The notes under the pieces are model-generated. The model did not search any database, was not told the origin of the DNA, and saw nothing but the letters and a program-made list of their open reading frames with translations. Of a stretch of 64,000 bases of DNA, positions 1 through 64,000 are shown piece by piece (position 1 is the first letter of the stretch; each line of letters starts with the position of its first letter). The DNA is from Terrabacter sp. Root85 (GTDB taxonomy: Bacteria; Actinomycetota; Actinomycetes; Actinomycetales; Dermatophilaceae), in the NCBI RefSeq assembly GCF_001429185.1, contig NZ_LMIW01000008.1:670056-734055 (forward strand), given 5' to 3'. A program made the translations under genes and the position numbers.

Positions 1-450
1 CCAGCGGGTGCGGCGGCGACCAGCCTGGTCGTCACGGGGCTGACCAACGGGACGGCGTACCGTTTCCAGGTCGCTGCGGTGAACGCCGTCGGCACGAGCG
101 CCTTCTCGGCTCTGTCGATCGCGGTGACGCCGGCAACCGTTCCCGGCGCTCCCGTCATCGGGACCGCCACGGCCGGAGTCGCCGGTGGTGCGATCAACGC
201 GACAGCGCGGTGGACGCCTCCGGCAGCGACTGGTGGTTCGGTCATCACCGGCTACCGGGTCTCGGCGCTGCGCATGAGTGCAGCGGGAGCGGTCCTCGCG
301 ACCACCGTCTCAGCGGTGCAGCCGAGCACGGCCCGGTCGCTCGTGATGACACTGCCGGTCGCCGGTAACTACCGGTTCACCGTCCAGGCCGTCAACGCGG
401 TGGGAGGCGGGGCCCAGTCGGCCCGGTCGAACCTCGTGGCCGGCCGGTAG
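1..450 (+). CDS. Fibronectin type III domain protein, C-terminal part (truncated by window edge)
   Basis: The frame is open from the first base, so the N-terminus lies outside the window and 149 residues are visible. They contain the end of one fibronectin type III repeat (the NGTAYRFQVAAVNAVG strand pattern at about residues 15-31) and one complete repeat (about 45-145) with the same closing pattern (NYRFTVQAVNAVG). Fn3 repeats of this kind are typical of secreted or wall-associated actinobacterial proteins, where they act as spacers or binding modules next to a catalytic or adhesion domain. That other domain, if any, is not visible, so no function is assigned. The gene ends 15 bases before a strong hairpin terminator, so it is the last gene of its unit. 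Confidence 0.85.
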   Translation, partial: PAGAAATSLVVTGLTNGTAYRFQVAAVNAVGTSAFSALSIAVTPATVPGAPVIGTATAGVAGGAINATARWTPPAATGGSVITGYRVSALRMSAAGAVLATTVSAVQPSTARSLVMTLPVAGNYRFTVQAVNAVGGGAQSARSNLVAGR

Positions 451-465
451 TCCGGTAAGCAAGCA

Positions 466-500
466 GGAGGGTGGTGGCCCCGCAGGGGTCACCACCCTCC
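466..500 (+). terminator. Intrinsic terminator-like hairpin after the Fn3 gene
   Basis: GGAGGGTGGTG and CACCACCCTCC form an 11-base perfect stem, extended inward by CCCC/GGGG around a GCA loop. It begins 15 bases after the stop codon. There is no strong T-run, as is common in high-GC actinobacteria. It may also serve the converging gene from the right. Confidence 0.8.
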
Positions 501-598
501 GTCGTGTGGGGGCGTGAGTGGTCCACGCGATGTCGTGCCGCCGGCACGGCCGACGCCGCGACTGCCCACCGAGGGCGTATGCCGTCCGCCGGGCTCCC

Positions 599-660
599 GG
601 TGCCGGTGCCGGTGCCCGTGCCGGTGCCGGGGGGCAGGTCGGTGCCGGTCGGTGCCGGTC
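599..660 (+). repeat. Short tandem repeat, GGTGCC hexamers
   Basis: Five consecutive hexamers close to GGTGCC (one copy is CGTGCC) run from 599 to 628, followed by two copies of the 10-mer GGTGCCGGTC at 641-660. It lies in the convergent gap just after the stop of the CopC-CopD gene. This looks like replication-slippage repeat DNA; no coding role is supported. Confidence 0.6.
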
Positions 661-680
661 AGGCGCTGGGGCGCCGGGCC

Positions 681-2432
681 TCAGGCGTCGGCCGCGATGG
701 GCACGGTGAAGACGACCGTGGTCGGTGATCCCGAGGTCGGGGTGAGCACCAGACGGACCGACCACGGGCCGACGTCGTCGAAGGTGAGGCCGACCTCGGT
801 CGCACCGTCGGCACCGGACCCGTCCGGGCTCACGGGGAGCCGGACGGCCGCCGCGGTGGCCCCGGGACGGCTGACCGACCCGGTTACGGACGAGATGACG
901 CGGCGTCCACCGGGCGCCGCGACCGTCACGAGGGCGATCGTGTCGCCGACCCGGGGGCGCGGCAGCTGCACCGACACCGTCGCGCCGTCGGCCGTGATCA
1001 CCCGGCTCCACGGTTCGACGTAGTCCGAGCGGGCGGGGATGATGACGACGAGCGCCGTCGTGAGGCCGAGCACGACTGCGGCGGTGAGCGTCTCGCCGGC
1101 GAGCCCCGCCCGCAGGCCCCTGGCCCCGACGGCTGCCGCCGGGACCGTGGACGCCGGAGCCCCGGCCTCTGCTCGAGAAGGCGTTGGTATGCGGTGTCGC
1201 TCGACCCACACCCGCGCGCTGTTGCCGAGGGCGACGAGGACGAGCACGCCGCCGACCTTCGCGAGGAGCACGCGTCCGTAGGCGGTCGGCGTCAGGGCCG
1301 AGACGGTACCCACCTCGGACCAGGCCAGCAGGACTCCGGTGACCACGAGCGTCGCGACGCTCGCGAGGGCCACCGAGGAGAAACGGGGGAGCGCCCGGCC
1401 GAGGGCCGCCTGCTGCTCGGGCTCCCCGGACCCGACGAGCAGGCCGACGAGGCCACCGAGCCAGACGACCATGGCGAGCAGGTGCACGACGTTGAGCGCC
1501 ACGGTGGGCGCGGGGTGGGTCGTGGCCGCGGAGTGCCCGGCCAGCGGCCACGTCACGGCGAGAGCGAGGGTCACGGCGACGGCGGCGGACCGCAGGCCGA
1601 GCAGGAGGCGCCCCGTCGCACGCGGCCCGAAGCTCAGGGCGGCCACGAGCAGCGCGACGAGGGCGACGAGGAGGAAGGCCCGCACCGAGTGGACCGTGTC
1701 GAAGGTCCGGGAGTGGGTGTCGAGGGAGCCGGGGTCGGCCCAGAGCGCACTGAACGGCTCGCCGCTGGCATAGACACCCTGCACGACCATGCTCCCCACG
1801 GTGGCCGCAGCGAGCAGGCCCGCACCGATGCCGAGGAGGCGACGGGTCCGGGGTGACGAGAGCCCCTCGGGCCACAGCCACAGGACCATGAGCAGCAGGC
1901 CGGGGGCGAGGACCATCCCGGCGTACCCGAGCCAGCGCAGGGGGCCCAGCACAGCTCCCGCGAGGTCGTTGTGGCTGTCGTCCGGTGGAGTCCCCTGGAC
2001 CGGGGTCGGGGCGCCGACGGAGAAGCGGAACGACCCGGTCACGGGATGGGTGTCGGCCGAGCTCGCCTGCCACACCACGACATACGTGCCCTTGGTCAGT
2101 CCGGGTCGCAGCGGGACCCGGAGCGAGTCCGACGTGCCCTCGACGGCGAGGACCTGACCCTGGTCGACGCGTTCGTAGTGGTCGTCGTAGACGTGCGCTG
2201 CCCCGTCCGCGGCCGCCACGGGCTCGGCGAACCGCAGCGTCACCGCCGTCGGCGCCGTGGCGACGACCGAGCCGGCCGACGGGTCCGAGGACCGGAGGCG
2301 CGTGTGGGCGCCGGCCGGGCCGGACGTGACGAGGACGACGGCAAGGGTCAGGAGGGCGACGAGCGCTCCGCGCCGACGTCGTCCCGGGCTCCCTCCGAGG
2401 CCCCCGCGCGAGCGGGGCCTGCCCAGCGTCAT
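681..2432 (-). CDS. CopC-CopD fusion: copper-binding and copper-import membrane protein
   Basis: This 583-residue protein joins two copper-resistance families. After a signal peptide (about residues 20-42, ending PAGA-H) the mature protein starts with His43, the position that binds Cu(II) in CopC. The CopC beta-sandwich runs to about residue 150 and keeps a D-x-H-P element (SADTHPVTGSF). A CopD-type domain follows, with about eight hydrophobic segments (FLLVALVALLVAAL, LLAMVVWLGGLVGLLVG and others) and a C-terminal exported beta domain. The likely role is periplasmic copper capture and transfer across the membrane. ATG 2432 was chosen because it immediately precedes a normal signal peptide. 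It diverges from the exported protein and multicopper oxidase genes, 129 bases apart, which suggests copper supply for that enzyme (inference). Confidence 0.88.
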   Translation of the reverse strand: MTLGRPRSRGGLGGSPGRRRRGALVALLTLAVVLVTSGPAGAHTRLRSSDPSAGSVVATAPTAVTLRFAEPVAAADGAAHVYDDHYERVDQGQVLAVEGTSDSLRVPLRPGLTKGTYVVVWQASSADTHPVTGSFRFSVGAPTPVQGTPPDDSHNDLAGAVLGPLRWLGYAGMVLAPGLLLMVLWLWPEGLSSPRTRRLLGIGAGLLAAATVGSMVVQGVYASGEPFSALWADPGSLDTHSRTFDTVHSVRAFLLVALVALLVAALSFGPRATGRLLLGLRSAAVAVTLALAVTWPLAGHSAATTHPAPTVALNVVHLLAMVVWLGGLVGLLVGSGEPEQQAALGRALPRFSSVALASVATLVVTGVLLAWSEVGTVSALTPTAYGRVLLAKVGGVLVLVALGNSARVWVERHRIPTPSRAEAGAPASTVPAAAVGARGLRAGLAGETLTAAVVLGLTTALVVIIPARSDYVEPWSRVITADGATVSVQLPRPRVGDTIALVTVAAPGGRRVISSVTGSVSRPGATAAAVRLPVSPDGSGADGATEVGLTFDDVGPWSVRLVLTPTSGSPTTVVFTVPIAADA

Positions 2433-2561
2433 GGTCCGAGAGTAGGACGGGAACTGTTGCGCCCGGGGGAGATTGGAGCCGGTCGCCCGCGAAAGGCGTG
2501 GCCGTGCTCTGCAGTGGCGGACCCCAAGGTAGGTCGAAGGTCGCCCTGCGACGCTGGTCGG

Positions 2562-3131
2562 ATGAGAAGCCTGCGCCCGGAACCGCGACGGGGACGCACC
2601 ATCGTCCTCGCGCTGCTCGTCGCCGTCGGGCTGGTCCTCGGGGGGTGGCACACCCGTGCCGTCCTCGCCGGGCCGCCCGACCCGACGGTCCTCACCGTGG
2701 GTGGGGTGTCGTTCAGGGTGACGGGTGCTGAGGAGGTGACCGGCCTCTCCGACGCCGACCTCGGTGGCATGTCCCACGGGGTGAACGGGCTCGTCACCAG
2801 CGACAAGGCCCTCGTCCGGGTCGTGCTGACCGTGACGGCGGGCGACGTCGACACGACGTACGACGCGACCGCCCTCAGGGCGATCGCCTCGGGACAGCCG
2901 TCCGGGGCGGCCCCGCTGGCCGGGTCGCTGCCGCTCCGGGGCCGTCTCGCGGCCCACGCCCACCTCGAGGGGTCGCTGTCCTACGTCCTGCCCCGTGACG
3001 GCTCGCACGTCGTGCTCGGCGCCGGCCCGGGCACGCCACGGGTGCCCCTGCTCTACATGTCGACTGCCGGCGGCTCGCCGGGCGACACGCACGACTCGCA
3101 CGTCGCGCCGAAGCCTTCCCAGAAGGAGTGA
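2562..3131 (+). CDS. Small exported protein of unknown function upstream of the multicopper oxidase
   Basis: This 189-residue protein has basic N-terminal residues, then one hydrophobic segment (IVLALLVAVGLVLGG, about residues 14-28) that could be a signal peptide or anchor. The rest is a predicted beta-rich exported domain (about 45-165) with no cysteine and few conserved-looking motifs, ending in a His-containing tail (GDTHDSHVAPKPSQKE). I do not recognise the family. Its stop codon sits three bases before the ATG of the multicopper oxidase and its last codons carry that gene's ribosome binding site, so the two are almost certainly co-translated. A role as accessory subunit or copper-site partner is an inference from this coupling. 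In Bacillus the MnxG oxidase also works with small partner subunits, but no similarity to them is visible. Confidence 0.7.
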   Translation: MRSLRPEPRRGRTIVLALLVAVGLVLGGWHTRAVLAGPPDPTVLTVGGVSFRVTGAEEVTGLSDADLGGMSHGVNGLVTSDKALVRVVLTVTAGDVDTTYDATALRAIASGQPSGAAPLAGSLPLRGRLAAHAHLEGSLSYVLPRDGSHVVLGAGPGTPRVPLLYMSTAGGSPGDTHDSHVAPKPSQKE

Positions 3132-3133
3132 CC

Positions 3134-6100
3134 ATGGCCATCCCGTCGCACACCACCCGAGCGAGCGCGAAGCGGCACGTCACCGTGGCCGACCTCGTCA
3201 CGGCGCTGGCGATGGGGGTGGTGGGCGGGCTCTGGCTGTCCTGGCTCGACCTGCACGACGTCGGAGCGGGCGTCATCCAGGGACCGGTGGGTCACTCGAC
3301 CACCGTCGTGGCGTTCACCGTGCCCCTCGTGCTCGTCGTCCACCCCGTCCTGGCGGCGTCGCTGCGCCGAGGGCTGCGCGAGTCGGCGGTGCTGGCACGG
3401 TGCATCCTCGCGGTGGCGGCCTCGGTCGCGGTGGGCAACCAGCTGCGGCTCGTGGCCCTGGACGAGCCCCGGGGCGGCCTGCCGGTGATCGGCCTCTTCG
3501 GGGACGCGACGACGGTCCTGATCGTCGTCGTGCCCGTGGTCGTGGTCGCCTCGTCGCTCCGGTCCCTCGCCGGGACCCGGCGCCACGGGGGCCTCTCGCG
3601 GTCCCGCCGTCGTGCCCACGGGGCACGTCTGCTCGCGGTGGGTACCGGGGTCATCGGCGTCGTCGCCGTGCTCGCCCTCGCACCCGTCGCCGAGGCGTCG
3701 TCGCCCACCGTGGCCCTCGCCGGGACGCCCGGCTGCCTGGACGGGGGGAGCGTGAACCGCTCCTACGACGTCACGGCCATCGACGTCAACATCCCGCTCA
3801 ACCGGTTCGGCGACCACGACCCCAAGGGCAAGATGTACGTCCTCACCTCACGTCTCGCCGCGGTCCGGGCCCAGGAGACCTCGCAGAAGGTGTCCGTGGG
3901 CCTTCGCGACGACGCGATCCAGCCCCTCGTCATCCGGGCCAACGAGGGTGACTGCGTCTCGATCCGGCTGACCAACGCGGCATCGGGCGGGCCCTACGGC
4001 CTGCACATCGACGGGCTCGAGTTCGACATCAGCTCGTCGGGCGACGAGGTGGGCCAGAACGACCCGTCCGACGTCGCGGCGGGACAGAGCCGCACCTACC
4101 GTTTCGCCATCCCGCTCGACCGTCGCCTCGAGGGCGGCCACTACATCCACCCCGGGCCCGGCTACCGCGCCGCGGTCGCGCACGGGCTCTTCGGCGCGCT
4201 CGTCGTCGAGCCGCCGGGGTCGACCTACTGGAACGCCTCGGTCGCCGGTCGCCAGCTGGAGTCCGGCTGGGAGGCCATCATCAAGCCGGCCTCACCGAGT
4301 GCCGCCTGCGTCCCGACGAGCGCGATGCCGACGTGCGGCTTCCGCGAGGGCGCCCTGCTGCACCACGAGATCGGCAACGACAACGAGCTGATCAAGAACG
4401 CCGCCGGCGCCGACATCCCGCTCGTCGACTCGACGACCGGCTCCTACCGGCCCGGCGCCTTCGCGCTCAACTACCGCTCGGAGCCGTTCCGCAACAGGCT
4501 CCTCGCCTTCCCGAAGGAGAAGTCTCACGCGTACAGCTCGTACACCTTCGGCGAGCCGGCGACGCCGATGATGCGCGGCTACCTCGCCGACCCGACGAAG
4601 ATCCGGCTCATGCACGTGGGCAGCGAGAAGTTCCACGTCTTCCATCTCCACGGCGGGGGTGACCGGTGGCGCTTCAACCCGGTCGCCGACACGTCGTTCA
4701 ACTACGCCGACACAGGACTTCGCAAGGACCCGCCCACCGTGCTGTCGCCGTCGCAGCGTCTCGACTCCCAGTCGATCGGCCCCGGTGAGTCCTACGACCT
4801 CGAGATCGAGGGCGGCGCGGGCGGCGTCCAGCAGTCCGCCGGCGACTTCCTCTTCCACTGCCACATCGCCAAGCACTACAACTCCGGCATGTGGGGCCTG
4901 TGGCGCGTCTACGACACCCGCCAGCCCGACCTCGTGCCGATCGCCGACCGAGCACTCCCGCCGACCGCCGTCGACTCGCGCGGCCTCATCGGGCGCACCA
5001 TCAACGGCACCCTGATCACGGCCACCAACCTCGACTCCTGGATCCGCCCGCAGCTGCCGCCGGCCGGGGTGCCGCGCAACGGACAGGACGCGACCGTCTG
5101 GAACTGGAAGGTGACGGGCACGGGGTCGCAGCAGCTCTACCTCGGAGCCCCGGCCGACCCCACGGTCTTCGCCGACTCCCCGAAGGTCGTGTCCGGCCAG
5201 CCGAACCTCCTCGCCGTCGACGTGGGGCGCATCGTGACGGGACGACCGACGATCCTGTTCAACCCGCGCAACGGTCGCCCGGCCTACCCGCTCTTCCGCA
5301 CGAACATCGGTAAACGACCACCCTTCACCCCAGCCGGTCACAGCGGGACACCATGGCTCGGGGCGACGACGGGCCAGACCTCCGCGAGCACCAGTCCGTG
5401 GACCAACCGCTCGGATGCCTTGTGCCCCAAGGGGAGACGGGTCCGCACCTTCAACGTCGTCACCATCGGCAAGTCGATCCAGCGCACGCCGACGCAGGTC
5501 GACCCGGACGGCAAGCTGTTCGTCCTGGCCAAGGACAAGCAGGCAGTCGCGAGTGATCCGCGCCGGTCCGACCCGCTCGCGATCCGTGCCAACCAGGGCG
5601 ACTGCGTCGCGATCACGCTGACCAACGAGATCCCCGACGCGTCCGCCTTCGACAACTTCTCCAAGAGCTCCATGCACATCCACCACGTCCAGTTCGACGT
5701 GCAGGGGTCCGACGGGGTGAGTGCGGGCTACGCCTTCGAGCACTCCGTCCGGCCCTACCGTGTGGTCGACCCGCGCCTCAGCACGGCGGCCGCCAAGGGG
5801 TCCCGGACGCTCGTCCTCAGCAGCGTGGCCTCGCTCGTCGGCGTCGACGCCGGCGGCAAGGCCACGAGACCGTGGATCGCCGTCGGTGAGGGCCTCGAGT
5901 CCATCGAGACCCACCAGGTCGTCGCCGTCAACCAGACGACCCGCACCGTGACCCTCGACTCGGCGCTGGTCGCCGCCCACGCGTCCGGGGAGTATGCCGG
6001 GAGCGAGTTCATCCAGTACCGCTGGTACCCCGATGCCCTGCTCGACAACGTCTTCTGGCACGACCACGTCGACGGGATCCACGGCTGGGGCCACGGCCTC

Positions 6101-7825
6101 GTCGGCCAGCTCGTCGTCGAGCCTCCCGGCTCGACCTACCACGACCCCGTGACCGGGGCCGAGGTGGACTCGGGCACCCTCGTCGACATCCACACGACGA
6201 GCGCCCTGTCCCCGGGACTCGTCAACGGCAGCTTCCGTGAGCTGGCGCTCTGGACGATCAACGACAACGACGCGGGGGCGTACTCCACGCTCAACCTCAA
6301 GGCGAACCCGCTCGCAGACCGCCCGGACACGGCGCACCAGTTCAGCTCCTGGACCTACGGCGACCCGGTGACACCCCTGCCCCGGCTCTATCCCGACGAC
6401 CCGCTGGTCGTGCGCACCATCAACGTGTCACCGACCGTCGACACCCTGCACCTGCAGGGGGGCCGCACGCTGCTCGAACCGCGCTACACCCACGACGACG
6501 GGTCGGGCCCCAGCCCGGCCGGATCGATCATCGACACGATCCACTACGGCGTCAGCGAGAAGTTCACCCTGGTCTTCAACGGCTCGGCGCCCGACATGCG
6601 GATGAGACCGGGTGACTACCTCTACGCCAACGGCGTCGAGAAGCACACCCAGCAGGGCGCGTGGGGCGTCGTGCGGGTGCTGCCCGGAACCGTCGACGAC
6701 CTCCAGCCCCTCCCGGGGGTGGCGCCGCCGAGCACCGCCTACGTGCCACCGGTCGCCACCGGTGGACCGCCTCCGGCAGCCGAGCCCCAGGACAGCCCGT
6801 GCCCGCCGACGGCGCCGACGCGCAGCTTCAACCTCAGTGCCGTCGACAAGTCGCAGACCCTCAACGGTGCCCGGACGGCGTTCGTCCCCGACGGTGACGT
6901 CCTCAGCATCAAGAAGGGCCTGAAGAGCCCGGTACCGCTCGTGCTGCACGTCGTCGCCGGCGAGTGCGTCTCGGTCCGCCTCACGAACACGCTGACCACC
7001 GCAGTGGGGTTCTCGGTGGGCAAGCTCGACCGCGCCTCCGACTCGGGCGGCGTCGACGTCGGCTTCGCGCCGGAGCAGAACGTGGCTCCGGGGGCCGTAC
7101 GCACCTACATGTACTACGCCGCCACCGACCGGCTCGGCACCGCCGTCATCTCGGACCTGGCCTCGCCGGGCTCGGCCAAGAACGGTCTCTACGGCGCGAT
7201 GGTCGTCGCCCCCGCGTCGAGGGTCGACGGTCTGCGCACCGAGTTCAGCGACCCCGTCACGGGACTCGCGAAGGACATCGGCGCCCAGGTGATCGTGCAC
7301 GTACCGGGCGGCGACGTCACCGACTACCGCGACTTCACGGTGCTCCTGGCCGACGACGACACGCAGATCGGGCAGGACTTCATGCCCTACCCGACGAACG
7401 CCCGGGCGGGACGGTCGCTGCTCAACTACGCGGCGGCTCCGGCCGGTGACGGTCCCGGCGCGTTCCGTGACCCGGGGCAGGTGCCCCTGCTGACGGCGTA
7501 CGCCGGCGACCCGGAGGTCGTGCACGTGGTCGTGACGCCCGGGAGCGAGAGCGCCCACGTCTTCGGCCTCGGCGGGCTGCACTGGCCGCAGGACCCTCGG
7601 ATCGGTGACTCGGACTCGACGACCGCGCAGGGCATGGGGCCGTGGGAGTCCTTCGACCTCGACGTCGTCGGCGGCGCGGGCGGCACGAGAGTGGCACCCG
7701 GTGACTACTTCTACGGCGACCTCAGGAGGCCGTTCACCGCAGTCGGGGTCTGGGGCCTGCAACGGGTGCTGCCTTACACGTCCCCGACGTGTCCGATCCT
7801 CCGCGTCGACGGGAGCACGTGCTGA
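3134..7825 (+). CDS. Giant membrane-anchored multicopper oxidase, MnxG-like (candidate Mn(II)/metal oxidase)
   Basis: The 1563-residue protein begins with about five membrane segments (residues 15-190), then three repeated two-cupredoxin units starting near residues 207, 770 and 1229 (each opens with an R-S/T-F/Y-N/D-V-like strand followed by an A-N-x-G-D-C-V-x-I-x-L-T-N strand). Complete multicopper motifs occur once: HVFHLHG at 501-507 and HCHIAKHYNSGM at 575-586 in unit 1, HIHH at 848-851 and HDH at 976-978 in unit 2. Equivalent positions in unit 3 lack the histidines. So a type 1 copper and a trinuclear cluster can form, but between units 1 and 2. Size and six-domain form resemble MnxG manganese oxidases; the substrate is unproven. 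ATG 3134 is preferred over GTG 3128 because the latter lies within the AGAAGGAG ribosome site. Confidence 0.85.
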   Translation: MAIPSHTTRASAKRHVTVADLVTALAMGVVGGLWLSWLDLHDVGAGVIQGPVGHSTTVVAFTVPLVLVVHPVLAASLRRGLRESAVLARCILAVAASVAVGNQLRLVALDEPRGGLPVIGLFGDATTVLIVVVPVVVVASSLRSLAGTRRHGGLSRSRRRAHGARLLAVGTGVIGVVAVLALAPVAEASSPTVALAGTPGCLDGGSVNRSYDVTAIDVNIPLNRFGDHDPKGKMYVLTSRLAAVRAQETSQKVSVGLRDDAIQPLVIRANEGDCVSIRLTNAASGGPYGLHIDGLEFDISSSGDEVGQNDPSDVAAGQSRTYRFAIPLDRRLEGGHYIHPGPGYRAAVAHGLFGALVVEPPGSTYWNASVAGRQLESGWEAIIKPASPSAACVPTSAMPTCGFREGALLHHEIGNDNELIKNAAGADIPLVDSTTGSYRPGAFALNYRSEPFRNRLLAFPKEKSHAYSSYTFGEPATPMMRGYLADPTKIRLMHVGSEKFHVFHLHGGGDRWRFNPVADTSFNYADTGLRKDPPTVLSPSQRLDSQSIGPGESYDLEIEGGAGGVQQSAGDFLFHCHIAKHYNSGMWGLWRVYDTRQPDLVPIADRALPPTAVDSRGLIGRTINGTLITATNLDSWIRPQLPPAGVPRNGQDATVWNWKVTGTGSQQLYLGAPADPTVFADSPKVVSGQPNLLAVDVGRIVTGRPTILFNPRNGRPAYPLFRTNIGKRPPFTPAGHSGTPWLGATTGQTSASTSPWTNRSDALCPKGRRVRTFNVVTIGKSIQRTPTQVDPDGKLFVLAKDKQAVASDPRRSDPLAIRANQGDCVAITLTNEIPDASAFDNFSKSSMHIHHVQFDVQGSDGVSAGYAFEHSVRPYRVVDPRLSTAAAKGSRTLVLSSVASLVGVDAGGKATRPWIAVGEGLESIETHQVVAVNQTTRTVTLDSALVAAHASGEYAGSEFIQYRWYPDALLDNVFWHDHVDGIHGWGHGLVGQLVVEPPGSTYHDPVTGAEVDSGTLVDIHTTSALSPGLVNGSFRELALWTINDNDAGAYSTLNLKANPLADRPDTAHQFSSWTYGDPVTPLPRLYPDDPLVVRTINVSPTVDTLHLQGGRTLLEPRYTHDDGSGPSPAGSIIDTIHYGVSEKFTLVFNGSAPDMRMRPGDYLYANGVEKHTQQGAWGVVRVLPGTVDDLQPLPGVAPPSTAYVPPVATGGPPPAAEPQDSPCPPTAPTRSFNLSAVDKSQTLNGARTAFVPDGDVLSIKKGLKSPVPLVLHVVAGECVSVRLTNTLTTAVGFSVGKLDRASDSGGVDVGFAPEQNVAPGAVRTYMYYAATDRLGTAVISDLASPGSAKNGLYGAMVVAPASRVDGLRTEFSDPVTGLAKDIGAQVIVHVPGGDVTDYRDFTVLLADDDTQIGQDFMPYPTNARAGRSLLNYAAAPAGDGPGAFRDPGQVPLLTAYAGDPEVVHVVVTPGSESAHVFGLGGLHWPQDPRIGDSDSTTAQGMGPWESFDLDVVGGAGGTRVAPGDYFYGDLRRPFTAVGVWGLQRVLPYTSPTCPILRVDGSTC

Positions 7826-7832
7826 CGGGGGC

Positions 7833-9068
7833 TCAGGACCCGTCCGCGGTGGGAGCCGAGAGCGCCACGACGAGCTCGCGCACCGCGGACGGGTCGAGGA
7901 GCCGGTCGCCGTAGAGCTCGCGCACCTGGGCCATCCGGTAGCGGACGGTCTGCGCGTGCACGTGCAGCTCGGCAGCGACCGCGTCCCGACGTCCCTGGTG
8001 CAGCAGCCACGACAGGAGCGTCTCCGCCAGCCGGTCGCGGGTGCCGGGAGGCAGGTCGGCGAGGGGAGCGAGGACGTGGTTGCGAAGGTCTGCGAGCGCG
8101 TCCGGGTCGGCCGTGAGGACGAGGTCGGTCAGGTGCCGCTCCGTGTCGACGGGGGCCCCGCTGCGTGACGGCCGGACGAGTCGCGCCGTCCGCGCGGCGC
8201 GGTCGTAGGACGCGCGCGCGTCGTCCCACGGGCGCGGCGGGCCGACGACGGCATGGCGGCCGGCGAGCACCCGCAGCACGTGGACGCGGCCCGGCCCGTC
8301 GGCGTCCGGCACGAGCAGCAGCGTCAGCGGGAGGTCCGGGTCGACGTCGTCGATGCCCGGCAGGTCCTCGCCGACCTGGAGGGTGTCGGCCCCGAGCGAG
8401 GCGAGGGCACGGCGTCCCTGCGCCGCCGGCAGCAGGACCGCAGTCAGCGTGGCCGGGGGAGCCCACTCGGCGCGGGCGGCCGCCGCGGTCAGCGTGTCGA
8501 TGCCGGCCCGCGCCAGCAGGTGCTGACCGAGCCGTTCGCGGTATCGGTCTCGCACCCGGCCACTCGTCGTCAGCTCGTCGGTGTGACCCGCGACGCTCGC
8601 GGCCGACAGCTCGTCGATGTAGGCGAAGAGCAGCTCGGCGAACTTCGCCATCGTCGCCGCCGGCAGCCCGGCGTCTCCCGCGGCCCGGGCGAGCTCGCGC
8701 CACGACACGCGGGCACCGACCCGGTATGCCGCGAGCAGGCTGTCCATCGACCGTCCCCCGCGCGCCTCGCCGCGTCCGAGGGCGTAGGCCCCCTCGCGGG
8801 TCGGGCCGAGCGGGGTGCTCGGATCGACGTCGCTCCCGCTGCCCGCGAGCTTGAGGAAGCCGGCGATGGCCATCTGCACGGCGCGCTCGATCGTGTCGCC
8901 GGCGACCCCACCGAGGGCACCGCGGTAGTCGGGGACCTCGTCGACGACGGCGGTGACCGTCGTGGACGCGATGGCAGGGAGCCGCTCACGCAGCACCCTG
9001 AGCACCGCGTGGTCCAGCTGCAGGTCAGCCGCGCCACGGACCGTGGCGCTCGTTGCCTCTGAGGCCAT
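7833..9068 (-). CDS. PucR-family helix-turn-helix transcriptional regulator
   Basis: The 411-residue protein has the PucR/CdaR layout: an N-terminal helical sensor region (about 1-160, including the FLKLAG and VSWRELARAAGD segments), a GGDEF-like middle region (about 165-300), and a C-terminal helix-turn-helix near residues 345-405 with the typical HVHAQTVRYRMAQVRELYG core. Such proteins usually activate neighbouring metabolic operons in response to a small molecule. It is transcribed away from the reductase-desaturase pair, with 86 bases between the two starts, which makes that pair its most likely target. ATG 9068 was chosen because GGAGGG lies at the right distance; an ATG/GTG-type extension to 9107 has no better signal. 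Its 3' end converges on the multicopper oxidase with only 7 bases between stops. Confidence 0.88.
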   Translation of the reverse strand: MASEATSATVRGAADLQLDHAVLRVLRERLPAIASTTVTAVVDEVPDYRGALGGVAGDTIERAVQMAIAGFLKLAGSGSDVDPSTPLGPTREGAYALGRGEARGGRSMDSLLAAYRVGARVSWRELARAAGDAGLPAATMAKFAELLFAYIDELSAASVAGHTDELTTSGRVRDRYRERLGQHLLARAGIDTLTAAAARAEWAPPATLTAVLLPAAQGRRALASLGADTLQVGEDLPGIDDVDPDLPLTLLLVPDADGPGRVHVLRVLAGRHAVVGPPRPWDDARASYDRAARTARLVRPSRSGAPVDTERHLTDLVLTADPDALADLRNHVLAPLADLPPGTRDRLAETLLSWLLHQGRRDAVAAELHVHAQTVRYRMAQVRELYGDRLLDPSAVRELVVALSAPTADGS

Positions 9069-9154
9069 CGACTGTTCCCTCCGCACAAGAGTTCCCGAAC
9101 ACTTCACGCCCTGTGGTCAGGATCTTACCCTTGGGTGTCAGTCATGCTGGGGGC

Positions 9155-10294
9155 ATGAGCCTGACCGCGCCCTCGAAACCCTCGACCCGAGCCGCCCGCC
9201 CGTCCTTGCGACGCCGGTTCCTCCAGCTCGCCGAGCGCGCGACCTCCCCGCTGCTGCCCGCCGACTACCTCGACCTCTTCGACCCGTTGCGCCCAGGCGC
9301 CGACCTGCGCGGACGCATCGTGGACGTCCACCCCGAGACGGCCGACGCGGCCACCATCGTCATCCGCCCCGGCGCCGACTGGGCCGGCCACGTGCCGGGA
9401 CAGTACGTCCGCATCGGTGTCGACGTCGACGGCATCCGCCAGTGGCGGGCCTACTCCCTGACCCACGGCCCGCGCGCCGACGGGAACATCTCCATCACCG
9501 TGAAGGCCGTGCCGGACGGGCTCGTCAGCACGCATCTCGTGCGCGAGTCGCGACCCGGCACCCTCGTGCACCTCGAGCAGGCCCAGGGCGAGTTCGTGCT
9601 CCCCACCGACGGCGGGAAGTTCCTCTTCGTCACCGCGGGGTCCGGCGTCACCCCGGTCATCGGCATGCTGCGCAACCTCTTCCCCGTGGCCGACGACGGC
9701 GTCGTGCGCCTGGCCCGCTCGGCGGCATACGACATCGTCGTCGTGCACGTCGCCCCGAGCGAGCCGCACTCGATCTTCATCGACAACCTCCGCGCCCTCG
9801 ACGAGGCCGGCCTCGTCCGTCTCGTCGCCCGCTACGACGACGAGCACGGCGTCCTCGACGTCGCCGACCTCGAGGCCCTCGTCCCCGACCTGCCCGACCG
9901 GACGACGCTCGCGTGCGGTCCGGGCGGGCTGCTCGACGCGCTCCAGCGCCACCACGACGAGCGCGGGCTCGACCTGCTCACCGAGCAGTTCCGCGCCACG
10001 ACCCTCGTCGTCGGCGAGGGCGGCACGGTCGACTTCACCGGCTCGGGCACGACCGTCGACGCCGACGGCGCCACCCCCATCCTCGACGCCGCCGAGGCAG
10101 CCGGCGTCCTCATGCCGTCCGGGTGCCGTATGGGCATCTGCTTCGGCTGCGTCCTGCCCCTGCGCGAGGGAGCCGTGCGCGACCTGCGCACCGGAGCCGT
10201 CACGACCGCGACCCCCGGCGAGACCGAGGGCCAGGGCGTCCCGATCCAGACCTGCATCTCCGCAGCCGCCGGCGCCTGCGTCATCGACCACTGA
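9155..10294 (+). CDS. Ferredoxin reductase with fused 2Fe-2S domain, electron donor to acyl desaturase
   Basis: The 379-residue protein contains an FAD-binding beta-barrel (about 45-145, with RAYSLTHG as the flavin motif), an NAD(P)-binding domain (about 150-280, starting FLFVTAGSGVTPVIGM) and a C-terminal plant-type ferredoxin domain (about 295-379). The iron-sulfur ligands are Cys324, Cys329, Cys332 and Cys367 in the expected C-x4-C-x2-C-xn-C order. It passes electrons from NAD(P)H through FAD and 2Fe-2S to a partner oxygenase. The gene directly downstream, 42 bases away, is a fatty acid desaturase, the same arrangement as Rv3230c-desA3 in Mycobacterium tuberculosis, so the partner is very likely that desaturase. 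A start at 9155 gives the usual family length. Confidence 0.92.
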   Translation: MSLTAPSKPSTRAARPSLRRRFLQLAERATSPLLPADYLDLFDPLRPGADLRGRIVDVHPETADAATIVIRPGADWAGHVPGQYVRIGVDVDGIRQWRAYSLTHGPRADGNISITVKAVPDGLVSTHLVRESRPGTLVHLEQAQGEFVLPTDGGKFLFVTAGSGVTPVIGMLRNLFPVADDGVVRLARSAAYDIVVVHVAPSEPHSIFIDNLRALDEAGLVRLVARYDDEHGVLDVADLEALVPDLPDRTTLACGPGGLLDALQRHHDERGLDLLTEQFRATTLVVGEGGTVDFTGSGTTVDADGATPILDAAEAAGVLMPSGCRMGICFGCVLPLREGAVRDLRTGAVTTATPGETEGQGVPIQTCISAAAGACVIDH

Positions 10295-10336
10295 CCTGAT
10301 CCACAGACCCCAGACCCCCTGACCAGAGGAGTCATC

Positions 10337-11500
10337 ATGACCGTCCTGCAGAAGAAGTCCCACAACCCGATCGGGCACCTGACGCCCGAGGACGTCGAGC
10401 AGATCGGCGTCGAGCTCGACGCGATCCGCCAGTCCGTCATCGACACCCGCGGCGCCGACGACGCGGCCTACATCCGCAAAGTCATCGCCACCCAGCGCAA
10501 GCTCGAGCTCGGTTCTCGCGCAGTCCTGCTCGTCTCGATGTTCCCGCCCGCCTGGGTCGTCGGCACCGCCGGCCTCGCGGTCGCCAAGATCATCGAGAAC
10601 ATGGAGATCGGGCACAACGTCATGCACGGCCAGTGGGACTGGATGCGCGACCCGAAGATCCACTCGACGACGTGGGAGTGGGACAACGCCAGCCCGTCGG
10701 AGCAGTGGAAGCACTCGCACAACGAGCTGCACCACACGTACACGAACGTCATCGGCAAGGACAACGACCTCGGCTACGGCATCATGCGCGTCGACGAGGA
10801 CCAGCGCTGGGTGCCGCTCTACGCCGCGCAGCCGCTGTGGAACTTCGTCAACGCCTGCTTCTTCGAGTACGGCATCGCGGCCTACGACCTCGAGCTCGGC
10901 AAGAACCTCGCCACCAAGGAGCGCCGCCAGGACCCCGACTTCCGGGCGCGCGCCAAGGTGACGCTGAAGAAGATCCGCAACCAGATGACGAAGGACTACG
11001 TCATCCACCCGCTGCTCTCGGGCCCGTCGTTCCTCAACACGCTCGCCGCGAACGCGACGGCCAACCTCATCCGCAACCTGTGGACCCACTCGGTCATCAT
11101 GTGCGGCCACTTCCCCGAGGGCGTCGAGACCTTCGAGCGCCGGTCGATCGTGGGGGAGACCCGCGGCGAGTGGTACCTGCGCCAGATGCTCGGCTCGGCC
11201 AACATCAGCGGCAGCAAGGCCATGCACTTCATGACCGGCAACCTCAGCTTCCAGATCGAGCACCACCTCTTCCCCGACCTGCCGAGCAACCGCTACCAGG
11301 AGATCGCCCCGCAGGTGCAGGACCTCTTCCGGCGCTACGGCCTGACCTACACGACGGGCTCGCTGCCGCGGCAGGTCGCCTCGGCCTGGAAGAAGGTCGT
11401 CCGGCTGTCCCTGCCGAACGACTTCCTGGGCCGCAACAAGGGCGCGTCCGTCACGGACCTGCCGACGCCGGAGCCCGCGCGGGAGCACGCGGCCGCCTGA
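10337..11500 (+). CDS. Membrane acyl-lipid/acyl-CoA desaturase, DesA3-like
   Basis: The 387-residue protein is a membrane di-iron desaturase. It carries the three histidine clusters: HNVMH at 93-97, HSHNELHH at 126-133 and QIEHH at 306-310. Hydrophobic segments lie at about 58-85 and in the middle of the protein. It inserts a double bond into a fatty acyl chain using oxygen and electrons from the reductase encoded just upstream. The exact regiochemistry cannot be read from sequence; Delta-9 is the likeliest by analogy with DesA3. GAGGAG lies just before the ATG. A strong hairpin at 11583 probably ends the two-gene unit. The product would adjust membrane fluidity or supply unsaturated acyl chains. 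Confidence 0.9.
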   Translation: MTVLQKKSHNPIGHLTPEDVEQIGVELDAIRQSVIDTRGADDAAYIRKVIATQRKLELGSRAVLLVSMFPPAWVVGTAGLAVAKIIENMEIGHNVMHGQWDWMRDPKIHSTTWEWDNASPSEQWKHSHNELHHTYTNVIGKDNDLGYGIMRVDEDQRWVPLYAAQPLWNFVNACFFEYGIAAYDLELGKNLATKERRQDPDFRARAKVTLKKIRNQMTKDYVIHPLLSGPSFLNTLAANATANLIRNLWTHSVIMCGHFPEGVETFERRSIVGETRGEWYLRQMLGSANISGSKAMHFMTGNLSFQIEHHLFPDLPSNRYQEIAPQVQDLFRRYGLTYTTGSLPRQVASAWKKVVRLSLPNDFLGRNKGASVTDLPTPEPAREHAAA

Positions 11501-11582
11501 GGTCTCGCCGTCTCGTGTCGACGTGCGAGCACGAGTGATCCTTCTCAGCGTGTGCTCAGTGCCGCTGCGACATCGTCGTGAG

Positions 11583-11603
11583 GCCGGGAGACCCCCTCCC
11601 GGC
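11583..11603 (+). terminator. Hairpin terminator candidate after the desaturase
   Basis: GCCGGGAG and CTCCCGGC form a perfect 8-base stem around a 5-base loop, 82 bases after the desaturase stop. A second palindrome (CGCGGCC/GGCCGCG at 11623-11642) follows. There is no T-run, so termination is inferred from stem strength and position. Confidence 0.5.
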
Positions 11604-11735
11604 GTCTCGACGTCCTGACCCGCGCGGCCACCGACGGCCGCGTCACGCGCTCCACGAGGGCCGACCGACGGCGCCACGCCAGGTCACCCGGGCCGGCAGG
11701 ACGGTCGAGGCAGCTCTCTTCGTGGAGGATCCTGC

Positions 11736-13037
11736 ATGTCTGACGCCCTGACGTCCACCGTCCCGGGGACGGTGGCGCACGACGCGCGCCCCCCTGTGGC
11801 CGCCCAGCTCCTCAACAAGGTGCCGGCCATCACGGCCACCTTCTGGCTCATCAAGATCCTGTCGACGACGATCGGCGAGACCTTCGCCGACTACCTCGCC
11901 GTGCAGGTCGGCCTCGGGACGCTCGTCACGGACGGGGCCATGATGACCCTCCTGGTCATCGCCCTCGTCGCCCAGCTGCGCACGCGGCGCCTCGTGCCGT
12001 GGCTCTACTGGCTGACGGTCATCCTCGTCAGCATCGTCGGCACCCAGATCACCGACTTCTTCACCGACACGCTCGGCGTCAGCCTCTACGTCAGCACTGC
12101 GGTGTTCGCCCTGGTGCTGGCCGCGGTCTTCACGGTCTGGTGGCGCCAGGAGCGCACCCTGGCGATCACCGCGATCGACACGCCCCGACGCGAGCGCTAC
12201 TACTGGGGCGCGATCCTCACGACGTTCGCCCTCGGCACGGCGGGCGGTGACCTCGCCACCGAGGCGCTGTCGCTCGGCTTCCGCAACGGCGCGCTGATCT
12301 TCGGCGGCCTCATCCTCGCCGTGTGGGTCGCCCGTCGTGGCGGCCTCAACGCGGTCCTCGCGTTCTGGATCGCCTACGTCCTGACGCGACCGCTCGGCGC
12401 GTCGCTCGGTGACCTGCTCACGCAGAGCCGGGCCTTCGGTGGGCTCGGCCTCGGCTCCAGCCTCACGAGCCTCGTCTTCCTCGCCGTCATCGTCGTGCTC
12501 GTCGCCCGCGAGCAGGTCAACGTCAACCGCCACGGCATCCGCGCCAAGGGCGAGGCCCCGGCCGTGCACCCGCGCCGCGACTACGCGTGGGCCGCCGCAG
12601 GTGCCGTGGCCGTCGTCTCTGCCGCGACGGCCCTCGCGCCCTCGCCGACTCCCGCAGCGGCCGTTTCCACCAGCACGTCCTCCGGCGCGTCCTCGGGTCC
12701 CGCGGGCAGCGCCACGCGGGCCAACCCGTTGGAGACGGACGACACGTCCCCCATCGGGGACCTGCGGCCGTTCGCTGTCATCGTCGACGACGTCGCGGCG
12801 AAGACCCGATCGGGCGACCTGTCCGCAGCGACGACGCGCATCAAGGACCTCGAGGTCGCCTGGGACGACGGAGAGGCCGCGATGAAGCCGGCATCCCCGG
12901 ATGACTGGCACACGATGGACTCCGCGATCGACGGTGCGCTGACGGCGCTGCGGTCGACACCGCCCTCCAAGGCGGACAGTGCCGCCGCGCTCCACGCGCT
13001 CCAGTCGACGATCGGCTCGCTGGAGAAGAAGGCGTAA
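11736..13037 (+). CDS. COG4705-type integral membrane protein with exported C-terminal tail
   Basis: The 433-residue protein has about eight membrane helices in its first 275 residues and looks like two repeats of four helices (KVPAITATFWLIKILSTT with TIGETFADYL at the first; ALGTAGGDLATEAL at the second). This matches the uncharacterised COG4705 family. After a cytosolic or exposed basic stretch and another hydrophobic segment (AAAGAVAVVSAATALA, about 288-303) it has a Ser/Thr-rich linker and a helical tail of about 100 residues (330-433) with periodic Ala/Leu. No catalytic motif is visible. It lies 62 bases upstream of the sensor kinase on the same strand, with GGAGG before its start, so the two are probably co-transcribed and it may supply a signal to the kinase (inference). 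Confidence 0.75.
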   Translation: MSDALTSTVPGTVAHDARPPVAAQLLNKVPAITATFWLIKILSTTIGETFADYLAVQVGLGTLVTDGAMMTLLVIALVAQLRTRRLVPWLYWLTVILVSIVGTQITDFFTDTLGVSLYVSTAVFALVLAAVFTVWWRQERTLAITAIDTPRRERYYWGAILTTFALGTAGGDLATEALSLGFRNGALIFGGLILAVWVARRGGLNAVLAFWIAYVLTRPLGASLGDLLTQSRAFGGLGLGSSLTSLVFLAVIVVLVAREQVNVNRHGIRAKGEAPAVHPRRDYAWAAAGAVAVVSAATALAPSPTPAAAVSTSTSSGASSGPAGSATRANPLETDDTSPIGDLRPFAVIVDDVAAKTRSGDLSAATTRIKDLEVAWDDGEAAMKPASPDDWHTMDSAIDGALTALRSTPPSKADSAAALHALQSTIGSLEKKA

Positions 13038-13099
13038 CAGCCCGATCGGGCAGAATCGTGGTGGCACCGACCGTGCCTCCTCGGACCGGAAGGAGACCG

Positions 13100-14569
13100 A
13101 TGACGGCCCGCTTCCGACTGCCCACGGGAGTCCGGGGGCAGGCGACGGTCGCCGCCGCAGCCGTGGTGGCCGTCGCACTGCTCCTCGGCAGCGCCGTGCT
13201 CGTCCTCGTGCTGCAGGGGGCACTGACCCAGACGCTGCAGGACAGCGTCACCTCCGTCGTCGACGAGGACGCCGCGGTGCTGTCCGTCGACGGCACCGCG
13301 GGTCTCGCGCGAAGCGAGCGCGACGAGGGTCCCGACAACGTCCTCGTCCAGGTCATCGGGTACGAGGGGGGAGCGGCGCACGTGGTCTACACCTCGAAGG
13401 CGTCGCGGACCGAGCCGGTCACCGACGCGCGGCCTGCGGCCGGCCAGACCGTGGTCACCGGTCGCTCCTCGCTCCCGCTGCCGCTCGACCTGCGGGACCC
13501 GCTCGTGGTCGCTCGCGGGGTCGAGGTGGGCGGTGACACCTACGTCCTCGCGGCGCAGGCGTCCCAGGAGGCGCGTGAGCAGGCCGTCCGGACCACGGCC
13601 ATCCTCCTGGCGGTCGCCCTGCCGTTCCTCGTGGCCCTCACCGCCATGATCACGTGGTGGCGGGTCGGGCGCGCCCTCAGCTCCGTGGAGGCGATCCGCT
13701 CCCACGTCGAACGCACGAGCGCCTCCAGGTTGCAGGACCGCGTGCCCGTGCCGCCCACCCACGACGAGATCGCGCAGCTGGCCGTGACGATGAACTCGAT
13801 GCTGAGCCGACTCGAGGTCTCGCAGCGCGCCCAGCGCCGCTTCGTCTCCGACGCCAGCCACGAGCTGCGGTCGCCGCTCGCGACGATCCGGGCGTCGCTC
13901 GACGTCGTCAGTCCCGACGATCCCGAGACGTCGTGGGAGCAGCTCGACCCGATCCTGCGTGGCGAGTCCGAGCGGATGAGCCGGCTCGTCGACCACCTGC
14001 TCCTGCTGTCGCAGGCCGATGACGACGCGCTCACGGTGAGCCGCCGCGACGTCGACCTCGACGACCTCGTCGACCGTGAGGTCCGGCGACTGCGCCGGCT
14101 GACCCCGTTGACCGTCCGTCTGACGAACGCCGCCGTGCGGGTCCGCGGCGACGAGCACCAGCTCGAGCAGGTCCTGCGCAACCTGCTCGACAACGCCGCC
14201 CGGCATTCGGTGGGCACCGTGGACGTCACCGTCGAGCGGGGTGGCGGCAGCGCCGTGGTGCGGGTCGAGGACGACGGACCCGGCATCCCCGTGGCCGACC
14301 GAGCGCGCGTGTTCGAGCGCTTCGTGCGGCTCGACGAGAGCCGGTCACGCCACTCCGGGGGAGCCGGCCTCGGTCTCGCCATCGCCCGGGAGCTCGCTGT
14401 GGCACACGGCGGGACGCTCTCGGTGCGCGAGTCACCGTCCGGTGGCGCCTGCTTCGAGCTGACGCTGCCGCTGCCCTCCTCGGCGCCGGAGCCACCGACC
14501 GGCGGGTCCGGGGCCGGGGATCAGGCCGGCTCGACCGGCGCGACCGGCTCGGCCTCGAGCATCCGGTAG
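13100..14569 (+). CDS. Two-component sensor histidine kinase
   Basis: The 489-residue protein has an N-terminal membrane helix (about 15-40), an extracytoplasmic sensor region (about 41-165), a second helix (about 167-190), a HAMP domain, a HisKA dimerisation domain with the phospho-accepting His254 in SDASHELRSPLATIR, and a HATPase domain with N-box (NLLDNAARHS), G1 (DDGPGIP) and G2 (GGAGLGLAIA). It autophosphorylates and should pass phosphate to the adjacent response regulator. ATG 13100 is preferred because GGAAGGAG lies directly upstream; GTG 13058 would also be in frame. The end overlaps the response regulator gene, on the opposite strand, by 49 bases, an unusual tail-to-tail layout. Confidence 0.93.
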   Translation: MTARFRLPTGVRGQATVAAAAVVAVALLLGSAVLVLVLQGALTQTLQDSVTSVVDEDAAVLSVDGTAGLARSERDEGPDNVLVQVIGYEGGAAHVVYTSKASRTEPVTDARPAAGQTVVTGRSSLPLPLDLRDPLVVARGVEVGGDTYVLAAQASQEAREQAVRTTAILLAVALPFLVALTAMITWWRVGRALSSVEAIRSHVERTSASRLQDRVPVPPTHDEIAQLAVTMNSMLSRLEVSQRAQRRFVSDASHELRSPLATIRASLDVVSPDDPETSWEQLDPILRGESERMSRLVDHLLLLSQADDDALTVSRRDVDLDDLVDREVRRLRRLTPLTVRLTNAAVRVRGDEHQLEQVLRNLLDNAARHSVGTVDVTVERGGGSAVVRVEDDGPGIPVADRARVFERFVRLDESRSRHSGGAGLGLAIARELAVAHGGTLSVRESPSGGACFELTLPLPSSAPEPPTGGSGAGDQAGSTGATGSASSIR

Positions 14570-15219
14570 CCCACGCCCCGCACCGTCTCGATGCTCGCCT
14601 CCGCGAACGGGGCGTCGATCTTGCGGCGGAGGTAGCCGACGTAGACCTCGACGATGTTGACGTCGCCGTCGTAGGCCGGATCCCACACGGCGTCGAGGAT
14701 GGTGGCCTTCGTCACGACCTCACCCGCGTGCATCATGAGGAAGGTCAGGAGCGCGAACTCCTTGGGGGTCAGGGCGATCTCCGTTCCGTGTCGCTGCACG
14801 CGCCGTCGCACCGGGTCGAGCGACAGCGAGCCGTTCGTGAGGACCACAGGACGTTCCGGGGCGCCCCGTCGGATGAGTGCCCTGAGCCGGGCGACGAGCA
14901 CGACGAAGCTGAACGGCTTCGTGAGGTAGTCGTCCGCACCGAGGTTGAACGCCTCGGCCTGGTCGTGCTCACCGTCGACGGCGGTCAGCATGAGCACGGG
15001 CGTCCACACGCCCGCCTCGCGCAGTCGTGCGATCACCTGGTAGCCGTCGAGCCCGGGCAGCATGATGTCGAGGACGATGACGTCGTACGCGGACTCGGTG
15101 GCCGCCCACAGCCCGTCCTGGCCGTCGTGCATGACGTCGACGACGAAGCCTTCGCGTGTCAGACCGCGTCGGACGACCTCCGCGAGGGACGTCTCGTCCT
15201 CGACGACGAGCACGCGCAT
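14521..15219 (-). CDS. OmpR/PhoB-family response regulator
   Basis: The 232-residue protein has a receiver domain (1-120) with the acidic pair near residues 7-8, the phosphorylation site Asp51 in VIVLDIMLPG, and the conserved Lys in LTKPF, followed by a winged-helix DNA-binding domain (about 130-222, ending VRGVGYRML). It binds DNA when phosphorylated, most likely by the kinase encoded tail-to-tail with it. Its own start faces the asparagine synthetase operon, 171 bases away, making that operon and its own gene likely targets (inference). The last 16 codons of each gene of the pair lie opposite each other, so the C-terminal tails of both proteins are constrained by overlap. The ribosome site is poor, with GAGGG abutting the ATG. 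Confidence 0.93.
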   Translation of the reverse strand: MRVLVVEDETSLAEVVRRGLTREGFVVDVMHDGQDGLWAATESAYDVIVLDIMLPGLDGYQVIARLREAGVWTPVLMLTAVDGEHDQAEAFNLGADDYLTKPFSFVVLVARLRALIRRGAPERPVVLTNGSLSLDPVRRRVQRHGTEIALTPKEFALLTFLMMHAGEVVTKATILDAVWDPAYDGDVNIVEVYVGYLRRKIDAPFAEASIETVRGVGYRMLEAEPVAPVEPA

Positions 15220-15390
15220 CCCTCAGGCCTGCCGGGCGTCGAGGCCGGGGCCTGCGGGTTCGCGGATGGCGCTCATGGCTCCGAGGGTAGGTCGGCGAGC
15301 CTGAACAGCGGCTGAGAACCGGCCTCAGGGTCCTCTCAGCGGCGTCGTCGCACGATGGCGGGTCAGACGACCGTCGTCGGAGGGATGCGC

Positions 15391-18237
15391 ATGTGTGGAA
15401 TCGCCGGGTACTTCGGCCTCGAGGAGGACCGTGGGCTGCTGGACCGGATGAATGCGGCCCAGCGCCACCGTGGGCCCGACGACTCGGGTACCCACGTCGA
15501 CGGCCCCGTCGGGCTGGCCCACCAGCGCCTGTCGATCATCGACCGCGAGGGCGGGAGGCAGCCGATGGCCACGCCGGAAGGCAGGTACGTCCTCGCGTAC
15601 AACGGTGAGGTCTACAACTACCGCGCGCTGCGGGACGAGCTCGCCGCGGCGTCACACACGTTCGTGTCGCACAGCGACACCGAGGTCGTCCTGCAGGCGT
15701 ATGCGGCGTGGGGACGTGAGGCGTTCGACCGCCTCAACGGGATGTTCGCGATCGCGGTCTGGGACCGCGACGAGCAGACGCTGACCCTGGCCCGCGACCA
15801 GTTCGGCATCAAGCCGCTCCATGTGAGCCGGGTGTCGGAGGCGCACGGAGGACGACGCGGCCCTGGAGGGTCATGGCTCTTCGCGAGCGAGATCAGCCCC
15901 ATCCTCGTCAGCGGCCGCCACGACCGAGCGCCCAACGAGCGCAGCCTGTTCCGCTATCTGCGCCATCGGGTGCACGACGACGGTGCCGAGACCTTCTTCG
16001 AGGGCATCGAGCGCCTGCTGCCCGGTGAGATGGCGACGATCAGCGCTGACGGGTTCGAGCGCCGGCGCTACGGCACCCTGCAGCACGACCTCGAGCGCGC
16101 TCGTCCCGCCGCGACCGGTGCGGGCGCGGAGGAGGTCGCGGCCCTGCGCGACGGGCTGACCGAGTCCATCGCGCTGCGGCTGCGCTCGGACGTGCCGGTG
16201 GGAACGTCGCTCTCCGGTGGGCTCGACAGCTCGACCATCGCCGTCGGGATCGACCGGCTGCTCACCACGCACGACACGTCGGCCGAGGCCGTCGGGCCCC
16301 GGCAGCAGACCTTCTCTGCGGTCTTCCCCGGCTACCGCAACGACGAGGAGCGCTGGGTGGATGACGCCGTCGACGCGTGCTCGGGTCCCGTCCAGTCGCA
16401 CCGGATCCGGCCGACCTCCGACGACCTGCTCGCCGACCTCACCGACTTCGTGCGCACCCAGGAGGAGCCCGTCGTCTCGACCGGACCGTACGCGCAGTAC
16501 CGCGTCATGAAGGAGGCGAGCCGGCACGTCACGGTGATGCTCGACGGACAGGGCGCGGACGAGATGCTGGCGGGATACGTCCCCCAGACCGTCACGCACC
16601 TGCGCAGCCTGGTCTCCCGGGACCGACGCGCCGGCCTCGCGGAGATCATCGCCAACCGTGACATCCTCGCCGGCCAGGTCCGCTCGCGGCTCCGGACCCG
16701 GCTGCAGGGCGGGGGATCGGTGAGCCTGCTCCTCCGACGGGACTTCAGGGCCGTCCACGCCGAGGACACCTACGCCGTGGAGGGTGCGACCCTGCGACAG
16801 CGGCTCGTCCACGACCTCTTCGTGGCCTCGCTGCCCGCCCTGCTGCGCTACGAGGACCGCAACTCGATGCGCTTCTCCGTCGAGGGTCGGGTGCCCTTCC
16901 TCGACCCTGACCTCGTGCGCACGGTCTTCGCGATGCCCGACGACGCGATCATCCGGGACGGCTGGAACAAGCACGTCCTGCGCGATGCCGAGGAGCACGT
17001 CCTTCCGGCCTCGATCACCCGACGGCGCAACAAGATCGGCTTCACGACCCCGCAGAACGAGTGGTTCCACGAACAGCGCGAGTTCATCTATCGGGTGTTC
17101 CTCTCCGAGTCGTTCGCGAGCCGCCCCTACTTCGACCGGACCGAGGTCCTCAACGCCTTCGAGCAGTGGCTGAGCGGCCGGGGCTCGCTCGACTCCATGG
17201 CCTTCTGGCGCATCCTCAACGTCGAGCTCTGGCTTCGAGAGTTCTTCGACGCGCGAGCCGAACCCGCCGCCGACGACACGTCCGACACCAGGTCCGACGC
17301 GGCCGACGACGCGAGGTCGGGCGCGGCCACCCCCACGGGCGGAGCGGTCCGTGGGGCAGGCTCCCTGACCGCCCCCGCCACCAACGAGGGGAAGGAACTC
17401 GACATCGAGCTGCCCGACGGCACACGGGTCCGTCGCCTCCCGGTGCGCACCCCGCAGGTGGCGGACACCGACGACCTCGTGGCCCTCGTCGTGGACCGGG
17501 TCCGCGCGCACGTGGACGCGCTCGGTGACGGCCGATCCGTCGCGGGATCGGGGTTCAGCCGCTGGCACGTCTTCGTCTCGGAGAAGGTCGTCGCGATCAC
17601 CCAGCACCGCTCGTTCTTCATCTGGGACATCCCCGTCAGCCGAGCCGCGCGCGTGCTGAGCCGTCACGTGACGCGGACCCCGCGGGCATCGGTCTCGGGT
17701 CACCGTTCACGATGCAGCTGGCGATCGACGAGGCGGGTCTCCCGCGGGTGCTGCTCGCCGCGGCCGCGGGCGCCGCGGGAAAGCTCGTCGGACGGCGGGG
17801 TCTCTTCTACACCGTCGTCGGGGGCGACGTGCGCGCCATCGACGGGCCGACCGAGTACTCGGTCCACCCGGCCAACCTGTCGGCCAAGCTCGCCCCCGAG
17901 GATCCCGACCGCGTGTCTGCGACCATCTCGGCGGCGATCCGCGCCGCACTGCCCGAGGGCCTTGCCGACACCTTCGGTGGCACCGTCGTCATCGACGCGA
18001 ACGACCTCGGCTGCAACGTCCTCGGGACCGATGCCGCGGGCGACCGGACCCGGATGGAGCAGATGTTCGCCGACAACCCCTTGGGTCAGGGGTCACAGCG
18101 CACCCCGGTGGCGCTCGTCCTCGACGACCTCAGAATCCTGGACCCGAGCCCGCCGACGAGCCCCGACACGAGCGCCGACACGAGCCCGGCCACGAGCCCG
18201 GCCACGGACCCGGCCACGGACCCGACGCCGCTCGTGA
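15391..18237 (+). CDS. asnB: Asparagine synthetase (glutamine-hydrolysing) fused to a CofE-like ligase domain; frameshifted near 17683
   Basis: ATG 15391 exposes Cys2, the catalytic nucleophile of class II glutamine amidotransferases; an upstream in-frame start would bury it. The glutaminase domain covers about 1-220 and the ATP-pyrophosphatase domain about 230-625, with SGGLDSS at 275-281 and the family's C-terminal helices. A 40-residue acidic Ala/Ser/Thr-rich linker leads without a stop into a second domain at about residue 670 (ELDIELPDGTRVRRLP, then FVSEKVVAITQ), the N-terminal part of a CofE-type F420-0:glutamate ligase family member. After about residue 764 (17682) the frame turns to Arg/Ser/Pro-rich nonsense until 18237, while the correct continuation (GIGLGSPFTMQ) is in another frame. 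One base appears missing at 17683-17685. First gene of a coupled operon; amide acceptor unknown. Confidence 0.85.
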   Translation: MCGIAGYFGLEEDRGLLDRMNAAQRHRGPDDSGTHVDGPVGLAHQRLSIIDREGGRQPMATPEGRYVLAYNGEVYNYRALRDELAAASHTFVSHSDTEVVLQAYAAWGREAFDRLNGMFAIAVWDRDEQTLTLARDQFGIKPLHVSRVSEAHGGRRGPGGSWLFASEISPILVSGRHDRAPNERSLFRYLRHRVHDDGAETFFEGIERLLPGEMATISADGFERRRYGTLQHDLERARPAATGAGAEEVAALRDGLTESIALRLRSDVPVGTSLSGGLDSSTIAVGIDRLLTTHDTSAEAVGPRQQTFSAVFPGYRNDEERWVDDAVDACSGPVQSHRIRPTSDDLLADLTDFVRTQEEPVVSTGPYAQYRVMKEASRHVTVMLDGQGADEMLAGYVPQTVTHLRSLVSRDRRAGLAEIIANRDILAGQVRSRLRTRLQGGGSVSLLLRRDFRAVHAEDTYAVEGATLRQRLVHDLFVASLPALLRYEDRNSMRFSVEGRVPFLDPDLVRTVFAMPDDAIIRDGWNKHVLRDAEEHVLPASITRRRNKIGFTTPQNEWFHEQREFIYRVFLSESFASRPYFDRTEVLNAFEQWLSGRGSLDSMAFWRILNVELWLREFFDARAEPAADDTSDTRSDAADDARSGAATPTGGAVRGAGSLTAPATNEGKELDIELPDGTRVRRLPVRTPQVADTDDLVALVVDRVRAHVDALGDGRSVAGSGFSRWHVFVSEKVVAITQHRSFFIWDIPVSRAARVLSRHVTRTPRASVSGHRSRCSWRSTRRVSRGCCSPRPRAPRESSSDGGVSSTPSSGATCAPSTGRPSTRSTRPTCRPSSPPRIPTACLRPSRRRSAPHCPRALPTPSVAPSSSTRTTSAATSSGPMPRATGPGWSRCSPTTPWVRGHSAPRWRSSSTTSESWTRARRRAPTRAPTRARPRARPRTRPRTRRRS

Positions 18238-18281
18238 CGGCATACGCGGCTCCCGCCCGGGCGAGCGGACGGTCCGCATGA
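17712..18281 (+). CDS. CofE-like gamma-glutamyl ligase domain, C-terminal part displaced by a frameshift
   Basis: This segment continues the CofE-like domain that begins in the frame of the asparagine synthetase. The matching frame is already meaningful from about 17685 (GIGLGSPFTMQLAIDEAGLPR) and runs through VRAIDGPTEYSV, GGTVVIDANDLGCNVLG and FADNPLGQGSQRTP, all strong family features. An isolated translation from the ATG at 17712 would lack the N-terminal half of the fold, so it is probably not a free-standing protein but the end of a fusion broken by a 1-base deletion, real or a sequencing error. The last 50 residues are a low-complexity tail of repeated S/T-P-A/D-T units encoded by tandem copies at about 18160-18225. 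It ends in an ATGA overlap with the PAP2 gene, which supports translation reaching this stop. Confidence 0.8.
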   Translation: MQLAIDEAGLPRVLLAAAAGAAGKLVGRRGLFYTVVGGDVRAIDGPTEYSVHPANLSAKLAPEDPDRVSATISAAIRAALPEGLADTFGGTVVIDANDLGCNVLGTDAAGDRTRMEQMFADNPLGQGSQRTPVALVLDDLRILDPSPPTSPDTSADTSPATSPATDPATDPTPLVTAYAAPARASGRSA

Positions 18282-18997
18282 CCACCGTCGTGACCTCCGA
18301 GCCGGCCTCGGCGAAGCGCCGGCGGCCGCGTCAGCGGGCCTGGGTCGTCTCGGGGATCGCGCTGCTCGTCGTCGGCCTCGCCGTCGGCTTCGCGGTGACG
18401 GCCGTCGGCGCCTCCCGCACCGGCGAGCTGGGGCTGGACGAGCTCCTCTCAGGGCACCGCGACCGTCTGCTGACCGCGGCCGCCCAGGTCGTCGACGTCG
18501 GCCTCGGCACGCGCGTCGCACCGGTCCTGCTGCTCGTGGGCTGCGGACTCGTCTGGACGAGAGACCGGTTCGCCGCCGTGACCATCGGGGTCCTGACGGT
18601 CGTCGGCTGGCTGTCCGTCGAGATCGGCAAGGTCCTCGTCCACCGGCCCCGGCCCCCGGCCGCCGCCGTCCACGCCCTCGTCGCGGAGACCGCCGCCGAC
18701 AGCTACCCGAGCGGACACACCGCGTTCGCCGCAGCGACGGTCTTCGCGGTCGTGGCGGCACTGGTCCTGACCGGTCGCCCCACCCGGGTCGCCTTTGTCG
18801 TCGGCCTGCCCATCGTGGCCGTCGTCGCCCTCTCGCGGCTCTACCTCGGGGTCCACTACCTCACCGACGTGGTCGCCTCGGTCGTCTTCGCCGGCGCATC
18901 CGTCCTCGTGGTGACGGCTCTCGCCGCGCCCGCACTGCCGTGGCTGCGGACACGGCTGAGTCCTCGCGCCGGCGAGTCGGAAGGGAGGGATGCATGA
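18278..18997 (+). CDS. PAP2-family membrane phosphatase
   Basis: The 239-residue protein has about six membrane helices and all three PAP2 motifs: K-x6-RP (KVLVHRPRP), PSGH (SYPSGHTAFAAAT) and SR-x5-H-x3-D (SRLYLGVHYLTD). Enzymes of this family remove phosphate from lipid pyrophosphates such as undecaprenyl pyrophosphate, or from phosphatidate, on the outer face of the membrane. It overlaps the preceding ligase-domain frame by ATGA and the following deacetylase by ATGA, so it is the second gene of a translationally coupled operon. In this company (amidotransferase, ligase, polysaccharide deacetylase) a role in recycling or tailoring a lipid-linked envelope precursor is plausible but inferred. 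Confidence 0.9.
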   Translation: MTTVVTSEPASAKRRRPRQRAWVVSGIALLVVGLAVGFAVTAVGASRTGELGLDELLSGHRDRLLTAAAQVVDVGLGTRVAPVLLLVGCGLVWTRDRFAAVTIGVLTVVGWLSVEIGKVLVHRPRPPAAAVHALVAETAADSYPSGHTAFAAATVFAVVAALVLTGRPTRVAFVVGLPIVAVVALSRLYLGVHYLTDVVASVVFAGASVLVVTALAAPALPWLRTRLSPRAGESEGRDA

Positions 18998-19881
18998 CTC
19001 CACAGGAGCCGGCCGCCGACCGGCCCGACGTGGTGCCTGCCTCCCGCCGTGGCACGTCTCGGAGAGCCGTGCTCGCCGCGGCCGCAGGCGCTCTGGGGAC
19101 GGCCGGTGTCGCCGCGTGCTCGCCGGCCCCGGAGACCCCGCCGCCCGCGGCGCAGGGAACGCTCCGGGCGACCCACGCACCCACGCCGACCTCCGGCGTC
19201 CCCGGCTCGGCACCTCCGGTGGCGACCGGGTCATCGCCGGCTCGCACCACGTCGACCGAGGCCGACACGGTCCTCGGGTCCGTCGGCCCCGACATCCGGT
19301 CGGGCTCGTCCGGCCGGCACGAGGTCGCCCTGACCTTCCACGGCGCCGGACCTGCCTCCCTGACGGCGACCGTCCTCGACATCGCCCGCGCCCACGGAGC
19401 CCGGGTCACCGTGTTCGCCGTGGGCCAGTGGCTCCATGCCAACCCGGCGCTGGGCCGCGCGGTGCTCGCGGGAGGCCACGACCTGGGCAACCACACGTGG
19501 AGCCACCGACCCATGCGCAGGCTCACCGCCGCCGAGGCCGATGCCGAGGTGAGCCGAGGGGCGGCCGAGGTGGCTCTCGTGCGCGGCTCGGCCGGGCTGC
19601 TCTTCCGGCCGTCGGGGACTCCGACGAGCACCGCCGTGATCCGGGCGGCCGCCCGCGCCTCCGGCTACGCCCGCTGCATCTCCTACGACGTCGACCCCCA
19701 GGACTACCTCGACCCCGGGACGACCGCCGTGCGCGAGCGCACGCTCGCCGACGTCCGGGCCGGGAGCATCGTCAGCCTCCACCTCGGTCACGCCGGCACC
19801 GTGGCCGCACTGCCCGGCATCCTCGCGGGGCTGCGTGCCCGTGGCCTCCGGGCGGTCACGGTCAACGAGCTCCTGGCGTGA
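18994..19881 (+). CDS. Exported NodB-like polysaccharide deacetylase (atypical motif 1), probable lipoprotein
   Basis: The 295-residue protein starts with a twin-arginine type signal (SRRAVLAAAAGALG) ending in a lipobox-like GVAAC at about residue 38, so it is likely Tat-exported and lipid-anchored. A Pro/Thr-rich linker leads to a NodB fold (about 108-290). Motif 2 is intact (His167-T-W-S-His171, the metal pair). Motif 1, usually T-F-D-D-G, reads TFHGAG with His116 where the first Asp is expected, so the catalytic base and metal Asp are changed. It may be an altered hydrolase or a binding protein. A later Arg-Pro-Ser-Gly (FRPSG) matches motif 3 (R-x-P-x-G region). GGAAGGGAGGG precedes ATG 18994, which overlaps the PAP2 stop; the start was chosen on that basis. 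Confidence 0.82.
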   Translation: MTPQEPAADRPDVVPASRRGTSRRAVLAAAAGALGTAGVAACSPAPETPPPAAQGTLRATHAPTPTSGVPGSAPPVATGSSPARTTSTEADTVLGSVGPDIRSGSSGRHEVALTFHGAGPASLTATVLDIARAHGARVTVFAVGQWLHANPALGRAVLAGGHDLGNHTWSHRPMRRLTAAEADAEVSRGAAEVALVRGSAGLLFRPSGTPTSTAVIRAAARASGYARCISYDVDPQDYLDPGTTAVRERTLADVRAGSIVSLHLGHAGTVAALPGILAGLRARGLRAVTVNELLA

Positions 19882-21197
19882 GCGCGTCCCGCGCTCGTGT
19901 CGCCGTGGGACCGCTTCGCGGCGTCGTGGTCCTGCTGGCCCTCACGGTCACGACGAGCGCGCTGCTGGCCGACTGCTCGACGTCCCGGACCGCCCCGGCC
20001 GGTGCGCCGAGTTCGTCGTCGCGGGTCGTCGCCGCCCTCGGACCGGGCCCGACGGCCCCTGCGCCGACCTCCTCGGGGTCACCCTCGGTGCGTCCGTCGG
20101 GGACCACGCCGCGGGACGCCGGGACGATGCAGCCGTATGCGTTCACCGGCGCGGGGAGCCTCGCCGGAGAGGCCCGTCGGGCGCGTCCGCTCGTCTACGT
20201 GCCCGAGCAGCTCGCCGGGACGGTGCAGGTCATCGACCCGAGGACGTATGCCGTCATCGCCACCCGACGCGTGCCGCGTTCGCCCGAGCACGTCGTGCCG
20301 TCCGCGGACCTGCGTCGCCTCTGGGTCAACAGCGACGCGGGCAACGCCCTGACGCCCATCGACCCGCGCACCGGTGCCGTCGGCACCCCCGTCCCGGTGC
20401 GCGACCCCTACAACCTCTACTTCACCCCCGACGGGAGGAGCGCGCTCGTCATGGCCGAGCGGCTCCGTCGGGTGGACGTCCGTGACGCTCGCACCATGGC
20501 CCTGCGGCGTTCCCTGCCGGTGCCGTGCGCTGGGCTCAACCACGCCGACTTCACGGCCGACCTGACGAGGATGCTCGTCAGCTGCGAGTTCAGCGGTGAC
20601 CTCGCCGAGCTCGACGCGTCCGCCACCCGGGTCGTCCGGATCGTCGACCTGAACCACGTCCGGACCCCGGGAGCGACCCGCCCGGCCGATGCCCGGTCGA
20701 TGGGCGGTCCCGCGGCCATGCTCGCGTCGGGCGCGACGTCGATGCCCCAGGACGTGCGTCTCTCTCCGGACGGCCGGTCCTTCCTCGTCGCCGACATGCT
20801 GCGCAACGGCATCTGGGTCCTCGACGCGACGACCTTCCACGTGACGCGGTTCGTCAGGACGGGCCTGGGCGCGCACGGCATCTATCCCGCCCGGGACGCG
20901 CGACGCGTCTTCGTGAGCAACCGGGGTGAGGGGAGCGTCAGCGTCCTCGACGGCGGCACCCTGCGCCGGCTCGCGACGTGGCGGATCCCCGGCGGGGGAT
21001 CCCCCGACATGGGAGGGGTGACGGCCGACGGGAGCGAGCTGTGGTTCTCCGGTCGCTACGACTCCTGCGTCTACGTCCTCGACACCGTGACGGGCCGTGT
21101 CACCCACCGCATCCGGGTGCGACCGGGGCCGCACGGCCTGCTCGTCTGGCCGCAACCGGGCCGCTTCTCGCTGGGTCACACGGGCAACATGAGATGA
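19878..21197 (+). CDS. Exported YVTN-type beta-propeller protein
   Basis: The 439-residue protein starts at GTG 19878, which overlaps the deacetylase stop (GTGA). It has a signal peptide (GVVVLLALTVTTSALLADC, about 14-32, possibly a weak lipobox), a Ser/Pro/Thr-rich linker to about residue 95, and then about seven repeats of the YVTN/YncE kind (PLVYVPEQLAGTVQVIDPRT, RRVFVSNRGEGSVSVLDGGT, SCVYVLDTVTGRVTHRI). These propellers bind partners or ligands in the periplasm or at the surface and are rarely enzymes. As the last gene of the operon it could be a scaffold or sensor for the envelope-modifying enzymes encoded before it. A strong hairpin follows at 21368. Confidence 0.83.
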   Translation: MSASRARVAVGPLRGVVVLLALTVTTSALLADCSTSRTAPAGAPSSSSRVVAALGPGPTAPAPTSSGSPSVRPSGTTPRDAGTMQPYAFTGAGSLAGEARRARPLVYVPEQLAGTVQVIDPRTYAVIATRRVPRSPEHVVPSADLRRLWVNSDAGNALTPIDPRTGAVGTPVPVRDPYNLYFTPDGRSALVMAERLRRVDVRDARTMALRRSLPVPCAGLNHADFTADLTRMLVSCEFSGDLAELDASATRVVRIVDLNHVRTPGATRPADARSMGGPAAMLASGATSMPQDVRLSPDGRSFLVADMLRNGIWVLDATTFHVTRFVRTGLGAHGIYPARDARRVFVSNRGEGSVSVLDGGTLRRLATWRIPGGGSPDMGGVTADGSELWFSGRYDSCVYVLDTVTGRVTHRIRVRPGPHGLLVWPQPGRFSLGHTGNMR

Positions 21198-21367
21198 CCT
21201 CGTGGCCCGACGTCGCGCGGTCCGGAGATCCGCTGAAAAACCGTGTCATGAAAACGCAGGCCGATCGTCTACAGGGGGAAGGGACGCCCCCGGGCGTCCT
21301 GGCAACAGCCTCGGGTGTTCGTGGAGGGGTACCCCAGGCTGGCCCGTCGGGGACGGGCAGCACCGAA

Positions 21368-21403
21368 CAGAGCCCCCGCTCGCCCACCTGAGCGGGGGCT
21401 CTG
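21368..21403 (+). terminator. Strong bidirectional terminator hairpin
   Basis: CAGAGCCCCCGCTC and GAGCGGGGGCTCTG form a perfect 14-base stem around an 8-base loop. It lies 170 bases after the propeller stop and 62 bases beyond the stop of the converging gene, so it can end transcription from both sides. The gap also holds three copies of a 9-mer close to CGACTCGAG at 21444-21470. Confidence 0.88.
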
Positions 21404-21465
21404 TGCTGCGCCCGGCCCTCGGGTCCACCTGCGGCGCGGTCGGCGACTCGAGCGACTCGAGCGAC

Positions 21466-22080
21466 TCAGCTTCGCACCGTCGGGTCCCAGCGCCACGTCT
21501 CGAGACGGGGCCGGTCCGCGAGGGCGCCGCGACCGCAGCACCACAGCAGGACCTCCGTCGGGTCCCCGTCAGGTGCCTGCGGGAAGAGTCGCGCCAGCGC
21601 GCCGGCCGTGAGCTCCTGGGGCGGCACCCAGTCGAGCCCCAGCCCGCGGGTGACGTCGTGGGTGTGCACGAGCACCTCGACGACGCCCATGGCCGCGAAG
21701 CCCTCCGCGTCCGCGACGCCGGCCGGGTGCCAGGCCCGCAGCCCGGCCGGCGCGGCCCGGCAGGCCAGGTGGAGCAGCTCCGCGCACGTGACGACCGAGG
21801 CGACGAGACGTTCGGGCGTCGCGGCGTCCTCGACCACGAGCTCCATCGGCAGGTAGGCCGCGTCCGGCTGCGCGACGACCTGGCCGGCATACGAGAAGAG
21901 CACGTCGGCCACGTGCGCCGCGGTGCGCCGGCACGACCACTCGAGGTCACCGGCCGGCATACTCCACTTGCGGTCGACGGCGGCGTCGAGGACGCGGCGG
22001 CACTCCGCCGCCACGGAGGGGATGAGATCGGTGATCGGGCGCGGATCGGTGAGAACCCCGGGACTCGTCGCTGTGGTCAT
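21466..22080 (-). CDS. Maleylpyruvate isomerase/DinB-like mycothiol-dependent family protein
   Basis: The 204-residue protein has the four-helix MDMPI_N/DinB layout: an early helix, WSCRRTAAHVADVLFSYAGQ (about 48-67) with the first metal histidine, and HTHDVTRGLGLDW (about 140-152) with further histidines. Actinobacterial members of this superfamily use mycothiol or bind a metal for thiol-dependent detoxification, but the substrate of this one is unknown. ATG 22080 was chosen because earlier in-frame starts only add a poor, arginine-rich stretch; its ribosome site is weak. It follows the flavin-binding protein gene on the same strand with a 52-base gap and ends before the shared terminator. 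Confidence 0.72.
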   Translation of the reverse strand: MTTATSPGVLTDPRPITDLIPSVAAECRRVLDAAVDRKWSMPAGDLEWSCRRTAAHVADVLFSYAGQVVAQPDAAYLPMELVVEDAATPERLVASVVTCAELLHLACRAAPAGLRAWHPAGVADAEGFAAMGVVEVLVHTHDVTRGLGLDWVPPQELTAGALARLFPQAPDGDPTEVLLWCCGRGALADRPRLETWRWDPTVRS

Positions 22081-22132
22081 GACCCGACCGTGCCACCAGA
22101 TCCGGACGGTCCCCGACCGGGAAGGCACGGAC

Positions 22133-22630
22133 TCAGGCGCGTTGCCGGCGCTCGCGCTCCAGGACCAGCTCCTCGACGGCGCTCGGCAGCGTCGTCTCGA
22201 AGTCGATGAGCTTCGCCCACGTCGGGGTCACGACGATCCGGACCATCCCGTCGTAGAGCGAGCGGACCTCCGCCTCCCACCCGACCCGCTGCTCGGGCGT
22301 CATCGTGTACGTGCCGTTCATCTGGAGATACTCCTCCGGGATGCCGTCGACGACATCGAGCTCGGCCGTGCCGCGGACGAGCAGCATCGTCGGCGGGTGC
22401 ACCTCGGTGTCGATGGTGAGCGCGACCACGGGGTCGCGACGCAGGGCAGGCAGCTTCGGGGCGTTCTGCGTGGTGCACATGACCAGCTGGGTCCCGTTCC
22501 AGGTGAAGGCGATCGGGATGCCGCGCGGTGTGCCGTCCGTGGCGACGTAGGCCAGGCGGGCCACATCGCGCGTAAGCATCTGCTGGCTCCCGGGCCGGTT
22601 CAGGACCTCGGTGATCTCGTTCGGTTGCAC
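22133..22630 (-). CDS. Pyridoxamine 5'-phosphate oxidase-family flavin or F420 binding protein
   Basis: The 165-residue protein has a split-barrel fold signature: RLAYVATDGTPRGIPIAFTWNGTQLVMCT near the N-terminus, and the strand pattern VVALTIDTEVHPPTMLLVRGTAEL in the middle. Members bind FMN, F420 or haem and reduce small molecules or act in oxidative stress. The C-terminal part (EQRVGWEAEVRSLYDGMVRIVVTPTWAKLIDFETTLP) fits the actinobacterial group of the family. The substrate cannot be read from sequence. It precedes the DinB-like gene on the same strand. Upstream is a 106-base gap to the second desaturase, also on this strand, so all three may be one unit. Confidence 0.82.
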   Translation of the reverse strand: MQPNEITEVLNRPGSQQMLTRDVARLAYVATDGTPRGIPIAFTWNGTQLVMCTTQNAPKLPALRRDPVVALTIDTEVHPPTMLLVRGTAELDVVDGIPEEYLQMNGTYTMTPEQRVGWEAEVRSLYDGMVRIVVTPTWAKLIDFETTLPSAVEELVLERERRQRA

Positions 22631-22736
22631 GGTCGACCTCCGTGTTCAGGTGGGCCTCCGGGGTGGCTGCCCTGAACGGGTGGGACGGAGCCGGCCCGCG
22701 GGTCTCGACATCGGACCGCTGGCGAGACCGTGACCG

Positions 22737-23816
22737 TCAGGTGGCATCCGTCACGGTCACCGCGCGTCGGCTCGCGACGAGCGGGCACAGGAAGGGGTCG
22801 TTGTCCTTGAGGCCGACGGCATTGAAGTGGCTGATGACGCTTCCGTATGCCGTCCAGAGCGTCGTCTGCGTGTAGCGCACTCCCTCGGCCGCGCAGTAGG
22901 CGACGACGAGCGGCTGCACCCGCCGCAGGTGGGGCCGCGCCATCGACGGGAAGAGGTGGTGCTCGGTCTGGTGGTTCAGCCCACCGAGGAGCACGGACAT
23001 CCACCGGCCGCCACTGATGTTGCGGCTCATGAGGACCTGGCGGTTGAGGAAGTCGAGCTTGAGCCCCGGCGCGACGAGGGGCATGCCGATGTGGTTCGGG
23101 GCGAAGGAGAGGCCCATGTAGAGGCCGAACAGCGCGAGCTGGACGGCGAGGACGGCGACGACCTTGGCCGGCGACATGACGAGGAGCAGGAGCACCGGCA
23201 GCCCCGCGAGGCGGGTCGTCAGGAAGGCCAGCTCGACCCACCGGCGCTCGACCCGACGACGGCCGGCGACCCGGTGGATGCCCTCCCAGTGCAGCGACAG
23301 TCCTTCGAGCAGCAGCAGCGGGAAGAAGTACCAGCCCTGGTGGGCCACGAGCCAGCGCACCAGTGGTCGATGGGAGCGGCGGGCCTGCTCGGGGGTGAAG
23401 GCGAGCACCCCCGGCGCGATGTCGGGGTCGTAGCCGACCTTGTTGGGGTTGCCGTGGTGACGGGTGTGCTTGCTCTGCCACCAGCCGTAGCTGATGCCGA
23501 CGAGCAGGTTGGCCACGACGAGACTCACCCAGTCGTTGAGGCGTCCGGAACGGAACATCTGGCGGTGCGCGGCGTCGTGGCCGAGGAAGGCGATCTGGGT
23601 CATCAGCACCGCGAGGACCGCAGCGGGCGCGAGCTGCCACCAGCTGTCACCGATGCACACGACGATAAGCACCCACCCCGCCATCGCCACGACGGCGCCG
23701 ACGAGTCTGGTCCAGTAGTAGGCGTACCGCCGACGCATCAGCCCGAGGTCATGCACCTGGCGGGTGAGCGCCGTGAACGTGCTCCCGGTGGTCTGGTCAT
23801 GGTGGGTGCTGGTCAC
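22737..23816 (-). CDS. Second membrane fatty acid desaturase
   Basis: The 359-residue protein has the three histidine clusters of acyl-lipid desaturases: His80-D-A-A-His84, His117-T-R-His120-His121, and QTEHH in HQTEHHLFPSM near residue 300, plus four membrane segments around 38-75 and 180-250. The QxxHH form is shared with front-end (Delta-5/Delta-6 type) and linoleoyl-CoA-type desaturases. GTG 23816 is preferred because AAGGAG lies about ten bases upstream; the longer frame begins in a region without such a site. It is only distantly related to the desaturase at 10.3 kb and lacks a neighbouring reductase, so it presumably shares electron donors. It diverges from the SulP transporter gene. 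Confidence 0.87.
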   Translation of the reverse strand: MTSTHHDQTTGSTFTALTRQVHDLGLMRRRYAYYWTRLVGAVVAMAGWVLIVVCIGDSWWQLAPAAVLAVLMTQIAFLGHDAAHRQMFRSGRLNDWVSLVVANLLVGISYGWWQSKHTRHHGNPNKVGYDPDIAPGVLAFTPEQARRSHRPLVRWLVAHQGWYFFPLLLLEGLSLHWEGIHRVAGRRRVERRWVELAFLTTRLAGLPVLLLLVMSPAKVVAVLAVQLALFGLYMGLSFAPNHIGMPLVAPGLKLDFLNRQVLMSRNISGGRWMSVLLGGLNHQTEHHLFPSMARPHLRRVQPLVVAYCAAEGVRYTQTTLWTAYGSVISHFNAVGLKDNDPFLCPLVASRRAVTVTDAT

Positions 23817-24237
23817 GGCGATCGATCTCCTTGGGCCACGGTGTTTCCCGTGTCTCCGGGCGTTCGCGAGAACGGCACGGGGGTGCACGGGCATGTGAGG
23901 AGTGACCGGCGCGGAGACGGCGGTGCCGGACGATGCGCGACGTCACGTTCACGGGAGGGACGCGACCGGGGTCCAGGGACTCGCCTACCAGCCCGAGTGT
24001 ACGCGTCCGGAGCGGCCGGCCTCGCGGTCGACCACCCTGTCGCTCGTCATGTCGAGTGACGCCACGACCTCACACGGGGCGGATGAGCCGGAGCCGGTGG
24101 GCCCGGGGCTGTGAACGCGTACGCGGCTCGCGACGCTCACCCCGAGGAGGTGGTGTCCCGGGAGAGTCCCTTCGGTACAACGGAACGAGCGCTGGGGACA
24201 GCGTCCCGTGAGACGTGCTTGAGCGAGAGGGTGGCGG
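23817..24237. other. Intergenic region between divergent desaturase and SulP genes
   Basis: This 421-base gap holds the promoters of two divergent genes. Short open frames exist (for example 23902-24114) but have no convincing ribosome site, domain or codon bias different from shadow frames. No repeat, tRNA or clear riboswitch was found. Confidence 0.5.
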
Positions 24238-25935
24238 ATGGCGAGGACGCTGGTGCCGGGGCTGACCCGGGAGAACGTCGGGTCCGAGGCGCTCGCCGGG
24301 GTGACCCTCCTCGCGATCGCGGTGCCACTCAACATCGGCTACGCCCAGATCGCCGGGTTGCCTCCGACGGCAGGGCTCTACGCGCTCGTGCTTCCGGCGG
24401 TCCTCTATGCGCTGACGGTGTCCTCCCGGCAGCTCGTGGCCTCGCCCGATGCCGCCGCAGCAGCGCTCGTCGCCTCGTCCATCGGCGGTCTGGCTGCGGC
24501 GGGGAGCCAGTCCTACGCGTCGCTCGCCCTGGCCCAGGCGATCATCAGCGGCCTCCTCTTCGTCGCGTTCGGACTCCTGAAGCTGGGCTTCATCGCCAAC
24601 TTCCTCTCCAAACCGATCCTCATCGGCTTCGTCGGCGGCCTCGCCCTCGACATCCTCGTCAGCCAGGTCGCGAAGATGCTCGGGGTCAAGATCGACAGCG
24701 GTGGGGAGTTCGTCGAGAAGGTCGGCGACCTCGTGACCGGGCTGGCGAAGCTCAGCGTGGTGTCGGTCCTGCTCTCGGCGGTCGCTGTCGCCGTCCTCAT
24801 CGGTGGTCGACGCCTCGCCCGGACGGCGCCGTGGGCCCTCATCGTCCTCGTCGTCGCGACGGTGGTCACGGTGCTGGCTCACCTCGACGAGCACGGTGTC
24901 TCGGTGCTGGGAGAGGTGCCGGCGGGACCACCCACCTTGACGTGGCCCGAGCTCGATCTCGGCCAGTGGTTCGCGGTCGTGCCGTCGGCCATCGCCCTGA
25001 CGCTCGTGACGACGGCGGAGGGGCTCCTCGTGTCACGCAGCTACAGCGAGCGGCGGGGCTACCCGATCGACGCGAACCGCGAGCTCGTCGCGTTCGGCGT
25101 CGGCAACGTCTCGGCCGGACTCACGGGCGGCTTCGCCGTGGGGTCGTCGACCTCGCGCACGGCCTTCATGGACTCGGCGGGGTCGCGGACCCAGCTGCCG
25201 AGCATCGTGGCCGCGGTCTTGACGCTGCTGCTCCTGCTCTTCGGCACCGGGCTGCTCGCCGACATCCCGTCCCCGGCCATCGGGGCCATCGTCGCCGTGG
25301 CCGTCGTGCCCCTCCTCGGGATCGGCGAGCTGCGCAGCCTCTGGACGAAGGACCGGTTCGAGTTCGGGGTGGCGGCTGCCTGCTTCCTCGGAGCCCTCCT
25401 CCTCGGCCCGATCCCCGGAATCCTCATCGCCTTCGTGCTCGCGCTCGTGAACCTCACCCGACGCGCGGCCAACCCGGCAGTGGAGGTGCTCGGCACCACG
25501 GGCGACCCGGATCAAGCCCTTCCCGTCCTCGGCGACGCCACGGAGAGCGAGCCCGGAGTCATCGTGCTGCGCTTCTCCGCCCCGATCTTCTTCGCGAACG
25601 TCGGCCTTCTGCGCGACCGCGTGCATGCCGTCGTGGAAGAGGCGGAGTCCGCGGGCTCGGGGGCGTCGAGACCCTCCGGGGAGGTGTCGGGTGCGGAGCC
25701 GTCACCGGTCGTGCGCCACGTGGTGCTCGACATGGAGGGCGTCACCGACATCGACGTCACCGGGGCCGAGGGGCTCGAGCAGCTGAAGTCGTGGCTCGAG
25801 GGTCGAGGCACGCGCGTGCACTACAGCCGGCTCCGCCCGGCCGTGGCCGACCGGCTGCACCACTTCGGCCTCGACGAGGGGACGTCGGCGTTCGGCACCA
25901 ACCGTGCAGCGCTCGAGGCACTCAGGCCGCGATGA
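24238..25935 (+). CDS. SulP-family anion transporter with C-terminal STAS domain
   Basis: The 565-residue protein has the SulP membrane core (about residues 12-415) with the N-terminal GVTLLAIAVPLNIGYAQIAGLPPTAGLYA element that is diagnostic for the family, and about 12-14 membrane segments. A STAS domain follows (about 435-560; VVLDMEGVTDIDVTGAEGLEQLKSWL). SulP proteins exchange or co-transport anions such as sulfate, bicarbonate or dicarboxylates; which one applies here cannot be told. A STAS insertion of about 20 residues (ESAGSGASRPSGEVSGAEPSP) makes the domain a little longer than usual. The gene stands alone, reading away from the desaturase and toward the DUF7144 gene, whose stop is 34 bases past its own. 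Confidence 0.9.
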   Translation: MARTLVPGLTRENVGSEALAGVTLLAIAVPLNIGYAQIAGLPPTAGLYALVLPAVLYALTVSSRQLVASPDAAAAALVASSIGGLAAAGSQSYASLALAQAIISGLLFVAFGLLKLGFIANFLSKPILIGFVGGLALDILVSQVAKMLGVKIDSGGEFVEKVGDLVTGLAKLSVVSVLLSAVAVAVLIGGRRLARTAPWALIVLVVATVVTVLAHLDEHGVSVLGEVPAGPPTLTWPELDLGQWFAVVPSAIALTLVTTAEGLLVSRSYSERRGYPIDANRELVAFGVGNVSAGLTGGFAVGSSTSRTAFMDSAGSRTQLPSIVAAVLTLLLLLFGTGLLADIPSPAIGAIVAVAVVPLLGIGELRSLWTKDRFEFGVAAACFLGALLLGPIPGILIAFVLALVNLTRRAANPAVEVLGTTGDPDQALPVLGDATESEPGVIVLRFSAPIFFANVGLLRDRVHAVVEEAESAGSGASRPSGEVSGAEPSPVVRHVVLDMEGVTDIDVTGAEGLEQLKSWLEGRGTRVHYSRLRPAVADRLHHFGLDEGTSAFGTNRAALEALRPR

Positions 25936-25969
25936 CCGATCGACGTGTGCCCGAGGGGCGCGGCCGACG

Positions 25970-26389
25970 TCAGTAGGTGACGTCGTCGGCGAAACCGGCG
26001 GTGCAGAGCGCCCAGAGGACGATGGCGTTGAGGGCCAGCAGCACGATGGACCAGAACGGGTAGAGCGGTATTGAGGCGAAGTTGAGCACCATGGCGAGGG
26101 ACACGGGGACCAGGCCGAGGATCCGGCCGATGGGGCGCTCTGCGAGGATGAGTCCGCCCACGACGACCAGGACGATGCCCCAGACGAGGTGGATCCAACC
26201 CCATGCCGTCGTGTCGAAGGCGAAGATGTACTTGGGTGTGCTGACGTAGAGCGTGTTGTCGAAGAGTGCCGACAGGCCCCGGAGGAACTCCAGGATGCCG
26301 GAGATGAGCAGCACCGTTCCGGCGAAGAGCACGGTGCCGTACCTCCAGCCGTGCGGGTGGGTCGGAGCGGTGATGGGCGAGGTGGTCAT
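25970..26389 (-). CDS. DUF7144-type small membrane protein
   Basis: The 139-residue protein has four membrane helices: YGTVLFAGTVLLISGILEFL, the WGWIHLVWGIVLVVVGGLIL segment, IGRILGLVPVSLAMVLNFASI and SIVLLALNAIVLWALCT. The motif F-D-T-T-A-W-G-W-I-H between helices one and two is characteristic of an actinobacterial family of unknown function. ATG 26389 is supported by GGGAGG just upstream. It lies downstream of the LuxR regulator and its small neighbour on the same strand, so it could belong to the same regulon. Such proteins often sit near stress-linked small genes, which is context and not proof of function. Confidence 0.78.
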   Translation of the reverse strand: MTTSPITAPTHPHGWRYGTVLFAGTVLLISGILEFLRGLSALFDNTLYVSTPKYIFAFDTTAWGWIHLVWGIVLVVVGGLILAERPIGRILGLVPVSLAMVLNFASIPLYPFWSIVLLALNAIVLWALCTAGFADDVTY

Positions 26390-26504
26390 GCGTCCTCCCG
26401 TGCTAGGCGATGCCTCATCGTCGGTCGGGCGGGTGTCCACCGTCGTCACCCGGTCGGCATGAGATCGCCAGGTCGGCGAGGGGCTGCGCGGAACGGGACG
26501 TTCG

Positions 26505-26738
26505 TCAGACCACGGCCAGGGTGGAGGCACCCTCCCGGTCGACGCGACGGACGCCGACGAGCTCGAGGGCGAGCGACTGCACCTTCAGCAGGATGCCGAA
26601 GAGCGCCGACTGGTCCAGCTCGCCCTCGAGGGAGGTCCGGCTGCCCTCGGTCGCCGTGATGGTCATCCCTCCGAAGGCGGCCCGTGCCGCCGTTCCGAGA
26701 CGACCTTCGACCGTGATGACGTATCGCACCGGCTTCAC
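26505..26738 (-). CDS. Small protein, paralogue of the one at 29643 (unknown function)
   Basis: This 77-residue protein reads YVITVEGRLGTAARAAFGGM near the start and then TSLEGELDQSALFGILLKVQSLALELVGVRRV. It aligns along its length with the protein at 29643 (YEVRVAGTIG..AAREAF, ...LAGELDQAGLHGVIERIASLGLELVDIRRR), so the two are paralogues. The pattern of alternating beta and helix with a conserved G-E/x-L-D-Q suggests a small alpha/beta domain, perhaps a dimerising or ligand-binding module. GTG 26738 was chosen because AGGAGG lies nine bases upstream and it gives the same length as the paralogue; the frame is open back to a GTG at 26846 that overlaps the LuxR stop, so a longer product cannot be excluded. 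Confidence 0.68.
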   Translation of the reverse strand: MKPVRYVITVEGRLGTAARAAFGGMTITATEGSRTSLEGELDQSALFGILLKVQSLALELVGVRRVDREGASTLAVV

Positions 26739-26842
26739 CTCGGGGGCCTCCTGCTCCGCGCTCTGGGCGAGCGCCGAACTGCGCTGCGCGCCTCGGAAAC
26801 CATACGTACCCGCCCGCGTCGCGGATCGGTCCGAGGCGCGCC

Positions 26843-29431
26843 TCACAGCAACCGGAGCTCGCGCCCCCTCGCCACGGCGTCACGTCGTCGCGCGACACCG
26901 AGCTTGCGGTAGACGGCCGCGACGTGCGTCTTGACGGTGTTCGTGGAGACGCACAGCTCGTCGGCGATCTCGGCCACCGACATCATGGTCGTGAGCCAGC
27001 GCAGGACCGACAGCTCACGATCGGTGAGCGACTCGGGAAGGCCGGTCCGGGGCGTCGGGTGTTCGGCGGCCCTGTCGTGCAGCGGGACCGGCCACCGCTC
27101 CGCGAGCGTGTCGTGGCGGGTGATGAGGGAGAAGAGCCGGGGAGCAGCCTCGACGAAGGGCAGCACGACGTCCGCGCTCCGGCCGAGGTCGATGGCGTAC
27201 ACCGCCTGTTCGACGGCGCGCCTCTCGTCGCCGGCCGCCAGGGCCACCTCGGAGCCGACGAGCACGGCCTCGACGAGCGCCGGCAGCGCGGGTGCCGGCG
27301 CGCTGGCGGTGATGACCCGACGCACGAGGCGTTCGGCGCTGCGGAGGTCCCCGTCGGCCAGCTCCGCCCGCGCTCGGGCGATCTCGAAGAGGTTCGACAG
27401 GTGCTCGTTGGGGTCCGTGGCGGCCGGGTCCGAGGGTCGTTCCGGCCGCCCGGACAGGCTGGCCAGCTCCGCCGCCATGGCCTGGGCGACGGCCACGAGG
27501 TTGAAGGCGCCGGGTGACGACAGGGACCGGTCTCCGACGAGGAGCGACCGCGCCGGTCCGTAGCGACCGGCCGCCTGGAGCGCCTTGGCGCGCAGGAGCG
27601 TCACGGTGCCCCACAGCGCGGGGTCGGCCTCGGGGTCGAGCGCCCGCGTGGCGCGGTCCGTCGCCACGTCGAACTCGTCGATCCGACCGCGTGTGACGGC
27701 GACCTCGGCGGCGGCGACGAAGTGCGCCGCCGTGTGCCGACCGGTCAGTCGTGGGTGTTCCCGAAGCAGCCGGTCGCCGTATGCCACGTGGTCCTCGGCC
27801 CTGGCCACGCGACCCAGCGAGCAGTGCTGGATCCCGAGCAGCCCCGTGCACTCCAGGGCGAGGGGCGTCATGCCGAGACGTCGAGCGTCCACGAGGGCGG
27901 CTGTCAGGTGCTCGACGGCGGCGTCCTCGTGCCCTCGCCAGACGGCCGACGCTCCGATCCGGCTCCGGGCGAAGACTCCGAAGGGCCCGTCCGGGTCCGT
28001 CGCCAGCATCCGTCCGGCCACCACGTCGGCGGTGTCGACGTCCCCGTCGCACGTGGCGAGGACGAGTCTGGCGAAGTCGGCCAACAGGTCGGTGTCGCTG
28101 GTCACCTCCGCCGGATGCCAGGGCCCGAGCATGGCCCTCAGTGAAGCCACGTCGCCGGTGGCGGCGGCGACGGCAGCCCGGGCCGCGGCCTTCGAGGAGC
28201 CGGCAGGGCCGTCGTCCACCGGCTGAGACCACGGGGCGCGGAGGAGGCCGTGGACGTCGCCGATGGAACGTTCGCCGTCGCCGAGGAACAGCCGCGCAAA
28301 GGCCCCGCGACGCAGGAGGTCGGCCGCGAGCGACCAGTCGTGTGCCCGGAGCGCGTGGTGCAGGGCCTCGATGACGTTGCCCTCCCCGTCGTGCCATCGT
28401 GCGGCTCGGGCGTCCACCAGTCGCCGCGCATCGAGGGTCTCGCTGGACAGGAGATGGACGAGGACCTCGCGCATGAGGGGGTGGTACCGGTACCAGCCCA
28501 CCTCGTCGGGCAGCGGGGACACGAACGAGTTGGACTGCGCGAGCCGCTCGAGGACCAGGGCGCTGCCCGCCTCGGCACAGACGGCGTCGGCCAGGGAGCC
28601 ACAGATCACCTCGCACGCACTCGTGCGGATGAGGAGGCGTCGGGACCGGGCGTCGAGCGTGGCGAGCACCTCCTCGAGGAGGAACTCGCCGATGCTGCCG
28701 CGGTCCATGGCGAACGCCGTCACGAAGGCCTCCGGCTCCTCGGCGGCCTCCATGCGGACCATCGAGAGGCGCAGTGCCGCCACCCAGCCCTCGGTGCGCT
28801 CGACCAGGAGCGTTCGGGCGGACGGGGCGATGTCGAGGGCGTGCGTCCGCAGCAGGTCGTCCACCTCGCTGACGGTCATGGCCAGGTCGAGGGCGCGCAG
28901 CTCGGACAGTCGTCCGTCCATCCGGTACCGGTGGAGCGGCAGGATGGGGTCGCTGCGTGCGGCCATGAGGATGTGGAGCCCGGGAAGCGGGTGGCGGACG
29001 AGCGCGTCGAGCTGGCCGATCAGGCCCAGGTCGGCGAGGACGTGGGCGTCGTCGAGCACGAGGTACAGCGGCTCGCGGTCCGACACGGTGGCAGCGAGCA
29101 GCTCGCGCACCTCGTCCGCCGGCGGTCTCTGCACGCCGGCCGAGCCCGGTTGCCCGGCGAGACCGACCTCCTCGAGCGACTCACCGACGAGCGCCCAGAA
29201 GGCCGCAGGGGTGTTGTCGTCGCGTTCGAGCGACACCCAGGCCGTGCGTTCCCCACGATGTCGGACCCATTCGCTGAGCAGCACCGTCTTGCCGGACGCC
29301 GCTCCGGCGGCGACCACTGTCAGCGGTCGCTCGAGGGCGGAGTCCAGGGCCGAGACGAGGCGTGGTCGTGGCACGTGTCGGGAGGGGAGGGGCGGCACGA
29401 CGAACCTGCGCGCCCGAAACTTCGAGTACAA
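26843..29431 (-). CDS. Large ATP-binding LuxR-family regulator (MalT/LAL type)
   Basis: The 862-residue protein begins with the KFRARRFVVPPLPSRHVPRPRL element usual for this family, then an NTPase domain with P-loop VVAAGAASGKT (about 39-49) and Walker B LYLVLDDAH (near 123). A long helical TPR-like region covers about 330-780, and a C-terminal LuxR helix-turn-helix covers about 795-860 (LTDRELSVLRWLTTMMSVAEIADEL, then STNTVKTHVAAVYRKLGV). Such proteins are ATP-dependent activators that sense small molecules or inhibitory partners through the TPR region. The start is a TTG at 29431 with GGGAG upstream; a later GTG is possible. Two small paralogues lie on either side, and divergently a sulfatase cluster follows, which is the likely target set (inference). 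Confidence 0.88.
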   Translation of the reverse strand: MYSKFRARRFVVPPLPSRHVPRPRLVSALDSALERPLTVVAAGAASGKTVLLSEWVRHRGERTAWVSLERDDNTPAAFWALVGESLEEVGLAGQPGSAGVQRPPADEVRELLAATVSDREPLYLVLDDAHVLADLGLIGQLDALVRHPLPGLHILMAARSDPILPLHRYRMDGRLSELRALDLAMTVSEVDDLLRTHALDIAPSARTLLVERTEGWVAALRLSMVRMEAAEEPEAFVTAFAMDRGSIGEFLLEEVLATLDARSRRLLIRTSACEVICGSLADAVCAEAGSALVLERLAQSNSFVSPLPDEVGWYRYHPLMREVLVHLLSSETLDARRLVDARAARWHDGEGNVIEALHHALRAHDWSLAADLLRRGAFARLFLGDGERSIGDVHGLLRAPWSQPVDDGPAGSSKAAARAAVAAATGDVASLRAMLGPWHPAEVTSDTDLLADFARLVLATCDGDVDTADVVAGRMLATDPDGPFGVFARSRIGASAVWRGHEDAAVEHLTAALVDARRLGMTPLALECTGLLGIQHCSLGRVARAEDHVAYGDRLLREHPRLTGRHTAAHFVAAAEVAVTRGRIDEFDVATDRATRALDPEADPALWGTVTLLRAKALQAAGRYGPARSLLVGDRSLSSPGAFNLVAVAQAMAAELASLSGRPERPSDPAATDPNEHLSNLFEIARARAELADGDLRSAERLVRRVITASAPAPALPALVEAVLVGSEVALAAGDERRAVEQAVYAIDLGRSADVVLPFVEAAPRLFSLITRHDTLAERWPVPLHDRAAEHPTPRTGLPESLTDRELSVLRWLTTMMSVAEIADELCVSTNTVKTHVAAVYRKLGVARRRDAVARGRELRLL

Positions 29432-29642
29432 CCCACCACTCCCGACCCTGTGTTGGTGGACACGGCGCAGCCGGTGGCACGACCGGTTGCCTGTCAGCAG
29501 CGTAGGCCACGCGAGCGCCGTTCGGCCCGTCGAGAGACCTCCCGCAGTGGCCGCGGAACCGGCGGCTCATGCCGCAAGGGTGAGCCGGTCGGGGCTGCGC
29601 TGGTCCACGCTGACAGGTGCGCGACGTGGAGGAGGTCGAGCC

Positions 29643-29870
29643 GTGGGTCTGTCCAAGGACTACGAGGTGCGCGTGGCCGGCACCATCGGGCCGGCAGCAC
29701 GCGAGGCCTTTGCCGACCTCGAGATCACGGTGGAGCCCGGATCGACCGTGCTGGCGGGCGAGCTGGACCAAGCAGGTCTGCACGGCGTCATCGAGCGCAT
29801 CGCCTCGCTGGGCCTCGAGCTGGTGGACATCCGGCGAAGAACGGCCGACGGCGAGTTCCCTTGGCCCTGA
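29643..29870 (+). CDS. Small protein, paralogue of the one at 26505 (unknown function)
   Basis: The 75-residue product starts at GTG 29643, with GGAGGAGG eight bases upstream. It contains the same core as its paralogue at 26505: YEVRVAGTIGPAAREAF, then VLAGELDQAGLHGVIERIASLGLELVDIRRR. This core recurs as a stand-alone small protein in actinobacteria, and I know of no assigned function. It is the first gene on this strand after the LuxR promoter region (211 bases) and is 38 bases ahead of the DUF6325/SHOCT gene, so it probably heads that unit. A role as signal, chaperone or inhibitor for the regulator is only a hypothesis. Confidence 0.75.
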   Translation: MGLSKDYEVRVAGTIGPAAREAFADLEITVEPGSTVLAGELDQAGLHGVIERIASLGLELVDIRRRTADGEFPWP

Positions 29871-29908
29871 GACCCGCTCGCGGGTCGTCACACGAGAACG
29901 AGGACAAC

Positions 29909-30520
29909 ATGGGACCGATCCACTATGTGATGGTCGCGTTCGACCAACCAGACTTCCACGGCCGCCTGGCGCAGGAGCTCGCCGTGCTCGTCGACGCCGG
30001 GGCGGTGCGACTGCTCGACCTCGTCTTTGTCAGTCGCGCCGCCGACGGCGCGGTGTCGATCCTGGAGGTGGATGCGCTCCCGGTCGACGCAGACGCGTAC
30101 GACGATGTCGAGGGCGAGTTCGGTGGCCTCGTCAGCGACGCGGACCTCGACCAGGTGGCCGACCTCCTCGAGCCGGACACCGCCGGTGCGCTCCTCGTCT
30201 GGGAGAACACGTGGGCCGAGCGGTTCGTCTCGGCTCTCGCCGAGACCGGCGGCGTCGTCGTCGACGAGGGCTTCGTCCCCGTCGAGACGATGGAGACCGC
30301 ACTGATGCGCCGCCGGGCCCGGATGGGCCAGCAGGAGCAGGAGGCCGGCGCCTACGAGGCACAGGCGATGGCCGCCGCGACGCCGCCACCTCCCGTGTCG
30401 CCGACCACCGGCGCGCCGAGCCTCATCGACCAGCTCCGCGAGCTCGGGCAGCTGCGGGACGACGGCGTGCTGACGGCGGAGGAGTTCGCCGTCCAGAAGG
30501 CTCGCCTGCTCAACGCGTGA
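29909..30520 (+). CDS. DUF6325-family protein with C-terminal SHOCT domain
   Basis: The 203-residue protein begins MGPIHYVMVAFDQPDFHGRL, typical of DUF6325, an acidic alpha/beta domain of about 135 residues with the segment LLVWENTWAERFVSALAE. An Ala/Gln-rich linker follows, and the last 35 residues form a SHOCT domain (LIDQLRELGQLRDDGVLTAEEFAVQKARLL), a short helical pair thought to mediate oligomerisation. Proteins of this type are common in actinobacteria and lack assigned activity; the fold may bind a partner or a membrane. ATG 29909 is the only good start. It stands between the small paralogue and the sulfatase on the same strand and may be part of the same unit. Confidence 0.8.
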   Translation: MGPIHYVMVAFDQPDFHGRLAQELAVLVDAGAVRLLDLVFVSRAADGAVSILEVDALPVDADAYDDVEGEFGGLVSDADLDQVADLLEPDTAGALLVWENTWAERFVSALAETGGVVVDEGFVPVETMETALMRRRARMGQQEQEAGAYEAQAMAAATPPPPVSPTTGAPSLIDQLRELGQLRDDGVLTAEEFAVQKARLLNA

Positions 30521-30628
30521 TCGGTCCGCCGCGTCGACGAGGGCGCCTCATCCCGGTCGGGTGAGGTGGCGGGTGCGACGCCACCGGATCGTGGTCACAG
30601 GTCATCCATCAGCCGAAGGAGTGCCGCC

Positions 30629-32167
30629 ATGCCCGACTCGAAGCCGAACATCCTCGTCATCTGGGGTGATGACATCGGGATCACCAACCTCAGCTGCTAC
30701 AGCGACGGGCTGATGGGCTACCGGACCCCCAACATCGACCGGCTCGCCGACGAGGGAATGCGCTTCACCGACTCCTACGGCGAGCAGTCCTGCACCGCCG
30801 GGCGGGCGGCCTTCATCACCGGGCAGAGCGTCTACCGCACGGGCATGAGCAAGGTCGGCGTCCCGGGCGTCGAAGTCGGCCTCGCGGCGGAGGACGTCAC
30901 GATCGCCGAGGTCCTCAAGCCGATGGGCTACGCCACGGGTCAGTTCGGCAAGAACCACCTCGGGGACCTCAACAAGTACCTCCCGACCGCCCACGGCTTC
31001 GACGAGTTCTTCGGCAACCTCTACCACCTCAACGCGGAGGAGGAGCCGGAGCTGCCCGACTTCCCGAAGGAGGAGGACTTCCCCCGGCTCTACAACCTCC
31101 AGCTCCCGCGAGGCGTCATCCGCTCATCGGCCACGGACGAGGACACCGGCGAGGTCGACCCGAAGTTCGGTCCGCACGGCAAGCAGCAGATCGAGGACAC
31201 CGGCCGACTGACGAAGAAGCGGATGGAGACGATCGACGACGAGACGGCGGACGCCTGCATCGACTTCATCCGGCGCCAGCACGAGGCCGAGACGCCCTTC
31301 TTCGTCTGGATGAACTTCACCCACATGCACCTGCGCACCCACACCAAGCCGGAGAGCATCGGTCAGGCGGGGCGCTGGCAGTCGCCGTACCACGACACGA
31401 TGATCGACCACGACCGCAACGTCGGCCAGCTGCTCGACCTGCTCGACGAGCTCGGCATCGCCGACGACACGATCGTCATCTACAGCACCGACAACGGCCC
31501 GCACGGCAACACCTGGCCCGACGGAGCCACGACCCCCTTCCGCAGCGAGAAGGACACGAACTGGGAAGGTGCCTTCCGGGTGCCCGAGCTGATCCGGTGG
31601 CCCGGGCACATCCCGGCGGGCGTGGTCTCCAACGAGATCATCCAGCACCACGACTGGCTGCCGACGTTCGCCGCCGCCGCGGGTGAGCCCGAGATCGTCG
31701 AGAAGCTCAAGCAGGGGCACGACCTCGGCGGGACGACGTTCAAGGTGCACATCGACGGTTACAACCTGTTGCCCTACCTCACGGGCGAGGTCGACAGGAG
31801 CCCACGCCAGGGGATGATCTACTTCTCCGACGACGCCGACGTGCTCGGCATCCGCTTCGACAACTGGAAGATCGTCTTCATGGAGCAGCGCAAGACGGGA
31901 ACGCTCGGCATCTGGTTCGAGCCGTTCACCGAGCTGCGCATCCCGAAGCTGTTCAACCTGCGCACCGACCCGTTCGAGCGGGCCGACCAGACGTCCAACA
32001 CCTACTACGACTGGTTCCTCGACCACGACTTCATCGCCGCCTACGGCACGGCCATCGCGACGGTCTTTCTCGAGACGTTCAAGGAGTTCCCGCCGCGGCA
32101 CGAGCCGGCGTCGTTCACGATCGACCACGCCGTCAAGAAGCTGCACGCCTTCCTCGGCAGCAGCTGA
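30629..32167 (+). CDS. Cytosolic arylsulfatase-family enzyme
   Basis: The 512-residue protein has no signal peptide. It carries the type I sulfatase signature at Cys55-T-A-G-R, where Cys55 is converted to the catalytic formylglycine. Metal ligands are visible as Asp14-Asp15 (WGDDIG) and Asp288-Asn289 (STDNGPHGN), and the GKNHLGD element with Lys108 and His110 is intact. It hydrolyses a sulfate (or possibly phosphate/phosphonate) ester; the substrate is unknown. The formylglycine-generating enzyme needed for activation is encoded two genes downstream. ATG 30629 is supported by AAGGAG seven bases upstream. Sulfate released inside the cell would enter assimilation. Confidence 0.92.
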   Translation: MPDSKPNILVIWGDDIGITNLSCYSDGLMGYRTPNIDRLADEGMRFTDSYGEQSCTAGRAAFITGQSVYRTGMSKVGVPGVEVGLAAEDVTIAEVLKPMGYATGQFGKNHLGDLNKYLPTAHGFDEFFGNLYHLNAEEEPELPDFPKEEDFPRLYNLQLPRGVIRSSATDEDTGEVDPKFGPHGKQQIEDTGRLTKKRMETIDDETADACIDFIRRQHEAETPFFVWMNFTHMHLRTHTKPESIGQAGRWQSPYHDTMIDHDRNVGQLLDLLDELGIADDTIVIYSTDNGPHGNTWPDGATTPFRSEKDTNWEGAFRVPELIRWPGHIPAGVVSNEIIQHHDWLPTFAAAAGEPEIVEKLKQGHDLGGTTFKVHIDGYNLLPYLTGEVDRSPRQGMIYFSDDADVLGIRFDNWKIVFMEQRKTGTLGIWFEPFTELRIPKLFNLRTDPFERADQTSNTYYDWFLDHDFIAAYGTAIATVFLETFKEFPPRHEPASFTIDHAVKKLHAFLGSS

Positions 32168-32192
32168 GCCGCCGGGAACGTCGGGAGTGGAC

Positions 32193-33128
32193 ATGCCTCT
32201 TCGGAGCTGGCGTGACGGGGGCGCCCGGACGGCGATCACCGCGTTCGTCGACCGTGTCACGCAGGAGGGCGGTCCGGACTTCGTCGAGCCCGCAGCCCGC
32301 GTCGCCGTCTTCGACAACGACGGCACCCTGTGGTGCGAGAAGCCGATGCCGATCCAGCTCGACTTCACGATCCAGCGACTGGGCGAGCTGGCCGAGGAGG
32401 ACCCGTCACTGCGTGACGAGCAACCCTTCAAGGCCGCCTGGGAGAAGGACGTGCACTGGCTCGGCGCGGCGATGGTCAAGCACTACCACGGTGACGACGG
32501 GGACCTGCACCTGCTCATGGGTGCGGTGACGCGGGCCTTCGACGCGGTCACCGTCGAGGAGTACGACGCGCGGGTGCTGTCCTTCTTCGACCGGGCCAGC
32601 CACCCGACCCTCGGGCTGCCCTACCGCGGCTGCGCCTACCAGCCGATGGTGGAGCTTCTCGAGCACCTCGAGGAGCACGGGTTCACGACCTACATCGCCT
32701 CCGGCGGTGACCGGGACTTCATGCGCCCCGTCGCGGGCGACCTCTACGGCGTGCCGCCGGAACGTGTCATCGGCAGTGCCCTCGGGCTCACCTACGTCCC
32801 CGAGGGCCCGACGACGAGTCTCGTCTACAAGGCCGCGATGGACTTCTTCGACGACGGCCCCGAGAAGCCGGTGCGCATCTGGAGCCGCATCGGTCGTCGC
32901 CCGATCCTGTCGGTCGGCAACTCGAACGGTGATCTCCCGATGCTGGCGTTCGGCGGCACGGCCGAGACGTCAACGCTCCGGCTGCTCCTGCTGCACGACG
33001 ACGACGAGCGGGAGTTCGACTACGTCGCAGGCGCCGAGCAGGCGCTCGAGACGGCCAGGCAGCAGGATTGGACCGTGATCAGCATGAAGGACGACTGGGC
33101 CGAGGTCTTCGCGGGAGCCGGCCCGTGA
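32193..33128 (+). CDS. HAD-superfamily phosphatase, PSP-like
   Basis: The 311-residue protein contains HAD motif I as Asp41-N-D43-G-T (VAVFDNDGTLW), motif II near YIASGGDRDFMRPVA, and motifs III/IV around LVYKAAMDFF and SVGNSNGDLPML, the layout of phosphoserine-phosphatase-like HAD enzymes. It cleaves a phosphate monoester in the cytosol. It sits between the sulfatase and the formylglycine-generating enzyme, overlapping the latter by GTGA, so it may process the dephosphorylatable part of the same substrate or act on an intermediate. ATG 32193 is preferred over GTG 32187, which overlaps the GGGAG ribosome site. Confidence 0.87.
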   Translation: MPLRSWRDGGARTAITAFVDRVTQEGGPDFVEPAARVAVFDNDGTLWCEKPMPIQLDFTIQRLGELAEEDPSLRDEQPFKAAWEKDVHWLGAAMVKHYHGDDGDLHLLMGAVTRAFDAVTVEEYDARVLSFFDRASHPTLGLPYRGCAYQPMVELLEHLEEHGFTTYIASGGDRDFMRPVAGDLYGVPPERVIGSALGLTYVPEGPTTSLVYKAAMDFFDDGPEKPVRIWSRIGRRPILSVGNSNGDLPMLAFGGTAETSTLRLLLLHDDDEREFDYVAGAEQALETARQQDWTVISMKDDWAEVFAGAGP

Positions 33129-34114
33129 CGGTGGATGTGGAGATCGGGCTGTCCTGGGTCCCGTCCCAGACGTATGCCATGGGCTCAGACGAGCACTACG
33201 CCGAGGAGGCGCCGTCCCACCCGGTCACCGTCGACGGTTTCTGGATCTCGCCGACCCAGGTGACCAACGCGTCGTTCGCCGCGTTCGTCGACGCGACGGG
33301 CTACGTCACCGTCGCCGAACGACCGCTGGACCCGGCCGACTTCCCGGGCGCACCGCCGGACAACCTGCGGGCCGGGTCGATGGTCTTCACCGGCACCCCG
33401 GGCCCGGTGGACCTGCGGCACATCAACCTCTGGTGGACCTGGACCCCGGGCGCCTGCTGGCGGCGGCCCGACGGGCCCCACTCAGGTCTCGACGGACTCG
33501 AGGACCATCCGGTGGTCCACGTCGCCCACGAGGACGCGGAGGCGTATGCCGCGTGGGCCAGTTCGGCGCTGCCCACCGAGGCCGAGTGGGAGGCCGCGGC
33601 CCGCGGCGGTCTGGACGGCGCGCGTTTCGTGTGGGGGGACCAGCCCGAGCCGGCAGGGGAGGCCCTGGCCAACTACTGGCACGGGGACTTCCCTTGGCGC
33701 GCTGAACCGGGCTACGGCACGACCCGACCGGTGGGCTCCTTCGCGCCCAACGCATACGGCCTCTACGACCTGGCTGGCAACGTGTGGGAGTGGACGTCTG
33801 ACTGGTACGCGACGGGGCACGCCGGTGAGCCGGACCCGAAGCCGTGCTGCGTGCCTCGCAACCCGCGCGGGCCCGACGTCGAGGCGAGCTTCGACGCGAG
33901 GCAGCCGCAGTTCCGCATCCCACGCAAGGTGATCAAGGGCGGCTCGTTCCTCTGCGCCGACTCCTACTGTCTGCGCTACCGCCCGGCGGCACGGCGGCCG
34001 CAGATGGTCGACACCGGCATGAGCCACATCGGCTTCCGCGTGGTTCGGCGTCAGCCGGCTGTCCCCGAGTCCGGACGGGCGATGCTGCCGCTCGCAAGCC
34101 CGACGGCGCCGTGA
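33125..34114 (+). CDS. Formylglycine-generating enzyme (sulfatase-modifying factor)
   Basis: The 329-residue protein is a SUMF1/FGE-family enzyme. It shows MGSDEHYAEEAPSHPVTVDGFWI near the start, ALPTEAEWEAAARGG, NVWEWTSDWY and, near the end, KVIKGGSFLCADSYCLRYRPAAR. In that last element Cys277 and Cys282 are the copper-binding, oxygen-activating pair of aerobic FGEs, so the enzyme should be active. It oxidises the sulfatase cysteine to formylglycine in the cytosol before folding. The start GTG 33125 overlaps the HAD stop, which ties the genes together translationally. Its C-terminus has about 20 residues beyond the usual fold. The substrate is very likely the sulfatase at 30629. Confidence 0.92.
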   Translation: MTVDVEIGLSWVPSQTYAMGSDEHYAEEAPSHPVTVDGFWISPTQVTNASFAAFVDATGYVTVAERPLDPADFPGAPPDNLRAGSMVFTGTPGPVDLRHINLWWTWTPGACWRRPDGPHSGLDGLEDHPVVHVAHEDAEAYAAWASSALPTEAEWEAAARGGLDGARFVWGDQPEPAGEALANYWHGDFPWRAEPGYGTTRPVGSFAPNAYGLYDLAGNVWEWTSDWYATGHAGEPDPKPCCVPRNPRGPDVEASFDARQPQFRIPRKVIKGGSFLCADSYCLRYRPAARRPQMVDTGMSHIGFRVVRRQPAVPESGRAMLPLASPTAP

Positions 34115-34237
34115 GGGTGGCCGACGTGGCCCCGTGACCTCGTCCGGTTGGGCCGGTGGTGCGCCGGTCCGGGCCCGACTCGGGTTCGTCGGGCCCTGCA
34201 CGGGGTACGACGAGCAGGAGGCGGACGAAGGGGCAGC

Positions 34238-35836
34238 GTGACGACGACGGATGCAGTGGTCATCGGCAGTGGACCCAACGGGCTCGTGGCGGCCAACCTC
34301 CTCGTCGACGCCGGATGGTCGGTCGTCGTGCTCGAGGAGCAGGACCGGCCGGGGGGAGCGGTGTCCAGCGACGACGCCGTCGCGGCCGGGCACGTGCACG
34401 ACACCTTCAGCTCCTTCTACCCCCTGGCCGCTGCGTCGCCGACGATCCGCGGGCTCCGTCTCGAGGAGCACGGGCTCGAGTGGTCGCACGCCCCCTCCGT
34501 CCTCGGCCACTCCTTCGGTGACGGCCGGTGGGGGGTCCTGCACCGGGACCGGGCGGCCACCGCCTCGGCGCTCGACGAGGACGCACCCGGCGACGGCGAG
34601 GCGTGGCTGGCCCTCTGCGAGACGTGGGACCGCGTCGGCGACGACGTGCTGCGTGGACTCCTCAGCCCCTTCCCACCCGTGCGCGGCGGCGCGGGTCTGG
34701 CCCGTCAGGTGCTCCGACCGGGCGGCCTGGAGCTGCTGCGCGAGATGACGATGCCGGCCCGCAGCCTGACCGAGCGGCTCTTCCGCGGGGAGGCGGCACG
34801 GATGCTCGTGGCAGGCAACGCCGGACACGCCGACATCGGTCTCGAGTCGCCGGGTTCGGCGGCCATGGGCCTGCTCCTCGCGCTGCTGGGCCAGTCCGTC
34901 GGCTTCCCCGTCCCACGCGGCGGGGCCGGCCGCCTGGCGGCGGCCATGGTGGGTCGGCTCGAGTCGCAGGGAGGCGAGCTCTGCCTCGGCGAGCGAGCCG
35001 AGGGCGTACGCGTTCAGGGCGGTCGCGCGGTCGCGGTGCGGACCGCGTCGCGCGAGATCCACGTACGCCGCGCCGTCCTCGCCGACGTGTCGGCGCCCGC
35101 CCTCTACGGGGGGCTCGTGCCGTGGGGTGTCCTGCCGTCACGACTGCGCCACCGGATGGCGCGATTCGAGTGGGACCCCTCCACCGTCAAGGTCGACTGG
35201 GCGCTCGACGGACCGGTCCCGTGGCAGGGCGCACCTGCTGCGGCTCCCGGCACGGTCCACGTCGCGGACTCGATGGATGAGATGACGCTGACCGGGGGAC
35301 AGGTGGCTGCCGGCCTCGTGCCCGACAAGCCCTTCCTCCTCGTCGGCCAGATGGGCGTCGCCGACGCCTCGAGAGTGCCGACCGGCGGAGAGGCTCTCTG
35401 GGCGTACACCCATGTGCCCCAACGGGTTCGGGGTGACGCGGCAGCCGGCCGGCCGAGGGTCCGCGAGGTGCGCGGCACGTGGGACGAGGGCGACCTCGAG
35501 GCGATGGCCGAACGCATCGAGCAGCGCATCGAGGACCGGGCACCCGGGTTCCGTGACCGCATCACGGCGAGACGGGTCCTCGGCCCGCGCGAGCTCGAGG
35601 CCCGCGACGCCAACCTCGTCGGGGGAGCCATCAACGGCGGCACTGCGGGACTCCAGCAGCAGCTCGTCTTCCGGCCCGTCGCCGGCTCCGGACGTGCCGA
35701 GACACCGGTCAAGGGCCTCTACCTCGCGTCCGCCTCGGCCCACCCGGGCGGCGGCGTCCACGGTGCGTGTGGCGCGAATGCCGCACGGGCCGCCCTGTGG
35801 CACCACAAGATCCAACTGCCCTGGAGGCGCACATGA
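34238..35836 (+). CDS. FAD-dependent oxidoreductase, phytoene desaturase-like
   Basis: The 532-residue protein begins DAVVIGSGPNGLVAANLLVDAGWSVVVLE, the dinucleotide-binding fold of the NAD(P)/FAD amine-oxidase-like family that includes phytoene dehydrogenases (CrtI-type), with a C-terminal GLYLASASAHPGGGVHGACG that matches the FAD-binding end of that family. The substrate may be a carotenoid, a steroid or another polyene; carotenoid genes are not seen nearby, so this is open. GTG 34238 has GAAGGGG upstream. It reads into a SRPBCC protein with an ATGA overlap, so the two are translated together. The gap of 123 bases after the FGE leaves room for a promoter. Confidence 0.85.
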   Translation: MTTTDAVVIGSGPNGLVAANLLVDAGWSVVVLEEQDRPGGAVSSDDAVAAGHVHDTFSSFYPLAAASPTIRGLRLEEHGLEWSHAPSVLGHSFGDGRWGVLHRDRAATASALDEDAPGDGEAWLALCETWDRVGDDVLRGLLSPFPPVRGGAGLARQVLRPGGLELLREMTMPARSLTERLFRGEAARMLVAGNAGHADIGLESPGSAAMGLLLALLGQSVGFPVPRGGAGRLAAAMVGRLESQGGELCLGERAEGVRVQGGRAVAVRTASREIHVRRAVLADVSAPALYGGLVPWGVLPSRLRHRMARFEWDPSTVKVDWALDGPVPWQGAPAAAPGTVHVADSMDEMTLTGGQVAAGLVPDKPFLLVGQMGVADASRVPTGGEALWAYTHVPQRVRGDAAAGRPRVREVRGTWDEGDLEAMAERIEQRIEDRAPGFRDRITARRVLGPRELEARDANLVGGAINGGTAGLQQQLVFRPVAGSGRAETPVKGLYLASASAHPGGGVHGACGANAARAALWHHKIQLPWRRT

Positions 35837-36279
35837 GCACCACGACACGGACCGTCCACGGCACACCGGAGGCGGTCTTCGACGTCCTCGCCGACGGGTG
35901 GAGCTACAGCCAGTGGGTCGTCGGCGCCTCCCGCGTGCGCGACGTGACTCCCGGCTGGCCGGCACCGGAGACGCACATCCACCACTCCGTCGGCGCCTGG
36001 CCGCTCCTCATCGACGACACGACGACGGTGCGGCGCTGCGAGCGGCCAGACCTGCTCGAGCTGACGGTGCGTGCGTGGCCGTCCGGTGAGGGCGTCGTGC
36101 GGATCACCTGCCGCGCGAGCGGGGCCGACACCGAGGTGACGATGGAGGAGGACGCGACGAAGGGGCCCGCGCTGCTCGTCCCGAAGCCGGTCCGTGACGT
36201 GCTGCTCGACCGCCGCAACCGGGAGGCGCTCCGGCGTCTGGCGATCCTCGTCGAGCGCGCCCAGGCTGACCCTGCCTGA
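35833..36279 (+). CDS. SRPBCC (START/Bet v 1-like) family protein
   Basis: The 148-residue protein has the helix-grip pattern of SRPBCC/polyketide cyclase proteins: an N-terminal strand TTTRTVHGTPEAVFDVLADGWSYSQWVVGASRVRDV, a central beta sheet and a C-terminal helix (NREALRRLAILVERAQA). These bind hydrophobic ligands in a deep cavity. It overlaps the oxidoreductase gene by ATGA, so it may bind or deliver the same lipid-like substrate or product. A potential clue is the short loop WPAPETHIHHSVGAWPLLID, which is typical of a subgroup found beside such oxidoreductases. No catalytic residues can be identified. Confidence 0.8.
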   Translation: MSTTTRTVHGTPEAVFDVLADGWSYSQWVVGASRVRDVTPGWPAPETHIHHSVGAWPLLIDDTTTVRRCERPDLLELTVRAWPSGEGVVRITCRASGADTEVTMEEDATKGPALLVPKPVRDVLLDRRNREALRRLAILVERAQADPA

Positions 36280-36316
36280 CGGTTCGGGGGGTTCGGCGTG
36301 GGGGCAAGAGGGTGTT

Positions 36317-36345
36317 TTGCGAAACTTGCGGCAATCTTGCGAAAC
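36317..36345. promoter_or_regulatory. Operator-like repeats TTGCGAAAC upstream of a secreted protein gene
   Basis: TTGCGAAAC occurs at 36317-36325 and again at 36337-36345, exactly 20 bases (two helical turns) apart. Between them lies the palindrome TTGCGGCAA at 36326-36334. The stretch is clearly AT-richer than the surroundings and sits 70-100 bases before the next start, where a promoter and operator would be expected. The binding protein is unknown. Confidence 0.5.
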
Positions 36346-36416
36346 GCCTGCGCGAGTCTTGAGCAATCCGGACAATTCGGAGGGCTGGTCCCCGCCCTTC
36401 GTCCCGGAGCTCTCAC

Positions 36417-37346
36417 ATGTTCAGCACCCCTCGTGCCCGCGCCACCCGCCTCGTCGCCGCGGCTCTCGCACTGGCGGGCTCGGCTGCCGCGCTGGTCGCC
36501 ATGGCTCCCGTCGCCGCGGCAGCGCCCCAGGCCGGGACGGTGACCGCCGTCGCGTCCGCGGCCCAGGACACTCGGGCCATGTGGGTGTGGGACACGAGCA
36601 CCCCTGCGGCCACCGTCGACCTCGCCGTGAGCGCCGGCATCGACCAGCTCTTCGTCGCCGTCCCGCCGAACCTCACCACCTCGAGCCAGCTGCCGAACAT
36701 CAAGGCGCTGAGCGACCGGGCCCGCGCTGCCGGCATCCGGGTGGACGCGCTCGGGGGCGACCCCGGCTGGGTCGACAACCCGACGTGGGTCATCACCTAC
36801 TGGCTCAAGCCGGCCAAGAGCTCGGGCCTCTTCACGGGCATCCACGTCGACGTCGAGCCCTACTCGACCTCCGCCTGGGGGACCGACCAGGCCACCGTCG
36901 TCAGCAAGTACCTCACGCTGCTCGACAAGCTCAAGGCCAATGCCGGCACCTACCCCATCGAGGCCGACATCCCCTTCTGGTTCAACACGATCCACGCCGT
37001 CGCCTCCACGGGGGCGGCCTCGACCCTCGACCGGGAGATCATGAAGCGCACGGCCGGCGTCACGGTGATGTCCTACCGCAACACCGCGGCCGGCACGGAC
37101 GGGACGCTCGACATCGCGACCCCCGCGCTCGCCGCCGGCGCCGCGCTCGGCAAGCCCGTGCGCCTCGGCCAGGAGACGAACTATCTCGGCGCGACGGCCG
37201 TCGACACGAAGCAGACGTTCTACGGCTGGACCCGCACCGCCATGGAGGCCCAGCTGGCCCAGGTGAACTCCGGCGCGAGCGCCTCTGCGACGTACGCCGG
37301 GCTGGCGATCCACGACGCCACCGGGTATGCCGCGATGGCCCCCTGA
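36417..37346 (+). CDS. Secreted protein, predicted TIM-barrel hydrolase-like
   Basis: The 309-residue protein has a signal peptide (LVAAALALAGSAAALVAMAPVAAAA, about 11-36). The mature part looks like a beta/alpha barrel: alternating strands such as RAMWVWDTS, QLFVAV, IRVDALGGDPGW, GIHVDVEPY, IEADIPFWF and VTVMSYRNTA. Acidic residues at the ends of strands four and six (HVDVEPY, EADIPFW) sit where glycoside hydrolases keep catalytic carboxylates, so a glycan-cleaving role is possible. The exact family is not recognised. The ATG has GGAG eight to eleven bases upstream and repeated elements further up (36317-36345). Confidence 0.72.
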   Translation: MFSTPRARATRLVAAALALAGSAAALVAMAPVAAAAPQAGTVTAVASAAQDTRAMWVWDTSTPAATVDLAVSAGIDQLFVAVPPNLTTSSQLPNIKALSDRARAAGIRVDALGGDPGWVDNPTWVITYWLKPAKSSGLFTGIHVDVEPYSTSAWGTDQATVVSKYLTLLDKLKANAGTYPIEADIPFWFNTIHAVASTGAASTLDREIMKRTAGVTVMSYRNTAAGTDGTLDIATPALAAGAALGKPVRLGQETNYLGATAVDTKQTFYGWTRTAMEAQLAQVNSGASASATYAGLAIHDATGYAAMAP

Positions 37347-37373
37347 CCGGGACCGGAGCAGGAACGCGACGGC

Positions 37374-38663
37374 TCAGCCGCCACCGATCCGGCCGGCGAT
37401 GATGCTCGTGACGATGACCGACGTGATCGTCACGGTCGAGAAGCCGGCGACGATCATCTTGGGCAGGATCTCGTTCTCGATCGCGGCCACCTCCTCGGGG
37501 GTCTCTCCGGCTCCCTTGGCGGCCTCCTGGGACAGGATCATCGTGCCGGGGAAGCCGTAGAGCGAGGTGAGCCCGATCGCCACGGACATCGACACGCTGT
37601 AGCCGAGCAGCTTGCCGACGAGAGCCGAGAAGCTCGCGATCCCGACGATCCCGAAGGCGAAGGCGATGAGCAGCGGCACGGCCAGCGCTGACACGTCGCT
37701 GGGCTTCACCGTCGCCAGGGGTCCGAAGACGAGGATCATGATGGCGATCATCATGAGACCGAAGGCGTCGATGCCCGACAGGACCGACGGCTTGAAGATC
37801 CCCGTCGTGCGCAGGCCGATGCCGAAGAGCAGGGCCACGACGAACGTGTTGAGGATGCCGTCGGTGACGTTGTTGATGCCCAGACTGATGAGCACGACGA
37901 CCCCGACGATGAAGAGGGTGCCGGCCGTCGTGCGGAGGGCGCCGGGCAGCTTCGTCTCCGGCACGGGCTCGGCGGGCGGCGTGGCGCCGCCCCCGCTGCT
38001 GCCGGCGTCGCCCTTGCTGCCGCCGCCATCGCCCCCGCCGCTGGCGGCGGCGGCCCCCGCGGCCACCACCGGCGCCAGCGTGCCCGCTCGGTACTCCTCC
38101 TTTAGCCGGGCGGCCTCGCGGCGCAGGATGATCGAGGTGAGCGGGAAGCCGATGAGCCCCTGGAGCGCGGCGATGAGGACGGGGAAGACGGCGATGCTCG
38201 TCAGGCCGACGCCGAGGGCCGCCTCCTGGACGATGAGGACCGAGATGGTGCCCCCGCTCAAGGCGCCGGTGCCGGCGACCACGAAGTCGAGAGCCTGCGC
38301 ATAGCCGTCGGCCGCGGAGCCCGTGATCCGAGGCCCGAAGATGAATCCGGCCAGCAGCAGGGCAAGTCCGATGCCGATGACAGTGGCGATGCCGACGAGC
38401 AGCGTCTTCCACTGCTTCTTGAAGTCGTCGAGGCTGATCATGGTGCCGAGGTGGACGATGACGAAGCCGACGACGACGCCGGCGAGCGCGAGCAGGCTCG
38501 AGCTCGCGAGGAGGTCCTCGGGGAAGACGTCGGTGAGGAAGCCGACGAAGAAGATGATCGAGGCGACGAAGAGCGAGGACAGCAGCGACCTCGTCTTCTT
38601 CGCGACGAGGTCGCTCACGGTCCAGACGAGCATGACGATGACGAACGCGAGCACCGGGTTCAC
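37374..38663 (-). CDS. Polytopic membrane transporter of unknown substrate
   Basis: The 429-residue protein has about eleven membrane helices in two halves of five or six, separated by a Gly/Ser-rich, low-complexity cytosolic loop at about residues 200-228. Both halves carry a glycine-rich helix break (GTGALSGGTISVLIVQEAALG and GLTSLYGFPGTMILSQEAAKG), an inverted-repeat feature of ion-coupled permeases such as the GltS group. I do not recognise the specific family. GTG 38663 is the probable start. It faces the secreted protein tail-to-tail, with 27 bases between stops, and shows no partner subunit. Confidence 0.75.
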   Translation of the reverse strand: MNPVLAFVIVMLVWTVSDLVAKKTRSLLSSLFVASIIFFVGFLTDVFPEDLLASSSLLALAGVVVGFVIVHLGTMISLDDFKKQWKTLLVGIATVIGIGLALLLAGFIFGPRITGSAADGYAQALDFVVAGTGALSGGTISVLIVQEAALGVGLTSIAVFPVLIAALQGLIGFPLTSIILRREAARLKEEYRAGTLAPVVAAGAAAASGGGDGGGSKGDAGSSGGGATPPAEPVPETKLPGALRTTAGTLFIVGVVVLISLGINNVTDGILNTFVVALLFGIGLRTTGIFKPSVLSGIDAFGLMMIAIMILVFGPLATVKPSDVSALAVPLLIAFAFGIVGIASFSALVGKLLGYSVSMSVAIGLTSLYGFPGTMILSQEAAKGAGETPEEVAAIENEILPKMIVAGFSTVTITSVIVTSIIAGRIGGG

Positions 38664-38774
38664 AGCGGCCTCATCTTCCTCGTGGTGGCGGGCTGGTCGT
38701 CTCCCGATCGTGCCGGGGGAGCGGGCGTGCCGATTCCCCCTCCGTGGGTGATCGGCACCGATCTGCTGACCCCG

Positions 38775-39074
38775 TCAGCCCTGCTGCCAGGCGGGGTCGC
38801 AGGAGAGCTCGACGTTGATCCAGGTGGCCACACTCAGGTGGCGCAGCCGCTCGGTGACGGCCTGACGGGCCGGGTGCTCGATCTCGGGGGGAGGCCTCAT
38901 CTCGAGCAGCTCGCGCAGCATGGTCCGGACGAAGCCGACGGGGGCCGGGAGCACCATGAGTGACACGACGATGACGAGCACCGGGTCGACCAGTGCTGAC
39001 GCGGTGTGCTTGACGTCACCAGCGGGCAGCACCGTCACGACGAGGAACCCGACGGTCCGTGGCCTCGGTGGCAT
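38775..39074 (-). pseudogene. Remnant of a cation diffusion facilitator (CDF) transporter
   Basis: The 99-residue frame contains ALVDPVLVIVVSLMVLPAPVGFVRTMLRELLEMRPPPEIEHPARQAVTERL, which matches the last membrane helix and the start of the cytosolic domain of CDF cation exporters (the D-P-x3-L and E-L-L-E-x-x-P elements). The first five membrane helices are absent: only 55 bases separate this frame from a riboswitch that belongs to another gene. The expected cytosolic domain after the helix is also cut short by a stop. This is best read as a truncated leftover and not a functional transporter, although it could still be expressed. Confidence 0.5.
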
Positions 39075-39100
39075 CTCAGGGAGTGGTCGCCCACTATCCC

Positions 39101-39121
39101 TACCAAATAGGTATGTTATCT
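39101..39121 (+). promoter_or_regulatory. Promoter with inverted-repeat operator before the SAM-IV riboswitch
   Basis: TACC-AAATA-GGTA (39101-39113) is a small perfect inverted repeat. Directly after it TTATCT (39116-39121) is a fair -10 box, placing the transcript start close to the first riboswitch base at 39130. The repeat would overlap the promoter spacer, a classic repressor position. The cognate regulator is unknown. Confidence 0.45.
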
Positions 39122-39129
39122 TCTCTGCA

Positions 39130-39250
39130 GGTCATGAGTCCCAGCGACAAGCCCCGGCTTGCTGGGCGGCAACCCTCCTCCGCGGTGGGGTGCCCCGGGT
39201 GAGGACCAGGCGTCGACCCCTCGGTCGACGCAAGCGCGGGCTCGACGAGG
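39130..39250 (+). ncRNA. SAM-IV riboswitch
   Basis: The sequence begins GGTCATGAG and contains CAAGCCCCGGCTTGCTGG, CGGCAACCCTCC, CGCGGTGGGGTGCCCCGG and then GAGGACC, in the order and spacing that I know for the SAM-IV class of actinobacterial riboswitches. GGTC at the start pairs with GACC at about 39204 to close the core, and a further hairpin CGTCGACC/GGTCGACG and the AAGCGCGGG element follow, as in that class. SAM-IV aptamers bind S-adenosylmethionine and lower expression of sulfur-assimilation genes. The downstream genes are an organosulfur operon, which agrees. The 3' boundary is approximate. Confidence 0.9.
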
Positions 39251-39273
39251 GCCCCACGGACACAAGGGTTCCC

Positions 39274-39378
39274 ATGACGCACACCACCGAACGGCGATCC
39301 CGCGGCCACGCCCTGTGGGCTCACCGCCGCCGGCACGTCGACCTCTCCCGGGTGAGCAGCGCCCTCTGTCGGGACTGA
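39274..39378 (+). CDS. Leader peptide of the organosulfur operon (probable cysteine attenuator)
   Basis: A 34-residue open frame begins at ATG 39274 after the riboswitch. Its C-terminal half reads RRHVDLSRVSSALCRD, the pattern of small actinobacterial leader peptides placed before cysteine and sulfur-metabolism genes, with a single Cys near the end. Translation of the Cys codon would slow when charged cysteinyl-tRNA is scarce, which could change downstream RNA folding. No competing terminator hairpin could be drawn with certainty, so the mechanism is inferred from position and conserved motif. The 110-base gap from its stop to the cysteine dioxygenase gene leaves room for one. Confidence 0.75.
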   Translation: MTHTTERRSRGHALWAHRRRHVDLSRVSSALCRD

Positions 39379-39488
39379 CGACCAGACGACCGCATGCGCA
39401 GTGTCGGCAGCCCCACTGGGTCCTGCTGTGGCGCGCGGCGTCCCCGTAGTCCGTCTCGACCCACCCGCACACCTTCAGGAGCCTTGCC

Positions 39489-40046
39489 ATGCCTCTGCGC
39501 ACCCGCCCCGACCGGACCACCGCCCTCACCACGCTCTCTGCGCCCGGCGCCGGGACGCCATCGACGTTCGCACCACGGACCGCCGTCAACCTCGCGGAGA
39601 CGGCTCGGCGCCTCGCGGGCGACCGTGCCCTCTGGGCCGGCCTCGTCGACTTCGACCCCATCAGCCGCTACTACGCCCGGATCGCCGCCGAGCCCGACCA
39701 CGAGGCCTGGCTGCTCACCTGGCTCCCCGGCCAAGCGACGGAGTGGCACGACCACGGGCAGAGCGCCGGCTCGTTCGTCGTCCTGCAGGGACAGCTGAGC
39801 GAGCGCGTCGCCGATCTGGACGGTCCCGACCGGACCCCGCAGGTCGGTGAGGACGTCGGCCGGCTGCGGCCCGGCCAGCAGCGCACGTTCGGACGTCGCT
39901 ACGTGCACCACGTGAGCAACGAGGGCCCGGACCCGGCGGTGAGCCTGCACGTGTACTCCCCGCGCCTCACCGAGATGACCACGTACGCGCTCACCGGCAC
40001 GAACCTCCGGCCGATCGAGCTGCAGCAGAAGGGAGTCGACTGGTGA
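39489..40046 (+). CDS. Cysteine dioxygenase family protein
   Basis: The 185-residue cupin has iron ligands His87 and His89 (EWHDHGQSAG) and His140 (YVHHVSN), the same spacing as mammalian cysteine dioxygenase (86, 88, 140). The Ser-His-Tyr triad is also present as S152, H154 and Y156. The Cys of the Cys-Tyr crosslink is Gly here, as is usual in bacteria. It oxidises cysteine, or a related thiol, to the sulfinate with iron and oxygen. It heads the operon after the leader peptide, has AGGAG before its ATG, and overlaps the next gene by GTGA. In this setting the product may feed sulfinate/sulfite use. Confidence 0.9.
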   Translation: MPLRTRPDRTTALTTLSAPGAGTPSTFAPRTAVNLAETARRLAGDRALWAGLVDFDPISRYYARIAAEPDHEAWLLTWLPGQATEWHDHGQSAGSFVVLQGQLSERVADLDGPDRTPQVGEDVGRLRPGQQRTFGRRYVHHVSNEGPDPAVSLHVYSPRLTEMTTYALTGTNLRPIELQQKGVDW

Positions 40047-41269
40047 CTGGCCTCACTCCGAACGCCACGCCGATCCACCTCGCCGTCGCCCTCGACGGTG
40101 CGGGATGGCACCCGGCAGCGTGGCGCGAGCCTGGTGCGCGGCCGGACGACCTCCTCACCGCCCGCTACTGGGCCGACCTCACCACCACGGCCGAACGCGG
40201 CCTGCTCGACTTCGTGACGATCGAGGACAGTCTCGATCTCCAGTCGGCGGACCCCTTCTCCGACGACGTCGACACGCGCACCGACCAGGTGCGCGGGCGG
40301 CTCGACGCCCTCCTCGTCGCAGCCACGGTCGCGCCCCTGACGCGGCACGTCGGCCTCGTCCCGACCGTCACGACGACCCACACCGAGCCGTTCCACGTCT
40401 CCAAGGCCGTCGCCACCCTCGACCACGTGAGCCACGGTCGTGCTGGCTGGCGGGTGCAGGTGGGTGGCACACGCGGCGAGACCGGCAACGTCGGTCGTCG
40501 CACCCTCCCCCCGATCCGACGGGACCTCGCCTCCAGTCCCGAGGGCCGCGCTGCCGTGCGCGAGCGCTTCGACGAGGCTGCCGACCACGTCGAGGTCGTC
40601 CGGCGGCTCTGGGACAGCTGGGAGGACGACGCCGAGATCCGCGACGTCACGACCGGGCGGTTCGTCGACCGGGACCGGCTGCACCATGTCGACTTCGAGG
40701 GCCGGCACTTCAGCGTCCGAGGCCCGTCGATCACGCCGCGACCACCACAGGGGCAGCCCGTCGTCACCGCCCTGGCGCACCAGACGATCCCGTACGAGCT
40801 GGCGGCCCGGTCGGCGGACGTCGTCTTCGTGACGCCGCACGACGACGAGCAGGCCGCGAGCATCCTCGGCGAGGTCCGAGGGGCAGAGGCGCGGGTCGGG
40901 CGCAACGCCCGTCCCCTCACGGTCTTCGCCGACCTCGTCGTGGTCCTGGGGAGCACGACAGACGCAGCCCGGACCCGGCGACGGCGGCTCGACGAGGCCG
41001 CGGGGTCGCCCTTGACGTCCGATGCCCACGTCTTCACGGGCACCGCTGCCGACCTCGCGTCGCTCCTGCTCCGTTGGCACGACGTCGGCTACGACGGCTT
41101 CCGGCTGCGTCCGGCCGTCGTCGTGGACGATCTCACCGCGGTCGTGGACGAGCTCGTGCCCGCGCTCCAGCGCGCTGGGGCCTTCCGGACGGCATACGAC
41201 CCCGGCACGCTGCGCGAGCGCCTCGGCCTGCCCGTCGCCGTGAACCGCTACGCCGCCGCGTCGGCGTGA
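40043..41269 (+). CDS. LLM-class flavin-dependent monooxygenase (first of two)
   Basis: The 408-residue protein belongs to the bacterial luciferase-like family. It shows LAVALDGAGWHPAAW near the N-terminus, LDFVTIEDS, GLVPTVTTTHTEPFHVSKAVATLDHVSHGRAGWRV and the C-terminal DGFRLRPAVVVDDL, a barrel layout like those of the NtaA/SnaA/DszA and alkanesulfonate monooxygenase groups. It uses reduced FMN and oxygen to cleave or oxygenate a substrate such as an organosulfur compound. GTG 40043 overlaps the cysteine dioxygenase stop. A partner FMN reductase lies at the end of the operon. The exact substrate is not determined. Confidence 0.86.
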   Translation: MTGLTPNATPIHLAVALDGAGWHPAAWREPGARPDDLLTARYWADLTTTAERGLLDFVTIEDSLDLQSADPFSDDVDTRTDQVRGRLDALLVAATVAPLTRHVGLVPTVTTTHTEPFHVSKAVATLDHVSHGRAGWRVQVGGTRGETGNVGRRTLPPIRRDLASSPEGRAAVRERFDEAADHVEVVRRLWDSWEDDAEIRDVTTGRFVDRDRLHHVDFEGRHFSVRGPSITPRPPQGQPVVTALAHQTIPYELAARSADVVFVTPHDDEQAASILGEVRGAEARVGRNARPLTVFADLVVVLGSTTDAARTRRRRLDEAAGSPLTSDAHVFTGTAADLASLLLRWHDVGYDGFRLRPAVVVDDLTAVVDELVPALQRAGAFRTAYDPGTLRERLGLPVAVNRYAAASA

Positions 41270-41282
41270 GAAGGGAGCTCCC

Positions 41283-42707
41283 ATGACGCAGCACCGCAAG
41301 CAGGTCATCCTCGGCGCCCACTTCCCGGGGGTCAACAACACGACGGTGTGGAGCGACCCGGCCTCGGGCAGCCACATCGACCTGTCGTCGTTCACCCACT
41401 TCGCGCAGACGGCCGAGCGCGGCCGGTTCGACTTCCTCTTCCTCGCGGAGGGGCTGCGGCTGCGAGAGCAACGAGGTCGGATCCACGACCTCGACGTCGT
41501 CGGCCGGCCCGACACGTTCACCGTCCTCGCCGCCCTGGCTGCGGTGACGCAGCACCTCGGTCTCGCCGGCACGATCAACACGACGTTCAACGAGCCCTAC
41601 GAGGTCGCGCGCCAGTTCGCGACCCTCGATCACCTGTCCGGAGGACGCGCCGCGTGGAACGTCGTGACGAGCTCCGACGCCTTCACGGGTGAGAACTTCC
41701 GGCGTGGAGGGTTCCTCCCGCACGCCGAGCGTTACGAGCGCGCCGAGGAGTTCATCGCGACGGCCCGCGAGCTGTGGGACTCCTGGCCGGTCGACGCGGT
41801 GCGGGCGGACGGGGCCGACTTCCTGTCCGATGCCTCCGCGGGGACCTTCGAGCACCGCGGCAAGCACTTCGACGTCGCAGGCCGCTTCACCGTGCCCCGG
41901 AGCCCACAGGTCCATCCCGTCGTCCTGCAGGCCGGCGACTCGAGCGACGGCCGCGAGCTCGCAGCGCGCAGTGCGGACGCCATCTTCAGCCGCCACTCCA
42001 CCGGGGACGGCGCGCGCGAGTTCTACCTCGACGTCAAGGGCCGGCTCGAGCGCTACGGCCGGCGGCCGGACGACCTCAAGATCCTCCCGGCTGCCACGTT
42101 CGTGCTCGGTGACACCGACGCCGAGGCGGTCGACCGGGCGGCCGAGGTGCGGCGCCAGCAGGTGAGCCCGCAGACGGCGATCCTCCTGCTCGAGCAGGTC
42201 TGGAACCGCGACCTGTCCGACTACGACCCCGACGGCCCGCTGCCGACCGTCGACCCGATCGTCTCCGACGCGTCCTCGATCGTCCGCGGCCGCGCCCGGC
42301 AGGTCGGTGACCCCGCTGCCGAGGCGGCCCGCTACCGAGCCGTGGCCGAGGCCAAGGGGCTCAGCATCCGCGAGGTCGTCATCGAGCTGACCGGTCGCCA
42401 GACCTTCGTCGGCTCACCGGAGACCGTGGCCCGCGCCCTCGAGCACGCCGTCGCGACCGAGATCAGTGACGGCTTCATCCTCGTCCCGCACATCACCCCG
42501 GGCGGACTCGACGAGTTCGCCGACCGGGTGGTGCCGCTGCTGCAGGAGCGCGGCGTCCTGCGCCGCGACTACGCCGAGGGTGCCACCCTCCGGGATCACC
42601 TCGGCCTGGGGCCAGCGCGGCCCGCATCCGACTGGGGGACAGGGGTGTCGGCCGCTCACGGTGCGTCGGCCGAGCCCCTGCGGACCGGCGTCAGGGCGAG
42701 CGCGTGA
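41283..42707 (+). CDS. NtaA/SnaA/DszA-type flavin monooxygenase
   Basis: The 474-residue protein starts QVILGAHFPGVNNTTVWSDP and has THFAQTAERGRFDFLFLAEGLRL, VTQHLGLAGTINTTFNEPYEVARQFATLDHLSGGRAAWNVVTS and RYERAEEFIATARELWDSW, the signature of the DszA/NtaA/SnaA branch of luciferase-like monooxygenases. These depend on FMNH2 from a separate reductase and often act on sulfones, sulfonates or aminopolycarboxylates. In this sulfur-controlled operon an organosulfur substrate is the natural guess. AGAAGGGAG lies just before ATG 41283. The stop overlaps the FMN reductase start (GTGA). Confidence 0.9.
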   Translation: MTQHRKQVILGAHFPGVNNTTVWSDPASGSHIDLSSFTHFAQTAERGRFDFLFLAEGLRLREQRGRIHDLDVVGRPDTFTVLAALAAVTQHLGLAGTINTTFNEPYEVARQFATLDHLSGGRAAWNVVTSSDAFTGENFRRGGFLPHAERYERAEEFIATARELWDSWPVDAVRADGADFLSDASAGTFEHRGKHFDVAGRFTVPRSPQVHPVVLQAGDSSDGRELAARSADAIFSRHSTGDGAREFYLDVKGRLERYGRRPDDLKILPAATFVLGDTDAEAVDRAAEVRRQQVSPQTAILLLEQVWNRDLSDYDPDGPLPTVDPIVSDASSIVRGRARQVGDPAAEAARYRAVAEAKGLSIREVVIELTGRQTFVGSPETVARALEHAVATEISDGFILVPHITPGGLDEFADRVVPLLQERGVLRRDYAEGATLRDHLGLGPARPASDWGTGVSAAHGASAEPLRTGVRASA

Positions 42708-43312
42708 CGGCGACGCCTGCGGCCGCTGGCACGGTGGTCGAGGTCGTCGAGCTCGTCGGCAACCCGCGGGTCGGCTCGCGCACGCGAGCCCTGGCGGACC
42801 TCGTCGTGCGTTCGCTCGCCGAGACGGTGGAGGCGGACGGACGAGCCGCGCCGGACGGCATACGCCTGGGGGTGCCCGTCGTCATCGAGCTGGGCGAGGC
42901 GGTCGGCGTCACCTTCGGGGCCGAGGTGGCGCGGGCCTCGGCTCCCGTCGAGGACCCGTTCGGTGTCGTGAGGCGCGCCGGGCTGCTCGTCGTGGCGACC
43001 CCGACGTACAAGGCGACCTACAGCGGGCTGCTCAAGCTCTTTCTCGACCACCTGAGCCAAGGCGACCTCGCGGGGGTCGCGGCGGTGCCGGTGGCGATCG
43101 CCGGCGCCCCCGCTCACCGCGACGCCGTCGCGACCGCGCTGCGCGACCTCCTCGTCGAGCTCGGCGCCGACGTGCCCACGCCCACCGTTGCGCTGCTCGA
43201 GAGCGAGGTCGCCGACCAGGAAGAGCACGTCCGCCGCTGGGTGGGGACGTATGCCGCCACGCTGGGTGCCAGCCTCGCCCGCGCGTCCGAGCCGGTCGGC
43301 GCGCAGACGTGA
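42704..43312 (+). CDS. NADPH-dependent FMN reductase
   Basis: The 202-residue protein has the flavodoxin-like fold of SsuE/FMN reductases: VVELVGNPRVGSRTRALADLVVRSL at the start, ATPTYKATYSGLLKLFLDHL in the middle (flavin and dimer contacts) and VPVAIAGAPAHRDAVATALRDLLVELGA. It supplies FMNH2 to the two monooxygenases encoded just upstream, whose stop it overlaps. This completes a two-component monooxygenase system. Its start is GTG 42704. No further operon gene follows; the next gene starts after 138 bases. Confidence 0.9.
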   Translation: MTATPAAAGTVVEVVELVGNPRVGSRTRALADLVVRSLAETVEADGRAAPDGIRLGVPVVIELGEAVGVTFGAEVARASAPVEDPFGVVRRAGLLVVATPTYKATYSGLLKLFLDHLSQGDLAGVAAVPVAIAGAPAHRDAVATALRDLLVELGADVPTPTVALLESEVADQEEHVRRWVGTYAATLGASLARASEPVGAQT

Positions 43313-43450
43313 GCGGAGCGGGCGTCACCCTGCACTGGTTCCCGCCGACCGCCGGTCTGTGTGTACGGTGTCAACACCCGTCAACGTCCGGGGCGCCTCC
43401 GCCGGCCCGTCCGTTGTCCCGAAGTCCAGCCACACCAAGGAGCCCCAGCG

Positions 43451-44113
43451 ATGAAGCTGCTTCTCACCTCGGGCGGCGTCACGAACACCAGCATTCGCGA
43501 TGCGCTCGTCGGCATGTTGGGCAAGCCGATCTCCGAGTCTGCCGCGCTCTGCATCCCGACCGCCCAATGGGGGCACCCCATGTGCGGGCCGCGGTCGGTG
43601 CACCGATTCGTCACGGGCGGGGACCCGGGAGACGCCATGACCTCGCTGGGGTGGAAGTCCGTGGGTGTCCTCGAGCTCACCGCCCTACCCACCATCGGCA
43701 CGGAGCGATGGGTCGAATGGATCCGTGAGGCCGACGTTCTGCTCGTCGACGGCGGCGATGCCGCGTACCTGTGTCACTGGCTGCGGCAATCCGGCCTGGT
43801 CGACCAGCTGTCCTCCCTGACTGACACGACCTGGGTCGGAGTCAGCGCCGGGAGCATGGTCATGGCGCCCCGCATCGGTTCGGACTTCGTCAAGTGGCCG
43901 GCGGCAAGCGACGATCGCACTCTGGGGCTCGTGGAGTTCGCGATCTTCCCTCACTTGAACGCTTTTCCGACGAACACCCTTGCGGACGCGGAGCGGTGGG
44001 CCGCTGAGATCGGCGGCCCGGCCTATGTCATCGACGAGCAGACCGCCATCAAGGTCATCGGCGACTGTGTCGAGGTGGTTTCCGAAGGCGAGTGGCACAC
44101 GTTCGGGCTGTAG
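43451..44113 (+). CDS. Peptidase E (S51) family protein
   Basis: The 220-residue protein is of the class I glutamine-amidotransferase-like S51 group: MKLLLTSGGVTNTSI at the start, LLVDGGDAAYLCHWL and the nucleophile elbow GVSAGSM with Ser132, then EFAIFPHLNAF with a His in the active-site region. Members such as PepE hydrolyse Asp-X dipeptides or related small peptides. It stands alone after a 138-base gap and shows slightly less GC-biased codon choice than its neighbours (for example TTT, GAT and TAT codons), which hints at a separate origin but is weak evidence. Confidence 0.85.
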   Translation: MKLLLTSGGVTNTSIRDALVGMLGKPISESAALCIPTAQWGHPMCGPRSVHRFVTGGDPGDAMTSLGWKSVGVLELTALPTIGTERWVEWIREADVLLVDGGDAAYLCHWLRQSGLVDQLSSLTDTTWVGVSAGSMVMAPRIGSDFVKWPAASDDRTLGLVEFAIFPHLNAFPTNTLADAERWAAEIGGPAYVIDEQTAIKVIGDCVEVVSEGEWHTFGL

Positions 44114-44191
44114 AGCATCGGTCAACCCCGGGGGGGCAACGGTGGCTTCGATGAAGGGGCGGGCCCGGTGGTTCGGGCCTAGTGTGAGCAA

Positions 44192-46243
44192 ATGAGCCAG
44201 GTGGAGGCGTCCGAGGACGATCTGACCGAGGTCGGCGACCCGCCGCTGCTGGGCTCGTCGGAGCGCAACGTCGCCTTCGCGCTGATCATGGGCGGGATGC
44301 TCTTGGCGGCGCTCGACGGGACGATCGTGGCCACTGCTCTGCCGACGATCGTGGGCGACCTGGGTGGTGCGCAGCACATGAGCTGGGTGGTGACGGCGTA
44401 CCTGCTGACCCAGACCATCGCCACGATCCTCGGTGGCAAGTTCGGGGACCTGTTCGGCCGGAAGTCGATCTTCATCGGCAGCATCGTGCTGTTCACCGTC
44501 GCCTCGATGCTGGCCGGGCTCTCCCACTCGATGACCTGGCTCATCGCGTCACGCGCCCTGCAGGGCATCGGTGGAGGCGGCCTGACCATCACCGCCACGG
44601 CCATGATCGCCGACATCATCCCGTTGCGTGAGCGCGGCAAGTACCAGGGCGCGATGGGCGCGGTCTTCGGGGGAACGACGGTGCTCGGGCCTCTGCTCGG
44701 AGGCTTCTTCACCGACCACCTGTCGTGGCAGTGGGTCTTCTACGTCAACGTCCCGATCGCACTCGTCATCATCCCGTTGGCTGTCAAGTTCCTCCCGTCC
44801 GTGCCGACCTCCGGGCGCCCGATCTTCGACACCTTCGGCATCGTCTTCATCTCGCTCGGGTCGGCCGCGCTGATCCTTGCGACGAGCTGGGGCGGGTCTG
44901 AGTACGGTTGGGGATCGCCGACCATCATCGGGCTGGTCCTCGGGGGCGTCGTGTTCCTGGGCTGCTTCGTCGTGGCCGAACACCGAGCGGCCGAGCCGAT
45001 CCTTCCGCTGAGACTGTTCCGGCGGAACGTGTTCAGCGTGAGCTCGGTTCTCAGCTTCATCGTCGGCTTCGCACTGCTGGGCTGCATGACGTTCCTTCCG
45101 ACGTACCTGCAGTTCTGCCAAGGCGTCAGTGCCACGGTGTCCGGGCTGCGGACACTGCCGATGGTGCTCGGGCTCATCGTGGCGTCGGTGGGTGCCGGCA
45201 ACGTGGTCAGCAAGACCGGCCGCTACCGGGTCTTCCCGATCGTCGGCTCGGTGGTGATGGCGGTCGGGATGTGGTTGCTCTCGCGGCTCGACCAGCACTC
45301 GACGACCCTTGAGACGTCCGGCGCGATGCTCGTGCTCGGTGTCGGCATCGGTCTGTCGATGCAGGTGTTGACGATCATCGTCCAGAACACGGTGGAGTAC
45401 CGCGACCTGGGGGTGGCGACGTCGGGAGTCACCTTCTTCCGGACCATGGGAAGCTCGTTCGGGGCGGCCGCGTTCGGCACGCTGTACGCCAACCAGCTGG
45501 CTCCCAACCTGGCCAAGGCCGTCGTTGCCACCGGCGCGGACCCGACACAGGTCACCTCGCCCGCGGCTGTCCAAGGCCTGCCGCCGGCTCAACAGGCTGC
45601 GGTCGTGGCGGCCTATGCCGACACGCTTCAGTACGTGTTCGCCTCCGCCATCCCCGTCGCCGTGCTGGCCTTCGTGGTCGCGTTGTTCCTCAAGCAGGTC
45701 GCGATGCGCGGGCTGACTCAGCCAGGGGCTTCCGAGATCGGACCGGCCTTCGCGATCCCGGACCAGCGCTCGGCGCAGGAGCAGCTTGAGGGCCAGGTCG
45801 TGCGGATCCTGCGGACTCGGTTGCCCGAGGCCGCCGAGAGGCTGCTGCTGTCCTCCCAGTCCGGGCTCGACGGCGTCCAGGTCTGGACCCTGCGCCAGGT
45901 CGCGATCCAACAGATCCATGTGCACGGCCCGGCAGACCCCTACGACATCGCCTCCTCCCACCGGGTGCCGATGGCCCTGATCCAACCGGCGCTCGACGAC
46001 TGCGTCATGCGCGGGCTGCTCCAGGCGGTGGACAGTCGGGTGGAGCTGACAGACCGGGGTCGCGAGCAGTTCCGAGCCTTCGTGCGAGAGCTCTGGCAGT
46101 GGCTGGTCGTCGAGGTGGAGCTCGCCAACGGAGAGCCGCTCGACGAGCAGGGCCGCGAGGATCTGCGCACCATCGCCCGACGTCAGATGCTCTCCGACGA
46201 CCCCGTCACCGAGCCGAAGGAGCTTGCGCAGGCCGGCGCCTGA
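44192..46243 (+). CDS. DHA2-family MFS drug-efflux transporter with C-terminal winged-helix-like extension
   Basis: The 683-residue protein has 14 membrane helices in about residues 27-510, with the DHA2 signatures LDGTIVATALPTI, GKFGDLFGRKSIF and a motif C-like GAVFGGTTVLGPLLGGFF. It should export drugs or other small molecules in exchange for protons. Beyond the last helix it carries about 170 extra residues with a winged-helix appearance (HRVPMALIQPALDDCVMRGLLQAVDSRVELTDRGREQF) and acidic helices, long compared with the usual family. The extension is cytosolic and could sense drug or regulate the pump. No adjacent regulator is seen. Confidence 0.9.
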   Translation: MSQVEASEDDLTEVGDPPLLGSSERNVAFALIMGGMLLAALDGTIVATALPTIVGDLGGAQHMSWVVTAYLLTQTIATILGGKFGDLFGRKSIFIGSIVLFTVASMLAGLSHSMTWLIASRALQGIGGGGLTITATAMIADIIPLRERGKYQGAMGAVFGGTTVLGPLLGGFFTDHLSWQWVFYVNVPIALVIIPLAVKFLPSVPTSGRPIFDTFGIVFISLGSAALILATSWGGSEYGWGSPTIIGLVLGGVVFLGCFVVAEHRAAEPILPLRLFRRNVFSVSSVLSFIVGFALLGCMTFLPTYLQFCQGVSATVSGLRTLPMVLGLIVASVGAGNVVSKTGRYRVFPIVGSVVMAVGMWLLSRLDQHSTTLETSGAMLVLGVGIGLSMQVLTIIVQNTVEYRDLGVATSGVTFFRTMGSSFGAAAFGTLYANQLAPNLAKAVVATGADPTQVTSPAAVQGLPPAQQAAVVAAYADTLQYVFASAIPVAVLAFVVALFLKQVAMRGLTQPGASEIGPAFAIPDQRSAQEQLEGQVVRILRTRLPEAAERLLLSSQSGLDGVQVWTLRQVAIQQIHVHGPADPYDIASSHRVPMALIQPALDDCVMRGLLQAVDSRVELTDRGREQFRAFVRELWQWLVVEVELANGEPLDEQGREDLRTIARRQMLSDDPVTEPKELAQAGA

Positions 46244-46393
46244 CTGTCGGCACTCTCCATCGGCCCCTGTGCACGGCGAATCCGATCTTGGCGGCCGAGC
46301 AAGCGGCCCCTGAACCTCGTCGGTGGCCCGGCCGGGGGAGTTTGAGTACGGTCCGGTGAAGACGCGCTGCGCGCCTCAAGGGAGAGCAACGAG

Positions 46394-46954
46394 ATGAGAC
46401 CACTTCGATACTCGATCAACGTCACACTCGACGGCTGCTGCCATCACGAGGCGGGGCTACCCCCCGACGAGCAGTCGATGCGCTACTGGACGGCCGAGCT
46501 GGAACGAGCCGATGCCCTGCTGTTCGGCCGGGTGACCTACGAGATGATGGAGTCGGCGTGGCGGCAGCCGGCCACGGGCACGTGGCCTGACTGGATGGAT
46601 GAGTGGCAGATCCCGTTCGCCGAGACCATCAACCGGACGAAGAAGCACGTCGTGTCGAGCACGCTGAGCGGGGTCGACTGGAATGCGGAGCTGGTGCGAG
46701 GCGACGTGGGGCAAGCGGTTCAGCGGCTCAAGCAGGAGCCAGGCGAGGGTCTGTTCGTGGGTGGCGTGACGCTTCCCCTGGCGTTGGCAGATCTGGGACT
46801 GATCGACGAGTACGCGTTCGTCGTGCAGCCGGTCCTTGCCGGACACGGGCCGACCTTGCTCGCCGGTCTGCGCGAGCGCGTCCAGCTGGAGCTCGTGGAT
46901 CGCCAAGAGTTCCGGTCGGGGGCGGTCGCCCTGCGATACCGGCCCAGGCAGTAA
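46394..46954 (+). CDS. Dihydrofolate reductase-like (RibD C-terminal) protein
   Basis: The 186-residue protein has a DHFR/RibD fold: RPLRYSINVTLDG at the start, ELERADALLFGRVTYEMM (NADP-binding loop), KKHVVSSTL, then LFVGGVTLPLALADLGLIDEYAFVVQPVLAGHG and a C-terminal barrel strand. Such proteins reduce unknown substrates with NADPH and differ from true folate reductases in missing the usual folate contacts. It is a monocistronic gene with AAGGGAG before the ATG. Function is not known beyond reductase-like fold. Confidence 0.85.
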   Translation: MRPLRYSINVTLDGCCHHEAGLPPDEQSMRYWTAELERADALLFGRVTYEMMESAWRQPATGTWPDWMDEWQIPFAETINRTKKHVVSSTLSGVDWNAELVRGDVGQAVQRLKQEPGEGLFVGGVTLPLALADLGLIDEYAFVVQPVLAGHGPTLLAGLRERVQLELVDRQEFRSGAVALRYRPRQ

Positions 46955-47079
46955 GGGCTTCACGTGATGTGGCCGCCTGAGAGCCAGTGAAGCCGGTCGA
47001 GCCGTCGTGATCCCGCTGCTCTGGGAGGACGCCGGAAGTCGCCGTTCAGACGTCTCGGTGACGCGCACCCGTCTCTGGG

Positions 47080-48003
47080 TCAATGCGTCCCCGACGGCCC
47101 CTGTGGTGCGCCAGCCCGCGACTTCCCGGTGAGCAGTGTGACCGCGGCGAGGAGACACAGCACGGTGCCACCGATCGCGGGGGCCGAGGCCCACGTGGCC
47201 GTGCCGATCCCGGCGTTCGACTGGAAGCCTCCGCCCACCTCGAGGACGAGCAGGTAGGCGGCGGCAGAGACGTTGGCCGCCGCAGCGAGCACGGCGCCCC
47301 AGGGGCGGCAGAGCCACAGCAGGACGCCGGAGAGGAGGAAGGCCGGCGCGAGAACGCCGAGGTCGAGGGCGTAGACGAGGTGGACCGCCTGCGGTGGCAT
47401 GACGTCGACGGGCAGCAGGCCGGTCACGGCGAACCGGACCGACAGGGTCCCCCAAGCGGCGACGAGCCCCGCCCCGAGCAGCATCGTGAAGGCCGCGACC
47501 AACCGTGCTGGCGGGCCGGTGCGGATCCGAGCAGCCGTGGCTTCGACCCGGAGGCTCGACCCGAGCAGGATCAGGGCGTACGTCGAGGCCGAGAAGGTGG
47601 CGACGTGAAGGAGGAAGACGTCGCTGAACGCGGCGCCGAAGGCGTAGTAGGCGTAGTTGTAGATCCCGTAGAAGAGCAGGCCGAGCCACACGGCGACCGA
47701 CGTGGCCGAGGCGCGGGTTGCGCTGAGGTACAAGCTCAGCGCGAGCGCGGGCACGACGACTGCCAGCGTCACGAGGTCGTTGCCGCGTAGTGCGGCTATC
47801 GCCCAGGCCTGCTCGGGGTAGAGGCCGGGCACGAGCAGTCCCAGAAGAGACTGGACGAGCATCAGGGCGAGGACCAGGACCGAGAGCACGCGGGCAGCGG
47901 TCAGTCGCGGGCCCGCGCGCAGCAGGGCGATCGCGCCTCCGGGGGGTGATCCCGTGCCCCGGACCCTGTTCTCGACCCGACCGGCGACGCGCTGGGCAGC
48001 CAT
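47080..48003 (-). CDS. Multi-spanning membrane protein of unknown function
   Basis: The 307-residue protein has about eight hydrophobic helices (for example VLSVLVLALMLVQSLLGLLVPG, LVTLAVVVPALALSLYLSATRA, AVWLGLLFYGIYNYAYYAFGAAF, LLLHVATFSASTYALILLGSSL). The third segment has a run of tyrosines (GIYNYAYYAFGA) resembling an uncharacterised family of actinobacterial membrane proteins. No catalytic or transport motif is identifiable. ATG 48003 is the start. It converges with the DHFR-like gene, 125 bases apart, and lies 274 bases from the divergent cupin-TPR gene. Confidence 0.7.
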   Translation of the reverse strand: MAAQRVAGRVENRVRGTGSPPGGAIALLRAGPRLTAARVLSVLVLALMLVQSLLGLLVPGLYPEQAWAIAALRGNDLVTLAVVVPALALSLYLSATRASATSVAVWLGLLFYGIYNYAYYAFGAAFSDVFLLHVATFSASTYALILLGSSLRVEATAARIRTGPPARLVAAFTMLLGAGLVAAWGTLSVRFAVTGLLPVDVMPPQAVHLVYALDLGVLAPAFLLSGVLLWLCRPWGAVLAAAANVSAAAYLLVLEVGGGFQSNAGIGTATWASAPAIGGTVLCLLAAVTLLTGKSRAGAPQGPSGTH

Positions 48004-48277
48004 GGGCTACCAACCTCCTCGGCGATGAGGCGTGCGCTCGAGCGGCGCCCCTCAGCGCGCTCCGCGCACGCCTCTTGCTCCACGGTAGCCCGTGGGCGAG
48101 GCAACTCGAGCCGCCCTGTCGGCAGCCTCACACGAGGCACGGATACCCGTCATGCGACTGCCGATGAGCGGCTCCGGCAAAGCGAGTGACCTGCGGTTCC
48201 CGCAACCTTCCGGAAGCCGACCGTCCTGAAGGGCCCGTAACGTGGCAGCAACGCTCGCCATGCGAAGGAGCGGGGCC

Positions 48278-48922
48278 ATGACCGGCTACGCAATCGCCCA
48301 CCTGGATGAGATCGATGAGTTCAGCGACGCAGGGGCCCACTACCGACCTGTCCGCCACCACCTGGGCATCTCGGCCTTCGGGGCCACGGTGTGGACCGCC
48401 CGCACGGCGGGTGACGTCCTCATCAACGAACACGACGAAGACGACCCGACCGCTGACCAGGAACTGTTCCTCGTGCTGCACGGTCATGCGGTGTTCGAGG
48501 TCGACGGGGACCGGGTCGACGCGCCGACCGGCACCCTGGTCTTCGCTCCTCCCGGCACCGGGCGCAAGGCCTCAGCCCTCGAAGGCGACACGACCCTCCT
48601 GGCGATCGAGGGCACGCCAGGAGAGGCCTACGCGGCCCGAGGTTGGGAACTGTGGGCTCCACTGGCCCCCCGGTACCAGGCGGGGGAGTACGCCGAGGTC
48701 GCCGCCCGTCTAGCAGCGTTGGTCCGTGCCAACCCGCAGTACCCCATGTTGTTCTTCAATCTCGCCTGCTGCGAGAGTCAGTGCGGTCGGACGAGCGAGG
48801 CCCTCGAGCACCTCCAGCACGCCATCGAGCTGTCGGACGAGTTCAGGGAGTCGGCAAGGAACGACTCCGACCTGGATCCGATTCGAAACGAGCCGGTGTT
48901 CACGGAACTGATGCGGCCCTAG
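48278..48922 (+). CDS. Cupin-domain protein fused to a TPR-like C-terminus
   Basis: The 214-residue protein has an N-terminal cupin barrel (about 35-125; ELFLVLHGHAVFEVDGDRVDAPTGTLVFAPPG) followed by a helical C-terminus with TPR-like spacing (YAEVAARLAALVRANPQYPMLFFNLACCESQCGRTSEALEHLQHAIEL, about 140-190). The cupin glycine turns and acidic strand are clear, but metal histidines are few, so it may be a binding rather than catalytic domain. GAAGGAG precedes ATG 48278. The next gene follows after 41 bases on the same strand, so they may be co-transcribed. Confidence 0.78.
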   Translation: MTGYAIAHLDEIDEFSDAGAHYRPVRHHLGISAFGATVWTARTAGDVLINEHDEDDPTADQELFLVLHGHAVFEVDGDRVDAPTGTLVFAPPGTGRKASALEGDTTLLAIEGTPGEAYAARGWELWAPLAPRYQAGEYAEVAARLAALVRANPQYPMLFFNLACCESQCGRTSEALEHLQHAIELSDEFRESARNDSDLDPIRNEPVFTELMRP

Positions 48923-48963
48923 CACCCCCGCGACCGACTCGGGTCGTTCGCTAGGTTGCGCCC

Positions 48964-49497
48964 ATGCGGACCATCACCTCGGCGCGACTGGTTCTCAGAC
49001 CATGGGAAGCTCGCGACGCCGACTTCCTCCTCGACCTCGAGGGCCGTTGGGAGGTCGTGCGCTACCTGGGGGTCGACCCCACGACCATGACCTCCCGTAG
49101 CCAGGCGCTCGCCTCGATCGAACGCCGACGCGCCATCAGCGAGCACCCCGTCCACGTCATCTGGGTCATCACCGACCAGGCCGGCGCAAGGCTGGGAAAC
49201 CTTCTGCTCAAACCCATTCCACTGTCAGCAGGGGAAGATCCATCCGACCCTGCGGACGTCGAGATCGGCTGGCACCTGCATCCGGACGCGTGGGGCCACG
49301 GATACGCGACCGAGGCTGCGCGCGCCGCATCCGTCGACGCGTTCGCGCGCGGCCAGAGCCGGATCATCGCCGTGACCCATCCCGACAACCACGCCTCCCA
49401 AGCCGTCTGCCGGCGCATCGGCATGCGCCACCTGGGCGCGACCACCCGCTACATGGACACGTCCTGCGAGCTGTTCGAGCTGACCCGGGACGGGTGA
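48964..49497 (+). CDS. GNAT-family N-acetyltransferase
   Basis: The 177-residue protein shows TSARLVLRPWEARDADFLLDL at the start and VEIGWHLHPDAWGHGYATEAARAASVDAFARG in the middle, where the G-x-G-x-A segment is the acetyl-CoA pyrophosphate loop of the RimJ/RimL-like GNAT group, then VTHPDNHASQAVCRRIGMRHLG at the end. It acetylates a protein N-terminus, amine or small molecule that cannot be identified. It follows the cupin-TPR gene closely on the same strand. Confidence 0.88.
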   Translation: MRTITSARLVLRPWEARDADFLLDLEGRWEVVRYLGVDPTTMTSRSQALASIERRRAISEHPVHVIWVITDQAGARLGNLLLKPIPLSAGEDPSDPADVEIGWHLHPDAWGHGYATEAARAASVDAFARGQSRIIAVTHPDNHASQAVCRRIGMRHLGATTRYMDTSCELFELTRDG

Positions 49498-49635
49498 GCG
49501 CTCCTGCCGCCCGCACGCGGTCGCCGAGCTCTCGGCACCACGTATGCCGTCTCGGCCTCGCCAGGATGTCGACCATTTCGCGGTCGGCCGCCTTTGCGGA
49601 CGTCTCTCGTCCGGATGCGTTTCTAGTGTGGACGT

Positions 49636-50208
49636 ATGACGAGCACCTTCGGCTTCACGCCCGGCCAGCCACCAGAGTGGGACGTCGAGCGCTTCATGCG
49701 GGGCGACGAGGTCGACACCGCCGTGATCACCCTGGAACGCAACCGGTTGACCTTCGCGTGGAAGTGCGCGGACGTCCCCGCTGCGGGGATGAGTCTTCGG
49801 CTCGGGGCGTCCTCGGTGACGCTGGGCGGCCTGCTCAAACACCTGGCCTGGGTCGAGGAGCTCTACTTCCAGCACCGGCTCGCCGGTCGTGCGTTCATGT
49901 CGCCCTTCGAGGCCCTGGACCTCGAGAGGGACTGGGACGACTGGGCCTGGGCCACGGCGGCCGACGACACCCCAGACGCCCTGCGTGCGCTCTGGGTCGA
50001 GACCGTGCACCGCTCCCGGGCGTCGCTGACGGAGGCGTTGTCGCGCGGCGGCCTGGACCAGACGACCCACGACGGGATGAGCCTGCGCCGGTTGCTGGCC
50101 GACATGATCGAGGAGTACGCCCGCCACACCGGACACGCCGACCTGCTCCGCGAGCACGTCGACGGGGCGACCGGCGAAGGCGCTCCGAGCGACTTCCCGG
50201 TGCCCTGA
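49636..50208 (+). CDS. DinB/DUF664 family protein
   Basis: The 190-residue protein has the DUF664/DinB four-helix layout with metal-site histidines in SVTLGGLLKHLAWVEELYFQHRLAG (about 60-84) and RRLLADMIEEYARHTGHADLLREHVDG (about 152-178), the common pattern of actinobacterial thiol-transferase-like DinB proteins. A metal- or thiol-dependent transferase role is known for some relatives, but the substrate here is unknown. The ATG at 49636 has no strong upstream site; it may be translated leaderless or from a weak site. Confidence 0.8.
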   Translation: MTSTFGFTPGQPPEWDVERFMRGDEVDTAVITLERNRLTFAWKCADVPAAGMSLRLGASSVTLGGLLKHLAWVEELYFQHRLAGRAFMSPFEALDLERDWDDWAWATAADDTPDALRALWVETVHRSRASLTEALSRGGLDQTTHDGMSLRRLLADMIEEYARHTGHADLLREHVDGATGEGAPSDFPVP

Positions 50209-50359
50209 GCCCCACGGCTCGGAGTCAGCCACCGCTCACCGCGATGGTGGCGGCGTCCGGTGTCGACGGGACCCAACCGCGAACGGTTGCGACGACGACG
50301 GAAACGGACCGATGTCTCCGAGCCGTCAACCGTGGTGATCGCAGCTATGGTCCCCGTCT

Positions 50360-51067
50360 ATGGACATGCTGAGGGGCGCACAGATCGCCGAGGCCGACCT
50401 GACCGACTGGCGCAAGCTGGCCCAGGGACTGCACGCCCGATACGTGGTCGACGGGTTCGGCACCGGCGTCCGGTTCGTCGCCGCCGTGGGCGAGGCGGGT
50501 GACACGCTCCAGCACCACCCGCACGTGTCGATCGGCACGGAGTGGGTCGACCTCAAGCTGGTCAGCGACGACGCCACCTACCGCGACGACGAAGGCACCG
50601 AGCACGTCGTCGAATGGGTGACGCAGCAGGACGTCGACCTCGCCCGACGGATCACCGAGATCGCCGCCGACCACGGGCTCCGGGCCGACCCGGCGTCGGT
50701 CAGCGACATCGAGCTCGGCCTCGACACCGCGCGCTCGTCGACCATCGCCCCGGTCTGGGCCGCCCTCCTGACGGGGAGTGCCGAGTCCCAGGGGCGCGGC
50801 ACGCCCGGTGACGAGATCCGGGACGCCACGAGGCGCGTGCCCAACCTGTGGTTCGGGGACGCTGACGAGCAGCAGACCACGGGTCAGCGGTTCCACGTCG
50901 AGGTCTACGTCGCGCCCGAGGCGGCCGCGCAACGGATCGCCGCCGTCCTCGCCGCGGGCGGGACCGTCGTCGACGACAGCGATGCACCCGCGCTCACCGT
51001 GATCGCCGACCAGGACGGCAACAGGGGAGTGCTCTGCGTCGACGCGTCCGCGGTGAAGCAGGACTGA
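50360..51067 (+). CDS. Pterin-4a-carbinolamine dehydratase domain fused to a glyoxalase-like domain
   Basis: The 235-residue protein starts with a PCD/DCoH domain (about 10-95): a W-x10-F motif region and the active-site pair His52-His53 followed by P-H (LQHHPHVSIG), with DLKLVSD and GLTQQD-like VTQQDVDLARRI. The second half (about 105-230) is a glyoxalase/VOC-like alpha-beta domain (FHVEVYVAPEAAAQRIAAVLAAGGTVV). The PCD domain dehydrates hydroxytetrahydrobiopterin or stabilises partner proteins; the VOC half may bind a small ligand. The fusion is known in actinobacteria, but its substrate is not. Confidence 0.82.
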   Translation: MDMLRGAQIAEADLTDWRKLAQGLHARYVVDGFGTGVRFVAAVGEAGDTLQHHPHVSIGTEWVDLKLVSDDATYRDDEGTEHVVEWVTQQDVDLARRITEIAADHGLRADPASVSDIELGLDTARSSTIAPVWAALLTGSAESQGRGTPGDEIRDATRRVPNLWFGDADEQQTTGQRFHVEVYVAPEAAAQRIAAVLAAGGTVVDDSDAPALTVIADQDGNRGVLCVDASAVKQD

Positions 51068-51299
51068 CGCTCGAGCCCGGATGACGGGCTGCCCGGGAGG
51101 AGCCGTCGGGGGCGACGGCGAGCAGGTCCTTGTGGCGCGGGCTGAAGGCGCTGGTGCCGGTTTCGGCGGACGTGCGCTGGGCGTCCGCTTCGTCCGTGTT
51201 CGGCCAGGGTTCACGGAAGCGCCACGTCGAGGGCACCACAGCCCTGCGGGACGTCCCTAGCGTCGAGGGGCCAGCCCAGCCCCGAGCGAAGGATCTCCC

Positions 51300-52388
51300 A
51301 TGCACGTACGCCGTCTCCTGGTCAGCCTGGCCCTGACCGGCCCCCTGGCAGCACTGACCCTCGGCCCGAGCGCCGCCGCCACCGCGGTCGCCGCCGCAGG
51401 CTCCCACGCCGTCCTGCCACAGCAGACCCACTTCGACCTGCAGGCGCACCGCGGGGGGATCGGCATGACGACCGAGGAGTCCCTCGAGGGCTTCGCCAAG
51501 GCGATGCGCCTCGGCGTGACGACGCTCGAGCTCGACACGCAGGTCACCAAGGACGAGAAGGTCGTCGTCAACCACGACCGTCAGGTCAGCGCCCAGAAGT
51601 GTCGCGACATGGCCCCGGTCACGGCCGGTGACCCGATGTACCCGTACGTCGGCAAGTACATCAAGGACCTGACCCTCGCCCAGATCCGGACGATGGACTG
51701 CGGCTATCAGCAGCTGCCCGGATTCCCTGAGCAGGAGCGGGTGCCCGGCTTCCGGATGGTCGAGCTGGGGGACGTGCTGAACCTCGTGAAGTCCTACCGC
51801 GCCAAGCAGGTGACCCTCAACATCGAGACGAAGGTCGAAGCCGGCGCGCCCGAGCAGACCGCGCCGCGAGAGCTCTTCGTGCGCCGCGTCTACGAGGAGA
51901 TCCATGCCTCGGGCATCGAGGACCAGGTGACGATCCAGTCCTTCGACTGGGGCGCCCTCAACGTCATGCACCGGCTCGCGCCGACCTGGCCGCTCGTCGC
52001 CCTCACGAACCACGACTTCCTCCAGGTCGGCAAGCCCGGCGCGTCACCGTGGCTCGACGGTGTCGACGCCGACGACTTCGCTGGTGACTTCGTTGCGACC
52101 GCCGCGGCGGCGGTTCCCGGGCTCACGGCTCTCTCGCCGAACTTCGGCTTCCCGCAGAACGGCACGGTCGCCGACCCCGGCTTCCGCTTCTACCCCGACC
52201 GGGCCATGGTCGACGCCGCCCACGCCCGGGGGCTCAAGGTCATCCCTTGGACCTGTGACGACCCGGCCACGATCAGCGCCCTCATGGACCTCGGCGTCGA
52301 CGGCGTCATCACCGACTACCCGAACCGCGTCCGCACGATCATGGCCGACCGCGGCATGCGCCTGCCCAAGGCGTACGCGCCGCGCTGA
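51300..52388 (+). CDS. Exported glycerophosphodiester phosphodiesterase
   Basis: The 362-residue protein has a signal peptide (LLVSLALTGPLAALTLGPSAAATA, about 6-29) and a GDPD barrel. The family signature begins LQAHRGGIGMTTEESLEGF with catalytic His50 and Arg51, and continues LELDTQVTKDEKVVVNHD with Glu and Asp metal ligands and the second His. Near the end is GLKVIPWTCDDPATISALMDLGVDGVITDYPNRV, the usual C-terminal motif. It cleaves glycerophosphodiesters released from phospholipids outside the cell to give glycerol 3-phosphate. It lies 59 bases before an exported phospholipase on the same strand, so they probably act together. Confidence 0.92.
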   Translation: MHVRRLLVSLALTGPLAALTLGPSAAATAVAAAGSHAVLPQQTHFDLQAHRGGIGMTTEESLEGFAKAMRLGVTTLELDTQVTKDEKVVVNHDRQVSAQKCRDMAPVTAGDPMYPYVGKYIKDLTLAQIRTMDCGYQQLPGFPEQERVPGFRMVELGDVLNLVKSYRAKQVTLNIETKVEAGAPEQTAPRELFVRRVYEEIHASGIEDQVTIQSFDWGALNVMHRLAPTWPLVALTNHDFLQVGKPGASPWLDGVDADDFAGDFVATAAAAVPGLTALSPNFGFPQNGTVADPGFRFYPDRAMVDAAHARGLKVIPWTCDDPATISALMDLGVDGVITDYPNRVRTIMADRGMRLPKAYAPR

Positions 52389-52447
52389 GCCACCCGGCAT
52401 ACGCCATCGCTCACCCTGCCCGAATCCCCAGACCACCAGGAGTTCCC

Positions 52448-54463
52448 ATGGTCGACCTCGACCGTCGCCGCTTCCTCAAGATCGCCGGTGGCGCCGCCGC
52501 CGCGACGATGCTCGACGAGAGCATCGCCCGCGCTGCCGCCATCCCGGCCAACCGGGCCACCGGGTCCCTCAAGGACGTCGAGCACATCGTCGTGCTCATG
52601 CAGGAGAACCGGTCCTTCGAGCACTACCTCGGCAGCCTCCGCGGTGTCCGCGGCTTCGGTGACCCGCACCCGGTCCGGCTCCCGAGCGGCAAGGACGTGT
52701 GGCACCAGTCCGACGGCACCCGCGACGTCCTGCCCTTCCACCCGAGCGTCGACGACCTCGGCGCCGCCTTCCTCGAGGGCCTGCCGCACAGCTGGACCGA
52801 CGGGCAGGCCGCCGTCAACCGAGGGCACTACGACGGCTGGGTGCCGGCCAAGGGCACGACGACGATGGCCTACCTCGAGCGCCAGGACGCGGCCTTCCAC
52901 TACGCGCTGGCCGACGCCTTCACCGTGTGCGACGCCTACTACTGCTCGTTCATCGGCAACACCGACCCGAACCGCTACTACCTGTGGTCCGGGTGGACGG
53001 GCAACGACGGCAAGGGTTGCGGCCCAGTCGTCTACAACGACGAGCTCGGCTACGACTGGCGCACCTACCCCGAGCGGCTCGAGCAGGCAGGCGTGTCGTG
53101 GAAGGTCTACCAGGACGAGGGCACCGGGCTCGACGCCGCCGGCTCCTGGGGCGGGACGTCGGACCCCTACATCGGCAACTACGGTGACAACTCGCTGCTC
53201 TACTTCAACCGCTACCGCAACGCCCGGCCGGGAGACCCGTTCTACGAGAAGGCCCGTCGCGGCACGAGGGCGCGTGACGGGCAGGACTACTTCGAGCCGC
53301 TGCGCCGGGACGTCGAGGCGGGCACCCTCCCGTCGGTCAGCTGGATCACGGCTCCCGAGGCGTTCAGCGAGCACTCGAACTGGCCGACGAACTACGGCGC
53401 CTGGTACATCTCCAAGGTCCTCGACACCCTGACCTCGAATCCCGAGGTCTGGGCCAGGACCGTCCTGCTCATCACCTACGACGAGAACGACGGCTTCTTC
53501 GACCACCTCGTGCCCCCGCACGCGAACTCGCCTGTCATCCCTGGCGCCTCGACGGTGTCGACGGCCGACGAGTTCTACGACGGCGAGCACGGCCCCGGCG
53601 CCTACGGCATGGGTCCACGCGTGCCGATGTTCGTCGTGTCGCCGTGGAGCACGGGTGGCTGGGTCTCATCGGAGACCTTCGACCACACGTCGGTCATCCG
53701 GCTCATGGAGACGCGCTTCGGGGTCAAGGAGCCCAACATCACGCCCTGGCGACGATCGGTCGCCGGCGACCTCTCCTCGGCCCTCGACTTCTCGAAGACC
53801 GTGGAGAAGGTGCCCGCACTGCCGAGCACGACGAGCTGGAAGCCGTTCGACGACCAGCGACACCCGTCGTACCGGCCCACGCCGCCCGCTGAGGGGAAGA
53901 TGCCGTCGCAGGAGCCGGGGACGCGCCCGGCGCGCCCGACCCCCTACGACCTCGTCGTCCGTGAGCAGCAGACCCGCGGGGCCGTCACCGTCGACCTCGA
54001 CAACCGCGGGCGCCGAGGCACGCACGTCCAGGCACGGCTCGTCGAACCGGCCGGGCCACCGCACAGCTACACGGTGGGTGCCGGCGACGAGCTGCGGGCG
54101 ACGTGGCCCGTCAACGGCGACTACGACATCCACCTGCACGGGCCGAACGGCTTCTTCCGGCGCTTCGCGGGTGACACGAGGACGGACCGCATCCGCGTCG
54201 AGGTGACCCGGGTCGGGCGCACGCAGCGCCTGTCGGTCACCGTCGAGGCGCCGCGCGGAGTCCGCGTCACGGTCGAGGACGCGTACGGCGCCCGCACCAC
54301 GGTCGGCCGTCGACCCGTCGTCGTCGACACGTCGACCAACGGCGGGTGGTACGACCTCACCGTCGTCGCCGAGGAGGGCACCTTCCTGCGAGGCTTCGCG
54401 GGGCACCTCGGGACGGGCCGTCCGTCCATCAGCGAGCCGGCGCTGGGCCACGCAGACGGCTGA
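52448..54463 (+). CDS. Tat-exported phospholipase C / phosphoesterase family protein
   Basis: The 671-residue protein has a twin-arginine signal (DRRRFLKIAGGAAAATML, residues 5-22). The catalytic N-terminus HIVVLMQENRSFEHYLGSLRGV has Glu53 and Asn54 of the phosphoesterase family that includes phosphocholine-specific phospholipases C and acid phosphatases. Further marks are VSWITAPEAFSEHSNWP and ITYDENDGFFDHLVPP. The C-terminal third (about 490-660) holds two beta-sandwich repeats typical of phospholipase C. It should release diacylglycerol and a phosphorylated head group from phospholipids in the exported space. GGAG precedes ATG 52448. It follows the diesterase gene closely. Confidence 0.9.
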   Translation: MVDLDRRRFLKIAGGAAAATMLDESIARAAAIPANRATGSLKDVEHIVVLMQENRSFEHYLGSLRGVRGFGDPHPVRLPSGKDVWHQSDGTRDVLPFHPSVDDLGAAFLEGLPHSWTDGQAAVNRGHYDGWVPAKGTTTMAYLERQDAAFHYALADAFTVCDAYYCSFIGNTDPNRYYLWSGWTGNDGKGCGPVVYNDELGYDWRTYPERLEQAGVSWKVYQDEGTGLDAAGSWGGTSDPYIGNYGDNSLLYFNRYRNARPGDPFYEKARRGTRARDGQDYFEPLRRDVEAGTLPSVSWITAPEAFSEHSNWPTNYGAWYISKVLDTLTSNPEVWARTVLLITYDENDGFFDHLVPPHANSPVIPGASTVSTADEFYDGEHGPGAYGMGPRVPMFVVSPWSTGGWVSSETFDHTSVIRLMETRFGVKEPNITPWRRSVAGDLSSALDFSKTVEKVPALPSTTSWKPFDDQRHPSYRPTPPAEGKMPSQEPGTRPARPTPYDLVVREQQTRGAVTVDLDNRGRRGTHVQARLVEPAGPPHSYTVGAGDELRATWPVNGDYDIHLHGPNGFFRRFAGDTRTDRIRVEVTRVGRTQRLSVTVEAPRGVRVTVEDAYGARTTVGRRPVVVDTSTNGGWYDLTVVAEEGTFLRGFAGHLGTGRPSISEPALGHADG

Positions 54464-54578
54464 CCCCACGGCTGGCGTATGCCGGGTGCCGGGCACCCCG
54501 GGTCGAGCACCCCGGGCGCCCGGTGACGCCGCTGGCGTCGCCGGCGTCGCCGGCGTCCCCGAGAGACCGTGCCTGCCG

Positions 54579-55817
54579 TCAGGCCGTGCGCCGACGGTCG
54601 CCGGACGAGCGGATCCCGACCTGCGAGAAGACGAGCGCGCAGGCGGCCACGAGTGCGAGCAGGGCGAGCCCGAAGCCGTACTGCGGGAAGACCTTGTCGT
54701 AGGTCGCCCCGAGGACGAGGGGCGGGAAGTAGCCGCCGAGGCCGCCGGCGGCGCCGACGAGGCCGGTCACGCTGCCCACCCGCTCCGGCGGTGCGAGGCG
54801 CGCGACCCAGGCGAAGACGCCGCCGGTGCCCAGCCCGAGGAAGAAGGCCATGGCGACGAACGACAGGCCCGCCGCCACCTCGAGGGGCGGCCGGAATGCC
54901 AGGACGACCGCGAGAACGGTCGTGCCGGAGAGCGAGATGGCGAGGACCGCGCGCGGCCCGATGCGGTCCGACAGCACCCCACCGATGGGTCGCGCGACGA
55001 CCGCCGCGACGGCGAAGCCGGCCGTGCGCGTACCCGCTGCCGTGAGGTCGAAGGCGTAGACGTCCTTGAGGAAGGTCGGCAGGTAGGTCGAGAAGGCGAC
55101 GAAGCCGCCGAACGCCACGGCGTAGAGGAACGACATCTGCCACGTCACCGGCAGCCTGATCGCGGCCGCCAGCTTGGGGACGACGGGGTCGGTGTTCGGC
55201 GTCCAGGCCGGTGAGTTGCGCATGGCGGACCAGCACAGCGCGGCGGTTGCGACGAGCAGGACGGCGATGATGACGTGCGTCAGCGTGTAGCCGAACCACG
55301 TCACCATCCGCGGCGTCAGGGCCGATGAGAGCGCCGTCCCGCCCATCCCGGCGCCGAAGACGCCGGTGGCGAACCCGCGCCGATCCGCTTGGTACCACGC
55401 GTTGACGAAGGGGACCCCGACCGCGAAGGTCGTGCCCCCGATGCCGAGGAAGAAGCCGAAGAGGAGCATCAGCGGGAACGACTCGAGGTTGCCGGCCAGG
55501 GCGACGAGGAGCACGAAGGGCACGGTGAGCAGGGTCAGCACCGGGAACATGACGCGACCGCCGTAGCGGTCGGTGAGCGCGCCCACCGGGATGCGCCCGA
55601 GCGAACCGACGAGCACCGGTGTCGCGACGAGCAGCGCCTTCTGGCTGCTGCTCAGGTGCATCTGCTCGGTGTACCTCACCCCGAGCGGCCCGATGAGGTT
55701 CCACGCCCAGAAGGTCACCGCGAAGGCAAAGGTCGCGAGGGCGAGGTTCCGGCCCTGACCGCTCAGGCCGACCTGCGGCGGGGACGGCGTGGACGCGGTC
55801 GGTGCGCTGGTGCTCAT
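54579..55817 (-). CDS. narK: Nitrate/nitrite transporter of the NarK family
   Basis: The 412-residue MFS protein has 12 membrane helices. It shows NLALATFAFAVTFWAWNLIGPLG in helix 1, LVGSLGRIPVGALTDRYGGR (loop 2-3 motif), GFFLGIGGTTFAVGVPFVNAWYQADRRGFATGVFGAGMGGTA and later FFLGLGTGGVFAWVARLAPPERVGSVTGLVGAAGGLGGYF, the two nitrate-signature glycine stretches of the NarK group. It imports nitrate or exchanges nitrate for nitrite. It lies 28 bases after narI on the same strand, so it is the last gene of the nar operon. Confidence 0.93.
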   Translation of the reverse strand: MSTSAPTASTPSPPQVGLSGQGRNLALATFAFAVTFWAWNLIGPLGVRYTEQMHLSSSQKALLVATPVLVGSLGRIPVGALTDRYGGRVMFPVLTLLTVPFVLLVALAGNLESFPLMLLFGFFLGIGGTTFAVGVPFVNAWYQADRRGFATGVFGAGMGGTALSSALTPRMVTWFGYTLTHVIIAVLLVATAALCWSAMRNSPAWTPNTDPVVPKLAAAIRLPVTWQMSFLYAVAFGGFVAFSTYLPTFLKDVYAFDLTAAGTRTAGFAVAAVVARPIGGVLSDRIGPRAVLAISLSGTTVLAVVLAFRPPLEVAAGLSFVAMAFFLGLGTGGVFAWVARLAPPERVGSVTGLVGAAGGLGGYFPPLVLGATYDKVFPQYGFGLALLALVAACALVFSQVGIRSSGDRRRTA

Positions 55818-55845
55818 GGCTCTCCTCGAAGCAGGGTCGGTCGGG

Positions 55846-56595
55846 TCAGTGTCTGCGGTCGCGGTCGGAGGTGCCGACGCCGCTCCAGCCGGGCCGGCTG
55901 GAGCGGTTGCCGGAGGTCCGGCCGTCGCGCGAGCGGTAGACGATGTAGGGCCGGAAGAGGTAGTGCAGCGGGGCCGTGAAGGCGTGGACGAGCCGCGTGA
56001 AGGGCCACAGCGCGAAGAGCAGCATCCCGACGATCGCGTGGACGTGGAACTGCACCGGGGCCGCCGCCATCGCCGTCACGTCCGGGCTCAGCAGCAGCAC
56101 CGACCGGAACCACGGCGAGACGGTCTCGCGGTAGTTGTGTGCCTCGCTGCCCGCCCCGACGCTGACGAGCGTCGTCCAGAGGCCGAGGACGATGGCGCCG
56201 ACGAGCAGGACGTACATCAGCTTGTCGTTCTTCGTCGTCGCCATGAAGACCGGCCCGGTCGTGCGGCGCCGGTAGACGAGGATGAGGATGCCGGCCAGCG
56301 TGCAGACCCCCGCCAGACCGCCGAACAGCAGCGCGTTGACGTGGTAGAGCCCCTCGCTGACGCCGACGGCCTCGGTCCACGACTCGGGGATGACGAGTCC
56401 GCCGACGTGGCCGACGAAGACGAGCAGGATGCCGAAGTGGAAGAGCGGCGACCCGATGCGCAACAAGCGCGACTCGTAGAGCTGTGAGGACCGGGTCGTC
56501 CAGCCGAACTTGTCGTAGCGGTAGCGCCAGACCGTGCCACCGACGAGGCTCGCGATGCAGAGGTAGGGGAGGATGCCCCAGAGGAACGTGCTCAT
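55846..56595 (-). CDS. narI: Respiratory nitrate reductase gamma subunit (cytochrome b)
   Basis: The 249-residue protein has five membrane helices with the haem-ligand histidines of NarI: LFHFGILLVFVGHVGGLVIP near the N-terminus, and VQFHVHAIVGMLLFALWPFTRLVHAF near the C-terminus. It oxidises menaquinol and passes electrons through two haems b to the NarH iron-sulfur clusters on the cytoplasmic side. It overlaps narJ by ATGA. The last 30 residues are a polar extension (TSGNRSSRPGWSGVG) common in actinobacteria. Confidence 0.95.
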   Translation of the reverse strand: MSTFLWGILPYLCIASLVGGTVWRYRYDKFGWTTRSSQLYESRLLRIGSPLFHFGILLVFVGHVGGLVIPESWTEAVGVSEGLYHVNALLFGGLAGVCTLAGILILVYRRRTTGPVFMATTKNDKLMYVLLVGAIVLGLWTTLVSVGAGSEAHNYRETVSPWFRSVLLLSPDVTAMAAAPVQFHVHAIVGMLLFALWPFTRLVHAFTAPLHYLFRPYIVYRSRDGRTSGNRSSRPGWSGVGTSDRDRRH

Positions 56596-57278
56596 GACCC
56601 TCCACTCCTCGGTGCCCCGGTCGAGGCCGGTTGCAGCGGAAGGAGCCTCGGGTCGTAGGGCTCGAGCCCGACCGTCTCCGTCGGGTGCGGTCCGCTCAGC
56701 CCGACCATCTCCATGACCGCGGCGCGGTCGGGCGGGGACTCCCCGGGAAGGGTCGCGCACACGGCGACGACGGCGGCGGCATACGCGCTCTTCCTCTCCT
56801 GCAAGGCGATCCGCAGCAGCTCGAGACTCGCGCGGTACTCCTGGAGCAGCGCGACGCCGGCCTCCGGGTCGACGCGTGCGGTGAACTCGAGCACCATCGG
56901 GAGGTAGTCGGGCAGCTCTCCGTGCGTGTCGACGACAGCGCCACTGCTGCGGTATGCCGACTTGAACCGTCCGAGCACCTCGCCCCGCCGGCGCGTGTCG
57001 CCGTCGGTCCAGTAGGACAGGTAGAGCGCGTGCTTGCGGCTGAGGTCGAAGGTGTCGACGTAGGCGCGCTGGAGATCGGCCAGGGCGGCTCCGTCGAGGT
57101 GGGTGACGAGACTCGCCAGGGCCGTGGCGGCGGCCGAGTCGGCCTGCTCCGCAAGGGCATCACGCATCGAGGGAAGCCCGGCGACGAGCTCGGCGGTCGG
57201 GTAGTCGAGGCAGCGTCCGGCGACGAGGTGCACGACGCGGTCGTCCCGTGGTGCCGCCCGCCGGTGCAGGCCGATCAC
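56592..57278 (-). CDS. narJ: Nitrate reductase molybdenum cofactor assembly chaperone
   Basis: The 228-residue protein is all-helical and has the NarJ/TorD chaperone features AGRCLDYPTAELVAGLPSM near the start and AYVDTFDLSRKHALYLSYWTDGDTRRRGEVLGRFKSAYR in the middle, followed by DYLPMVLEFTA. It holds NarG until its molybdenum cofactor and iron-sulfur cluster are inserted and it joins NarH. The GTG start at 57278 overlaps the narH stop, and its own stop overlaps narI, so all four subunits are translationally coupled. Confidence 0.95.
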   Translation of the reverse strand: MIGLHRRAAPRDDRVVHLVAGRCLDYPTAELVAGLPSMRDALAEQADSAAATALASLVTHLDGAALADLQRAYVDTFDLSRKHALYLSYWTDGDTRRRGEVLGRFKSAYRSSGAVVDTHGELPDYLPMVLEFTARVDPEAGVALLQEYRASLELLRIALQERKSAYAAAVVAVCATLPGESPPDRAAVMEMVGLSGPHPTETVGLEPYDPRLLPLQPASTGAPRSGGS

Positions 57279-58966
57279 GGCGCGTCCCCGTCCGAGCGGC
57301 CCGGGAAGAGGCCCGGGGGAGCGCCGTTGCCGTCCCAGTTGAGCAGGTTGACCCGCCCGGTCAGGGAGCCGGACTCGGTCGTCGCCATGGCCGTGTCGGA
57401 GGTCTGCCGCTGCTTGAGCGCGTTGAACGTCTCGACGGCCACCGGTGCGGGACGTCCGCTCGCCTCGCCGAACGGACCCGACTCGTACATGCCCGGCCCC
57501 TCGTCGAAGTCGAGCGAGCAGCCGATCTCCTCGAGCTCGTGGGCCCGCTCGACGTGCGCCGTGGGGATGACGTAGCGGTCGGCGTACTTCGCGATCGCCA
57601 TGAGGCGGTACATCTCGTAGAGCGACTCCTCGCTCATGCCGACCGCCGCGGGGATCGCGGGGTCGCCGTCGCGGCCCAGCGACACGTCGCGCATGTAGGC
57701 GCGCATCGCGGCGAGCTTCTGGAGCACGCCGGTGACGATGTCGGTGCGGCCGGCCGTGAAGAGCTCGGCGAGGTAGTCGACGGGGATGCGCAGCGCCTCG
57801 ATCGCTCCGAAGAGCACGGTCCGGTCCTCGGCGTCGTGACCCTGCGACGAGAGGACGTCGACGATCGGCGACAGCGGTGGGACGTACCAGACCATCGGCA
57901 TCGTGCGGTACTCCGGGTGCAGCGGCAGGGCCACCCGGTAGGTCTTGGCGAGCGCGTAGACGGGCGAGCGCCGCGCCGCGTCCATCCAGTCGTCCGGTAT
58001 GCCGTCACGCCGGGCCGCGGCAACGACCTCGGGGTCGCTCGGGTCGAGCAGGAGGTCGAGCTGCGCCTCGTAGAGGTCGCCCTCGTCGGGGGTCGCCGCC
58101 GCGGCCGTGACGCGGTCGGCGTCGTAGAGGAAGAGGCCGAGGTAGCGCAGCCGCCCGACACACGTCTCGGAGCAGACCGTCGGCAGCCCCACCTCGACGC
58201 GGGGGTAGCAGAAGGTGCACTTCTCGGCCTTGCCGCTCTTGTGGTTGAAGTAGATCTTCTTGTACGGGCATCCCGTGATGCACTGCCGCCATCCGCGGCA
58301 CCGGTCCTGGTCGACGAGGACGATGCCGTCCTCCTCGCGCTTGTAGATCGCGCCCGACGGGCAGGACGCCATGCACGACGGGTTGAGGCAGTGCTCGCAG
58401 ATGCGCGGCAGGTAGAACATGAAGGTCTTCTCGAGCTCGAAGCGGACCTTCTCCTCCGACTCGCGCCGCACCGAGGCGTTGAGCTTCGCGACGATGGGGT
58501 CGAGGTGGCCCATCTCGCTCGCGCCGCCGAGGTTGTCGTCCCAGTTGGCCGACCACGTGATCTTCGTGTTCTCGCCGGTGATGAGCGACTTCGGCCGGGC
58601 GACCGGGAAGTCGTCTCCGAGGGGTGCCTCGATGAGGGTCTGGTAGTCGTAGGTCCAGGGCTCGTAGTAGTCGGCGAGCTTGGGCTGCACGGGGCTCGCG
58701 AAGATGCCGAGGAGCTTCTGCACCCGGCCACCCGCCTTGAGCTTGAGGCTGCCGCGGTGGGTGAGCGTCCAGCCGCCCTTCCACGTCTCCTGGTCCTCGT
58801 AGCGGCGCGGGTACCCCTGTCCCGGGCGGGTCTCCACGTTGTTGAACCAGACGTACTCGGTGCCGGCGCGGTTGGTCCACGCCTGCTTGCACGTGACCGA
58901 GCACGTGTGGCACCCGATGCACTTGTCGAGGTTCATCACCATGCCCATCTGGGCCATGACACGCAT
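57275..58966 (-). CDS. narH: Respiratory nitrate reductase beta subunit (iron-sulfur)
   Basis: The 563-residue protein binds four iron-sulfur clusters. Cysteine groups are CIGCHTCSVTCKQAW near the N-terminus, CEHCLNPSCMASCPSG, CRGWRQCITGCPYKKIYFNH (the group with Trp in place of one Cys, which binds the [3Fe-4S] cluster) and KCTFCYPRVEVGLPTVCSETCVGR. It passes electrons from NarI to NarG. ATG 58966 overlaps the narG stop by one base (TGATG). Its length is near the usual 500-560. Confidence 0.96.
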   Translation of the reverse strand: MRVMAQMGMVMNLDKCIGCHTCSVTCKQAWTNRAGTEYVWFNNVETRPGQGYPRRYEDQETWKGGWTLTHRGSLKLKAGGRVQKLLGIFASPVQPKLADYYEPWTYDYQTLIEAPLGDDFPVARPKSLITGENTKITWSANWDDNLGGASEMGHLDPIVAKLNASVRRESEEKVRFELEKTFMFYLPRICEHCLNPSCMASCPSGAIYKREEDGIVLVDQDRCRGWRQCITGCPYKKIYFNHKSGKAEKCTFCYPRVEVGLPTVCSETCVGRLRYLGLFLYDADRVTAAAATPDEGDLYEAQLDLLLDPSDPEVVAAARRDGIPDDWMDAARRSPVYALAKTYRVALPLHPEYRTMPMVWYVPPLSPIVDVLSSQGHDAEDRTVLFGAIEALRIPVDYLAELFTAGRTDIVTGVLQKLAAMRAYMRDVSLGRDGDPAIPAAVGMSEESLYEMYRLMAIAKYADRYVIPTAHVERAHELEEIGCSLDFDEGPGMYESGPFGEASGRPAPVAVETFNALKQRQTSDTAMATTESGSLTGRVNLLNWDGNGAPPGLFPGRSDGDAP

Positions 58967-61900
58967 CAGTACGTCACCTCCTGCGATCGCTTGCGCACCG
59001 TCGAGACCATGTCGCGTTGGTTGCCCGTCGGTCCGAGGTAGTTGAACGTGTAGGACAGCTGGGCGTAGCCGCCGATGAGGTGGGTCGGCTTGACGAGCAG
59101 CCGCGTCACCGAGTTGTGGATGCCGCCGCGGCGACCGGTCGCCTCCGACTTCGGCACGTCGATGGTGCGCTCCTGCGCATGGTGGACGTAGACCACGCCC
59201 TCCGGCATGCGGGGGCTGACGATCGCCCGGCCGACGAGCACGCCGTTGGTGTTGAGGCACTCGACCCAGTCGTTGTCGGCGACGTCGATGGAGCCGGCGT
59301 CCTGCGGACTCATCCACACCGTCGGGCCGCCGCGTGAGAGCGAGAGCATGAGCAGGTTGTCCTGGTACTCCGAGTGGATCGACCACTTTGAGTGGGGCGT
59401 CAGATAGCGGACGGTGACCTGCTTCGACCCGTCTGGCCCGAGCTTCGGCTCACCGAAGAGGCGGTGCATGTCGAGGGGCGGCCGGTAGATGGGCAGCGCC
59501 TCGCCGAGGTCCTGCATCCAGTCGTGGTCGAGGTAGAAGTGCATCCGACCGGTGAGGGTGTGGAAGGGCTTGAGGCGCTCGATGTTGACGGTGAAGGGCG
59601 CGTATCGCCTCCCGCCGGTCTCGGAGCCCGACCACTCGGGCGAGGTGATGACGGCCACCGGTGCGCTCTGCGTGTCGGCGAAGGTGACGTGCTTCTCCTC
59701 CGAGCCCTCGGCGAGGTCGACGAGCTTCTTGCCGACCCGCTCCTCGAGGGTGCGGAAGCCCTGCACCGCGAGGTGACCGTTCGTCGTGCCGGAGAAGGTG
59801 AGGATCGCCTCGGCCAGCTTCGCGTCGCTGTCGATCGCCGGACGGCCGTCGCCGGCGCCCCCGAGCATGACGCCGTTCCTGGCGGCGAGGCGGGCCACCT
59901 CCTCCTCGACCCGGTAGGTGACGTTCTTGACCGTGAAGCCGAGGCTGTCGGCGAGCGGGCCCACGGTGGCGAGCTTCTCGCTGATCGCGGTGTAGTCGCG
60001 CTCGACGAGCTGGAAGACCGGCATCGTCCTGCCCGGCACGCCAGGGTGCCCCGTGGCCCGCCAGTCGACCGCGCGCCCACCGGGTTGGGCCGTCTCGCCG
60101 GGTGTGTCGTGCATGAGCGGCACGCTGACGAGGTCCTTGCGGACTCCGAGGTGGGTGCGCGCGAGGTCCGAGAGCTTCTCGGCGAGGAGGTGGAAGAGCT
60201 CGAAGTCGCTCTTGGCCTCCCACGGCGGGTCGATGGCGGGCGTGAAGGCGTGCACGAAGGGGTGCATGTCGGTCGAGCTGAGGTCGTGCTTCTCGTACCA
60301 CGTCGCTGCGGGCAGGACGATGTCGGAGAGCAGCGTCGTCGACGTCATGCGGAAGTCTGCCGAGAGCAGCAGGTCGAGCTTGCCCTCCGGCGCCTCGTTG
60401 TGCCATTTCACCTCGGACGGCCTTGGTGCCAAAGGGTTCTCGCTGCCCAGGACGTTGTGGTGCGTGCCGAGAAGGTTGCGCAGGAAGTACTCGTTGCCCT
60501 TGGCCGAGGACCCCATGAGGTTGCTCCGCCACAGCACGAGGGTGCGTGGCCAGTTCTCCGGAGCGTCGACGTCCTCGATCGCCGAGGTCAGCGTGCCGTC
60601 GTGCAGGGCGTCGGCGACGTAGGCCGCCGGGCTGGCGGCGGTGCCCGCGTCGACGGCGGCCCGGGCGTCCTCCGCCACCTGGAGCGGGTTCGTGCCGAAC
60701 TGCGGGTAGAACGGCATCCACCCCATCCGGGCGGACTGCGCGATCGTGTCGGCCGTGTGCTTGCCGGCCAGATGCCCTCTGGCGAGGGGCGAGTTGAGCG
60801 AGTCGGCGGAGTAGCCGTCGTTGCGCCACTGGTCGGTGTGCATGTACCAGTACGACGTGCCCGTCATGGTCCGGGGCGGCCGGCCCCAGTCGAGGGCGTT
60901 GGCGAGGGAGATCCAGCCGGTGATCGGTCGGCACTTCTCCTGGCCGACGTAGTGCGCCCAGCCGCCGCCGTTCCGACCCATGCAGCCGGTGAGGATCAGC
61001 AGCGAGAGGATCGCCCGGTAGGTCGCGTCACCGTGGAACCACTGACAGATGCCCGCGCCCATGATGATCATCGAGCGCCCTTGCGACTGCTCGGAGTTCG
61101 TGGCGAACTCGCGAGCGATGCGGATGCACTGCTCCGCGGGCACGCCGGTGATCTCCGCCTGCCAGGCAGGCGTGTAGGGCGCGGTGACGTCGTCGTAACC
61201 CGTGGGCCAGCTGCCCGGCAGTCCTTCTCGCTCGACGCCGTACTGCGCGAGCATGAGGTCGTAGACGGTCGTCACGAGGTGGCCGCCGACGCGCCGGGCG
61301 GGAACTCCTCGACGCAGCACCGAGCCGGTGCCGTCGGGCTCGACGAACGCCGGGAGCAGCACCTCGACGGCCTCGGCGGCGCCGCCCGTCATCGTCAGGG
61401 CGGGGGCCACGCCGTCGAGGTCGAGGTTCCATCGGCCCTTGCCGGAGTCCGCGTAGCGGAAGCCCATCGAGCCGTTCGGCACGACCGGCTGTCCAGTCAC
61501 CTCGTCGAGCAGCACCGTCTTCCAGGCATCTTCGTCGGGAACGGCGGCGCCATCAGCCGAGAGGTCGGACGCGGTGAGGAACTTGCCGGGCACGAAGGGG
61601 GCACCGGCCCCCTCACCCGACGCGGCGGCATACGGCTCCTCGGGTGCCTCCAGACGGATGAGGAAGGGGAGGTCGCTGTAGGTGCGCACGTAGTCGGTGA
61701 AGAAGGGCACCTCACGGTCGACGAAGAACTCCTTGAGGAGCACGTGGCCCATGGCCATCGCGAGCGCTGCGTCCGTGCCGGCCTGGGCGGGCATCCACTC
61801 GTCGGCGAACTTCGTGTTGTCGGCGTAGTCGGGGCTGACCGTGACGATCTTCGTGCCGCGGTAGCGGACCTCAGCCATCCAGTGCGCGTCGGGCGTGCGG

Positions 61901-62733
61901 GTCACCGGGACGTTGGAGCCCCACATCATGAGGTAGGTCGCGTCCCACCAGTCGCCCGACTCCGGCACGTCGGTCTGGTCGCCGAAGACCTGCGGGCTCG
62001 CGACGGGCAGGTCGGCGTACCAGTCGTAGAAGCTCGTCATGACGCCGCCGATGAGCTGGATGAAGCGGGTGCCGACGCAGTGCGACACCATCGACATCGC
62101 GGGGATCGGCGAGAAGCCGGCGACGCGGTCGGGGCCGTACTCCTTGATCGTGTGGACGTGCGCGGCGGCCGCGATCTCGACGGCTTCGCCCCACGACGCG
62201 CGCACGAGGCCGCCCTTGCCGCGGGCGCTCTGGTAGCGGCGGCGCTTGTCGGGATCGGTCGTGATCTCGTGCCAGGCGGCCACCGGGTCGCCGAGGCGGC
62301 CCTTGGCCTCGCGGTACATCTCGAGGAGGACGCCACGCACGTAGGGGTAGCGCACGCGGGTGGGGGAGTAGGTGTACCAGGAGAAGGCCGCGCCGCGCGG
62401 GCAGCCGCGGGGCTCGTACTCCGGTCGGTCGGGGCCGACGGACGGGTAGTCGGTCTGCTGCGTCTCCCAGGTGATGATCCCGTCCTTGACGTAGACCTTC
62501 CACGAGCAGGAGCCGGTGCAGTTGACCCCGTGGGTCGAGCGAACGACCTTGTCGTGGCTCCACCGGTCGCGGTAGAAGACGTCGCCCGCTCGCCCGCCCT
62601 CGCGGAAGACGGCACGCCCGTCGTCGGACTCCTCCCAGCGCGTGAAGAACCGACCGGCGCGGAGCAGCGCGGCCGAGGCCGGGCCGTCGACCCCACCCCT
62701 GGCCGTGTCGGTGCTGCGGAAGGCCGCGCTCAC
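58966..62733 (-). CDS. narG: Respiratory nitrate reductase alpha subunit (molybdopterin)
   Basis: The 1255-residue protein reduces nitrate to nitrite at a bis-molybdopterin guanine dinucleotide site in the cytoplasm. The iron-sulfur ligands near the N-terminus are His68, Cys72, Cys76 and Cys111 (STHGVNCTGSCSW and EPRGCPRGAA), at the same spacing as E. coli NarG (49, 53, 57, 92). The molybdenum-ligand region ADLPVASPQVFGDQTDVPESGDWW follows. No Tat signal is present. GTG 62733 was preferred to ATG 62808 because the family aligns from about here and because a repeated regulatory element at 62781-62796 then lies upstream rather than inside the gene; the ribosome site is weak in both cases. Confidence 0.94.
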   Translation of the reverse strand: MSAAFRSTDTARGGVDGPASAALLRAGRFFTRWEESDDGRAVFREGGRAGDVFYRDRWSHDKVVRSTHGVNCTGSCSWKVYVKDGIITWETQQTDYPSVGPDRPEYEPRGCPRGAAFSWYTYSPTRVRYPYVRGVLLEMYREAKGRLGDPVAAWHEITTDPDKRRRYQSARGKGGLVRASWGEAVEIAAAAHVHTIKEYGPDRVAGFSPIPAMSMVSHCVGTRFIQLIGGVMTSFYDWYADLPVASPQVFGDQTDVPESGDWWDATYLMMWGSNVPVTRTPDAHWMAEVRYRGTKIVTVSPDYADNTKFADEWMPAQAGTDAALAMAMGHVLLKEFFVDREVPFFTDYVRTYSDLPFLIRLEAPEEPYAAASGEGAGAPFVPGKFLTASDLSADGAAVPDEDAWKTVLLDEVTGQPVVPNGSMGFRYADSGKGRWNLDLDGVAPALTMTGGAAEAVEVLLPAFVEPDGTGSVLRRGVPARRVGGHLVTTVYDLMLAQYGVEREGLPGSWPTGYDDVTAPYTPAWQAEITGVPAEQCIRIAREFATNSEQSQGRSMIIMGAGICQWFHGDATYRAILSLLILTGCMGRNGGGWAHYVGQEKCRPITGWISLANALDWGRPPRTMTGTSYWYMHTDQWRNDGYSADSLNSPLARGHLAGKHTADTIAQSARMGWMPFYPQFGTNPLQVAEDARAAVDAGTAASPAAYVADALHDGTLTSAIEDVDAPENWPRTLVLWRSNLMGSSAKGNEYFLRNLLGTHHNVLGSENPLAPRPSEVKWHNEAPEGKLDLLLSADFRMTSTTLLSDIVLPAATWYEKHDLSSTDMHPFVHAFTPAIDPPWEAKSDFELFHLLAEKLSDLARTHLGVRKDLVSVPLMHDTPGETAQPGGRAVDWRATGHPGVPGRTMPVFQLVERDYTAISEKLATVGPLADSLGFTVKNVTYRVEEEVARLAARNGVMLGGAGDGRPAIDSDAKLAEAILTFSGTTNGHLAVQGFRTLEERVGKKLVDLAEGSEEKHVTFADTQSAPVAVITSPEWSGSETGGRRYAPFTVNIERLKPFHTLTGRMHFYLDHDWMQDLGEALPIYRPPLDMHRLFGEPKLGPDGSKQVTVRYLTPHSKWSIHSEYQDNLLMLSLSRGGPTVWMSPQDAGSIDVADNDWVECLNTNGVLVGRAIVSPRMPEGVVYVHHAQERTIDVPKSEATGRRGGIHNSVTRLLVKPTHLIGGYAQLSYTFNYLGPTGNQRDMVSTVRKRSQEVTY

Positions 62734-62780
62734 GGGTGCCACCCCGGTCGGGCAACGCGGTGGGGCAGGAGAGGCATGAG

Positions 62781-62796
62781 TCCTCCAAATCGACGA
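62781..62796. promoter_or_regulatory. Regulatory element upstream of narG (shared with the regulator gene)
   Basis: TCCTCCAAATCGACGA here and TCCTCCAAATCAACGA at 62971 differ at one of 16 bases. This copy lies 48 bases before the chosen narG start. A partner GGGGGG follows on the right, making a weak inverted repeat. The shared element suggests one protein binds both sides of the divergent region. Confidence 0.6.
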
Positions 62797-62969
62797 TGGG
62801 GGGTGCATCGAAGCGATCGGTTGCGCGGGTTCGACGACCGCCGTGGCACGGCCCCGGTGTCCCCGAACTGAGCGCAACGCTACTGCTCCCAGCGGGTTCC
62901 GGCGCGGCAAACGGCAACTGGGCCAACGGCATTCTCGATCCCGCTTTTCGCTGAGGCAGGCTCTGGCTT

Positions 62970-62996
62970 ATCCTCCAAATCAACGAAAAGGAGGAT
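62970..62996. promoter_or_regulatory. Inverted-repeat operator overlapping the regulator's ribosome site
   Basis: ATCCTCC (62970-62976) and GGAGGAT (62990-62996) are a perfect 7-base inverted repeat separated by 13 bases. The right arm is also the AGGAGG ribosome site of the regulator gene that starts at 63001. It could be an autoregulatory operator, or the arms could pair in the transcript and hide the ribosome site. The left half matches the element before narG. Confidence 0.6.
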
Positions 62997-63000
62997 CGGC

Positions 63001-63768
63001 GTGCCAGGTGCCATCCGCAGCGACGTCCAGACGTCGCCCATGCGTCGGGCCGTCCTCGACCTGCTCGCCGACTCCGGCGACCCGGTCGGGACCCACGACG
63101 CCTCCGCCGGGACGCGCGGCCGCGAAAGAGGCGGGCTCAGCGCCTCCGAGGTCGGTGCCGCCCTCGGCCTCCACGTCACCACGGCTCGCTTCCACCTCGA
63201 GCGGCTCGTCGGCGCCGGGCTGGTCGCGACCGTGCAGCGGCGCGGCGCCGTGGGTCGGCCCCGCAAGATCTACGTCGACGCCCGGAGCACGCGGCCGGGC
63301 CTCGCGAGCCAGGAGGCCCTGCATGCCTTCACCGAGCTGCTGACGAGCGCCTGGTCCGACGCGGCGGACGGCTCGCCCGGCGACCCCGAGGGCGCCGGAG
63401 AGCGCTGGGTGCGTGGACGGCGCGAGGAGCCCGCGCCGCCGCCGGCCTCGACCCCGGGTGGCTGGCTCGGCAAGGTCGGCATGGCCGTCGACCTGCTCGA
63501 CGAGTGGGGCTACCGGCCCGAGCTGGCCACCTCCGAGGGTGGCCGTACCGTCGAGCTCACCCTCAACGACTGTCCCTTCCTCGCGATGGCGCGGGCCCAC
63601 CCGGAGGTCGTGTGCGCCATCCACCGGGGGCTGATCCGCGGCACCATGACCGCCGTCGGCGAGGAGGGCGCCGAGGTCGAGCTGCAGCCCTTCGTCACCG
63701 ATCGCACGTGCTCGGCACGTCTCACGACGCCAGCCACCTTCGGTCGCGAGCGGCCCGCTCGGGCATGA
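63001..63768 (+). CDS. Winged-helix regulator with C-terminal cysteine cluster (candidate iron-sulfur sensor of nar)
   Basis: The 255-residue protein has an N-terminal winged helix-turn-helix (about 12-90; LSASEVGAALGLHVTTARFHLERLVGAGLVATVQRRGAVGRPRK) like those of COG2345 regulators. A C-terminal sensor domain contains LNDCPFLAMARAHPEVVCAIHRGLIRGTM with Cys191 and Cys205 and then DRTCSARL with Cys237. This Cys-x13-Cys-x31-Cys arrangement is like that of SufR-type [4Fe-4S] regulators. Oxygen or nitric oxide could destroy the cluster and change DNA binding. It is divergent from narG and shares a 16-base element with it. A role as direct regulator of nitrate respiration is an inference. GTG 63001 has a perfect AGGAGG upstream. 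Confidence 0.86.
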   Translation: MPGAIRSDVQTSPMRRAVLDLLADSGDPVGTHDASAGTRGRERGGLSASEVGAALGLHVTTARFHLERLVGAGLVATVQRRGAVGRPRKIYVDARSTRPGLASQEALHAFTELLTSAWSDAADGSPGDPEGAGERWVRGRREEPAPPPASTPGGWLGKVGMAVDLLDEWGYRPELATSEGGRTVELTLNDCPFLAMARAHPEVVCAIHRGLIRGTMTAVGEEGAEVELQPFVTDRTCSARLTTPATFGRERPARA

Positions 63769-63847
63769 CGCCGCACGGTCAGGTCGGGTCCGAGCCGGCT
63801 GGTGGCCGCGGTGAGAGGACCGGGCACCTGCCGGGTATGGGTGCGAG

Positions 63848-64000
63848 GTGAGCACGTCGTCAGCGCCCGGAGCCCCGCGCGGCCGGTCAGAGGGCGCCAA
63901 CGGCCGGAACGTCGGCCGGACCCTCGACCGGTCCTCGGCGACCTCAGGGCGGTCGGGTCCGTCCGACGGCATCGACCTCGCAGTGGCCGTCGACCTCGTG
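63848..64000 (+). CDS. Possible start of another gene (truncated by window edge)
   Basis: From GTG 63848 the frame is open to the last base (51 codons). The first 40 residues are polar and arginine/serine-rich; the end (SDGIDLAVAVDLV) looks like the start of a folded domain. The ribosome site is weak (GTGCGAG), and codon bias is normal for the window. No family can be assigned from so little sequence. Confidence 0.35.
   Translation, partial: MSTSSAPGAPRGRSEGANGRNVGRTLDRSSATSGRSGPSDGIDLAVAVDLV

Follow-up and report, generated by a model that had tools for sequence, protein, structure and literature searches.

Riboswitches and leader peptides have usually been studied singly. In the accessible part of PMC13236596, which cites Canestrari 2020 on this point, cysteine genes of Mycobacterium smegmatis are described as being under translation attenuation. 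According to the available text of PMC11260477, a B12 riboswitch of Mycobacterium tuberculosis acts on the initiation region of the uORF uPPE2, upon whose translation the expression of PPE2 depends. The available portion of PMC12810186 similarly presents the Mbox of M. tuberculosis as controlling the uORF Rv1805A, with Rho-dependent termination. For the SAM-IV class, the part of PMC6890682 at hand identifies PK-2 as a pairing of the P3 region with the 3' end. Riboswitch-controlled uORFs have hence been published for B12 and Mg2+, while in the open-licence literature that was searched we found no report of a SAM riboswitch combined with a cysteine leader, or of the codon rule (UGU) described below.

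Here we analyze a locus in a window of 64 kb (the whole stretch of DNA under study, 64,000 nucleotides) from Terrabacter sp. Root85. On balance we favor the reading, drawn from sequence comparisons, that it specifies a two-signal leader RNA, with one sensor nested in the other, for an operon that probably functions in organosulfur use.

The aptamer, the leader and the promoter block

The original prediction had placed a SAM-IV aptamer at 39130-39250 and suggested a covariance-model search as a check. This search, with the Rfam model, recovered RF00634 at 39130-39242 on the forward strand over the full length of the model (positions 1-116), with 113 bits (gathering score 38) and an E-value of 4.5e-20. 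As this is the sole Rfam match above gathering score in the 64-kb window, there is no indication of a second aptamer such as a tandem riboswitch would have. The P3 loop and the 3' tail can also pair, in that the PK-2 5' strand CCGCG (39180-39184) is complementary to the 3' strand CGCGG (39235-39239), two G of which are shared with the hairpin H1 considered further below.

The 34-residue cysteine-type leader that had been proposed behind the aptamer was recovered too. The ORF (39274-39378, forward strand) runs from an ATG at 39274 to a TGA stop at 39376-39378, encodes the peptide MTHTTERRSRGHALWAHRRRHVDLSRVSSALCRD and passes the cut-off of the 'putative leader peptide' family NF042934 with 30.2 bits against 27. 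Its start codon lies 31 nt behind the end of the aptamer and is preceded by a Shine-Dalgarno-like AAGGG at 39264-39268, in a segment, ACAAGGGnnCCCATG, that is unchanged in all four aligned loci. The leader scored 21.5 and 15.3 bits with the Ms4527A and Ms5788A families respectively, below the cut-off of 45 that applies to each. Nor is it of the polycysteine leaderless type, given that it has a single Cys codon rather than a run of them, and a start set back from the aptamer by the above-stated distance. The leaders L072-L075 of family f7, which have no riboswitch, are just 18 residues long (MLWRRLHIDLKRLTSSNC and variants) with Cys as the last residue, and these could be leaderless.

An inverted repeat at the promoter, TACC-N5-GGTA, had been suggested as a third layer of control. 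The repeat itself is present at 39101-39113; however, none of the three aligned relatives has it in perfect form, the sequence being TACCAAATCAGTA in two of them (G002 and G007) and TACTAGATCAGTA in Humibacillus, and the genome has four such sites against eight for the reversed control pattern. Being perfect only in the window and not enriched, it was rejected as a third layer; the conserved promoter block may still hold a different operator. Upstream of the riboswitch, on the reverse strand (37374-38663), lies a 429-aa hydrophobic-looking ORF with no Pfam match at 1e-5.

The motif cysteine codon, the spacer and the operon

The cysteine of the leader motif is encoded at 39367-39369 by UGU, and this codon is conserved across the leader family. 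Among 91 unique leaders that have the motif Cys, it is UGU in 86 and lies ten residues past the V of the VDL motif in 87; UGU is the majority codon in all 25 genera. Non-motif Cys codons of the same leaders are UGU in just 7 of 56 cases. In flanking frames UGU accounts for 27 of 305 Cys codons when 90 frames with GC3 >0.85 are taken, a filter that itself lowers UGU, for 68 of 503 when 98 frames are taken without the filter, and for 4 of 33 in the Pfam-named genes among the flanking frames. Pairing of UGU-CG with the VD codons in a hairpin was considered as the main cause of this preference and rejected, since UGU is kept in 37 of the 42 leaders that are unable to form it. The five UGC exceptions all belong to these 42, and the 49 leaders able to pair have none; to judge by this distribution RNA pairing may add to the rule.

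Only one tRNA-Cys gene, with the anticodon GCA, was found in the genome (48 tRNA matches were checked with ARAGORN, one weak match being unconfirmed), so UGU is read by wobble; such a codon would be more sensitive than its synonym to low levels of Cys-tRNA. The motif Cys is absent in seven of the 98 unique leaders, two of which are in SAM-I tandems, and false matches may account for at least part of the remaining five (L161 and L167 being examples). In L115 and L139, SAM-I tandems of family f15, the RRHVDL motif is kept with no Cys after it (SSALPPRR and SSALSTPR).

A different kind of constraint is seen in the rest of the motif. Arginine is present three residues before and four residues after the V of VDL in 98 of 98 unique leader cores; as these were picked by the pattern [VIL]D[LY], the conservation of the D and L is partly by construction. 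The third positions of the motif Arg and Leu codons vary across these cores, which implies that selection acts on the peptide. This raises the alternative that the leader is a nascent-chain arrest peptide, with RRHVDL.R..SA sensing in the exit tunnel something other than Cys-tRNA, such as cysteine, a thiol or a cofactor. Attenuation by codon starvation would not need the motif residues to be kept while their codons drift, and the presence of a single Cys codon also suits an arrest peptide. Yet at the Cys codon even the third base (U) is conserved, which argues for decoding at this position. We accordingly regard arrest as an unlikely explanation when taken by itself, with the proviso that the two ideas can be combined.

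Downstream of the leader, 110 nt separate the stop codon from the first gene, and most of this spacer (39379-39475, forward strand) is C-rich and G-poor, with 41 C against 28 G among its 97 nt; we propose it as a Rho loading region. The composition is typical of the family: an excess of C over G of 0.10 or more is found in 70 of the 73 spacers between leader and gene (28 of 30 for tandem leaders and 42 of 43 for the rest), against 8 of 25 SAM-IV-to-gene spacers that have no leader, of which 20 of 25 still have more C than G (Fisher p 2e-10). This comparison covers 73 of 101 leaders and 25 SAM-IV loci, with the first genes chosen by a codon-composition rule under which some starts may be wrong. 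A consensus scan of 38960-39560 found no terminator-like site, such as the intrinsic terminator that a classical attenuator would have, and a rho gene is present in the genome. By composition and gene presence alone, then, the locus has the C-rich, G-poor RNA after the leader and the factor that a Rho-dependent attenuator calls for. Together, the C-rich spacers, the lack of a detected terminator and the presence of rho point to Rho-dependent attenuation. Under such a mechanism, with ample Cys-tRNA the ribosome would pass the UGU codon and finish the leader, leaving the C-rich spacer exposed to Rho, while with scarce Cys-tRNA it would wait at UGU, close to the stop codon, and shield the RNA so that transcription goes on.

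A competitor at this step is translation attenuation, whereby a stall in the leader would unmask the Shine-Dalgarno of the first gene (AGGAG, 39477-39481) without any involvement of Rho. Stalling of this kind in a uORF is described in the available part of PMC13236596, which, citing Canestrari 2020, places the M. smegmatis cysteine genes under it, and the lack of an intrinsic terminator at 38960-39560 is also consistent with it. Against this, no notable rise in the accessibility of the gene's Shine-Dalgarno was predicted in 15 loci when a ribosome was placed at the Cys codon: in the window the values are 0.28 for the free RNA and 0.26 with the ribosome, and the largest changes in the set are falls, in L062 and L111. 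In addition the C-rich spacer is a better fit to Rho. For these reasons Rho-dependent attenuation is preferred, and unmasking of the gene's Shine-Dalgarno appears improbable.

The operon that had been noted behind the leader is indeed present at 39489-43312, all on the forward strand. Its first gene (39489-40046) encodes a thiol dioxygenase of the cysteine-dioxygenase family (PF05995, 2.1e-20; best E against PDB cysteine dioxygenases 3.8e-10). It is followed by two FMN-dependent monooxygenases of the NtaA/DmoA family, at 40043-41269 and 41283-42707, with TIGR03860 scores of 290.9 and 414.3 bits against a cut-off of 279.7, and by an NADPH-dependent FMN reductase at 42704-43312 (PF03358, 5.3e-18). 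From these family names we conclude that the operon is probably one for organosulfur use. Induction of a thiol dioxygenase by cysteine shortage would be odd if cysteine is its substrate, and the PF05995 enzyme may use another thiol. In Humibacillus xanthopallidus (L195) the leader RNA is kept and the dioxygenase gene, as judged by eye, is reduced to short pieces, which suggests that the regulation may serve the monooxygenases.

Across the order, 16 first genes were tested among 38 tandems of a SAM riboswitch and a leader: five have sulfur-related names (TauE, a PAPS reductase domain, nitrite/sulfite reductase, rhodanese and a Cys/Met PLP enzyme), nine are parts of ABC transporters, one is an FMN reductase and one a FAD-NAD(P)-binding protein. 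The tandem at L062 precedes a PAPS-reductase-domain gene of the core sulfate-assimilation type, indicating that the architecture is not confined to organosulfur operons.

Recurrence of the tandem and the SAM-dependent step

To see how far the arrangement extends, riboswitches and leaders can be compared at three levels. The 4.87-Mb genome has five SAM-IV riboswitches and at least two leader matches above cut-off (150 of 217 candidates scored), both of which stand directly behind a SAM-IV. The genes behind the second of these tandems (L182, G000:C12:131100-137500) encode an ABC permease, two solute-binding proteins of family 3 and a product that combines FMN reductase with acetyltransferase domains. 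Across nine genomes of the genus, 39 SAM-IV and at least eight leaders (E <=0.01, in five of the nine genomes) were counted. Going by coordinates, each of the eight leaders found has a SAM-IV immediately before it in the same orientation, and 31 of the 39 SAM-IV have no leader. Finally, 297 genomes of the order yielded at least 101 leader places (E <=0.001) in 59 genomes. A SAM riboswitch lies directly upstream on the same strand in 38 of these 101, 14 being SAM-IV and 24 SAM-I (RF00162). The remaining 63, of which 62 have neither class and one has a SAM-IV on the opposite strand, imply that the leader works without a riboswitch. At one locus (L145, G040:C103) a leader and a SAM-IV adjoin each other back to back, one on each strand.

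The 38 tandems are spread over 26 genomes, 12 genera and seven of the 13 families that bear leaders, and among the leaders listed at 27 bits or more 26 of 54 are in tandem, 13 with each riboswitch class. Rfam presence around all 101 leaders was judged at gathering scores. The leader counts are lower bounds, with up to 29 candidates per genome scored in the order and 150 in the single genome and the genus; SAM-IV in the order number at least 150 loci, and all counts include related sequences and were taken without correction for phylogeny.

Approached from the riboswitch side, the leader motif was present at none of the 27 readable loci among the best 30 SAM-IV of the order. A scan of SAM-IV loci was positive at 3 of 54 orientable loci, all within the genus, a figure that is no rate, for 7 of 61 loci were omitted, including four true tandems (L002, L025, L027 and L028). 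Named genomes were scanned by pattern as well, which gave 22 stretches; in 17 a SAM-IV start and core can be read. Of the 17, nine were loci already in the set; those beyond the nine were judged by SAM-IV start and core and not by Rfam score. In L195, from H. xanthopallidus, the SAM-IV core is present with its first base changed, while L189, L198, L199 and L203 lack the core and were set aside as chance pattern matches. The matches in named genomes include Actinacidiphila, which we take to belong to the Streptomycetaceae, outside the order searched.

As judged from these sequence counts, the pairing of SAM riboswitch and leader is not a chance one. Because it recurs with two riboswitch classes, we regard as well supported, at the level of architecture, the placement before one operon of an element of a SAM-binding class together with a member of a family thought to sense cysteine.

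How the two elements are joined is clearest in the SAM-I tandems. In 23 of the 24 the first in-frame leader start lies 4-7 nt past the aptamer end (12 nt in the remaining one), and in those 23 the P1 strand at the aptamer end is CGAUGGAGG or CGAUGGGAG. The 5' partner strand of P1 is CCAUC in 23 of the 24 and CUAUC in L113. Here the leader's Shine-Dalgarno and the SAM-closed P1 helix have two G in common. Most simply, the ORF that SAM-I would control in these tandems is the leader itself. Given this overlap, translation of the cysteine sensor is most likely under the control of SAM.

For SAM-IV, an equivalent step can be modeled with two helices. Hairpin H1 (39238-39254) pairs GGGCUC at 39238-39243 with GGGCCC at 39249-39254 (-11.3 kcal/mol) and is proposed as the anti-sequestor in the absence of SAM. 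Helix H2 (39249-39273) pairs 39249-39254 with GGG at 39266-39268 and CCC at 39271-39273 (-6.3 kcal/mol) and is proposed as the sequestor of the AAGGG. The two are mutually exclusive as the GGGCCC strand is common to both. Deprived of the two G of PK-2, H1 falls to -4.6 kcal/mol, and these energies imply that H1 would win without SAM and that H2 can win with it. In Humibacillus, where the sequence and loop of H1 have changed and its pairing is retained, the corresponding values are -12.7 for H1, -5.6 for truncated H1 and -6.8 kcal/mol for H2.

Among 28 unique SAM-IV tandems, an H1-type stem is significant against shuffles (p <0.05) in 12 and missing in two, the combined p being 3e-11 with relatedness uncorrected. 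A stem-permutation control was equalled by 2 of 100 permutations, on a set that contains related sequences. H1 is not peculiar to the tandems, an idea that was rejected given that H1-like stems are nearly as common at SAM-IV loci without a leader (29 of 46) as at those with one (20 of 28); it is rather a general SAM-IV feature.

The partition-function support for switching is mixed. In the 19 of 28 tandems that have a usable Shine-Dalgarno and H1, a gain of more than 0.15 in the accessibility of the former, on going from the PK-2-blocked state to the H1 state, is seen in 13, 10 and 8 cases with 6, 15 and 30 nt of leader respectively, and a drop in 0, 0 and 1. With a looser Shine-Dalgarno definition and 30 nt of leader there are eight rises and two falls (L110 and L020) among 21. 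At the window locus the value goes from 0.52 to 0.91 with 6 nt of leader and from 0.53 to 0.56 with 30 nt, and in its ortholog L020 the direction is reversed at 30 nt (0.75 to 0.23). On these folding models, the H1/H2 switch of SAM-IV is plausible, not proven.

In the scheme that we favor, SAM binding to the SAM-IV aptamer would engage PK-2 and take two G from H1. H2 would then cover the leader's Shine-Dalgarno and leave the leader untranslated, a step suggested by the Shine-Dalgarno/P1 overlap of the SAM-I tandems. At low SAM the leader would be translated and could report on Cys-tRNA, such that the operon would be on solely when SAM and cysteine are both low. The responses to the ligands, the stalling, the action of Rho and the direction of the logic are all inferred.

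The original prediction had envisaged a logic gate of two independent controls in series. Its two elements stand, and the idea of a gate is sound in kind, but the controls are probably nested, as their independence does not agree with the overlap in 23 of 24 SAM-I tandems, where SAM binding should touch leader initiation. A version of that reading would have the SAM-IV act alone, for instance by affecting overall RNA structure or the access of Rho ahead of the leader, with the leader responding separately to cysteine and no gating between them. The 62 of 101 leaders with no nearby SAM riboswitch match, the one more with an opposite-strand match and the 31 of 39 leaderless SAM-IV in the genus do indicate that each element can work alone, and H1 too is found without a leader. 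Nevertheless, the 31 nt between aptamer and leader offer little space for another platform, and in light of this and of the SAM-I geometry we consider independent action rather doubtful. That the leader is a chance or decayed ORF, with only the SAM-IV mattering, is very improbable: short ORFs are common in GC-rich DNA and the frame is open far upstream (ORF 38920-39378), but the curated NF042934 match, the position of both genomic matches found above cut-off (2/2) behind a SAM-IV, and the conservation at the codon level and of UGU all speak against it.

Returning to the nested arrangement, a more general proposition may be framed, which we hold to be about evenly balanced between right and wrong. 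It states that Actinobacteria have repeatedly superimposed a SAM riboswitch of either class (SAM-IV or SAM-I) on the ribosome-binding site of the cysteine-sensing leader, thereby nesting two metabolite sensors in one gate, with one of them serving as the gene that the other regulates. It further states that the family reads cysteine by one obligate wobble codon, UGU, kept although flanking frames favor UGC approximately six- to tenfold, and tuned to run dry first. If true, a single leader RNA would read SAM, at the end of methionine use, and cysteine, where sulfur enters, in a set order, through an architecture seen with two riboswitch classes in seven families of one order as sampled here. 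RNA signal integration would thereby become testable with small reporters, and the UGU rule would allow a single base change to show whether the choice between synonymous codons determines how sensitive an attenuator is. The NF042934 leaders, annotated just as 'putative', would gain a proposed mechanism, and searches for riboswitch targets that skip short ORFs can miss the real first ORF.

Comparison with described regulators

Several described regulators share individual components with this locus. The mycobacterial cysteine-responsive leaders (Canestrari 2020, as cited in the accessible source) are approached by the NF042934 match and a weak similarity to Ms4527A and Ms5788A; in contrast to what that source gives for them, there is here one Cys codon and not a run, and the leader is not leaderless and starts behind a riboswitch. 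The Cys leaders before cys operons and cbs in Actinobacteria, as presented in the available part of PMC1262725, likewise combine a cysteine leader with the lack of a terminator and a suggested role for Rho, but they have runs of Cys codons, and no riboswitch is described in that part. The uORFC-8-2 attenuator of cysS in Rhodobacterales also places uORF Cys codons before a cysteine gene; according to the portion of PMC8632094 at hand it differs in having two Cys codons, with UGC dominant, and an intrinsic terminator.

In the B12/uPPE2 system, on the available text of PMC11260477, the ligand partly masks the initiation region of the uORF and downstream expression needs uORF translation, as would be the case here. 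However, uPPE2 is not described in that text as a sensor of a second metabolite, its stop codon shares bases with the next start, and the authors make a case against Rho in that step. The Mbox/Rv1805A system shares a translational platform on a conserved uORF and Rho-dependent termination; it differs in responding to Mg2+ and not SAM, and in the accessible part of PMC12810186 the uORF is not described as a second-metabolite sensor, its role being unclear there. Lastly, with respect to the SAM-IV class itself (RF00634), the aptamer of this locus is a full-length member above gathering score with the PK-2 complement present, and it is set apart in that the next ORF is a leader peptide and not an enzyme gene.
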